Shown in pieces: positions 1 to 41,531 of a stretch of 41,531 nucleotides of DNA. Below the pieces are notes generated by a model. That model ran no database searches. It worked only from the letters and a program-made list of their open reading frames with translations, and was not told where the DNA came from. Made by a program: the position numbers and the translations under genes. The stretch's first letter is position 1, and the number at the start of each line of letters is the position of its first letter. The stretch comes from Bacteroidota bacterium (lineage in GTDB: Bacteria; Bacteroidota; Rhodothermia; Rhodothermales; UBA10348): the NCBI GenBank assembly GCA_027622005.1, contig JAQBZH010000003.1, positions 1-41,531 of the forward strand, read 5' to 3'.

Positions 1-28
1 CCCGAAGGGGCCGCGCCTCTTTCAAACT

Positions 29-132
29 GACCTTCCCGCTTCCAACTCAGCGTACAGCCGACGCATAAGGAGAGAAATCGGGCCGCGCTCACGGCCTTGA
101 TCGAGACTGGAGGAATCGATCGGGGGAAGGTC
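29..132. other. Possible structured element downstream of ftsZ
   Basis: A 9-bp inverted repeat (GACCTTCCC at 29-37, GGGAAGGTC at 124-132) encloses three smaller hairpins: GCGT/ACGC (50-53 with 61-64), GGCCG/CGGCC (81-85 with 92-96) and GATCGA/TCGATC (99-104 with 116-121). This could fold as a multi-arm junction in either strand's RNA. It starts about 30 nt beyond the ftsZ stop, so it could be the operon's terminator region or a small RNA. No U-tract follows any arm and I recognise no known RNA family. Chance pairing is not excluded. The rest of 1-164 shows nothing I can name. Confidence 0.22.
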
Positions 133-164
133 GGACAAACAACTCAAAACAGAACAAACAAGCC

Positions 165-1433
165 CTAATCCATCATTTTTCGAAGGAATGCGGGTATTTC
201 CTTATCTACCGAAGGATTCGTATCAATCGGTTGAATATCTTCCTTATTTAAGAGTCGAACGCGCGTAGATCCCGATACGGATCCACCATCACCCCCTATC
301 GGCTCTACCGTAAGCTGAGCACCTCGTCTTTCAAATGCCGGTTTGTCGAGTTCGCGCAAGCTTCCCTCACCCTTATAGTTGACGCTCGGAAACTCGAGAC
401 CACCGCGCGAACTGAGTTCCACGCGTTTACTCGGAAGTTTCTGCTCGGGTACGATACTCTTCTCAAATCCGGTTGCGATAACCGTGATTCGCAAGTTCTC
501 TCCCATTTGGTCGTCGATGACCGTACCAAAAATGATTTCTACTTCGTCACCAGCTTCCTGTTGAATGATGCGGGTGGCGGCGGTAGCCTCGCGAATTCCA
601 AGCGAAGGACCAGCCGTTATGTTTACCAGCACGTTTCGTGCACCCTTGATCGATAATCCATCCAATAGGGGACTTGACAGGGCTTCCTTGGCAGCGCGTT
701 CAGCTCTGTTTTCACCGCTGGCCGTTGCCGCTCCCATCATCGCGGTACCACCGTTGCTCATGGTGGTCTTGACATCTGCAAAGTCCAAATTGATCAGACC
801 GTGAACCGTAATCAAGTCAGATATGCCGCGGGTGGCGTTGTACAGCACGTCGTCGGCGGTTTCGAATGCTTCCAACATCGACGTGTCGGCGTCCGCAATG
901 TCCAATAGGCGTTCGTTGGGGATTATGATGAGTGTATCAACATTCTTTTTGAGCAATTCCACCCCGGCCGTTGCAAACTTAGACCTCTTCGGTCCTTCGC
1001 ATTCGAAAGGTCGAGTTACGATGGCCACCGACAAGATACCTAGGTCCTTTGCAATCGCCGCCACGATGGGCGCGCCGCCCGTACCCGTACCGCCTCCCAT
1101 TCCTGCGGTTATAAACACCATATCAAACCCCCGGAGCGCATTTTCGATATCTTTTCGATTCTCCTCAACCGCCTCGGCCCCAACGCTTGGACGCGCGCCA
1201 GCACCCAAGCCTTTTGTAAGGCCCCTGCCTGCTTGAATCTTGTACGGAGCCAGGTTGTTATCCAAAGCCTGGGAATCTGTATTGATGGCGTAAAACTCGA
1301 CGCCGGTTATGCCTTTGGTAATCATGTTGTTGATGGCATTTCCGCCACCGCCACCAACTCCTACCACGCAAATTTTGGCCTCTTCATTTCCTGCATCGTC
1401 AAATGCGAAATGAGTGCTGAATAAGTTATCCAT
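165..1433 (-). CDS. ftsZ: Cell division protein FtsZ
   Basis: Tubulin-like GTPase that polymerises at midcell into the Z-ring and recruits the divisome. The 422-residue product has the glycine-rich N-terminal GTP-binding start (GVGGGGGNA, about 25-33), the tubulin signature GGGTGTG at 113-119 and the catalytic T7 loop NLDFAD at 215-220. A variable linker (about 335-405) leads to the conserved C-terminal peptide IPAFLRKM, which binds FtsA. Length is normal for the family. The ATG start has a good Shine-Dalgarno (AGAGGA, about 5 nt upstream). It is the last gene of the dcw operon, 76 nt after ftsA, and that gap shows no obvious terminator. The sequence style (FAFDD start, LGAGARPS) resembles Rhodothermota FtsZ rather than proteobacterial FtsZ. 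Confidence 0.98.
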
Positions 1434-1509
1434 TGAATCCTCTAGTCGTTCTGTTTTGGCTGTAAGTAAATCACGCCGAATGAGCTGTTCGACGCGTTCG
1501 TATATAAGG

Positions 1510-2784
1510 TCAGAGCTCGTTAAACCACCCCATCATGGACTTTTTGATCTTCTCGACAATGTTGTCACCACCTCCAGATGAGTTCGACGTGTCGATCTGA
1601 TCGGTCCGAAATGGGGTACTACCTATCATCTCTGGTCGGAGCCCGTATAACACGAGCCCAACCGCTGTGGCAAATTTGGGATCGGTGACCTCTTGGACCA
1701 GCCCTGCGGTAAGTCCCATGGGCCTTCCAATGCGAGCCTCCAATCCCAAAATTTGTGCTGCGAGTTCGGCCGTCCCTGGTATCAGAGACCCTCCACCCGT
1801 TAGCACGGCTCCCGCAGAGAGGTGCCGTGCAAATCCGCTTCGCTTAATTTCTATTGAGGCAATCTCCAGGATTTCCTCTAAACGCGGTTGAATAATTTGC
1901 GCCAGAGTGCTGCGCCCAACGCGTTTTTCTGTTCGACCACCTACCCCGGGAATGGCAATTTCTTCTTCGGGAGCCATTTCAACCATCGCAATTCCAAACT
2001 CGCATTTCAGGGCTTCTGCTTGATCTCGCATCACGCCGAGGCCTTTTCGAATGTCGTCGGTAACTTTATTTCCAGCCACCGCCACGACGGCTGTATGACG
2101 AATAGTATTATCTTCAAAAACGGCAATATCCGTGGTTCCGCCACCGATGTCTATAAGAGCAACGCCGACCTCCTTTTCATCCGGATGAAGGACTGCAAAG
2201 GACGATCCGAGGGGTTCAAGTACGATATCCGCGACCTGATATCCAGCTTTTTCAACGCATCGGTAAATATTTTTGGCTGCTGACACCAAGCCCGTAATGA
2301 TATGAACATTGGCTTCTAGCCGAACGCCACTCATACCTACCGGATCGGCCACCCCATCCTGACCATCAACAATAAATTCCTGCGGAATGACGTGAAGGAT
2401 CTCTCGATCGGCCGGCATGGCCACATGCGTCGTATCCTCAAGCAGTCGTTGCACATCCGATTCCGTAATCTCTCCATCTCTGTTGGAAATGGTCACTACC
2501 CCGCGAGATTGAAAGCTCTGAACGTGGTCTCCGGCAATTCCGACTATAACGTTTCGGACTGAAACGCCAGCCATGCGCGAAGCTTCTTCGATAGCCTCCT
2601 TAACCGCCGTAACGGTTTTGTCAATATTGACCACCACGCCCCGATTCAGACCGTCGGATTCGGCAACGCCAACTCCCAATATGTGGACCCGGTTCAAATC
2701 GTCAGCCGTGGCCACGACTGCACAAACTTTCGTTGTCCCTATGTCCAAACCGACTACAATTCGGTTGCTGCTCGCTTCTTTCAT
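1510..2784 (-). CDS. ftsA: Cell division protein FtsA (actin-like membrane anchor of the Z-ring)
   Basis: Actin-family ATPase that tethers FtsZ to the inner membrane and passes the signal to septal peptidoglycan synthases. The 424 residues show the phosphate-1 motif (GLDIGTTK, 12-19), the FtsA-specific SHS2/1C subdomain (about 85-165), the phosphate-2 motif IDIGGGTTD (211-219) and the adenosine motif TGGGSLIPG (about 328-336). A C-terminal amphipathic helix (about 409-424, ending WFNEL) is the expected membrane-targeting sequence, preceded by a Ser/Gly-rich linker. The ATG start overlaps the ftsQ stop as ATGA, implying translational coupling. Confidence 0.98.
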
Positions 2785-3554
2785 TGGTTTCTGATGTCTG
2801 TTACAAGGCGCCGACGTCCCTGTTTGGTGACGATTTGTCCTGCAAATCGTAAATCGATGGTCGCGTACTCGATATCCTCATGCTTCAACACTTCCTGTTG
2901 CCAAAAAGTATCTAAACTCTTGAATTTGGCTTCAAAATCGGAATCTCCGATCAACACCGGTATGGAGCCATGATTCCCAACCGGCGTCGTTCTCATTTCA
3001 AATCCGGTCTCGACTCGAATGATTTCGGAAAGAACTGCATCCGTCGCTTCGCTCATATTCGGAAGCTCAAACAGCAGCTCTTTAACAACTTCATCTGTAA
3101 CGGGGATGATCGGGTGATATGCTTCGATATCACCCGAAAGAATGGGCACTTCATACCACATGACATCGGTCAAAGGCATGCGAAATCCGTTCCGATCGTA
3201 GTAAAATCCAATTTTTCCATTGCTTTCAAGTGCTTGGGCGACTGGGTAGCGTTCGAGAACGCGAATATCTAACAGACCCGTAGGTAGCCGAGAAACATGT
3301 GCCTCCATGATCCAGGGATGTCGACGAATTCGATCTTCCAGGATCTGTGGATCGAGGTCAAACATGACCGCGCCAGTATCAACCCGAATCAGGTCTTTCA
3401 CTTCCTGCTCACTGGCATTGATAAGGCCTTGTATTTGAACTTCTGTCAGCCTTACCTGATTGAGCCAGTACCAGCCAGAAAATCCAACCGTTCCGATCGC
3501 GGCGGTAAACAGGATTCCGAAGAATCTTTTCCACTTGAAAGCCCGTTTTCTCAT
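2781..3554 (-). CDS. ftsQ: Cell division protein FtsQ/DivIB
   Basis: Bitopic divisome protein that links FtsL/FtsB-type partners to the ring. A basic cytoplasmic N-terminus is followed by one transmembrane helix (about 11-31), a POTRA domain (about 35-103) and a FtsQ-type beta domain. The start is placed at the ATG at 3552-3554, which forms an ATGA overlap with the murC stop, has an AGG-containing site about 7 nt upstream and gives 257 residues. A reading frame 16 codons longer exists but would run into murC. Sequence conservation of FtsQ is low, so the call rests on topology, the POTRA pattern and its position between murC and ftsA. Confidence 0.93.
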   Translation of the reverse strand: MRKRAFKWKRFFGILFTAAIGTVGFSGWYWLNQVRLTEVQIQGLINASEQEVKDLIRVDTGAVMFDLDPQILEDRIRRHPWIMEAHVSRLPTGLLDIRVLERYPVAQALESNGKIGFYYDRNGFRMPLTDVMWYEVPILSGDIEAYHPIIPVTDEVVKELLFELPNMSEATDAVLSEIIRVETGFEMRTTPVGNHGSIPVLIGDSDFEAKFKSLDTFWQQEVLKHEDIEYATIDLRFAGQIVTKQGRRRLVTDIRNQ

Positions 3555-4978
3555 GGGTTTACCTCGCGTAATCGACTCAATATTTCGCGGTTTAAGCGCC
3601 AAATATCCCCGGCACCCAGGGTTAAAATCACGTCCCCGGGTCTAGAAAGTCGGCACACAAATTCGACCAGGTCTTCTTTGTTGGGCACGTATTCTACATG
3701 GGGATGTCCGTTGGCGTGCGCCTTCGCCGCAATCAATTCCCCAGAAACACCCGGAATGGGCACTTCGCGAGCGCCATACACGTCCATTATGACAGCCACA
3801 TTGGCATCAAAGAAGGAGCCTGCAAAATCATCACAAAGGTCTCTTGTTCTGGAGTACAAATGAGGCTGAAAAACGGCAATAATTCGTCGATCTGGCCAGC
3901 ATCCGGCGGCGCCTTGTAGCGTGGCTTTGACCTCGGTCGGGTGATGCGCATAGTCGTCCACTACCAGCACGCCACCTACCTCTCCAATTTCTTCCATTCG
4001 ACGTTGAACGCCGTCAAAACTCGCTAGACCCGACGCAATGGCGTCAAATGCCATATCCAATTCCAGTCCGACCGCGATGGCGGCAAGCGCATTTAAAACG
4101 TTGTGTTGTCCGGGTGCTGCCAGAGAAACTCGACCAAGCCTAGATTCCCCGTCGAACACATCGAAAAACATATTCCGGCCGTCCTGAACAATTTTTTCGG
4201 CCCTGATTTGAGCTTGCCGAAGGGTGCCATACGTCACGATGCGCCGGTCAATCCGTCCCAAAATGGACCGAACGTGCTCGTCGTCCAGACAAACAATGGC
4301 TGCGCCAAAAAATGGAACGCTCGACGCATATTGAACGAAAGCGTCTTTGATGTCGTCCAGATCCTTATAACAATCTAAATGGTCGGCATCAATATTGGTG
4401 ATAACCGCTAGCGACGGCGTGAGCCGAAGAAAGGTGCGATCATATTCATCGGCCTCTATGAGAATAATATCTCCATCGCCCGATACCGCGTTCGAGCCAA
4501 AAGCGGATACTTTACCACCGACAATGATGGTCGGATCGAACTCACCCGCGTTAATCACATGCCCGGCCATGGTCGTCGTGGTCGTTTTTCCATGCGTCCC
4601 CGCAATGCCAACGCCGAATTTCATCCGCATCAATTCACCCAGCATTTCGGAGCGCCGAATGACGGGGATGTGTTGTCGGAACGCAAATTGAGTTTCAGGA
4701 TTGGTATCGGCATTTACAGCTGATGAGTGCACGACCACACACGCGCCAGCGGCATTGGGGCCATCGTGACCCAAAAAGATCGTGGCACCTTGCGTTTCAA
4801 GATGCCGGGTAACCTCTGAACTGGATAAATCCGATCCAGTCACTTTATAGCCCCGTAGCAAAAGCACTTCGGCAATAGAGCTCATACCAATGCCACCCAC
4901 ACCGACCATATGGACGTGCTTGATCCTTCCAAAAGTAGGTTGACGGCGCGTTTCGGCGGTATGTTGAAGGGTTTTCAC
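3551..4978 (-). CDS. murC: UDP-N-acetylmuramate--L-alanine ligase MurC
   Basis: Cytoplasmic ATP-dependent ligase that adds L-alanine to UDP-MurNAc, the first step of stem-peptide assembly. The 475-residue protein has the N-terminal nucleotide-sugar motif VGVGGIGMS (25-33), the Mur-ligase P-loop GTHGKTT (127-133), the central-domain NIDADHLD segment and the C-terminal domain with DDYAHHPTE. Length is typical. The start is GTG, overlapping the murG stop as GTGA. The stop overlaps the ftsQ ATG. No D-Ala-D-Ala ligase gene follows, unlike the E. coli order. Confidence 0.98.
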   Translation of the reverse strand: MKTLQHTAETRRQPTFGRIKHVHMVGVGGIGMSSIAEVLLLRGYKVTGSDLSSSEVTRHLETQGATIFLGHDGPNAAGACVVVHSSAVNADTNPETQFAFRQHIPVIRRSEMLGELMRMKFGVGIAGTHGKTTTTTMAGHVINAGEFDPTIIVGGKVSAFGSNAVSGDGDIILIEADEYDRTFLRLTPSLAVITNIDADHLDCYKDLDDIKDAFVQYASSVPFFGAAIVCLDDEHVRSILGRIDRRIVTYGTLRQAQIRAEKIVQDGRNMFFDVFDGESRLGRVSLAAPGQHNVLNALAAIAVGLELDMAFDAIASGLASFDGVQRRMEEIGEVGGVLVVDDYAHHPTEVKATLQGAAGCWPDRRIIAVFQPHLYSRTRDLCDDFAGSFFDANVAVIMDVYGAREVPIPGVSGELIAAKAHANGHPHVEYVPNKEDLVEFVCRLSRPGDVILTLGAGDIWRLNREILSRLREVNP

Positions 4979-6105
4979 TGGGTGTGGAGTTCCGCTATCA
5001 TTAATACATCATCCGCAATGCGCTCGGCGGCATGAGGGCGTGCCAACAAGGCTGCTTTTTTCGACATCGAGGACAAACGCCCTTCGTCGTTCACTAACCG
5101 CTTCACCCGGTTCAGCAGCTCGACCTTTAACTGGCTTTCCGGTAACAATTCGCAGGCACCCTGCTTCTCAATGCTCTGTGCATTTTTTGTCTGGTGATCT
5201 TCCGTCACGTTGGGCGAAGGCACCATGATCGAGGGCGTACCAGTTAACATAAGTTCGGCGCAAGTCGATGCGCCGGAACGACATATTGCTAAGTCAGCCG
5301 CCGCATAAGCCAAGTCCATCCGATCGATATACTTCACCATTTTGAACCTCGGATGGGCTGGAACGCTTTCAGCGAATCGACTATAATATCGGTCCCCGGT
5401 CTGCCAGATAATGCCCAGTCCGGGAATGGCTAAAAGGCCTCCTATTTCGGCTGCAATGACTTCATTTATGGCATGACTTCCGCCCGAACCTCCAAAAATG
5501 AGGACAATCTTGTCCGCCTGGTCCAAGTTGAAAAAGGCCTTCCCTTCGCCTTTATTCGCTAGGGCCAGGTCGGCTCTGACCGGATTTCCGTGCATATGAA
5601 CCCTGCCTTTGATCCGTTTCGGGCGCGCTTCCTCAAAAGCCAAATGCACACTGTGGGCAAACCGAGACGTTAGTCGATTTGTGAGACCCATAAAAGCATT
5701 CTGCTCTTGAACGACCACCGGACGTACCAAATAGCGGGCTGCCAGCAAAACGGGCAATGCAACGAATCCACCGGTTCCAACCACCACATCCGCGTCATAT
5801 TCCTGTATCAATTCGGTTGATTCTTTCAACCCCTTCGCCACGCGGAACGGCATGAGCAGGTTTTGGGCCGTCAATTTGCGCTGCAAACCCTGCACGGTAA
5901 TTGGATGAATAGGATATCCGGCCTGCGGTACGATGCGCCATTCAATTTTATCAGGCGATCCCGCGAACGAAATGGTCGCGTCTGGACGCTTGGCCCGAAT
6001 AGCATCTGCAATGGCAATGGCGGGATATACGTGTCCACCGGTGCCTCCACCCGTCATCAGAATTCTAGGATTCCGTCGTTTCGATATGAAAGAGGAATTA
6101 TTCAA
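4975..6105 (-). CDS. murG: UDP-GlcNAc:undecaprenyl-PP-MurNAc-pentapeptide GlcNAc transferase MurG
   Basis: Peripheral inner-membrane GT28 glycosyltransferase that converts lipid I to lipid II. The 376-residue protein shows the N-terminal GGGTGGH loop (19-25), the VVVQEQNA segment, the second G-loop (IFGGSGGS) and the donor-binding signature around RSGASTCAELM followed by TEDHQTKNA. The only start that keeps the first beta strand is a TTG at 6103-6105, lying inside the last 8 nt of ftsW. The next ATG, at residue 17, falls inside that strand. No strong Shine-Dalgarno precedes the TTG, so coupling to ftsW translation is likely. Confidence 0.97.
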   Translation of the reverse strand: MNNSSFISKRRNPRILMTGGGTGGHVYPAIAIADAIRAKRPDATISFAGSPDKIEWRIVPQAGYPIHPITVQGLQRKLTAQNLLMPFRVAKGLKESTELIQEYDADVVVGTGGFVALPVLLAARYLVRPVVVQEQNAFMGLTNRLTSRFAHSVHLAFEEARPKRIKGRVHMHGNPVRADLALANKGEGKAFFNLDQADKIVLIFGGSGGSHAINEVIAAEIGGLLAIPGLGIIWQTGDRYYSRFAESVPAHPRFKMVKYIDRMDLAYAAADLAICRSGASTCAELMLTGTPSIMVPSPNVTEDHQTKNAQSIEKQGACELLPESQLKVELLNRVKRLVNDEGRLSSMSKKAALLARPHAAERIADDVLMIAELHTQ

Positions 6106-7237
6106 CGTGGCGCGAAATATTGAGTAGAATGCCGATCATGGCCCCGTTTGCGAGCATCGACGTACCCCCATATGACACGAACGGAAGCGGTAACCCTGTT
6201 ACGGGTAACAAATTGGAGGAAACGCCCGCATGGATGAAGCCATACATGGTTAGCATAACCACGATACCTACGCTCAAAAAGAGGCCAAGAGGGTCCGGAG
6301 CATGCCTCGCAATACGAAGCAGTCCTCTAAACAAGATGAGGATGTACAAAAACAAGAGAAATAACGCCCCGACGACCCCGTATTCTTCAGCTATGATGGC
6401 AAATATGAAGTCGTTGTAGGGGGCGGGTAAAAAGTTTCTTTGTGCGCTCTTGCCGGGCCCAAGTCCGGTTAGCCCACCATTGGCAATAGCCAAAAGTGCT
6501 TGTTCCGCTTGATATCCTTCATCCTGGCTGTCGAAAACCTGTTCGGCAACGGTATTTGGGAATAGCTTTAGGCCAACATATGATTCTACACGGGCAGCGC
6601 GCTGTGGTGAGGTTAGGAGCATGACATAGGCCAGTAACAAACCGACAACACCAACTAAAGCGATTTGGCCAATGTTGATTCGGCCCACAAAACACATGAC
6701 CATTACGGCTGTCAGAATGACCAGCGAACTAGATAAGTCCGAGACTCCAATGGAAATAATGGTGATGCCTATCCACGCCATGATGGGTATGAAAGATCTC
6801 GAAAACGACTTGATATATGCCTGTTTTTGCGTCAACAGGACCGAAACGTAGAGTAAGAGGGCAACACGCGCAAAATCGGAAGGCTGAATTTGGAGACCGC
6901 CAATGGCCAACCAACGGGCTGCACCTCCCGAAACGACGCCCACAGCCTGAGTTAAGAGCAATAAACCAACCGCAATAATTAGAGCGATTTTGCTCAGTTT
7001 TGCCAAAAAGTGATAATTGACTATGGAGAAAAAGCCCATCACCGCGAGTGCAATAACCACCCTGAACGAATGCTTAAATAGGAATTTCTCCGTATTACCA
7101 TCTGATGCAGTTGCGGCGAAATAAGCGATCGCGCTGTAAACGGCAACAATTCCTACAGCACTAAGCAGGAGCACGCTCCAGAGGACAAATTTGTCCACCG
7201 GTCCCGATCCCTGGCCTTTTAGTGTAAGAATCTGCAT
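6098..7237 (-). CDS. ftsW: Peptidoglycan glycosyltransferase FtsW (SEDS family)
   Basis: Polytopic SEDS polymerase that builds septal glycan strands from lipid II with its partner transpeptidase FtsI. The 379 residues hold about ten hydrophobic segments. Family landmarks are GGAARWL (104-110), QPSDFAR (118-124, with Asp where many members have Glu), the loop YNDFIFAIIAEE containing the putative catalytic Asp276, and the C-terminal LPFVSYGGTS. It lies in the conserved place between murD and murG, 12 nt after murD, with an ATG start. The dcw location argues for FtsW over RodA. Confidence 0.96.
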   Translation of the reverse strand: MQILTLKGQGSGPVDKFVLWSVLLLSAVGIVAVYSAIAYFAATASDGNTEKFLFKHSFRVVIALAVMGFFSIVNYHFLAKLSKIALIIAVGLLLLTQAVGVVSGGAARWLAIGGLQIQPSDFARVALLLYVSVLLTQKQAYIKSFSRSFIPIMAWIGITIISIGVSDLSSSLVILTAVMVMCFVGRINIGQIALVGVVGLLLAYVMLLTSPQRAARVESYVGLKLFPNTVAEQVFDSQDEGYQAEQALLAIANGGLTGLGPGKSAQRNFLPAPYNDFIFAIIAEEYGVVGALFLLFLYILILFRGLLRIARHAPDPLGLFLSVGIVVMLTMYGFIHAGVSSNLLPVTGLPLPFVSYGGTSMLANGAMIGILLNISRHVE

Positions 7238-7249
7238 TAGCAGGTTGGA

Positions 7250-8620
7250 TTATAAGTTGGAAACAGCTTGTCTAAACAGATCACCTCGATGCTCATAGGA
7301 GTCGAACATGTCGAACGAGGCACATGCTGGACTGAGCAAAACGACATCGCCGGGTTTGGCTAGCAGGTGCGCCAACCGCACAGCGTCTTCTAGACTCTCT
7401 GCAATCACGCTGTCCTCGACGCACGGACCTAGCTCCTGATCCATTTTTTCTGCGGCTTCCCCAATGGTTATCAATGCCCGAACTCGGCTGGTAACGAGCG
7501 GCTTGAGTGAGGCATAGTCGTTGCCTTTGTCACGACCTCCTGCAATCAAAACAACCGGCTCCGAGAAGCTCTCAAGCGCAAACCAGACCGCATTCACATT
7601 CGTAGCTTTTGAATCGTTTACATAGCGAATGCCCTCTACCTCTCTGACGTATTCCAGTCGGTGCGGGACCCCTGCAAAAGTGCGTAGACTCTCCCGGACT
7701 ACATCACTTCTGACCTCCATCACCCGAGCAGCAACCGCTGCTGCCAGCGAATTGTACACGTTGTGACGGCCTCTTAAGGCCAGTTCATCCACATACATAA
7801 GTTTCTCTTCTTGTTGATCTACTGATAAAAACAGGGTGTTTCGATCGAAATACCCTCCTTTTACGACAGGTCCATTAATTGAAATTGAATATTGATCAGG
7901 GCCGTTTTTCGAAGCATTGCTCAACCGGTCGTTCAGATACTTATCGTCCACGTTAAAAATGATGGTATCTGAGCTCGTCTGGTTTTCACAAATACGCATT
8001 TTGCTTTCGGCGTATTTCTCAAATTGGTATTGATATCGATCCAAATGGTCCGGGGTGATATTGAGCAGAATCGAAACGCTTGGGCGGAATTGTTGAATGT
8101 GATCGAGTTGAAAGCTAGAAACCTCCAATACCACCACATCCGAGGCTTCACATTGATCACAAATCCCCGAAAAGGGCGTCCCAACATTTCCACACACCCA
8201 GGTCGTTCGATTACTTTTTCTAAAAATGTGTCCGATTAGCTCCGTTGTCGTCGTTTTCCCGTTGGATCCTGTTATAGCCACGATCGGGGCTTTACAAAAC
8301 CAACTGGCCAATTCGATCTCCGAATACACGGGCCTTCCATTTTCCTTTGCCGACACAACGGGTGCCGATAGACTCGGAACACCAGGACTCACCACCACAA
8401 AATCAGATTCAACGACCCGCGCGGTGTGTCCGCCTTCCTCCCAAGACACTCCCCATCCACTTAGTTCATTCTTTTTTTCACCCGAAATCGTGCCATACTC
8501 GGACACAAGAACTTGGGCACCATGGCGCGACAACAGCTCGGCGGCAGCCATTCCACTTCGGGCGGCGCCCAAAATGGAAACGAACTTCCCTTGCACATAT
8601 GTCATTCCATTTGCAATCAT
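7250..8620 (-). CDS. murD: UDP-N-acetylmuramoyl-L-alanine--D-glutamate ligase MurD
   Basis: Cytoplasmic ATP-dependent ligase adding D-glutamate to UDP-MurNAc-L-Ala. Using the ATG at 8618-8620 the product has 456 residues: an N-terminal nucleotide-binding fold (SILGAARSG, 15-23), the P-loop GSNGKTT (118-124), NITPDHLDR in the central domain and a C-terminal domain with VNDSKATN and AGGRDKG. This start overlaps the mraY stop as ATGA. A frame 18 codons longer runs into mraY, and another ATG lies five codons inside. Neither of the two near starts has a strong ribosome site. Confidence 0.97.
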   Translation of the reverse strand: MIANGMTYVQGKFVSILGAARSGMAAAELLSRHGAQVLVSEYGTISGEKKNELSGWGVSWEEGGHTARVVESDFVVVSPGVPSLSAPVVSAKENGRPVYSEIELASWFCKAPIVAITGSNGKTTTTELIGHIFRKSNRTTWVCGNVGTPFSGICDQCEASDVVVLEVSSFQLDHIQQFRPSVSILLNITPDHLDRYQYQFEKYAESKMRICENQTSSDTIIFNVDDKYLNDRLSNASKNGPDQYSISINGPVVKGGYFDRNTLFLSVDQQEEKLMYVDELALRGRHNVYNSLAAAVAARVMEVRSDVVRESLRTFAGVPHRLEYVREVEGIRYVNDSKATNVNAVWFALESFSEPVVLIAGGRDKGNDYASLKPLVTSRVRALITIGEAAEKMDQELGPCVEDSVIAESLEDAVRLAHLLAKPGDVVLLSPACASFDMFDSYEHRGDLFRQAVSNL

Positions 8621-9774
8621 CGGATGCGAAGTACCAATAAGGTGGCGATGACCGTTACCGCGGTAATGAGCCAAAATCGAAGGACAATTTTCGCTTCATG
8701 GGTACCGTTTGCTTCAAAGTGATGATGGATTGGGGCCATCTTAAAAACCCGCTTTCCAACGCCGGTCCGTTTTTTGGTGTATTTGAACCAGGAAGTCTGG
8801 ATAATCACAGAAATCGTTTCCATGAAAAACACGGCACACAATAGTGGTAGCAAGAGCTCCTTTTTCACCATGAGAGCCATGGTCCCCACAGCGGCGCCCA
8901 AAGAAAGAGCCCCGGTATCGCCCATAAAAACACTGGCCGGAAAGCCGTTGTACCACAAAAATCCAAAACAGGAAGCGGCTAGTGAAGCCGCAAATATGGT
9001 TAGCTCCCCAGCTCCGGGCAGCATCATTTCATTCAAAAAATCGGCAAAAATGGCGTTACCAGCGATATAAGCCAGTGCAGTGAGTCCCAGGGCTACAATT
9101 CCCGTAACTCCAGCCGCCAACCCGTCCAATCCATCCGTCAAGTTCACCGCATTCGACAAAGCCGTCAGAATAAACACGACAACCGGGATGTAGATGAGCC
9201 ATCCTAAATCAACCCCCGATATCACGCCCTTCAGAAAATTATAGTCTAATGTTTCGTCGGCTACGAATGGTAAATAGGTCAGTGTTCTGATATCACTAAA
9301 CTGAGGGTGGAAGTACAAAATGGATCCGACAAGAAGCCCAAGGGTGATTTGCCCAACAAGTTTGATCCGGGCCGGTAGGCCTGATTTGTCCTTTTTGACC
9401 ACCTTGATATAGTCGTCAACGAACCCAAACGCACCCATCCAAGCCGTCGCGAGAAGGATCAACCAGACGTACACTTCTGCGATTGCGCCCCAAAGTAGCG
9501 TGGAGGTTAGCACCGAAATGAGAATGATGAGCCCTCCCATACTAGGAGTACCCTTTTTATGCGAGTGATCCACAACTCCTGAGTTCTCGCCTTCCCGAAC
9601 CTGTTCGCCCAACTGCTTTTTTCCTAGCCAACGAATTATTCGCCGACCGATAAACAGTGAAATCAGGAGAGCCGTTATGGCAGACAGAGAGGCGCGAACC
9701 GTGATGTATTCAAACGCCTGAAATCCGGGCGGTTGAAAGGTTCGTTCCAAATAAGTGAATAGGTAGTAGAGCAT
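8617..9774 (-). CDS. mraY: Phospho-N-acetylmuramoyl-pentapeptide transferase MraY
   Basis: Integral membrane enzyme that moves phospho-MurNAc-pentapeptide onto undecaprenyl phosphate to give lipid I. The 385-residue protein has about ten membrane segments. Hallmarks are KKGTPSMGG (73-81), the Asp pair in FGFVDDYIK (D120, D121), NLTDGLDG (211-218), FMGDTGA (283-289) and the histidine motif MAPIHHHFE (346-353). Length is typical, with a Bacteroidota-like insertion around 155-185. The ATG start lies 3 nt after the murE stop. In E. coli murF sits in this gap, and here there is no room for it. Confidence 0.98.
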   Translation of the reverse strand: MLYYLFTYLERTFQPPGFQAFEYITVRASLSAITALLISLFIGRRIIRWLGKKQLGEQVREGENSGVVDHSHKKGTPSMGGLIILISVLTSTLLWGAIAEVYVWLILLATAWMGAFGFVDDYIKVVKKDKSGLPARIKLVGQITLGLLVGSILYFHPQFSDIRTLTYLPFVADETLDYNFLKGVISGVDLGWLIYIPVVVFILTALSNAVNLTDGLDGLAAGVTGIVALGLTALAYIAGNAIFADFLNEMMLPGAGELTIFAASLAASCFGFLWYNGFPASVFMGDTGALSLGAAVGTMALMVKKELLLPLLCAVFFMETISVIIQTSWFKYTKKRTGVGKRVFKMAPIHHHFEANGTHEAKIVLRFWLITAVTVIATLLVLRIR

Positions 9775-9777
9775 CTT

Positions 9778-11334
9778 TTATGAGTTAAATCCGACCGTAC
9801 GGCCCTGAATGATTGGTTGACCAATCGAACGAAACGCGTGCATAGCTTCCACCTTGTCATCAAAATGGATTTTTTCAGTCCCAATCACCTGGTAGGTTTC
9901 ATGTCCTTTCCCAGCCAGCACCAGGGTATCGCCTTCGGACATGCGACTAACGGCGGTCGCAATGGCTTCCCGACGATCCACCATCCACAAAGCCTTATTC
10001 TCATGCTTAAATCCTTTCTTGATATCGTCTAAGATGTCGAGGGCATTTTCCGTTCTTGGATTGTCGCTAGTTACAACCACGTGATCAGCCCATTTTTCGG
10101 CAATGGCCCCCATTTGAGGTCGCTTTCCGCGATCACGATCCCCTCCGCAGCCAAACACGCACCAGAGTGAGCTTCCCTTCGACAAACTCTCCCGAACGGT
10201 GCTGAGCACATTCTCCAAAGCATCCGGTGTGTGGGCATAGTCGAGAATCACCGTTGAACCGGTTTCGGTCTGAAACGCCTCCATTCGACCGATTACGGGT
10301 GGACAGGCGGCCAAGCTTTCTCGAACTATTGTACTTTCCATTCCGAGCGAGAGGCACGCCGTGTAAGCAGCAACCAAATTGGCTGCATTAAAGGCCCCTG
10401 CCAGTTTAAACGTCGTGGTTGTACCATCAAGATCAAGCACAAGTCCGGACAATGCGTTTCCCCGAATGGCGTATGTGATGTCCGCCAGGGTCGATTGGCC
10501 ATAGCTCGTTACCTTTCCCTTCGTATTCGACACCATGACCAACCCGCGCTCGTCATCCAGATTTGTAACAGCGCACGAGCTAGTTACTAGCTCATCAAAT
10601 AGCTTCTTCTTGCTGGCCTGATAGTTTTCAAACGTTTGATGATAATCCAGATGATCACGGGTCAAATTCGTGAATATGGCTACGTCGACATCTGACGTTC
10701 GAAATCTGGATTGATCAATCGCGTGGGAAGAGGCTTCGATGCTACACGCCTTCATACCAGACTGCACCATTCCAGCCAAAAGCTCATGAAAGACGATAGC
10801 GGAAGGTGTCGTATGAGATGCCTCTACCTCCACAACACCGTACCGATATCCGGTGGTCCCCAAGAACCCTGCAGGGGTTCCGCTTTGATTCAATACCCAG
10901 GAAACCAGCGTCGCAACAGTCGTTTTTCCGTTGGTTCCGGTTGTAGCTATCAACTTCAACTCTCGACCAGGGTCTCCGTTTAACAACGAAGCCAATTCTG
11001 AAAGGGCATGGTGCGAGTTTGTTACGCGGGCAAAGGCGGGGCCGGAAGGATCCTCGGGGAAAACCTCACGATTTCTCGGTTGGCTTCTATCCCCATTGAT
11101 GATCTCATCTTCCGGCCCCACCTCGCTCACTATAGCAATAGCTCCGTTTTTTACAGCCTTGTCAATGAACAGGTGGCCGTCCGCGTGTGTCCCTTTTATA
11201 GCGACAAAACAATTGGACTGCCCGACTTCCCGACTATCTATAGCCAGCCGGTCGCACTGAACATTCAGGGGATTCGAGAAACTTACTAGAAGTCCCTTGT
11301 CCTTTAATCGATCTATGCACGTTGAAAAATGCAC
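9778..11334 (-). CDS. murE: UDP-MurNAc-L-Ala-D-Glu--meso-diaminopimelate ligase MurE
   Basis: Cytoplasmic ligase adding the third residue of the stem peptide. The 518 residues contain the P-loop GTNGKTT (133-139), the HTTPSA substrate segment (174-179), NLTRDHLDYH and DYAHTPDAL. The motif DNPR (424-427) is the established marker of meso-diaminopimelate rather than lysine specificity, so the wall is predicted to be DAP-type. The start is GTG. No ATG is available before the first domain, and an AAGGA lies about 11 nt upstream. It sits 37 nt after ftsI. Confidence 0.97.
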   Translation of the reverse strand: MHFSTCIDRLKDKGLLVSFSNPLNVQCDRLAIDSREVGQSNCFVAIKGTHADGHLFIDKAVKNGAIAIVSEVGPEDEIINGDRSQPRNREVFPEDPSGPAFARVTNSHHALSELASLLNGDPGRELKLIATTGTNGKTTVATLVSWVLNQSGTPAGFLGTTGYRYGVVEVEASHTTPSAIVFHELLAGMVQSGMKACSIEASSHAIDQSRFRTSDVDVAIFTNLTRDHLDYHQTFENYQASKKKLFDELVTSSCAVTNLDDERGLVMVSNTKGKVTSYGQSTLADITYAIRGNALSGLVLDLDGTTTTFKLAGAFNAANLVAAYTACLSLGMESTIVRESLAACPPVIGRMEAFQTETGSTVILDYAHTPDALENVLSTVRESLSKGSSLWCVFGCGGDRDRGKRPQMGAIAEKWADHVVVTSDNPRTENALDILDDIKKGFKHENKALWMVDRREAIATAVSRMSEGDTLVLAGKGHETYQVIGTEKIHFDDKVEAMHAFRSIGQPIIQGRTVGFNS

Positions 11335-11371
11335 TAAACTTGTTTTCCTTCTGAATGAAAGTCATGTAGGT

Positions 11372-13462
11372 CTATTTCGACGAAAGCGTCGCCGTCTGTA
11401 AGAGCTCACCGCCAGGCTCAGGCCACTGAGATTCGACCATTCCATGGCCTGTTACCTCTACCTTAACCCCGAGCTTTGTCAACTTCGCGATCGCATCCCT
11501 GAGCGAAAGTCCAATTAAATCAGGCATCGCCTTGGGAATTAAAATGCCCTTATAAGAATCCGTTTGAACCGAAATTCCCGGCTCCGCCTTCGCTCCCGGC
11601 AGTACAACATTTTGCTTGGTCACATAGTCAACAAAGGATGCACTTTTCTGCGTTCTGAGGCCCAACGCCCCTACTTGGCGTGATGGAAGTCCCGAAGACA
11701 TCACGTCTTGAAATGGAATCCCCGCGGGGACTAACCGGGTTAGTAACGAATCCTGATGAATAAACGGTGTCATCTCCGGCATGTTGGCCAGCCATCGCTC
11801 GGTTGTCCTTTTGAAAACGGGTGCAGCCACGACACCGCCATAAATGCTTGTCCGCGGCGCATCCATCAACACCAATAACACGATTTGAGGGTCTTCGACC
11901 GGGTAAAAACCGACAAAGGTGGCCCGGTAGTCACGGTTGGCATAGTTTCCGCCTCTGGCCGTTTTAGCTGTTCCGGTCTTACCGGCAACTCGAAGGCCGG
12001 GAACGGCTGCTTGACCCGCTGTCCCACCAACGCCAACAACGGATTCGAAGGCGGGCATGATCGTAGCGGCAGTTTCCTTTTTAAACGCCCGGCGGATCGA
12101 GTCTGGACGTGCCGTCCAAATGGTGTTTCCCTGTGCGTCTCTTTTTTCCTGTACGATATAGGGCCGCTTCAGAATTCCGCCGTTGGCTAATGCTGCATAA
12201 GCAAGCGCAATCTGGAGCGGCGTCCCCTCAATTCCGTACCCACGACTCATGCCCGAATGAGTACTCCTGCTCCACTTGTCAATCGTTAGAACTCTGGTAC
12301 TTAGTGCCTCTCCCGGCAGCTCGATATAGGTTGGTTGATTAAACCCAAGATTGACGGCATGCTTGTAGAACTCACCTTTATCCGTCATCTCAGATACAAT
12401 GGCCGTTCCAATATTGCTGGACACCTTGATCACTTCACTGAAGGATATTCTACCGTGTGGCACGGTATCGCTTAGGTCAAAGCCATGCAATCGAATCGTA
12501 CCCGATACGCCGGTGTCGATCATGGTATCCATACCCACGACACCCGACTCAATGGCCGCAACGGCCGGAAGGACCTTCATGGTCGAGCCGGGCTCGATCA
12601 TGTCGGAAATGGCGTGATTTCGGAGCTGCGTCTCAGTGGCAAAAACTCCACTATTCAAATCAAACGTTGGATAGTTGGCCATGGCCCGCACTGCCCCCGT
12701 TTTCACATCAATTGCGATCGCGGTGCCCCAATTAGCTCCAGATTCCATCACACCGCGTTCAAGTTCTTCTTCGAGGATGGCTTGTTGGTTAAGATCTATG
12801 GTGAGCACCAACGAAATGCCGTGAACCGGGTCCTGTATCAGGCCACCCGGAATCGGTCTTAAAACCCCTTTACGATCCCTTTTTGTCGTTCTCTGTCCCG
12901 AAAGTCCTGCAAGCTCTTTGTCAAATTCCTTTTCAAGACCCGTCAAACCATTGTCCGTACCCATAAACCCGACCACGTGGGCTGCGGTTGGGCCGTACGT
13001 GTACTTCCGGCGTGTTTCCCGGTTGATGATGACAAATGGGTACTCTTCAAGAAGGCGAATATCCCTGTCCGAGAACGTCGCGTTTCGAACGAGTTGGGTA
13101 AACATCCGACTGCGACTGCGCTCGACCTTTCCCTTCAATGCGACCACAGTTTGCCCGGACATCTCCGAAAACTGTTCAAAAAACATTTCTGAATCGGTCT
13201 CAAACTGATTGGCTGTTGGGTCAACCGCGATGTCGTATTTCTCAATATTGATGGCCATCGCGCGGCCCTTGGAATCCAGAATCACACCCCGGGTTGGAGG
13301 AAGCGTTTGATACGATGTGGACTGAACGGCTACTTGCTCTCGGAGCTGAGGCCCGTCCAGAACAGAGATTTTCATAACCTGAAAAGCCACAAGAATCGGT
13401 AGGAGACTCACCAACGTGATCACCACATACATTCTTGCAAAAATCTGCTCTTTAGGTTCCAT
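11372..13462 (-). CDS. ftsI: Septal class B penicillin-binding protein (FtsI/PBP3) with PASTA domain
   Basis: DD-transpeptidase that cross-links septal peptidoglycan as partner of FtsW. The 696-residue protein has one N-terminal membrane anchor (about 10-30), a dimerisation/pedestal domain (RGVILDSKG near 58-66) and a transpeptidase domain with all three motifs: STMK (293-296, nucleophile Ser293), SSN (348-350) and KTG (495-497). A single PASTA repeat lies at about 642-690, after a linker. The PASTA tail is unlike E. coli FtsI but is known in Bacteroidota and SpoVD-like proteins. The ATG start is 3 nt after the ftsL stop. Confidence 0.96.
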   Translation of the reverse strand: MEPKEQIFARMYVVITLVSLLPILVAFQVMKISVLDGPQLREQVAVQSTSYQTLPPTRGVILDSKGRAMAINIEKYDIAVDPTANQFETDSEMFFEQFSEMSGQTVVALKGKVERSRSRMFTQLVRNATFSDRDIRLLEEYPFVIINRETRRKYTYGPTAAHVVGFMGTDNGLTGLEKEFDKELAGLSGQRTTKRDRKGVLRPIPGGLIQDPVHGISLVLTIDLNQQAILEEELERGVMESGANWGTAIAIDVKTGAVRAMANYPTFDLNSGVFATETQLRNHAISDMIEPGSTMKVLPAVAAIESGVVGMDTMIDTGVSGTIRLHGFDLSDTVPHGRISFSEVIKVSSNIGTAIVSEMTDKGEFYKHAVNLGFNQPTYIELPGEALSTRVLTIDKWSRSTHSGMSRGYGIEGTPLQIALAYAALANGGILKRPYIVQEKRDAQGNTIWTARPDSIRRAFKKETAATIMPAFESVVGVGGTAGQAAVPGLRVAGKTGTAKTARGGNYANRDYRATFVGFYPVEDPQIVLLVLMDAPRTSIYGGVVAAPVFKRTTERWLANMPEMTPFIHQDSLLTRLVPAGIPFQDVMSSGLPSRQVGALGLRTQKSASFVDYVTKQNVVLPGAKAEPGISVQTDSYKGILIPKAMPDLIGLSLRDAIAKLTKLGVKVEVTGHGMVESQWPEPGGELLQTATLSSK

Positions 13463-13465
13463 GGT

Positions 13466-13996
13466 CTACTCTACAATGATGGGGGTGCCCTGAGGAATAC
13501 GTGCTTCAAAGCCTAGCTCCCGAGCCCTATCAAAAAACACGGCCGGTCCTGTTAGCTCTTCTTCCTCTGCCCTCAACTGATTCAATCTCAAGTTCATTGT
13601 TTGATTTTCACGCCGCATTACCTGCACTTCTCTCATCAATGCTTGCGTGGTCAGGACATGACCTACGTAGAGCGTGAACAAGGTTAAAATGGAAAGCAAT
13701 ACGGCTGCAAATCGCGCGGTCGACAGCGTGTTCAAAAACGTTTCAGCCTCGGGGTGCGCGCTCTTCTTGAGATCGTTCGAGGTGACTAGGTCATTCCATC
13801 CAATATTAGTTTTTTCCCCTTTGAACGGTCCTTTCTTTTTAGGGGACACCGACCCAGGCTTGATGACGGTATGCGAAACCGCTTTCCGGGATGACTTTTG
13901 TGGAGCACGGCTGTTGGCCGTAGAATGTCCCTTGACGAATCGAACGTCTTTCTTTTTAGCTCCTTCGTCTGACTTATTTGATCGGGATGAGGCCAT
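13466..13996 (-). CDS. ftsL: FtsL-like divisome protein with long basic N-terminal tail
   Basis: Small bitopic protein, 176 residues. It has a cytoplasmic N-terminus of about 95 residues rich in Lys, Ser and Arg, one transmembrane helix (about 96-115), a coiled coil rich in Glu, Arg and Leu (about 117-147) and a short C-terminal domain ending GTPIIVE. This topology, and the position between rsmH and ftsI, identifies it as FtsL, which with FtsB and FtsQ activates FtsWI. Sequence alone would not prove it, because FtsL diverges quickly. The N-terminus is much longer than the roughly 35 residues in E. coli. The ATG start is clear. Confidence 0.82.
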   Translation of the reverse strand: MASSRSNKSDEGAKKKDVRFVKGHSTANSRAPQKSSRKAVSHTVIKPGSVSPKKKGPFKGEKTNIGWNDLVTSNDLKKSAHPEAETFLNTLSTARFAAVLLSILTLFTLYVGHVLTTQALMREVQVMRRENQTMNLRLNQLRAEEEELTGPAVFFDRARELGFEARIPQGTPIIVE

Positions 13997-14093
13997 CAGA
14001 TCGGTTATGGGTTCCTAGTTAAAATCGGGGTGTGGTGTTATTCAGTATCTCTATCGCTCAAAGGTGTCGTTGGAAGAGAGTCGGCTAAAGCCT

Positions 14094-15083
14094 TTAAAGG
14101 TCATCGCCAAAAGCCTGCCTCTCAGCTATCCTGAGCCGCGCGCTGCGACTCCGAGGATTGACGATTTGCTCGGCTTGGTCGGCAGTGATCGGCTTCCGAT
14201 TGATCTCGACCCAGGGTGTCAGTTTATTTCCATATAGGTCCTTTTTTATCTCTCCTTCCAGATTTCCTGTTCGCAAAAAGTGCTTCGCCCGCCGATCCTC
14301 TAAGGAGTGATAGCTTATGATGGCCAAACGCCCCCCTAAGGATATCAAATCGATCGAGTCCCGAAGGACCTGATCCAACACGTCCAACTCTCGATTCACG
14401 GCAATTCGTATTGCTTGAAAAACTCTGGCCAATGTTTTGGCCTCCTGACCTCGAGGTGCAGCCCAACGCACCACTTCAGCAAGTTTTTCTGTCGTCAAAA
14501 TGGGTCGAGCCTTCACGATGTCCCGAGCAATTCGCCTGGCTTTGGGTTCCTCTCCATATTGAAACATCACGTGCATCAAATCCGACTCTTCCATTTCGTT
14601 AACCAATTCGGAAGCACCAAAAGCCTGGCCCGAGTCCATTCGCATGTCCAAAGGCCCTTTCATTCGGTGGCTGAACCCTCGCTCCGCCTCATCTAATTGA
14701 TGGGAGGAAACTCCAAGGTCAAGCAGTAGGCCGTCGACCTGGGTTATTCCAGCTGCATCCAAAAGGGACGCCATATCGCCGAAATTACCTTTTAGAATGC
14801 GGAGTCGTTCGTTTGACAAGGCAGGTGCCAGTCGTTTAGAAGCTTCCGCAATAGCGTCTTCATCTTGATCGATAGCTATAACAGAGCCGGATGCTGACAA
14901 GGCATCCAATAGGGCTGCGGTATGTCCCCCGCCACCCAAAGTGCCATCAACATAGACCCCGTCTTTTCGAGTGACGAGTCCCTGAATAACATCATGACAA
15001 AGAACAGGCGCGTGATAGCTCGAAGCGTAATTCAACCAAGGCTCCGTGTTATCCCGCGCATTTAAATCTCCAGTTGGATTCAC
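14094..15083 (-). CDS. rsmH: 16S rRNA (cytosine-1402-N4)-methyltransferase RsmH (MraW)
   Basis: SAM-dependent enzyme that makes N4-methylcytidine at 16S position 1402 in the decoding centre. The 329 residues begin with a short variable tail, then HAPVLCHDV, the SAM motif GTLGGGGHT (47-55), the LLLDLGVSSHQLD segment, RGFSHRMKGPLDMRMD, and the C-terminal ISYHSLEDR and RSRSARLR motifs. The start appears to be a GTG at 15081-15083, 7 nt after the mraZ stop. An out-of-frame ATG 2 nt upstream is followed at once by TGA. It is the second gene of the dcw operon, as in most bacteria. Confidence 0.97.
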   Translation of the reverse strand: MNPTGDLNARDNTEPWLNYASSYHAPVLCHDVIQGLVTRKDGVYVDGTLGGGGHTAALLDALSASGSVIAIDQDEDAIAEASKRLAPALSNERLRILKGNFGDMASLLDAAGITQVDGLLLDLGVSSHQLDEAERGFSHRMKGPLDMRMDSGQAFGASELVNEMEESDLMHVMFQYGEEPKARRIARDIVKARPILTTEKLAEVVRWAAPRGQEAKTLARVFQAIRIAVNRELDVLDQVLRDSIDLISLGGRLAIISYHSLEDRRAKHFLRTGNLEGEIKKDLYGNKLTPWVEINRKPITADQAEQIVNPRSRSARLRIAERQAFGDDL

Positions 15084-15090
15084 ATCAGTT

Positions 15091-15534
15091 TTAGGATCCC
15101 ATCACTTTTTCAGCTAAGGTTTCCTGATCGTCAGTATGGTCCTGCAAATAGTCGGCGAAACGCTCAGGATTCCACAATTCTATGCGATCCATAGCGCCAA
15201 TAATGAGCACTTTGTCCCCAATGCCTGCGTAATCCGAAAGCGCCTTTGGAAGGGAAATACGTCCTTGACCGTCTAGAGAAACCTCTTCGGCCCACATCAA
15301 AATCATTCGAACTAGATGTCTAGCGTCCCGATTGTTGGTGTTAAGGCGACCGTATTCGTCTTCCTTAATTTTCCATTGGTCCAGCGGATAAACGTAAATG
15401 CATGGCTCAAACCCTTTTGTCAACGTGAACGTACCCCCAGCATCCGGGCTTAATGCTAATCGCATTTTAGCCGGAATGGCAGTCCGTCCCTTCGAATCGA
15501 CGGAGTATTCAGCCTGACCTTTGAAACGTGCCAT
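15091..15534 (-). CDS. mraZ: Transcriptional regulator MraZ
   Basis: DNA-binding regulator of the dcw operon built from two AbrB/SpoVT-like halves. Both halves show the family motif: an SVDSKGRTAIPAKMR-like segment at about 11-25 and a SLDGQGRISLPKAL segment at about 86-99. The 147-residue length is normal (E. coli 152). In E. coli the MraZ ring binds direct TGGGN repeats with 5-nt spacers and represses its own operon. The leader upstream of this gene holds matching repeats at 15612-15627, so autoregulation is inferred. The ATG start lies about 95 nt downstream of the candidate transcription start. Confidence 0.97.
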   Translation of the reverse strand: MARFKGQAEYSVDSKGRTAIPAKMRLALSPDAGGTFTLTKGFEPCIYVYPLDQWKIKEDEYGRLNTNNRDARHLVRMILMWAEEVSLDGQGRISLPKALSDYAGIGDKVLIIGAMDRIELWNPERFADYLQDHTDDQETLAEKVMGS

Positions 15535-15611
15535 GGTGGTGGGATGAGGTTCTCTGCACGGATTTTTCCGCGTGAATGTGGGATCAGAGGAAAGTCACGA
15601 ATGGGAAGACT

Positions 15612-15627
15612 CCCCACTTTTCCCCAC
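15612..15627 (-). promoter_or_regulatory. Candidate MraZ operator (two TGGGG boxes, 10-bp period)
   Basis: Reading the minus strand, GTGGGG occurs at 15627-15622 and again at 15617-15612. This gives TGGGG-N5-TGGGG, exactly the spacing of the TGGGN-N5 repeats bound by E. coli MraZ. The pair lies just downstream of the candidate promoter at 15637-15664 and about 80 nt before mraZ, where binding would block transcription. E. coli has three repeats and only two perfect ones are seen here. Recognition by this MraZ is inference. Confidence 0.55.
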
Positions 15628-15636
15628 ACAAACGGT

Positions 15637-15664
15637 AATGTACGTTTTTACCCGCGAAAGTCAA
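15637..15664 (-). promoter_or_regulatory. Candidate promoter of the mraZ/dcw operon
   Basis: On the minus strand TTGACT (15664-15659) is followed after 16 nt by TACATT (15642-15637), a good sigma70-like -35/-10 pair. Transcription would start near 15630, just ahead of the TGGGG boxes. Bacteroidota primary sigma factors often prefer a different consensus (TTTG/TANNTTTG), so the match is suggestive only. Confidence 0.4.
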
Positions 15665-15722
15665 GCATTTTCGGCGCGTTAAAACCCTCCAAATTGAGGA
15701 GAAAAGCCGAATTTGGGCAGAT

Positions 15723-15830
15723 TGGGGGATGGTGGGGAGAAATTGTGGACAGTGTGCATAACTATGTCACAAAAATGCACCAAATCCAGCACGTGAACAC
15801 CTGGCTCAAATCGAGGGGGGAAAGGTGGGG
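15723..15830 (+). promoter_or_regulatory. Two further TGGGG-type repeat pairs in the dcw leader, opposite orientation
   Basis: On the plus strand TGGGG occurs at 15723-15727 and 15733-15737, again with a 5-nt spacer. A degenerate pair follows: GGGGG at 15816-15820 and TGGGG at 15826-15830, also 10 bp apart. They lie 110-200 bp upstream of the first operator and on the opposite strand. They may be auxiliary MraZ sites or G-rich sequence of another role. The rest of the 422-nt gap 15535-15956 has no convincing gene. Confidence 0.35.
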
Positions 15831-15932
15831 AAGTGGTCCTGGCACACCGGCTTAAAAGGGCTATCGTTCCGGCGCCAAGATCGCTCGGAACAGCATGGAT
15901 CGACCAGAGGACTAGGCTCCTAAAAGGCGCCT

Positions 15933-15949
15933 TCGGACGGTTCGTCCGA
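15933..15949 (-). terminator. Hairpin after pyrG, possible terminator
   Basis: A perfect 6-bp stem (TCGGAC/GTCCGA) with a 5-nt loop starts 7 nt beyond the pyrG stop. On the minus strand it is followed by a GC palindrome (AAGGCGCCTT) and TTTT. The stem is short and the T-run is not adjacent, so it is a weak terminator candidate separating pyrG from the dcw operon. Confidence 0.3.
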
Positions 15950-15956
15950 TCCATTA

Positions 15957-17654
15957 TTACATCTTAGCCGAAGCTAAATGGTGTTTTTTCTTCGCATTTG
16001 GCCCTTTGGGCTTTTCGAGACTGTTGGTTTCTTTGGCGTGCTCGACGCAGGCTCGAACAAACGAGTTGAACAGCGGGTGGGGGTTGCCAACCGTACTTTT
16101 GTATTCCGGGTGAAATTGGACCCCAATAAAAAATCTCAAATCCGGAAGTTCAATAATTTCGACTAGGTCCCGCTTCGGGTTAACTCCAGTGAACAACATG
16201 CCGTGCTCGGCCAATTTGTATCGCAACACGTTGTTTAATTCATACCGGTGGCGATGACGCTCTTTGACGGCTTTCCTTCCGTAGATCTCACTCGCTTTAG
16301 ATCCCTCCAAAAGACGGCAGGTATATGCCCCTAAGCGCATCGTTCCGCCTTTTTCGGAAATTGTCCGCTGCTCGTTCATCAAGTCAATGACTGGGTGACT
16401 AGTCTTTGGATTAAACTCAGTAGAATGCGCTGTTTTCCATCCGCACACGTTGCGAGCGAACTCGATAACGGCGCATTGCATCCCTAAACAGATTCCAAAA
16501 AATGGAATATCGTTCTCTCGGGCAAATCGTATGACTTCCACTTTGCCTTCAATGCCACGACCGCCAAAACCGGGGGCAACCAAAATACCTGAGACATCAC
16601 CCAAAAGGCTCTTTACGTTTTCTGCGGTAATATCATCCGAAAGCAATTGTTTTAACTCTACCTCGACGCCGTTCGCTGCCCCAGCCAGGATAAAACTCTC
16701 ACAGATGGATTTGTACGCGTCCTGGTGGTTAACATACTTTCCGACCAACGCTACCTTAACGGTACCCGTCGGCTCTTTCAATTGTCGCAAAAACCGAACC
16801 CATCCGTCCATATCCGGGGAATCGAGCAACCGGCCTCCAAAATCTTCCTCCATGCGGAGCCGTTCAACGGCAATCGTGTCAAGACCTTGCTCTCTCATCA
16901 GCAAGGGCACTTCATAAATCGATTCTGCATCGAGTGCAGCAATAACCGCGCGATGTTCAACGTTACAAAACAGCGCAAGCTTCCGCTTTACGTCGTCGGG
17001 TAACGGTCTATCCATCCGGCAGACTAAAATGTCTGGTTGCAGACCAAAAGAGAGAAGCGTTTTCACGGAGTGCTGGGTCGGCTTCGACTTCAGTTCACCG
17101 GCAACTGCCAAATATGGCACTAAGGTCAGGTGGATATTCAGCGTGTTGCGGGTACCGAGTTCATACCGGAGCTGACGAATGGCTTCCAAATAGGGTTGCC
17201 CTTCAATATCCCCCACCGTTCCCCCGATTTCGGTGATGATAACGTCGTAATCCTCCGACTCACCCAGTTTCAGCATCCAGTGCTTGATTTCGTCGATAAT
17301 GTGGGGGACAACCTGTACGGTCTTGCCCAAATAGGCGCCGCTTCGTTCTTTATTAATGACTTCCAGATAAACCCGGCCGGTGGTCACGTTATTGGCCTGG
17401 CTGGTGGGAACCCCCAAAAACCGCTCGTAGTGTCCTAGGTCGAGGTCCGTTTCGGCTCCATCATCCGTAACAAAGACTTCCCCGTGCTCATACGGGTTCA
17501 TGGTGCCGGGATCCACATTGATGTATGGATCAAACTTTTGAATGGTCACTCTAAGGCCACGATTTTCAAGCAATCGACCAAGAGAGGCACAAATAATTCC
17601 TTTACCCAGCGAAGATGTGACTCCGCCGGTTACAAATACATACTTGGTTTGCAC
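15957..17654 (-). CDS. pyrG: CTP synthase PyrG
   Basis: Makes CTP from UTP using ATP and glutamine-derived ammonia. The N-terminal synthase domain starts with [15 protein letters not shown] (P-loop about 10-19) and continues through [12 protein letters not shown] (41-52) and [10 protein letters not shown]. The class I glutamine amidotransferase domain (from about 298) has the nucleophile Cys389 in FGICLGMQ and His515/Glu517 in VQFHPEY. The 565-residue length includes a lysine-rich tail (about 549-565) beyond the usual end. The start is GTG with AGGGA a few nt upstream. It has its own leader with two hairpins and is separated from its neighbours by 122 and 422 nt, so it is probably transcribed alone. 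Confidence 0.98.
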
Positions 17655-17678
17655 GGATCCCTAGGGTTATTGGGGTGA

Positions 17679-17723
17679 GCCGAAAACGTCCTAAGCCGAC
17701 CTGTTACCACAAGGATTTTCGGC
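17679..17723 (-). promoter_or_regulatory. Stem-loop in the pyrG leader
   Basis: On the minus strand GCCGAAAA pairs with TTTTCGGC (8 bp). After a 2-nt bulge TCCT pairs with AGGA (4 bp), leaving a 19-nt loop. The 3' arm ends 24 nt before the pyrG GTG, so the structure would lie in its 5' leader if transcription starts upstream. It could be an attenuator, a translation-controlling element or part of the terminator of the upstream gene. Confidence 0.35.
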
Positions 17724-17733
17724 CGCTAGGATA

Positions 17734-17760
17734 GGGCACGCCGCTTCGATAGAGGTGCCC
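17734..17760 (-). terminator. Hairpin after the methyltransferase gene, possible terminator
   Basis: GGGCAC (17734-17739) pairs with GTGCCC (17755-17760), a 6-bp GC-rich stem with a 15-nt loop beginning 16 nt beyond the stop of the methyltransferase gene. Only a short A/T stretch follows, so termination is uncertain. Confidence 0.35.
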
Positions 17761-17776
17761 GACCAAAATACGACGC

Positions 17777-18589
17777 TCATGGACGATGTGCCACCACCGT
17801 CAACCCTGTTCCGGTGTCGTTTTTTGATGAAATGTCCAACATATTGAGAATTAGCGCCAGCGGCAGGAAAATCAGGTAGTAAAACGGAAGGATAAGTCCC
17901 AATGCAAAACTCTTACTCAGCATCAGCATGGGCCATTTTATGGAGACTTTCCAAGCCAGACTACCAAAAACGCCGTAGCCAAAGGAAATATCATCAATAA
18001 CAAATCCGACGGATGTTAATTTTCGGGTGATCTCTTCTACGCCGTATCCGTTACGGACATGCTCGCCAATAAATCCGGATTCACCTTCGGCGGAAACATC
18101 AGACCCGCCTTGGTCCGATGGGGTATTGATGATGACATGCCCGCCCGAACGCAGAACGCGAAAAAAGTGCGCAAACGCCCGCTCATCTTCCTCAATGTGC
18201 TCCATCACATCGACGGAAAGCACTAAGTCATAGGGTCCCGAAGCTTGTAATCTTGTGAGATCGTCCACCGAAAAGGTGATCCGCGTGTCCATTCCGGCGT
18301 GTTGGGCAAACGTTTTGGCTCGCTCTAAATAAGTTGGTTTGATATCCACGGCATGGATTCGAACCTTAGGATATTTTTTAGCTGTCCAATATGAGAACTG
18401 TCCAAATCCGGTACCTGCGTCTAACATCCGAATGGATCCCTGGCGCCCCTTAAATACCGAATGAATGGCCCGCCGCACATACCACGCCCGAAGGAAAAAC
18501 ATTTGCAAAAGGGCGAAGAAAATCCGGGTCGGCCAATACTTGCCTTCCACTAATCCGCCGAATTTATCTTTTACCGGATCGTAATTCAT
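17777..18589 (-). CDS. Class I SAM-dependent methyltransferase with C-terminal membrane segment
   Basis: Predicted small-molecule or lipid methyltransferase. The 270-residue product has SAM motif I LDAGTGFG (56-63), the acidic end of strand 2 at VDIK (81-84) and motif SVDVMEHIEEDE (125-136), all typical of the Methyltransf_11/25 (UbiE-like) group. A hydrophobic segment at about 228-250 suggests membrane attachment. The ATG at 18587-18589 was chosen because it lies 2 nt after the upstream glycosyltransferase stop and has AAGGA nearby. A frame 14 codons longer overlaps that gene. It ends the gyrB-GT2-GT4 run, so an envelope glycan or glycolipid substrate is inferred. The true acceptor is unknown. 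Confidence 0.85.
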   Translation of the reverse strand: MNYDPVKDKFGGLVEGKYWPTRIFFALLQMFFLRAWYVRRAIHSVFKGRQGSIRMLDAGTGFGQFSYWTAKKYPKVRIHAVDIKPTYLERAKTFAQHAGMDTRITFSVDDLTRLQASGPYDLVLSVDVMEHIEEDERAFAHFFRVLRSGGHVIINTPSDQGGSDVSAEGESGFIGEHVRNGYGVEEITRKLTSVGFVIDDISFGYGVFGSLAWKVSIKWPMLMLSKSFALGLILPFYYLIFLPLALILNMLDISSKNDTGTGLTVVAHRP

Positions 18590-18591
18590 AC

Positions 18592-19764
18592 CTAATCTTC
18601 CTTCAAAAAATGAGAAACAAAGGCTTTCCACGTGAATCGATCCTGAGATTGAACCGCGCCCTGAGTAAGGCGCTCAGCGTGAGTCCCTTCAAAAAATCGA
18701 TCGATGGCTAATGCAAGAGCGCCCGGGTCTTCAGGGTTCACAACCCATCCGTTTACGTCATCCTCAATCATTTCTGGAAGCCCTCCAACTCGTGTTACAA
18801 TGGACGGTTTTCCAAATTGGATGGCGGTTTGTACCACGCCGCTTTGCGTGGCCGCCCGATAGGGCTGAACGAGAAGATCACCTGCGGAAAAATAGATTTT
18901 CACCTCGGCGTCGGCAATGTACTGGTTTCGAATCTCAATCCGTTCCTTAAGGCCCAGTTCTTTGATCAATTCCTGTATTTCTGAGTGGCTTTCATACCAC
19001 TCCCCGGCTACTAAAAGATGGACCTGCAACCGGGTCTGGGCTAGCGCTTTAATCAGGATGTCCAACCCTTTGTATTTGCGTACTAAACCGAAAAATAGCA
19101 CCAGGTGGCTCGATTCATCGAGTCCGAGCCGTCTCCGGGCCTCGACCTTATCCATAGACGTCCCAAACCGTGTATAAACCGGATGGGGTTGAACTTCGAC
19201 TCGACCTTTAATGCCGAGTGATTCGATATCGCGCTTCACCGCCTCGGAAAGAGCGATTCTTCGGTCGCACCTGGAAAGGAATGAACGGCTGAGGGAGGAC
19301 CCAAACGGCTGACGCTCGTGAGGCGATGCATTATGAACGATGGCGGTTACTTTAATTCCTGCTTTTCTGACGATTCCGGCCATCCGCATAAACGCAGGGG
19401 CAAAAAACGGCATCCAGTACATGAACACGACCTCATCGACCCCACTCGCAACAAGATCCCGGGCTGCCTTTCCCCAACTGAACGGGTTCATGGAATCAAT
19501 CAGGAAATCTGTATTCACCCGAACCGCGACATCATTCGAAAATTGGCTTTCGCCGGGGAATAAAAATCCAGGATACTGTCGGGAAAATGACACCGCTTTG
19601 GCCGGGGCCCCTCCTCCCGATTCTAGTTGGAGGTGGAATTGCTCCGTAAAGTGCGCGATACCTCCCCTGAACGGGGGGTAGGGGCCAACGACGGCCACTT
19701 TCCGCCTTTGATCAGGCTCTCTCACTTCGGTGTTCCGGAATACGCGCGGCAGGCTGTACTTCAT
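18592..19764 (-). CDS. GT4-family glycosyltransferase
   Basis: Predicted retaining glycosyltransferase with GT-B fold, 390 residues. The N-terminal half begins with VAVVGPYPPFRGGIAHF (glycine-rich acceptor loop) and the C-terminal half contains FFGLVRKYKGLDILIKA and VGGLPEMIEDDVNGW. The usual E-x7-E donor motif is replaced by the TQSGVVQTA variant (TQSG at 306-309), also seen in some GT4 members. The ATG start overlaps the GT2 gene by 53 nt. A GTG at 19723-19725 would cut the overlap to 14 nt and is a fair alternative. The sugar donor and acceptor cannot be read from the sequence. Confidence 0.88.
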   Translation of the reverse strand: MKYSLPRVFRNTEVREPDQRRKVAVVGPYPPFRGGIAHFTEQFHLQLESGGGAPAKAVSFSRQYPGFLFPGESQFSNDVAVRVNTDFLIDSMNPFSWGKAARDLVASGVDEVVFMYWMPFFAPAFMRMAGIVRKAGIKVTAIVHNASPHERQPFGSSLSRSFLSRCDRRIALSEAVKRDIESLGIKGRVEVQPHPVYTRFGTSMDKVEARRRLGLDESSHLVLFFGLVRKYKGLDILIKALAQTRLQVHLLVAGEWYESHSEIQELIKELGLKERIEIRNQYIADAEVKIYFSAGDLLVQPYRAATQSGVVQTAIQFGKPSIVTRVGGLPEMIEDDVNGWVVNPEDPGALALAIDRFFEGTHAERLTQGAVQSQDRFTWKAFVSHFLKED

Positions 19765-20701
19765 CCGCGATCTGAATCGTGTCGAGTCGTTCCATTCGAG
19801 GAATGATAATCATCTGGCCAATCAGCCCAACGCTAAACATTTGAACGCCTACCAAGATGAGCATCACCCCCAAAAGAAGTAGCGGGCGATCCCCAATCGG
19901 ATGGTTATAGAAGACTTTTTCGATTGAAATCCAGGTGCTGATCACAAATCCCCCAAAAAAGGCCAGCGTTCCAAGCGATCCAAAAAAATACATCGGCCGG
20001 GACGCGTACCGAGTCATGAAAGACACCGAAAGCAGATCCAAAAAGCCCTTCAGGAATCGCTCCAAGCCAAATTTGGTCGTCCCATACTTTCGGGGATAAT
20101 GCTTGACCGCCTTCTCTGTAATCCGGGTATAGCCCTGCCAAGCGGCCAATAGCGGGATATATCGGTGCAATTCGCCATGCAGACGAACGCTTTTCACCAC
20201 TTCATTCCGATAGGCCTTCAATCCGCAATTAAAATCATGTAACGGAATTCCAGCAATTTGGCGTGTCACGAAATTAAAAAACCGGCTCGGAATGCACTTG
20301 GACAAAGGGTCTTTGCGGGATTCTTTCCAGCCACTTACGAGGTCGTATCCGGTCTCTAGCACCTCTATCAAACCCGGGATTTCGGCGGGGTCGTCTTGCA
20401 GATCGGCGTCCATCGTTACGACGTATTTGCCGTCCGCCCGATCGAACCCGATGGCTAGCGCTGCCGACTTTCCATAATTCCGCCTGAGTTTAACTCCAGC
20501 AAACCGGGAATCTTCCGCGTGGAGCTTGCAGATCGCATTCCAGCTATTGTCCCTAGAACCATCGTCTATAAGCCAGGCGTTAAAACGAAGACTCGCCCCG
20601 TCACATGCCGCCCGAATACGATCCACCAATTCGGGTAAGGACTGTTCTTCGTCCAATACCGGAATGACTATCGTGACATCGACAACGGTAGTTCCTGACA
20701 T
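19712..20701 (-). CDS. GT2-family polyprenyl-phosphate glycosyltransferase (DPM1/GtrB-like)
   Basis: Predicted to transfer a sugar from a nucleotide donor to a polyprenyl phosphate at the inner membrane. The 329 residues show the GT-A fold with IDDGSRDNS (45-53), the metal-binding DADLQDDP (98-105), FNCGLKAYR (157-165), and two C-terminal transmembrane helices (about 237-258 and 273-297). This layout is that of the GtrB/ArnC/dolichol-phosphate-mannose synthase group. The ATG has GGGAG 8 nt upstream and lies 14 nt after the gyrB stop, so co-transcription with gyrB is likely. The sugar is unknown. Confidence 0.93.
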   Translation of the reverse strand: MSGTTVVDVTIVIPVLDEEQSLPELVDRIRAACDGASLRFNAWLIDDGSRDNSWNAICKLHAEDSRFAGVKLRRNYGKSAALAIGFDRADGKYVVTMDADLQDDPAEIPGLIEVLETGYDLVSGWKESRKDPLSKCIPSRFFNFVTRQIAGIPLHDFNCGLKAYRNEVVKSVRLHGELHRYIPLLAAWQGYTRITEKAVKHYPRKYGTTKFGLERFLKGFLDLLSVSFMTRYASRPMYFFGSLGTLAFFGGFVISTWISIEKVFYNHPIGDRPLLLLGVMLILVGVQMFSVGLIGQMIIIPRMERLDTIQIADEVQPAARIPEHRSERA

Positions 20702-20715
20702 GAAAAGGCTCCCTT

Positions 20716-22656
<1,941 letters not shown>

Positions 22657-22715
22657 AAATGAGTCTTAATACGGGCCGAAAAAAGAAGTGCGGTAGTGCG
22701 CTTAAAATACGAAAA

Positions 22716-22741
22716 TCCCGTCCAATATGGGCTAAGCGGGA
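22716..22741 (-). terminator. Hairpin between the CBS gene and gyrB, candidate terminator
   Basis: On the minus strand TCCCG pairs with CGGGA (5 bp, 16-nt loop), followed directly by TTTTCGTATTTT. On the plus strand the stem is followed by GCGCTTTTT, so it could act in both directions. A second hairpin (ACTCGC/GCGAGT, 22768-22782) lies 10 nt past the CBS stop. The gyrB promoter probably lies downstream of these. Confidence 0.4.
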
Positions 22742-22792
22742 GCGCTTTTTATTCAATCCTCTTGTGTACTCGCTTGGCGAGTCGGAGTTCAG

Positions 22793-23500
22793 TTACGCTT
22801 CCAGATAGCGTAGGAATTCCTGGACCCGATCCAATAATTCTTCGGGGTCCTCGTCTTCTCCGAAAGAGGATTCCACTTTGTATCCATTATGCTCTAAGAG
22901 GTGCCGAATTCGAGTTCCATCTTTCAAGTTGACCTTTATGGTTACACCAATGGTCCCCTCAGAATCGTCTCTTTTCTCGGTTGATACCGAAAGCACTCGG
23001 CCATCATTTTGCTCGATGAGGTGAATGATCTGGCTCAAAACTAGATCTCGCTCTTTGGCCTCTAGGGATACGATGGCCCCTGATTCCTGGGTAGCCAGCA
23101 TACGTGCGAATCGATCAAACAAATCGTGCCTGCGAACCAAACCCAAATATTCGCCGGTGTCTGAGACGATGGGAAGAGTGCTTAAATCATGATCGATCAG
23201 GACCTTCGTGGCATTGAACACGTGCGTGTTGGAGGCAATTTTTACGGGCTCTGCCATTATCAAATCCGAAACCAGGACTCCCGGATGCGCCGCATCTACT
23301 AATTGATCTTCAGATACCACTCCGAGGAGAGCACGCTCTGACGATACCACGGGCAAATGACTTACGTGACATTCATTCAACAAGCCCAGCGCAAATTCGA
23401 CCGTATCGCTCGGTTTCAGCGGCGGTGTGATTGGACTTATGAGTGTTCGTACTGTCATATTGTCAATGTCGGTTGCCGCAGCAGCCGTTTTGGGTTTCAA
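22793..23500 (-). CDS. CBS-domain pair protein with C-terminal ACT-like region (AcuB-like)
   Basis: Cytoplasmic protein of 235 residues with two CBS motifs (about 15-70 and 77-132), normally an adenosine-nucleotide sensing module. A C-terminal region (about 142-215) has a beta-alpha-beta pattern resembling an ACT domain. The arrangement resembles AcuB-type proteins, whose exact role is poorly defined. The start is uncertain. The TTG at 23498-23500 has a good GAGGG site about 5 nt upstream, while the ATG 14 codons later (23456-23458) fits the domain edge but lacks such a site. A nucleotide-responsive regulatory role is inferred, and no partner is evident. Confidence 0.8.
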   Translation of the reverse strand: MKPKTAAAATDIDNMTVRTLISPITPPLKPSDTVEFALGLLNECHVSHLPVVSSERALLGVVSEDQLVDAAHPGVLVSDLIMAEPVKIASNTHVFNATKVLIDHDLSTLPIVSDTGEYLGLVRRHDLFDRFARMLATQESGAIVSLEAKERDLVLSQIIHLIEQNDGRVLSVSTEKRDDSEGTIGVTIKVNLKDGTRIRHLLEHNGYKVESSFGEDEDPEELLDRVQEFLRYLEA

Positions 23501-23580
23501 TTTCCCTCAATGGGCGTCGCCTAAATACAAGCAATCTCCATGCCACTTCCGCTAAATCTGCGACGAATCTATTCTGTTTG

Positions 23581-23603
23581 GGCCATTCCATTTAGGCCAT
23601 TCC
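23581..23603. repeat. Direct repeat GGCCATTCC upstream of the CBS gene
   Basis: GGCCATTCC occurs at 23581-23589 and 23595-23603, a 14-bp period, and a weaker copy (AGGCCAATC) follows near 23621. The repeat sits about 80-100 nt upstream of the CBS gene start, within the 190-nt gap after hflX. It could be an operator for an unknown regulator or chance. Confidence 0.3.
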
Positions 23604-23690
23604 CGTTGAATACGTAACATAGGCCAATCAATACCCAATGGGGCGTCAAAATTTGCCTCGCCAGAAGATATTTCTTCCTCCAACACGTTT

Positions 23691-25064
23691 CTAGGAAGAT
23701 TCGTCAATCAGCAACAAATCCCGATGTCTGGCCAACAGGGGCTCCAAATCTTCAGAAAATTTCGGCGCCGCCCTAAATCGGATACGCACAACCGCCTGCG
23801 CACCGTCCTCGTACGTGGTTCGGGCATAAGTGTAGTCTTCTGATAAAATCTCGCCGACCTTTCTGATGTGAGCTACTGCCTTCTGATCGGTCACTGGAAT
23901 GATCGCATCTCGCTCCACAAAATCAGACTCAACGACTTGCAGGAGGTGAGATTTCACTTCCGCGAGACCAATGCCCCTTAGCGCCGATACAAAAGCCGCG
24001 TTGGGATATTCTTCTTTCAGATCAACTAGCTGGGAGGATTCGTCAATGGCATCAATTTTATTAAAGACCAAAAGAAAAGGCTTGCTCTCCGCTCCCAATT
24101 CCGCCAGCGTTTCATCCACCACGAGCATCTGCTCATGAAATCGTCGGTGCGAACTGTCCACCACATGAAGCAATACGTCAGCCTCCCGAACTTCGTCCAA
24201 CGTGCTTTTAAAACTTTCAATCAAACGATGAGGAAGCTTTCGAATAAACCCTACGGTATCGGAAAGTAAAATCTGCTTATTGGCCGCAATATTGGTTAAC
24301 CGCGTGGTCGAGTCGAGTGTGGCAAACAACCGATCTTCGGTCAACACATCCGCATCTGAGAGGGCGTTCATCAACGTCGACTTTCCAGCATTGGTGTAGC
24401 CTACGAGGGAGATTCGGGTGAACTCGGACCGACCCTTTTTCTGTGTTACCCGCTGGCGATCTATCTTTTCGAGGCGATCTTTTAGGAGCGATATGCGCAA
24501 CCCGATCATCCGGCGGTCGGTTTCAATCTGCGTTTCCCCTGGACCGCGCATTCCTATCCCTCCTTTCTGACGAGAAAGGTGAGTCCAATGTCTGGTTAGG
24601 CGGGTTCGGAAGTATTCGAGCTGTGCGAGTTCGACTTGCGTTTTGGCCGTAGCCGATCGGGCATGTCTTGCAAAAATATCCAGAATGAGCGCTGATCGAT
24701 CGACCAGCTTGCATTCGATCTCCTTTTCCAGGTTCCTTAGCTGAATCGGGCTCAAATCATCATCAAAAACGATTAGGTCAGCCTCGACTTCTTTCGCTAA
24801 TTCGGCAATCTCCTGCACCTTTCCTTTGCCAACGTAGGTGGCTACATGGATGCGCTGCACCGGAGCGATAAGCTCGGAAACCACTACTGCGCCTGCCGTA
24901 TCTGCCAATAAAGCGAGTTCGCGGAGTGAGTCTTCGACATCGAGACGAGATTCTCCTTGTTTGACGACGCCGATTAGAACGGCTCTTTCGCGCTCTACTT
25001 TGGCCAGAGGATTGTGGGCTTGGAAGATGTCTACCGATCCGCCCCGATTATTATCTTTTTTCAA
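23691..25064 (-). CDS. hflX: GTPase HflX
   Basis: Ribosome-associated GTPase that in other bacteria splits stalled or heat-damaged 70S ribosomes. The 457 residues have the HflX N-terminal nucleotide-binding domain (about 27-125), a helical linker and the glycine-rich [12 protein letters not shown] (168-179). The G domain has G1 GYTNAGKST (222-230), G3 DTVG (269-272) and G4 NKID (335-338), followed by a C-terminal domain. The start is a TTG at 25062-25064 with GAGG just upstream, and no ATG exists before the first domain. It overlaps the upstream membrane-protein gene by 14 nt, so the two are probably coupled. Confidence 0.96.
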
Positions 25065-25614
25065 GCGCCTCGCGAATCATGATTCGTTGTGGGGGCAAAT
25101 CTAGCGGTACATCCAATTTGGACCGAACCAGACCCCGGAATCGGTTAACTTCCTGAGACGGTACATATAAATCCAGTCGCTTCCGTTCGCCCAAATAATC
25201 CTGATACATAAAGGCAAAGTGGACCCGCTTTCCGTCTTCGACTTCGAAATAATCAGAAACTTGTCCCCAACCAACTGCTTCGCTGGAACGACCTGCTTCT
25301 GGGATAATTCCGTACTCCGTGACTACCACCGAAGCCGACATAGCCACGGCCACAAACCAAGCCATTCCCCCGACAAAATACCCGGCAAAAACGGTCAAAT
25401 GCTCTGGGGGAAAGGTATTCTGGGCGTAAACCAAAAAGACGATAATCAATCCCATAAAAAGGGTCGGCCAAACGGGAAAGGAGTGCCAAGACCCTACTTG
25501 CCACGCCATTCGAACTCCTCTGATTCGAAACCGGTGGAGAAGTGTCATAAATAGAAGTAACAGCGTCACTCCTACAAAGGACAGCACAAGAATGGTATTT
25601 AAGACGGTAACCAA
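25051..25614 (-). CDS. Small membrane protein with cytoplasmic PH-like C-terminus, function unknown
   Basis: I do not recognise a named family. The 187-residue product has about three hydrophobic helices (roughly 4-25, 46-63 and 73-96). A soluble C-terminal part of about 90 residues follows, with alternating beta-type sequence ([26 protein letters not shown]) that recalls bacterial PH-like (bPH) membrane proteins. The start is weak: a TTG at 25612-25614 preceded by C-rich sequence without a ribosome site. A GTG nine codons in is an alternative. Its stop overlaps the hflX start region by 14 nt, the main clue to a shared mRNA. The functional link is unknown. Confidence 0.6.
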
Positions 25615-25653
25615 ATGGGGGGAGGATCGAGAAGAAAAGTGTGGCTAGGAAAT

Positions 25654-25673
25654 GACCCCTTACTTAGTGGGTC
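25654..25673 (-). terminator. Weak hairpin after the BatA/vWA gene
   Basis: GACCC (25654-25658) pairs with GGGTC (25669-25673) around a 10-nt loop, about 40 nt beyond the stop of the vWA gene. On the minus strand ATTTCC follows. The stem is only 5 bp, so the call is tentative. Confidence 0.25.
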
Positions 25674-25715
25674 TTCGGTCGTGTTACTGATCTTTCAGGT
25701 TCTTCAATTTGTAGT

Positions 25716-27845
25716 CTAAAAAGCAGATTCCGGCCTCCAATGCTTAGAAACAAGCATTTCAAGGATCAAAAATAACAACGCCAGCCCCAAAAAGACGTTC
25801 CACAATTCGACGCCGGTCTTGGCGGTTTGCAATTGATCTACCAATGACGCCCCTCCAATCAAGGAGAGGTTCATAGCAACAGCCTCCTTTTGACTCGTTT
25901 GGGCGATGTGAGTAACAGCTTCCTCGGGATCGAGCAAGGCTAAATTTGACTCCAAAACACCCCAGTGAACCACTATCCGCCGAACTTCCTCACTGCCCAC
26001 AACGACGGAATAGATGCCTGGGATAAAAAAAGCACCTCCCAATTCAGCTACCTTCGCACCCTGCACTGCGCGCTGATCAGGAATTAACTCTACGCCCGAT
26101 TCGTCCCGTATTTTTATCGTGTCTTCGCCGGAAATCCCCGCCAAACGGAGCTGCATGGTTCCTTCGACCTGCATAGACTCACCTGAGACGGATCCAGAAG
26201 CTGACAAATAATACAAGGACCGGTACAGTAATGGTAAAAACAGCCCTCTCACGGGCAAATCGCTCCATTTCACCCCCGAGTCCACACTGAATAATAAAAC
26301 AGACCCTTGACCAGCCCGAATTTCCTGCAGAAAAGGAGCCCCTCCCGACAGACCAATAATGGTCTGTTCAGACCCCGAATTTGCAGATGGTTGATAGGTT
26401 ATCGACCTATAAATAACCGGCTGCTCCAATTGAGGTGTTTTTCCAGCGGGATCTGGTTCAAACATGCCTTCAAAGAGGACGTGTTCGGTGTCAACCGATT
26501 CAAAAACACCCACCGTCAAACCGTCTTCGGAGGTGGTGCCAGCCGAAGTGACTCGTCCCGCGCCAAGTTCTTGAAAAAACGCATTGACGTCGGCTAGCGG
26601 AAAATCGTCGGAGGGGAAGATCAAAAGGCCGCCGCCGCCGGAAACGTAGGCGGCTAGGGCAGACCGTCCGCCCGTGGAGAGCGAGGAAATACCGTTCAAA
26701 ATGATCGCATCATACAACCCTAGCGAAGCACCAGACAGACCTGTTTCCGCAATTTCGTCGGTTTTAAAACGAACCGTGGACGACGTTAAGTTTTCTGAGA
26801 GCCCTAACCGGAGGTACTCTTTAGCGGCCCGATTCCCTTCGACAACTAACAGTCTACGCTCTTCAGGTACGAATAGCGTAAACAAGCGAGCATTGTCATA
26901 AAGAAACTGATTGTCCTCGATTTCAACCCGTCCTGAAAGCCAACCTGATTGACGTGGAGTAACCACGAAAACGGCGCTTGCCAACGTTCCAGCGGGAATG
27001 TCCAGCGTAGATTGCCCAACTCGAACGTCATCCAAAAAAACAGAAGCAACCAGGCCATTTACGTCCTCTTCACCGTAATTCATGAACCGAGCTTCTACCC
27101 TGACCGGCTGCCCTTCGGCTACGATCTGGCTCAGCACCGAAACTTCAGAAACGACCAGGTTGCCCCTGCCGTCAGTCCCGACAGGTAGCAAAACCAATCG
27201 TATATCGTCCGGAATATCCAATTTAGTTGTATCTGAAAACGTACTGTGCTGAAAATCAGATACGACGTAAAGCACCCTGTTCACATTACTTTGTCTGGAA
27301 AGCTCGGATGCCGCCACTCGAATAGATTGAAAAAGAGAGGACGCTCCTTCTTCTGGCTCCAGAGCTTGAATAGCCTCGCGGGCCGAGGATGCATTTTGAT
27401 ATGAAATGGTGGAAGAAGACGCAGTAGGATGGGGTACCAACAAGAATTCATCACCCGACTCAAAATCCGAAATAAGCTCGGTGGCAATCGTTTTGGCTTG
27501 TTCCAGATAGGCTCCTGATCCGTCCCTCAAAGTCATAGACGTCGAATGGTCCAACACCAACGCCGTAGAGGTCCGACCGGTGCTGCCCATTAAGTCCGCC
27601 AAAACTCCTTCCATGGTCGGTCTGGCAAAAGCTAAAGCCAGGCACGCGATGGCGAGGGTCCTGAGGGCCAAAAGGAGCCACTGCTTGACGCGCACCCGCT
27701 GCATCGTACTCTTTTTGAGCTCCTGCAGGAACGCAAGCGAGCTAAATTGAATTCTTCTTGGACGCCGAAAATTGAATAGATGAATGATCAGCGGTATGGC
27801 CGCCGCAGCCAATCCGAGAAGTAAAAGAGGATTTAAAAACATCAT
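25716..27845 (-). CDS. BatA-domain membrane protein with von Willebrand factor A domain
   Basis: Inner-membrane protein of 709 residues from the ATG at 27843-27845. The N-terminal BatA (aerotolerance regulator N) double-helix module reads FLNPLLLLGLAAAAIPLIIHLF, with a second helix near 55-75. The vWA domain has an intact metal site DHSTS (Asp99, Ser101, Ser103). A beta-rich middle is followed by a glutamine-amidotransferase-like segment (YDAIILNG and SGGGGLLIFPSDD), then more beta sequence and a C-terminal membrane helix (about 680-700). It belongs to the large BatA-like proteins common in Bacteroidota, of unknown exact role. The neighbouring MoxR/BatB genes of true Bat operons are absent. 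A TTG three codons upstream is an alternative start. Confidence 0.85.
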   Translation of the reverse strand: MMFLNPLLLLGLAAAAIPLIIHLFNFRRPRRIQFSSLAFLQELKKSTMQRVRVKQWLLLALRTLAIACLALAFARPTMEGVLADLMGSTGRTSTALVLDHSTSMTLRDGSGAYLEQAKTIATELISDFESGDEFLLVPHPTASSSTISYQNASSAREAIQALEPEEGASSLFQSIRVAASELSRQSNVNRVLYVVSDFQHSTFSDTTKLDIPDDIRLVLLPVGTDGRGNLVVSEVSVLSQIVAEGQPVRVEARFMNYGEEDVNGLVASVFLDDVRVGQSTLDIPAGTLASAVFVVTPRQSGWLSGRVEIEDNQFLYDNARLFTLFVPEERRLLVVEGNRAAKEYLRLGLSENLTSSTVRFKTDEIAETGLSGASLGLYDAIILNGISSLSTGGRSALAAYVSGGGGLLIFPSDDFPLADVNAFFQELGAGRVTSAGTTSEDGLTVGVFESVDTEHVLFEGMFEPDPAGKTPQLEQPVIYRSITYQPSANSGSEQTIIGLSGGAPFLQEIRAGQGSVLLFSVDSGVKWSDLPVRGLFLPLLYRSLYYLSASGSVSGESMQVEGTMQLRLAGISGEDTIKIRDESGVELIPDQRAVQGAKVAELGGAFFIPGIYSVVVGSEEVRRIVVHWGVLESNLALLDPEEAVTHIAQTSQKEAVAMNLSLIGGASLVDQLQTAKTGVELWNVFLGLALLFLILEMLVSKHWRPESAF

Positions 27846-28096
27846 GAGGTGCAAACTTTCAGACTAGAGCCAATATCTTCGCGGCGGCTCCGATGAAGGC
27901 CTTCCTACATTGGGCAGGCAATCCCAGTTCCTCCGTGATTTTAGACATTTTCTTGACTACTCGAAGCATCCATTTATCAGATGAGGCGTTCGATTTGTTT
28001 GGCCCCAAATTTAAATGGCCCTAAGTCGGCATTTGGGCTTTTCGCCACCAATCGTTTTCGCTATCGATTGTGATACTAACCAAGTACCTCTTTTAG

Positions 28097-30961
28097 TTGA
28101 GTAAAAAACTTCCAAATAGTGTCCCTGAAGCAGCGAAGGCCCCTTTGAAGAAGCGCTCGATCATTATTCGAGGCGCAAGACAGCACAACTTGAAGGGGGT
28201 AGATGTCGAAATTCCTCGGGGCAAATTGGTTGTTTTCACGGGTCCATCTGGTTCGGGAAAATCTTCCCTCGCGTTCGACACGATCTATGCCGAAGGTCAG
28301 CGTCGTTACGTCGAAAGCCTAAGCTCCTATGCCAGGCAGTTTTTGGAGAGAATGGATAAGCCGGATGTCGATTTCATCTCCGGTCTAGCTCCCGCCATCG
28401 CAATTGAGCAAAAAACGGTTTCCAAAAATCCCCGGTCGACGGTGGCAACGCAAACGGAGATTTACGACCATTTGCGCCTCCTTTATGCTCGGATCGGCAT
28501 TACCTATTCTCCAGTTTCGGGTGAACCGGTTTCCAAGGATTCGCCCCGCTCAACGGCCAAACAATTGCTCGAGAGTTGGGACGAAGGGACTCGATTTTAT
28601 TTGTGTTTTCCGTTTCCAAATCACAAAAAGAGTAGCGTCAAAGATGAATTGATCGTGCTTCAAAAGCGTGGTTTCTTCCGAATATTGGCCCTTCCTACGG
28701 AAAAGCAGCTTGAAAAAGGAGTTGCCGAAACCGTGATCGATTTAAATGAGACCGATCCAAACTCCGTAAAAGCAGCGAGAGAACGGCTTTTGGTTTTGGT
28801 TGACCGACTTGTGGTGAGGCGAAACGATATCGCGATGGAATCGCGCATTGCCGATTCGGTCGAACTGGCTTTTTCAGAAGGTGGTGGCCGATGTACAGCC
28901 GTTATTGCGGGGAGCGGAGTCTCTCGTTCGTTTAGTCAGTTTTTCGAACGTGATGGCATGCGCTTCGACGAGCCTACCGCACATCTTTTTTCGTTTAATT
29001 CTCCCGTCGGAGCCTGTCCCGTTTGCCAGGGCTTTGGCAAAACGGCTGGAATTGACCCTGATTTAGTCATTCCGAATCCTGATTTGTCCATTCGTCAGGG
29101 GGCCATCGCTCCTTTTCGTGGGGATTCATGGAGCTCTTACTTTCGCGCTTTGATCCGGGTTGCTGCCGACGAACGTATCAACATTGACGTCCCTTATTCG
29201 GCACTCGATGAGGCTTCAAAAGATTTGATCTGGGAGGGAAAAGCGGATTACGACGGTATTTCCGAGTTTTTTAATTACCTGGAGAAAAACAACTACAAGA
29301 TGCATTATCGCATCTTTCATGCCCGCTTTCGAGGGTATTCTCGCTGCAAGGAATGCGAAGGGTCGCGGCTTCACAAAAAGGCGCTCTACGTCAAAATTGC
29401 CCATCGTCACATTGGTGAAATAGGCGAGATGACTACGGTTGAAGCACTCAAGTTTGTCAAAGAACTGGAGCTGACCGAGCACGAAGTAGCTGTTGCTGGC
29501 CGCATTCTGGAAGAAATTAGGCGCCGGCTTAGCTATTTGGTCGATGTGGGGCTGGATTATTTGACGCTAGATCGATTGAGCCAAACCCTTTCCGGGGGAG
29601 AAAGTCAGCGAATCCATTTGGCTACTTCGCTCGGCTCATCCCTCGTCGGAAGTTTGTACGTGCTCGATGAACCCTCTATTGGGCTTCATCCGCGCGATAC
29701 GGACCGGCTCATTTCGATCCTGGAGCACCTCCGCGATATCGGAAATACCGTTTTGGTTGTAGAGCATGAGGCGGAAATGATGAAACGGGCCGATTACATC
29801 CTGGATATCGGCCCAGGTGCTGGCCGACATGGCGGCGACATTGTTGCCAGAGGCACGTTTGATGATATTCTAAAAAACCCTGCTTCGCTGACCGGGGCTT
29901 ACTTAAGCGGAAAAAAACGAATCGAAATTCCGGCGTCCCGTAGACCCGTCAATGAAAGGGATCAGATAATCTTGGAAGGCGCTCGGCAACACAATTTGAA
30001 AAACCTTACGGTGTCGTTTCCGCTTGGAATGATAACGTGTATTACGGGTGTGAGCGGCTCAGGAAAGTCCACGTTGGTGTACGAAACCCTGTTTCAGGGC
30101 CTCGCGAAGCTAAAAGGAACGCATAGCGGCGAGACTAAAGTGGGGCGACATACCGCCATTCGGGGATATCAGCTGGTCGATCAGGTTGAAATGATCGATC
30201 AAACGCCCATCGGCCGTTCTCCGCGATCGAACCCGGCCACTTACGTCAAAGCGTTTGATACCATTCGACAACTGTTTTCGGATACCTATCAAGCACGCGT
30301 TCGGGGCTATAAACCCGGGTATTTTTCGTTCAACGTTCCGGGCGGCCGGTGCGAAACATGTCAGGGAGAGGGCGTGGTGCGCATCGAAATGCAGTTTTTA
30401 GCGGACTTGTTTTTGGAGTGTGAGGCGTGCAAAGGCAAGCGATACAAACAGGACGTTCTTGAAATTCGCTATCAGGGAAAAAGTATCGATCAGGTGCTCG
30501 ATATGACGGTCGAGGACGCCGTTGATTTCTTTTCGGAAGACAAAAGCCTGGTCCGCAAACTCCAAACTCTTTGCGACATCGGACTTGGGTACCTGAGCCT
30601 TGGCCAACCATCGAATACGCTTTCAGGCGGAGAGGCGCAGCGAATTAAATTGGCAGCCCATTTAGGCAAGTCGACGCGAGACCGAACGCTATACATTTTT
30701 GATGAGCCCACGACGGGTCTTCACTTTGAGGACATCAAAAAATTGCTGGTGGCCTTTAACGCGCTTGTCAAAAGCGGACATTCTATTTTCGTCATCGAAC
30801 ACAATATCGACGTCATCAAAGCTTCGGACTACGTTATCGATCTTGGTCCCGAAGGCGGTGTGAGGGGAGGTTTTGTGGTAGCGGCTGGTACCCCCGAGCA
30901 TCTGGCAACCATTGAAGCAAGTCACACCGGACGATATTTGAAACCGCTGTTAGGCCTTTAA
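28097..30961 (+). CDS. uvrA: Excinuclease ABC subunit UvrA
   Basis: DNA-damage sensor of nucleotide excision repair that loads UvrB. It has 954 residues with two ABC-type ATPase halves: Walker A GPSGSGKSS (49-57) and GVSGSGKST (651-659), and signature motifs LSGGESQRIHLA and LSGGEAQRIKLA. Two zinc sites are formed by CPVC (307-310) with CKEC (417-420), and CETC (752-755) with CEAC (775-778). The usual first-domain cysteine motif after the DHLRLLYARIG segment is replaced by YSPVSGE, as in Bacteroidota UvrA. The only start is TTG at 28097, without a strong ribosome site. It is divergent from the vWA gene across 240 nt, where I see no clear operator. Confidence 0.97.
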   Translation: MSKKLPNSVPEAAKAPLKKRSIIIRGARQHNLKGVDVEIPRGKLVVFTGPSGSGKSSLAFDTIYAEGQRRYVESLSSYARQFLERMDKPDVDFISGLAPAIAIEQKTVSKNPRSTVATQTEIYDHLRLLYARIGITYSPVSGEPVSKDSPRSTAKQLLESWDEGTRFYLCFPFPNHKKSSVKDELIVLQKRGFFRILALPTEKQLEKGVAETVIDLNETDPNSVKAARERLLVLVDRLVVRRNDIAMESRIADSVELAFSEGGGRCTAVIAGSGVSRSFSQFFERDGMRFDEPTAHLFSFNSPVGACPVCQGFGKTAGIDPDLVIPNPDLSIRQGAIAPFRGDSWSSYFRALIRVAADERINIDVPYSALDEASKDLIWEGKADYDGISEFFNYLEKNNYKMHYRIFHARFRGYSRCKECEGSRLHKKALYVKIAHRHIGEIGEMTTVEALKFVKELELTEHEVAVAGRILEEIRRRLSYLVDVGLDYLTLDRLSQTLSGGESQRIHLATSLGSSLVGSLYVLDEPSIGLHPRDTDRLISILEHLRDIGNTVLVVEHEAEMMKRADYILDIGPGAGRHGGDIVARGTFDDILKNPASLTGAYLSGKKRIEIPASRRPVNERDQIILEGARQHNLKNLTVSFPLGMITCITGVSGSGKSTLVYETLFQGLAKLKGTHSGETKVGRHTAIRGYQLVDQVEMIDQTPIGRSPRSNPATYVKAFDTIRQLFSDTYQARVRGYKPGYFSFNVPGGRCETCQGEGVVRIEMQFLADLFLECEACKGKRYKQDVLEIRYQGKSIDQVLDMTVEDAVDFFSEDKSLVRKLQTLCDIGLGYLSLGQPSNTLSGGEAQRIKLAAHLGKSTRDRTLYIFDEPTTGLHFEDIKKLLVAFNALVKSGHSIFVIEHNIDVIKASDYVIDLGPEGGVRGGFVVAAGTPEHLATIEASHTGRYLKPLLGL

Positions 30962-30994
30962 GGCCTCTTCATGCACCTTCCGGGCTCCTCCCGG
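30952..30994 (+). terminator. Two hairpins at the uvrA 3' end
   Basis: AGGCCT at 30952-30957 pairs with AGGCCT at 30961-30966 (3-nt loop), overlapping the uvrA stop codon. CCGGG (30980-30984) pairs with CCCGG (30990-30994). They lie in the convergent gap between uvrA and the DUF3047 gene and may end transcription from both sides. Neither has a clear T-run. Confidence 0.35.
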
Positions 30995-31041
30995 CACGTC
31001 TCGGAGTTCTTCCTGACCATCTGGCCCTCGCGTCTTCTGAA

Positions 31042-31752
31042 TTAGCGGGGCAAAAGCATAATGTTGTCAAAGTCGGCGCTTGCCTGGCTCTTGGTGTTGT
31101 CCGAATCCGACCAAAGACGTATTAACATGGGCTTGTCGGCCGGGTCCTCCCCAAAGACGCTTTTGTAATCCGCGACCAGGTCTCGCTTTATCGTTTTCCA
31201 AGTTCCGATACCGTCCAATTGACTCGACACCACGATGACGTGGAGCTTCCCGTACGTTACGATCGTGCCTACCGGCAAGGTCGAACTATACACATACTTG
31301 ATGGACCGCGGGCGCTTGATAATGAGACCATCGAGCGAAAACATGATGTAAATGCCTGCCCCCGAATCGTTAAAATTATCTTTGTCCTCTCGGCCTCCAG
31401 TAGGCAATTCGTTGGCTCGCCATTCCCAGGATAGGATGGGGTTTGAACTCAAGCTCCAATCGAAATCGTCATCATTTTGTTGGGCAACATGAACTGCCTC
31501 GCCTTTAGAAAATGTCCGGACAAATTTTCTACTTCCTTCTTTTTTGACGTAGAACCACTCATTATCATCAAAAAACTCTTCTGTTAGCGGCACCAGTTGC
31601 CCGTTCAATTGCGCATTCCATTTGACCGGAAGTGTCCCTTCGCCGTAAGACTCAAAATCATCCAATAAAATTCGCGCTTGCCGTGCATGCGCGGATCCGG
31701 ATTCTCTGAAAAAGAAAACTGCCAGCAAAAGAAACAGAATGCGATACGTCAT
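31042..31752 (-). CDS. Secreted DUF3047-family protein
   Basis: A 236-residue protein with a signal peptide (about 1-24, hydrophobic ILFLLLAVFFF then SAHA/RQ). The mature part matches the DUF3047 pattern: DDFESY start, ILSWEWRANELPTGG with a charged loop, NDSGAGIYIMF, the IKYVYSSTLPVGT block, a KRDLVADYKSVFG segment and SDSDNTKSQASADFDNI at the end. The fold is probably a beta sandwich resembling carbohydrate-binding proteins. No enzymatic residues are established for the family, and its role is unknown. The gene stands alone on the minus strand, convergent with uvrA and divergent from a GT2. The 190-nt upstream gap shows no firm promoter. Confidence 0.82.
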   Translation of the reverse strand: MTYRILFLLLAVFFFRESGSAHARQARILLDDFESYGEGTLPVKWNAQLNGQLVPLTEEFFDDNEWFYVKKEGSRKFVRTFSKGEAVHVAQQNDDDFDWSLSSNPILSWEWRANELPTGGREDKDNFNDSGAGIYIMFSLDGLIIKRPRSIKYVYSSTLPVGTIVTYGKLHVIVVSSQLDGIGTWKTIKRDLVADYKSVFGEDPADKPMLIRLWSDSDNTKSQASADFDNIMLLPR

Positions 31753-31941
31753 ATGCTGTTAGCCGAGCCCAACACAGGAAAAGCAACATAATCTGCGATA
31801 GGGATCATCAAATACGCGTTTTTAGGGTCTAGTGACTCGACTGACCACCTTGAGTGGAGATCATCCGAAATCAAATGGGTTTTTCGCTTAAATTGTGGGT
31901 AACGCTTCCTTCGTCTAATGTCAGCTTAATTCCTCATCACA

Positions 31942-32724
31942 ATGCCCTCGAAGCCTCTCATTTCCTGTTTAATGGTAACGGCGGACCGGCCCGAGCTCTG
32001 TAAGCGCGCCATTATTTCCTTCAACGCGCAGACATACGAAAACAAAGAACTGGTAGTGCTCGATAACGGGAAAGCTCCAATGCAATCGCTTTTGGAGAAT
32101 GTGCCCAGCAGCCAACTTCGCTACGAATATGTGCAGAACAACGAAGCGACTACAATTGGAGAATTAAGAAATCGTTCCCTGGAAATGGTTTCGGGGGATG
32201 TCGTTGTCCCGCAATGGGATGATGATGACTGGTCAGCCCCTCAGCGCCTCGACACCCAGTACGATGCATTAGTCAAAAACGAAGCCGATGCCGTTACGCT
32301 TTACGCCACGTTGATGCATGTTGATGATCCCTACTTTTTCGATCATCCGTTTTACGGGCTGTTGAAAGGGGGAGTACCTCCGACGGTCATGCACAAGCGG
32401 GACGATTCCGTGCGATTTCCCGAGCTGCGAAGGACGTCTGACACGCACTACAAAAACGTCTGGCGCTCCCGAAAATATCTCATTTTGCCTATGTCAGACG
32501 CCCACCTGCATCTCCGGTATTTTCACGGCAAAAATCTGTGGGAAAGAGATCATTTTTTGCGTCGAATGCGGAATACGCCGCTCGATTTAGTTGCTTATGG
32601 CTGGTGGAAGTTTGTCCGCAAAAATATTCTTGGGCATCCGCGATTTCGAATTTCGGAAGATGCCCGGCAGGCGTTTGAAACGTACTTGAGCGATTCCCAG
32701 GCCTGCGGACTTTTTAAAGGATAG
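31942..32724 (+). CDS. GT2-family glycosyltransferase
   Basis: A single-domain GT-A glycosyltransferase of 260 residues without membrane segments. The N-terminus LISCLMVTADRPELCKRAI is the nucleotide-sugar fold start, followed by LVVLDNGKAP (38-47) and the metal/donor motif PQWDDDDWS (90-98). The C-terminal third is rich in Arg, Trp and His (WRSRKYLILP, HLRYFHGKNLWERDHF). The WDDDDWS form occurs in a subgroup of bacterial GT2 proteins of unknown acceptor. The ATG start is clear. It ends 8 nt before the convergent HTTM-like gene, and the surroundings do not reveal a pathway. Confidence 0.85.
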   Translation: MPSKPLISCLMVTADRPELCKRAIISFNAQTYENKELVVLDNGKAPMQSLLENVPSSQLRYEYVQNNEATTIGELRNRSLEMVSGDVVVPQWDDDDWSAPQRLDTQYDALVKNEADAVTLYATLMHVDDPYFFDHPFYGLLKGGVPPTVMHKRDDSVRFPELRRTSDTHYKNVWRSRKYLILPMSDAHLHLRYFHGKNLWERDHFLRRMRNTPLDLVAYGWWKFVRKNILGHPRFRISEDARQAFETYLSDSQACGLFKG

Positions 32725-32732
32725 ACGCCCTT

Positions 32733-33617
32733 CTAGTTCGGAAGCTGGTGCTTCAGCCTTTTTTGGATGAAATAGTCTATCCAAACCGCCCAAGGCAGCC
32801 CCAAAATGGAGAGTTCCCAAACAGATAGCGCGAAGAGTATATCCATGGTCATCCAGATACCCATGTGAAGCCCGAGGATGGCCATCATGGTCGCATATCG
32901 GAAACGCTTGAACCAGACCAAAAAGGCGAAAAACTCGGTCAATAACCCGACTGCCAGAAAGGTCGTGGCCAAAAGCCTGGAGTTCATAGCCCATTCCTGC
33001 ACAAAATTGAGCTCGACGAATCCTGATCGCGAAATTTCGTCGACGGCTTTTTCATTGATCCACATCCAAAGGTGACTCCCGTCCGGCCAAAAAATGCCCG
33101 TCGCGATCAGTTTACTCCATGCCGCGAAGACGTACCCAAGCCCAATGAACAGGTATGAAAAGCCAATCGAAAAGCGGCTCCCGTTGAGGGGATCTGTAAA
33201 GAAGAGCCGGCCCAGAGCAAAGCCTAAAAGACCCATTCCGGCCAAATTTGCGCTGTGTGGGATTTCACCGAGCGAATAACGGGCCGCATATTGAAATACG
33301 AGTAAGACAAATGCGACTGAATAAGCCCATCGTCCTATTCCTTTGAACCCCCCAAAACCCAACACGGTCAAGAGGCTAATCAAGACAGCATTCCAAACCG
33401 GTAGCGAATTCCCGTGCATAAACGAAATATCCACGTATCTCGCCACACCGAGTGGAAGTACCACATCAGCTATCCGAAGCGTGTATAATCCCCACTTCCA
33501 GGCCAAATAGCAGGTGGCCACCCCGACAAACAGTTCAAACCCTTTCCGAACGATTCGCTGACCGGCCGAATCGGGAAGATCAAAACCAAATAGATTATCC
33601 GACAGGTTCAGCTTCAT
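32733..33617 (-). CDS. HTTM-like polytopic membrane protein
   Basis: A 294-residue protein with about seven hydrophobic segments (first near 28-48, last near 260-285). The GLGYVFAAWSKLIATGIFWPDG stretch and the overall layout resemble HTTM-domain proteins, bacterial relatives of the vitamin K-dependent gamma-carboxylase membrane domain. No substrate is known for such bacterial proteins. The ATG start overlaps the stop of the preceding gene as ATGA, so the two are translated together. The family call is by pattern, without a profile search, and DoxX-like proteins are an alternative. Confidence 0.6.
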   Translation of the reverse strand: MKLNLSDNLFGFDLPDSAGQRIVRKGFELFVGVATCYLAWKWGLYTLRIADVVLPLGVARYVDISFMHGNSLPVWNAVLISLLTVLGFGGFKGIGRWAYSVAFVLLVFQYAARYSLGEIPHSANLAGMGLLGFALGRLFFTDPLNGSRFSIGFSYLFIGLGYVFAAWSKLIATGIFWPDGSHLWMWINEKAVDEISRSGFVELNFVQEWAMNSRLLATTFLAVGLLTEFFAFLVWFKRFRYATMMAILGLHMGIWMTMDILFALSVWELSILGLPWAVWIDYFIQKRLKHQLPN

Positions 33618-34114
33618 GGGACGATACTCGGGTTAACTTGATCTTTACCCGGCGAAATGAGCACCCAGGGAGTGGCTGTAACCTCCACGCCAACGCGATC
33701 GGCAAGTCGGCCCTGTACTTTAAAAATCATTAAACTTTTGTCGGGGGTCCTGCCTCCAAACATCATTTTTTCCAAGGCGGCCACTCGTAGGGAATCCCAC
33801 ACAAGTGTTTTCGACACAAAGTTTGCGAGATCGATCGGATCCACACCATTTGAACGCACAGAAAATGGAGCGCCAGGGAGATTTTCCAGAGAAGACGCCG
33901 CCCAAGTGACCCTCTCGCCGGCGGGCATCTCCCGGACCAACGAACGGTTCCATGTCCTACCTGCTTGAGAAAACATTGGATAAATGCTAAACGGCCAAAA
34001 TTCACCCAAATTCGTGGCAACCGTCAGCACGTAGACGAGCAAGACCGAAAGAATAACCGTTTTGGATGTCTTTGCTGGATGACTGGATGTTTTTTGGGGT
34101 TGACTGTCCTTCAT
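33614..34114 (-). CDS. Single-pass membrane protein, partner of the HTTM-like gene, function unknown
   Basis: A 166-residue protein with a polar Lys/Ser/Thr N-terminus, one membrane helix (about 19-37, ILSVLLVYVLTVATNLGEF) and an extracytoplasmic domain of about 125 residues. The segment EFWPFSIYPMFSQAGR just after the helix stands out and may be a conserved motif. I recognise no named family. The tight ATGA overlap with the HTTM-like gene implies a two-gene unit and probably a membrane complex. The ATG at 34112-34114 has no strong ribosome site. Confidence 0.65.
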   Translation of the reverse strand: MKDSQPQKTSSHPAKTSKTVILSVLLVYVLTVATNLGEFWPFSIYPMFSQAGRTWNRSLVREMPAGERVTWAASSLENLPGAPFSVRSNGVDPIDLANFVSKTLVWDSLRVAALEKMMFGGRTPDKSLMIFKVQGRLADRVGVEVTATPWVLISPGKDQVNPSIVP

Positions 34115-34247
34115 TTCTTACTTCCTACCTTTCATTCCTAATTCATTCCGTAGATTATACTCAGCAGGACGACCTCGGAACTTCCACACGCGTGTATAGC
34201 TTGGAGTTTCCCTGCGCCGGCCTTATTCGAGCCGCCTGTCGAAGCGC

Positions 34248-34338
34248 GATCACGACCAACCTGCCTGATCACGACCGACCTGTCTGAACACAAGCCACCT
34301 GCCTGAACACGACCCACCTGTCTGAACACGACCCACCT
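34248..34338. repeat. Tandem repeat array, 19-bp unit, about 4.5 copies
   Basis: Complete units begin at 34260, 34279, 34298 and 34317 with consensus CCTGYCTGAACACGACCCA. A partial unit lies in front (from 34248) and a CCT at the end (34336-34338). The fifth base alternates C, T, C, T. Units abut without spacers. The array fills most of the gap between a minus gene and a plus gene and stops 5 nt before the TTG of the latter. Its unit shares the core GAACAC..CC..CCT with the 21-bp array at 41244-41341. The rest of 34115-34247 shows nothing further. Confidence 0.9.
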
Positions 34339-34343
34339 CGAAA

Positions 34344-35306
34344 TTGATACGCCGCTTAAAATCGATAAAAGCTCTCATTAGCCAATTTAATGAAACGCCT
34401 TTCGGGAAACGCTTTTTCACCGGAATTCGAGTCCTTTTAGGGTCCCTTGTGATATTTATCCTGATCAAACAGCTTTCCAATATTGGCTGGAGATCTCTAC
34501 TTACCAATTTGCCCGAATCGCCATGGTTTTACATAACCATAGCCGTAATGTACGTAACCCTGCCCGTTTTTGAGACCAGCATTTACAGCAGTTTTTTTCC
34601 TGTCCCCAAACTTAAGCTCTTCTCTGTTTTCGTCCGGAAAAAAATTATGAACTCCGATCTAATCGGATATTCGGGCGATGTTTTTGTCTTGTATTGGATT
34701 AAAGATCGTCTAGGTGTTCCGGAAGGCAAGGTCTTCCGATTCATGGTAGACAACGGAATCACGTCCTCTCTTGGTGCCTTCTCTGCTACCGGCGTGCTAT
34801 TTGGGATTCTCATCGCGACAGATTCGATCCGATGGGGCGATTTTATGGGTGAAAATGACCCCATGTTGTTTTTAGGTGCCGCCACGTTGATCGGCGCTCT
34901 ATCCTTTGTGGCTTATAAGTTTCGGCACACGTTGTTTTCCTTACCCGGCAAATCAGTGCTCCAAATTTACCTGGCGCACTTCCTTCGATTCATGTTTGTT
35001 TTTTGCCTTCAGATCTTTCAATGGTGGGTGGTGCTACCTCAGGTATCCTTCGACGTCTGGGGGACTATGCTGGCTATTATGACGATTTCCAATCGACTGC
35101 CGTTTGTGCCAGCCAAAGACCTCCTGGCCGTAGCCGTTATGTTAGGCGTTTCAGGGGTTATGGAAGATAGCCGAGCCGCCATCACAGCTATGCTTTTAAC
35201 CCGCATCGCGATCGATCGTGTACTTAACCTAGGCATTTTTATCCCTTTGTCGCTTTCGGACCGAAAAATAATTCCCCAAAGTATCCCCAAAAGCACGGAA
35301 AACTGA
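34344..35306 (+). CDS. Polytopic membrane protein resembling LPG-synthase/UPF0104 membrane domains
   Basis: A 320-residue hydrophobic protein with about seven transmembrane helices. The first is near 29-47 and the later ones near 58-77, 138-158, 174-190, 205-230, 240-262 and 285-300. The arrangement and the short basic N-terminus (MIRRLKSIKALIS) recall the UPF0104/lysylphosphatidylglycerol synthase transmembrane region, often encoded beside glycolipid glycosyltransferases. This is family resemblance only. The TTG at 34344 is the only usable start, since an in-frame stop lies at 34323. The array at 34248-34338 takes the place of a ribosome site. It is followed by two GT4 genes on the same strand. 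Confidence 0.6.
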   Translation: MIRRLKSIKALISQFNETPFGKRFFTGIRVLLGSLVIFILIKQLSNIGWRSLLTNLPESPWFYITIAVMYVTLPVFETSIYSSFFPVPKLKLFSVFVRKKIMNSDLIGYSGDVFVLYWIKDRLGVPEGKVFRFMVDNGITSSLGAFSATGVLFGILIATDSIRWGDFMGENDPMLFLGAATLIGALSFVAYKFRHTLFSLPGKSVLQIYLAHFLRFMFVFCLQIFQWWVVLPQVSFDVWGTMLAIMTISNRLPFVPAKDLLAVAVMLGVSGVMEDSRAAITAMLLTRIAIDRVLNLGIFIPLSLSDRKIIPQSIPKSTEN

Positions 35307-35330
35307 CGTTTTGGGCACTTTTTGATCGGA

Positions 35331-35357
35331 TTGAAAAAAATTGGTCCTTTTTTTCAA
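35331..35357 (+). terminator. Perfect AT-rich hairpin, candidate terminator
   Basis: TTGAAAAAAA (35331-35340) pairs with TTTTTTTCAA (35348-35357), a perfect 10-bp stem with a 7-nt loop, 24 nt beyond the stop of the membrane-protein gene. The T-run lies inside the 3' arm, as in the terminators in which an A-tract precedes the loop. The lack of GC pairs makes it atypical. The remainder of 35307-35455 shows no clear promoter. Confidence 0.4.
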
Positions 35358-35455
35358 ATAAAGTGAGACTTTTTTGTGACTTGGTGCGGCTAGGAAGTTG
35401 TCGGATCTAGTGCAACTGATACTGGAGCAGACAAACTGGGCAACCTAGGACAAAT

Positions 35456-36628
35456 TTGGCCACGACATTTCAAATTCCGATCGAACGCGATAAGCGGATC
35501 GCTATCTTCACGGGTGCTTACAACCACGTGGTGGACGGCGTATCGCTTACGCTTAACCGTTTGGTATCCTACTTAGAGTGCGAAAACACACCGGTGCATA
35601 TTTTTGCGCCCACGGTGGAGCATCCAGCCCTCGAGCACGCTGGCACGCTAACTTCTGTACCATCCGTCAGTCTTCCTGGAAGACCAGAATATCAGGTTTC
35701 GGTTGGCATGTCCCCGCGGGTGATCGATGAACTCGATCGATTCCAACCGACCATTGTCCATATTGCTACCCCGGACCTGTTGGGTTTACAGGCGCTAGCT
35801 TATGCACGTATTAGAAAGATTCCTGTCGTTGCGTCCTACCACACTCATTTTAGCTCGTACTTGTCATTTTACCATTTAACACGTTTCGAAGGTCTTGCCT
35901 GGGCCTATTTGAGATGGTTTTATAAAAAATGTGAGCACGTTTACGTACCGTCTCGGTCCATGGCAAAGGTCTTAAGTGATCATGGAATTGAGAAAGGAGT
36001 TGAGCTGTGGCCGCGCGGCGTTGATATCACCATGTTTCATCCAGACAAGCGGTCCATGGATTGGCGCCGTTCGAAAGGATTTGCAGATGACGAGATCGTC
36101 ATTTCTTTTATTAGTCGATTGGTTCTTGAAAAAGGCTTGGCCATTTACGCGGATGTTATCCAAGCGCTGAGAGAATCAGGCAAAAAAGTACGCGTGTTGG
36201 TCGTGGGCACGGGTCCTGCCGAGAGCCTGTTACGGGATCGTTTTCCTCGGGCGGTTTTTCTGGGTCACCTGACCGGGGACGAACTGGCTGTTGCCTACGC
36301 ATCATCCGATATTTTCCTATTTCCATCGGCCACCGAAACGTTTGGAAACGTGACGTTGGAAGCAATGGCGAGCGGTGTTCCTGCCTTATGTGCCAATGCA
36401 ACGGGTAGTAGCTCCTTAGTGGTCCATGGAGAAACCGGCTATTTAGCTGAACCCGGCGACGTCGATTCCTTCATCCGCTACGGCATGGACCTAGTGGAAG
36501 ATGTTGAGAAACGGCGCTTGATGAGCATTGCCTCCAGAAGAGAGGCGGAATCCTATAGTTGGCGTCTTATTTTAGGCCGAATAAACGGCTTTTATGACAA
36601 GATTTTAGTCCGTCCAGAAACGGACTAA
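35456..36628 (+). CDS. GT4 glycosyltransferase, MgtA/SQD2-like
   Basis: A 390-residue GT-B enzyme of the group that includes GDP-mannose-dependent mannosyltransferase MgtA and sulfoquinovosyl-diacylglycerol synthase SQD2. It has a GAYNHVVDGVSLTLNRL acceptor loop (20-36), the VHIATPDLLGLQAL segment (101-114), ASYHTHFSSYL (126-135), WPRGVDITMFHP (185-196), the phosphate-binding pair in SRLVLEKG (Arg221, Lys227 region) and the E-x7-E motif (Glu294, Glu302). It probably glycosylates a lipid at the cytoplasmic face of the inner membrane, and the sugar is not determined. The start is a TTG at 35456 with AGGA 5 nt upstream, a good site. Confidence 0.92.
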   Translation: MATTFQIPIERDKRIAIFTGAYNHVVDGVSLTLNRLVSYLECENTPVHIFAPTVEHPALEHAGTLTSVPSVSLPGRPEYQVSVGMSPRVIDELDRFQPTIVHIATPDLLGLQALAYARIRKIPVVASYHTHFSSYLSFYHLTRFEGLAWAYLRWFYKKCEHVYVPSRSMAKVLSDHGIEKGVELWPRGVDITMFHPDKRSMDWRRSKGFADDEIVISFISRLVLEKGLAIYADVIQALRESGKKVRVLVVGTGPAESLLRDRFPRAVFLGHLTGDELAVAYASSDIFLFPSATETFGNVTLEAMASGVPALCANATGSSSLVVHGETGYLAEPGDVDSFIRYGMDLVEDVEKRRLMSIASRREAESYSWRLILGRINGFYDKILVRPETD

Positions 36629-36629
36629 A
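36604..36629 (+). terminator. Hairpin spanning the stop codon between two GT4 genes
   Basis: TTTAGTCCGT (36604-36613) pairs with ACGGACTAAA (36620-36629), a perfect 10-bp stem with a 6-nt loop. It includes the last codons and the TAA of the upstream GT4 gene and ends 19 nt before the next gene. It could be a partial terminator or a 3'-end stabiliser setting different levels of the two enzymes. No T-run follows. Confidence 0.4.
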
Positions 36630-36648
36630 TCGTTAGGCACCCACTTCA

Positions 36649-37803
36649 TTGCGCCTTGTTTTCGTTTCCCATTCTTTTTCCCCGAAAGATCGTCCGCTAG
36701 ACAATGTGGGCGGTATGCAGCGAGTAGCCATGGACTTGGACGCTGCTTTGGAGGATATAGCAGCGAGCCCTTCCGCGGCTGATTTCGGCGCCTTTACGTA
36801 CAATAAAATCGTTCTCGAAGCCCGTTGGAAGTGGGTCCACGTATTGGCCGTGCCGTTTCTAATCAAGACCTATTTTCAACTTCTTTTGCTCATTCGGCGT
36901 CGTGAAGTAGACGTGATCCTGTTTTCCAGCATGGTAACCGGAGCGCTGGCAGTCCTTTTGAGAGGTTCTTTGCGAGCTACCGGTGTTCGTGCAGCGGCCA
37001 TTGTTCACGGTCAGGACGTAACTAAACCGGTTCCAGCTTATCAGTCGTTCGTCCCACGGGTGTTCGGCGCGTTGGATTTAGTCCTCCCAGTAAGCGCAGC
37101 GACCGGAGAGGCTTGCGTTGCCCGCGGACTTCCTACTAGCAAACTAGGAGTCGTTCATAACGGGGTAAAATTGGACCGATTTTCGGCATTTGCGTGGCCA
37201 GCAGGGGAACGGTCAGCTCATCCATTCAGATCTGAACTTCCTAAAAATGCCTTTTTACTGGTATCTGTAGGGCGTCAGGTAAAACGCAAAGGATTTGCCT
37301 GGTTTATCAACGAAGTAATGCCCCGATTGCCCGAAAATGTGCATTATTGGCTGGGTGGCGATGGGCCAGAATCTCAACTTATACGCGAAGCCATTGATAC
37401 GAATGGACTACAACACCGCGTAAAATTGCTCGGGCGCCTAGGCGATAGTCAATTGGCTGAGTTGTATCAATCGGCTGACTTGTTTGTGATGCCCAACATT
37501 GAGGTGCCGGGAGATATGGAGGGATTTGGAGTCGTTATGCTTGAAGCCGGCCTGAATGGACTTCCCACCGTTGCAGCACGGCTGGAGGGCATCCGGGAGG
37601 TCATAACCGAGGGCGAAAATGGACATTTTGTAACTACTGAAAATGTCTCAGAATACGTTTCTCTGATAGTAGCACTTGAGGCAGATCGAATTAGATTGGG
37701 AAGGCTTTCCCTTTCTTCGGCACGGCATGTTTCTTTGACTTTTGCATGGGAAACAGTGGCTCGAAATTACCTAAATACGCTTTCCCGAAAGTCTCTAGTT
37801 TAA
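36649..37803 (+). CDS. GT4-family glycosyltransferase
   Basis: A 384-residue GT-B enzyme. The N-terminal half begins LVFVSHSFSPKDRPLDNVGGMQRVA (glycine loop at 19-23) and holds AAIVHGQD (116-123) and LVLPVSAATGEACVARG. The C-terminal half has HNGVKLDRF (170-178), SVGRQVKRKGF (206-216) and the E-x7-E motif in EGFGVVMLE (291-299). It clearly belongs to the glycosyltransferase 4/1 group, and donor and acceptor are unknown. The start is a TTG at 36649, which begins the first beta strand directly. A weak TAGG lies about 11 nt upstream. It lies in a plus-strand run with the MgtA-like gene and the methyltransferase. Confidence 0.92.
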   Translation: MRLVFVSHSFSPKDRPLDNVGGMQRVAMDLDAALEDIAASPSAADFGAFTYNKIVLEARWKWVHVLAVPFLIKTYFQLLLLIRRREVDVILFSSMVTGALAVLLRGSLRATGVRAAAIVHGQDVTKPVPAYQSFVPRVFGALDLVLPVSAATGEACVARGLPTSKLGVVHNGVKLDRFSAFAWPAGERSAHPFRSELPKNAFLLVSVGRQVKRKGFAWFINEVMPRLPENVHYWLGGDGPESQLIREAIDTNGLQHRVKLLGRLGDSQLAELYQSADLFVMPNIEVPGDMEGFGVVMLEAGLNGLPTVAARLEGIREVITEGENGHFVTTENVSEYVSLIVALEADRIRLGRLSLSSARHVSLTFAWETVARNYLNTLSRKSLV

Positions 37804-37836
37804 CAATCGTTAAAGCGTTTAGTCAGACCGTTTTAT

Positions 37837-38652
37837 ATGTCATCCTTTCCAAATCTTAGACACGAAGACACCCGTCGGCTAGTCCTGTCTAGCTCAGCCA
37901 TTTTACTACTTGCAACGGGGGCATCTTTTATCTCCCCATTGGCAGCGGTCTTTGCAACCATTATGGGCGTGTTCGTTGCGGGTAGCTTATTTGTTATGCA
38001 TTACCATCGAGATATGGCCAAGTATAACATTAATCTCGCCGAACACTTTCAGGACTTACAATTTCTACAGTCCCAATTAGACCTTCGGAAGCCGCTTCCC
38101 TATTTATCCGGCTGGTCGGCATCGCCGGCGCTCGCTTCCCGGTTGTACAGTTTGATAGAAGAAAATAAGCCCGCTACCATTTTGGAGTTAGGAAGTGGCG
38201 TTTCAACCGTAGTAATGGCATATGCCATTCAGAAAGTCGGTACGGGAAAGCTTGTATCTATTGATCACGACGAGGAGTATGCCGAAAAGACACGCGCCGA
38301 ACTGAAACGACATCGACTGGACCACCTGGTAGAAGTAATCCACACTCCCTTGGTCATGACGACTACCAAAGGGGGTCCAAAACCGTGGTACGACATATCG
38401 GTCCTCAAGTCTACGACCGATATCAACTTATTGATCATCGATGGTCCGCCGCGCCATACCTGTCAGGATGCTCGCTTGCCAGCCTTTGAACAACTCTCCA
38501 AGCGATTGGCCCCCGGCTGCATCGTAGTCATTGACGACTCATTACGGTCCGATGAGAAACGCAGCTTGGACGCATGGACCATTGATTGCAATAATGACCG
38601 AAGCGAAGACATTCCTTCCGAAAAAGGTGTTAGCGTGCGCTATCTCAATTAG
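37837..38652 (+). CDS. Membrane-anchored class I SAM methyltransferase (Methyltransf_24-like)
   Basis: A 271-residue protein with two N-terminal hydrophobic helices (about 15-33 and 36-54) and a cytoplasmic SAM-dependent methyltransferase domain. Motif I is ILELGSGVSTVVMA (115-128), the acidic SAM-ribose position lies in SIDHDEEYAE (141-150), and LLIIDGPPR (198-206) and VVIDDS (230-235) match the Methyltransf_24 pattern. The ATG start is 33 nt after the GT4 stop, past a small TTTAAC/GTTAAA hairpin at 37799-37814. A glycan or glycolipid substrate is inferred from the neighbours. Its last 8 nt overlap the end of the convergent RND gene. Confidence 0.82.
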   Translation: MSSFPNLRHEDTRRLVLSSSAILLLATGASFISPLAAVFATIMGVFVAGSLFVMHYHRDMAKYNINLAEHFQDLQFLQSQLDLRKPLPYLSGWSASPALASRLYSLIEENKPATILELGSGVSTVVMAYAIQKVGTGKLVSIDHDEEYAEKTRAELKRHRLDHLVEVIHTPLVMTTTKGGPKPWYDISVLKSTTDINLLIIDGPPRHTCQDARLPAFEQLSKRLAPGCIVVIDDSLRSDEKRSLDAWTIDCNNDRSEDIPSEKGVSVRYLN

Positions 38653-41146
38653 AAGCACGGTCTTCCATCCACTGTATCATGGCGGGAAGAAAAAGTAGAG
38701 CGGCAACCAAAGTAGCCCCTATTCCAATGACCGCCAGCATTCCAATGGATTCGAGTCCCGGGTGAAAACTGAGCAGAAGCCCACCAAATCCAACCATCGT
38801 GGTTAAGGAGCCCATTGCGACGTGCTCGCCGGTCGATCGGAGGACCCGCCAAATGGATCCGGGACCTTCTTCTCGATACCGATGCACGAGATGAACCCCC
38901 GCGTCGTTACCGATTCCAAGGACGGCTGGTAGTACGATTAGGTTATAAAAGTTGAGTTTGAGATCGACAAATTCAACGATCAATAACATCCACAAAATTC
39001 CGATTACCAGAGGTAAAAGGGCCAGAGCAGCCCACCTAAAAGTCGAAAAGTTGATCAACATTAAAACCATGACCAGCGTCAATGTGGCGAGGACCATCCA
39101 CGGAGCTTCACGACGCATAAGTTTTAGCATATCGGCGGCTACGAGCGAAGTAGATCCTGCGTGATAAACGGCTCCGCTCTCGGTTTCAATCGAACCTACG
39201 TCTTCAGAAAAAGCAATCGAAGCACGTCCATCGGAAAGCCCAACCGACGGATAAATAATAACAAAATTGCCCAATTCGCCCGTTTTTGAAGTGAATTGCT
39301 TTCTCAAAAATTCGGGGACCTCTTCGAAAGCCAAAACCGAATCGGTACTGGCAGCTCTCTTTAACCGCGCCATATCCTCGTTTTCTTCGAGTTTTAGAAA
39401 CGGATCAGCCAATTTGGCTCGAAGGTCAGATAGAAAACTAAGCCGAGCCTGCTGTGCCTCGGGTGTCATTGGAAACCGATCTTGTAGCGATTCTACTCGG
39501 TTAATGGTCGGAGACAACGTGTCGGCAAGGATCAAATCATTCAATGCATTGGTGATCGGTTGAATCTCCTCTGCCGTATCTACGACCACATAGGCTGGAT
39601 TTCGGCGGCGCTTATCACTATAAACTTTTTTCTCGATTTCATGACGGGCTTCATACTCTTCGTAGGTAGGCTCCAATTCACCAAAGCGATATTCAAAGGA
39701 AACTCGGGGAAGCATTATTACGGCTGCGACCACCGCCAAAAAGCTGAACACCAAAACCGTTCGAGCAGCTGGAAATCGTTTGGGGGTCATAAGCGAAGCG
39801 GTATCAAGGGCCTTTGCTCCAGCTGAGTCCAGATTCAAAAGACGCGCTTTTTCAAACACCGACAACAAAGCAGGCATTACCGTCAACATCGCCACTAAGG
39901 CGAACAAAATGCCTGCCCCCGCTATAAATCCAAACTGGCTAAAGCCCCTAAAGTCGGCCAAAATTAGAACGAACATAGCTAAAGCGGTGGTCGAGGCTCC
40001 GACTGTGATCGCCTGACCCGTACTGGTAAACGTGCTTTCGGCAGCGTCTGTGACGGAAAGGCCCGAAGCCCTTTCTTCCGAATACCTGGCATAAAAATGG
40101 ATTCCGAAATCAATCCCAAGTCCAAACAAAACCAGCCCGAGGGTTGAAGTCATTAAGTTTAGTTCGCCATACGACAAGTAGGCGAGTCCAAACGTCCAGG
40201 AAAGGCTCATTAACAGCGGAAGCCCAATAGTAAGAGCCATAATAGGCATGCGCAGAAATTCCGCGAATAGCACCTTGGGCTGAAATGATCTTCCCGCGCG
40301 AGCGGAATAGGACTTATAGAAGAAAAAGGCCACGACCATCATCAAAACGGTCAGGATTCCCGATGCGAAGGATCCCAGAACATCCTGCTGAATCCTTTGA
40401 ACCTCTATCAACTGCCGCAGGAGGCGGCCAGCCGTCGTGATTTTCATATCAGGTGAAAAGGAAGCCGGATCCAATGCGCCGATCTCTGCTTCTAAGTCTC
40501 GGTAGGCATCTTCAATAAAACGAATGTCTGAGGATGCTTGAACGGGGAAGAACCGGAGCACCATGGTCAAACTATCATCCGAAATAGGGTATTCTTTCGA
40601 AACGATCTCGTTGTATATCGAGGATAGTTCTTCCCCAACCGAATCGGGCTCTGCATCCTCTTCCTCTAAATCGAAATAAAAGGGGGATGCTTCAAGTTTA
40701 GCCTGTTCAATCTTATCGGTTAGCCAGGAATCCAACAGGTCTAATTCCGCCGGGGTAGCGAAATACAGGGCATTGTCCTTTAAAAACTCGGTGTCTTTTC
40801 TAAACTCGACTCTTTGAAAATAAGGCTCGTCATAGCCTTCCCCTTTGAGCGCTAAAACCCTCGGAATGAGTGCCTCTGCAAAGCGCAGATTGGACTCGAA
40901 GGATCCGCTTTCAATAACGACAGAAGCTTCGCTTTCTCCCCCCACCGTCTGGCGGAGGCGTTCGAGCGCCTGAGAACTTGGATAGCTAGGAGGAATGAGG
41001 TTAGCTAGATCCGTGTCGATCTTGAGATTCATGGCTAACCGAATACAGAGCGCCGAAAGAAGAACGGCAACCAATATCACCCAAATCGCGTGGGAAATAA
41101 TTCCGCGGATGAAAGGCCTCAAGCGTTCGAATAATCGATGCATCAT
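38645..41146 (-). CDS. RND/MMPL-family transporter (HpnN-like)
   Basis: An 833-residue inner-membrane protein with the duplicated RND layout. It has a first helix (about 13-38), a periplasmic domain (about 40-255), a block of five to six helices (about 258-430), a second first-helix (about 460-480), a second periplasmic domain and a final helix block (about 680-825). The fourth-helix motifs carry the proton-relay Asp: GIDFGIHFYARY (344-355, Asp346) and GNDAGVHLVHRYREE (746-760, Asp748). The single-chain form without partner genes resembles MmpL/HpnN lipid exporters rather than AcrB pumps. Cargo is unknown, and the adjacent glycosyltransferases suggest a lipid or glycolipid. The ATG ATG start is clear. 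Confidence 0.9.
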   Translation of the reverse strand: MMHRLFERLRPFIRGIISHAIWVILVAVLLSALCIRLAMNLKIDTDLANLIPPSYPSSQALERLRQTVGGESEASVVIESGSFESNLRFAEALIPRVLALKGEGYDEPYFQRVEFRKDTEFLKDNALYFATPAELDLLDSWLTDKIEQAKLEASPFYFDLEEEDAEPDSVGEELSSIYNEIVSKEYPISDDSLTMVLRFFPVQASSDIRFIEDAYRDLEAEIGALDPASFSPDMKITTAGRLLRQLIEVQRIQQDVLGSFASGILTVLMMVVAFFFYKSYSARAGRSFQPKVLFAEFLRMPIMALTIGLPLLMSLSWTFGLAYLSYGELNLMTSTLGLVLFGLGIDFGIHFYARYSEERASGLSVTDAAESTFTSTGQAITVGASTTALAMFVLILADFRGFSQFGFIAGAGILFALVAMLTVMPALLSVFEKARLLNLDSAGAKALDTASLMTPKRFPAARTVLVFSFLAVVAAVIMLPRVSFEYRFGELEPTYEEYEARHEIEKKVYSDKRRRNPAYVVVDTAEEIQPITNALNDLILADTLSPTINRVESLQDRFPMTPEAQQARLSFLSDLRAKLADPFLKLEENEDMARLKRAASTDSVLAFEEVPEFLRKQFTSKTGELGNFVIIYPSVGLSDGRASIAFSEDVGSIETESGAVYHAGSTSLVAADMLKLMRREAPWMVLATLTLVMVLMLINFSTFRWAALALLPLVIGILWMLLIVEFVDLKLNFYNLIVLPAVLGIGNDAGVHLVHRYREEGPGSIWRVLRSTGEHVAMGSLTTMVGFGGLLLSFHPGLESIGMLAVIGIGATLVAALLFLPAMIQWMEDRASN

Positions 41147-41243
41147 AGCTTAGTTCACAACGTTAAATTGGTCATTACCATCGTACGGCTAACAAACGAA
41201 AAACGAAGATTAACCTTCAATCCAATCGAGTGCCGACAGCGAT

Positions 41244-41341
41244 CCTTCGAACACCGCCTGTCTTCCTTCGAACACCGCCAGCCTTCCATCGAACATCGCC
41301 AGTCTTCCTTCGAACACCGCCAGCCTTCCATCGAACATCGA
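41244..41341. repeat. Tandem repeat array, 21-bp unit, about 4.7 copies
   Basis: Units begin at 41244, 41265, 41286, 41307 and 41328. Two versions occur in the order A, A, B, A, B: A is CCTTCGAACACCGCCAGCCTT (or close) and B has CCATCGAACATCG. Units abut with no spacers. The last copy's TCGAACAT (41331-41338) can pair with ATGTTCGA (41353-41360). The array lies about 100 nt upstream of the RND gene. Because the unit is 21 nt it is open in several frames, but it reads as low-complexity peptide. The rest of 41147-41531 holds no gene I can support, and an ATG at 41518 could begin one beyond the window. Confidence 0.9.
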
Positions 41342-41531
41342 TTGCGTTGGTAATGTTCGATTTGAGAGCCTGAAATTGTGGATTGATCGGGAAAACAGTC
41401 CTGCAAGTCTCGGAATTCCAACAAAATCTCCCGATTTTACGGGTGGTGGATGGGTAGACCCTATTTATTTCCTCCTCAAACCGTTTAACCGACACTTACT
41501 AGACGCGCCTGACATTCATGAACTCCAATCC

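What the first reader, a model, noticed from the sequence alone, without database searches (positions are those of the whole stretch)
15612..15830. Three sets of TGGGG repeats at 10-bp period in the dcw leader: probable MraZ operators, two of them far upstream and inverted
Seen: TGGGG-N5-TGGGG on the minus strand at 15612-15627, the same on the plus strand at 15723-15737, and a degenerate pair at 15816-15830. Known: E. coli MraZ binds TGGGN repeats separated by 5 nt near its promoter. Inference: this mraZ autoregulates through a proximal site at about +4 to +19, and the upstream inverted sites may allow looping or co-operative binding.
Basis: partly seen in the sequence, partly recalled or inferred. 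Interest (0 to 1): 0.55.

Follow-up and report, generated by a model that had tools for sequence, protein, structure and literature searches.

The report
Mirrored MraZ operators beside DnaA box
In front of a bacterium's cell-division gene cluster lie the expected control site for its repressor MraZ and, in its genus, a mirror-image second copy at a fixed distance next to a site for the DNA-replication starter DnaA, which hints that replication and division may be tied together here.

Summary
The three TGGGG pairs are real. (1) The proximal pair (15612-15626, minus) is the MraZ operator: it starts 9 nt after the mraZ -10 box, and GTGGGG-N4-GTGGGG stands upstream of mraZ in 90 of 103 Rhodothermales genomes (relaxed form in 100 of 103). 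(2) The distal inverted pair (15723-15737, plus) is conserved in 6 of 6 genomes of the genus, always 110 bp from the proximal pair across an unconserved but indel-free spacer; second copies of this motif cluster at mraZ and almost nowhere else. (3) The degenerate third pair (15816-15830, plus) is conserved in 6 of 6. Also new: the distal pair adjoins a consensus DnaA box (TTATGCACA here, TTATCCACA in the other five). TTATCCACA lies within 350 bp upstream of the mraZ operator in 28 of 103 genomes, 11 of 43 genera. Best reading: MraZ represses mraZ-dcw from the proximal operator, helped by the distal one, probably across a promoter loop, with DnaA as a likely second input. Binding, looping and DnaA action are inferred, not shown. 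Proximal site: known kind. Distal composite: a new variant.

The parts
15091..15534 (-). mraZ, 147 aa, first gene of the dcw cluster
   Evidence: TIGR00242 115.2 bits over cut-off 98.35; PDB MraZ chains match, best 1n0e E 3.1e-16
15637..15664 (-). mraZ promoter TTGACT-16-TACATT
   Evidence: identical hexamers and spacing in 6 of 6 genus genomes; CTTGACATT/CTTGACTTT are the most widespread upstream 9-mers of the order
15612..15627 (-). proximal MraZ operator GTGGGGAAAAGTGGGG, starting 9 nt after the -10 box
   Evidence: GTGGGG-N4-GTGGGG in 90 of 103 relatives, relaxed form in 100 of 103; distance to -10 is 8-10 nt in 70 of 71 promoters found
15602..15606 (+). third half-site of the proximal operator, inverted (TCCCA on the mraZ strand), same 10-bp register
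   Evidence: CCCA at this register in 75 of 90 operators
15723..15737 (+). distal inverted TGGGG-N5-TGGGG pair, auxiliary MraZ operator (inferred)
   Evidence: conserved in 6 of 6 genus genomes at constant 110 bp; locus-specific motif
15753..15761 (-). DnaA box TTATGCACA (consensus TTATNCACA); TTATCCACA in the other five genus genomes
15744..15752 (-). second, weaker DnaA-box-like nonamer CTGTCCACA, abutting the first
   Evidence: 8 of 9 columns invariant in 6 genus genomes
15816..15830 (+). third, degenerate inverted pair GGGGG-N5-TGGGG downstream of pyrG
   Evidence: present in 6 of 6 genus genomes; 202-204 bp from the operator in five, 224 in one

Best explanation
This is the control region of the mraZ-led division and cell-wall (dcw) cluster of a Rhodothermales bacterium. 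MraZ binds the proximal GTGGGG-N4-GTGGGG-N6-CCCA operator just downstream of the transcription start and represses its own cluster. The upstream inverted pair(s) are auxiliary MraZ operators; because the distal one is held at exactly 110 bp with the promoter in between, the MraZ ring most likely bridges or co-binds both sites and closes a loop over the promoter. A DnaA box beside the distal pair probably lets DnaA modulate that complex. Shown: sequences, conservation, spacing, locus-specificity. Inferred: MraZ binding to each pair, the loop, DnaA binding and its sign.
For: Proximal operator in 90 of 103 mraZ upstream regions, 8-10 nt from the -10 box in 70 of 71 promoters found. GTGGGGNNNNGTGGGGA gives 48 matches in 41 whole genomes against 3 for the backwards control; 45 lie at mraZ, and 9 of these are second copies, 8 of them inverted. 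The distal pair is 110 bp from the proximal pair in 6 of 6 genus genomes; the 59 bp from pair to -35 have no indel although pairwise identity is 31-75%, while operator-to-ATG varies 93-120; only 6 of 56 spacer columns are invariant against 33 of 41 in the box-plus-pair block. Inverted CCCCA words upstream of the operator in 100 regions prefer a spacing of exactly 10 (5 genera, next best 2). No promoter like the proximal one precedes the inverted pairs on their own strand. Literature: the B. cenocepacia MraZ site is four 7-nt repeats with 3-nt spacers, downstream of the -10, overlapping the start site (PMC7761207, passages).
Against: No binding data for any Rhodothermales MraZ. The 110-bp inverted architecture is confined to one genus: of 394 genomes across the phylum only the window's own matched (the five sister genomes were not in that draw). 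Other genera carry inverted pairs at other distances or none. Two of the nine second copies (G015, G019) lie inside an open frame on the opposite strand and may be coding accidents; one (G035) is direct and 939 bp away. The window's distal pair has TTGGGG rather than GTGGGG in its first box, so it does not match the strict pattern.
Confidence: 0.7

Rival explanations
1. The distal block is a DnaA-binding platform, not a MraZ site: TTATCCACA plus abutting CTGTCCACA and C-rich weaker boxes bind DnaA, which regulates the dcw promoter or titrates DnaA.
For: TTATCCACA occurs only 12 times in the genome and 7-17 times in each of 14 relatives, yet lies within 350 bp upstream of the operator in 28 of 103 genomes, 11 of 43 genera, 6 of 14 families; of 1679 permutations the best reached 5 genera. 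Its position is constant within genera and constant (-72) across two genera of one family.
Against: The distal pair has the MraZ motif itself, GTGGGG-N4-GTGGGGA, in five of six genus genomes, not a DnaA box. E. coli DnaA prefers box pairs 2-3 bp apart and only 13 of 32 TTATCCACA sites were seen bound (PMC11317965); here the second box abuts with 0 bp and has 2 mismatches. 75 of 103 genomes lack an exact box.
Confidence: 0.17
2. The inverted pairs are operators of a divergent or antisense transcript on the plus strand.
For: They are direct repeats when read on plus; a divergent open frame lies upstream in G031.
Against: In the window the upstream gene pyrG is co-directional; the best promoter-like match ahead of the inverted pair scores 5-8 of 12 with differing hexamers in the six genus genomes, against 9 with one set of hexamers for the proximal promoter in all six.
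Confidence: 0.06
3. The C-rich tracts are Rho-utilisation sites or parts of the pyrG terminator.
For: On the mraZ strand they are C-rich, G-poor, weakly structured (-3.4 kcal/mol, z 0.23) and follow pyrG.
Against: The exact 10-bp period and fixed 110-bp distance to the operator are not expected; in G024 the CCCCAC array sits some 860 bp beyond pyrG yet at its usual distance from the operator.
Confidence: 0.05
4. The proximal element acts as RNA (5' hairpin) or G-quadruplex rather than as a MraZ operator.
For: TGGGGAGTCTTCCCA can pair; a G-quadruplex in the S. aureus mraZ promoter is reported (PMC11796246, passages).
Against: The 41-nt fold is not better than shuffles (z -0.79); genus g24 of family f15 has three or four direct repeats instead, so the third slot keeps register, not pairing.
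Confidence: 0.03

Closest known systems
MraZ operators (MraZ boxes) of E. coli, Mollicutes, Burkholderia cenocepacia
   Same: G-rich TGGG/GTG repeats at 10-bp period just downstream of the mraZ -10 box (B. cenocepacia: PMC7761207; Mollicutes AAAGTG[T/G] direct repeats: PMC8475190; E. coli form recalled, paper not held)
   Different: two direct boxes plus an inverted third one, and in this genus one or two further inverted pairs upstream at nearly fixed distance; searches listed no description of such distal sites
DnaA-controlled division genes (B. subtilis ftsL, C. crescentus ftsZ)
   Same: DnaA acting at the control region of division genes (PMC8203912, passages)
   Different: here the box lies upstream of mraZ itself and adjoins an inverted MraZ-type pair; searches listed no report of a DnaA box at a mraZ promoter
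Repression loops with two operators flanking a promoter (gal, lac; recalled)
   Same: two operators about 110 bp apart enclosing the promoter, length kept constant
   Different: no loop demonstrated; the repressor is an AbrB-like ring protein and the operators are mirror images

Membership tests
MraZ operator (proximal pair) | TGGG-type repeats with 10-bp period | tested here: met
MraZ operator (proximal pair) | overlaps or follows the start site of mraZ | tested here: met
   8-10 nt after the -10 box in 70 of 71 promoters found; start sites not mapped
MraZ operator (proximal pair) | cognate mraZ gene | tested here: met
   TIGR00242 over cut-off
MraZ operator (proximal pair) | three or more direct repeats | tested here: inconclusive
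   two direct, third inverted in 75 of 90; direct third box in G054 and in genus g24 of family f15
MraZ operator (both pairs) | binds MraZ | not testable with these tools
   needs gel shift or ChIP
Auxiliary MraZ operator (distal pair) | same motif, specific to the mraZ locus | tested here: met
   45 of 48 motif matches in 41 genomes lie at mraZ, 9 as second copies
Auxiliary MraZ operator (distal pair) | fixed spacing to the promoter | tested here: met
   110 bp in 6 of 6, no indels; not so outside the genus
DnaA box | match to TTATNCACA | tested here: met
   TTATGCACA 15753-15761; TTATCCACA in five sister genomes
DnaA box | paired boxes 2-3 bp apart (E. coli in vivo rule) | tested here: not met
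   second box abuts (0 bp) with 2 mismatches (rule from PMC11317965)
DnaA box | bound by DnaA | not testable with these tools
   needs ChIP or footprint
Repression loop | simultaneous occupancy of two operators with DNA bending | not testable with these tools
   needs phased footprints, AFM or tethered-particle data

The most novel reading that the evidence does not exclude
A composite replication-division switch: MraZ rings on mirror-image operators close a loop of about 110 bp over the dcw promoter, and DnaA bound at the box beside the distal operator opens or locks that loop, so that the state of replication initiation sets division-gene transcription. In other Rhodothermales families the DnaA box sits 61-72 bp ahead of the operator, suggesting that the DnaA link is older than the loop.
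Probability: 0.27. Interest if true: 0.72.

Novelty: new variant of a known kind. Interest (0 to 1): 0.5.

Why it matters
How bacteria tie division-gene expression to chromosome replication is an old question, and MraZ, the widely conserved dcw regulator, has few known inputs. A leader with mirrored MraZ operators at fixed spacing and a DnaA box, the latter conserved across genera, gives a concrete promoter on which to test both MraZ cooperativity over distance and DnaA control of the dcw cluster.

Tried and rejected
Rfam scan of the whole window: no match at gathering score. RNA folding of the proximal operator and the distal tract: no excess stability. A second promoter-like hit at 15770-15742 was rejected: its -35 region is not conserved in the genus alignment. 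oriC at this locus was rejected: on contigs that hold both genes, mraZ lies 34 kb from the best dnaA in G029, roughly 95-210 kb in G012, G013, G014, G017, G026 (across the record end), G032, G034 and G035, and over 500 kb in G030. A DnaA-motif scan around dnaA in 8 loci showed no box cluster and does not help to establish the lineage's own box. The phylum-wide pattern scans found nothing outside Rhodothermales: one genome for the inverted-pair pattern, two for DnaA box plus operator, of 394 each; both draws held only part of the order. Other widespread upstream words (ATATGTGTG, AGGTGAAAA, GATGAACTC) were not followed. Three paper searches gave nothing on MraZ-DNA structure or looping, though PDB MraZ entries beyond 1n0e exist (9qlr, 9sx6, 9qlg).

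Full report
WHERE. The window lies on a contig of a draft genome (G000, 2.79 Mb, 96 contigs). Its MraZ is 83-92% identical to that of five MAGs labelled Rhodothermales, Bacteroidetes or just bacterium. On minus run mraZ (15091-15534, TIGR00242 over cut-off), rsmH (14094-15083, TIGR00006), an unnamed 176-aa frame in the ftsL place (no family hit; position only), a division-type penicillin-binding protein (11372-13462, no model over its cut-off) and murE (9778-11334); upstream and co-directional is pyrG (15957-17654, CTP synthase). So this is a dcw cluster with a 422-nt gap before mraZ.

OBSERVATION. The two exact TGGGG-N5-TGGGG pairs are there and exceed chance. Genome-wide there are 9 exact pairs (backwards control 3); the 7 others lie in long open frames. 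The third, degenerate pair is GGGGG-N5-TGGGG.

PROXIMAL PAIR. In the first 30 genomes oriented and read, the window's own included, the same-strand TGGG-N6-TGGG pair was present in 30 of 30. In the order-wide search 104 of 114 genomes had mraZ; 103 had usable upstream DNA. GTGGGG-N4-GTGGGG was found in 90 of 103 and the relaxed TGGG-N6-TGGG in 10 more, all of one genus, g24; the remaining three show variant repeats by eye. A TTGACW-15..19-TANNNT promoter was found for 71 of the 90, and in 70 of 71 the operator starts 8-10 nt after the -10. This matches B. cenocepacia, where the MraZ site is four repeats downstream of the -10 box overlapping the start site (PMC7761207, passages).

THIRD HALF-SITE. 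In 75 of 90 operators the next 10-bp slot holds CCCA, an inverted box, at one fixed register. In the window it is TCCCA on the mraZ strand (15602-15606). In G054 and in genus g24 the slot holds another direct box. The slot is kept and its orientation varies, which favours protein contact over an RNA hairpin; the RNA fold is no better than shuffles (z -0.79).

DISTAL PAIR. In all six genomes of the genus the inverted pair is present, 110 bp from the proximal pair (window -92 and -202; others -93/-203, -93/-203, -95/-205, -94/-204, -119/-229). The 59 bp between pair and -35 have equal length in 6 of 6 although pairwise identity is 31-75%; operator-to-ATG distances are 93, 94, 95, 94, 120, 96. 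In the indel-free alignment, invariant columns are 8 of 9 (DnaA box), 8 of 9 (second nonamer), 17 of 23 (up to and including the pair), 6 of 56 (spacer), 24 of 29 (promoter), 19 of 26 (operator). The length is kept where the letters are not, as expected if helical phase matters.

LOCUS SPECIFICITY. GTGGGGNNNNGTGGGGA in 41 whole genomes gives 48 matches, the backwards pattern 3. By position I count 36 proximal operators, 9 second copies at mraZ (five in this genus, G015, G019 and G031 inverted; G035 direct, 939 bp up) and 3 elsewhere, no more than the control. G015 and G019 lie in an open frame on the other strand and may be accidental. Upstream of the operator in 100 regions, inverted CCCCA words are spaced exactly 10 in 5 genera (10 genomes); the next best spacing has 2 genera. 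The related genus g9 has a longer inverted CCAC array at period 9-12, and in G031 (family f8) a DnaA box directly precedes an inverted pair.

DnaA BOX. On the mraZ strand the conserved block begins with TTATGCACA in the window and TTATCCACA in the five sisters. TTATCCACA is rare: 12 in G000 and 7-17 in 14 relatives, of the same order as its backwards control. In the 350 bp upstream of the operator it occurs in 28 of 103 genomes, 11 of 43 genera, 6 of 14 families; only two -35 words are in more genera, and ATATGTGTG ties at 11. Of 1679 permutations the mean was 0.19 genera and the maximum 5. Positions are fixed within groups: -134 (5 of 5 with the exact box in g1), -109 (3 in g3), -146/-147 (5) or inverted -176 (2) in g9, inverted -71 (3 in f4), -72 (3, two genera, in f9), -61 or -69 (4 in f12, a fifth inverted at -91), with single cases at -117 inverted (G028) and -322 (G031). 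These counts are not independent, since relatives share ancestry. Against binding: E. coli DnaA prefers boxes 2-3 bp apart, and only 13 of 32 consensus boxes were bound in vivo (PMC11317965, passages); here the second nonamer abuts and has two mismatches; 75 of 103 genomes have no exact box.

THIRD PAIR. CCCCAC followed by a C-run at the 10-bp period (mraZ strand) is present in 6 of 6 genus genomes, 202-204 bp from the operator in five and 224 in the sixth (distances worked out from its positions and those). It is degenerate and nearer pyrG; I regard it as a probable weaker box pair.

ALTERNATIVES. A plus-strand promoter ahead of the inverted pair is not seen: in the six genus genomes the best matches score 5-8 of 12 with differing hexamers, against 9 with identical hexamers for the proximal promoter. 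Outside Rhodothermales neither arrangement was found in the sampled phylum.

LITERATURE. Searches listed no paper on distal or inverted MraZ operators, on looping by MraZ, or on a DnaA box at a mraZ promoter; I judged this from the listings and from passages of eleven papers, and most subscription journals are not held. DnaA binding at B. subtilis ftsL and C. crescentus ftsZ promoters is known (PMC8203912, passages), so DnaA control of division genes as such is not new.

VERDICT. The proximal pair is an ordinary MraZ operator with an inverted third box for which I found no description. The distal inverted pair is a real, conserved, locus-specific element, most likely an auxiliary MraZ operator at fixed distance, coupled to a DnaA box. 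The loop and the DnaA role are good, testable hypotheses and no more.

Noticed in passing
G000:C15:5300-5785 and G000:C3:154912-155397: Most genomes of the window's family carry two DnaA (PF00308) homologues far over the cut-off; most of the other families sampled have one. In genus g3 a TTATCCACA lies 0.5-2 kb upstream of the second copy in four of four genomes.
   Followed up: partly
upstream of mraZ in several families, about -100 to -250 from the operator: Other recurrent words, ATATGTGTG/ATATGTGCA (up to 11 genera) and AGGTGAAAA, hint at further conserved sites in the mraZ upstream region.
   Followed up: no
L022, L024 (genus g3), upstream of mraZ: A near-palindromic GTGTAAATATATACAC-like sequence stands before a divergent open frame next to mraZ; looks like the operator of another regulator.
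   Followed up: no
15835-15956: The window genome has roughly 100 extra bases after pyrG that the five sister genomes lack, with a hairpin-like inverted repeat at about 15933-15949 seen by eye.
   Followed up: no
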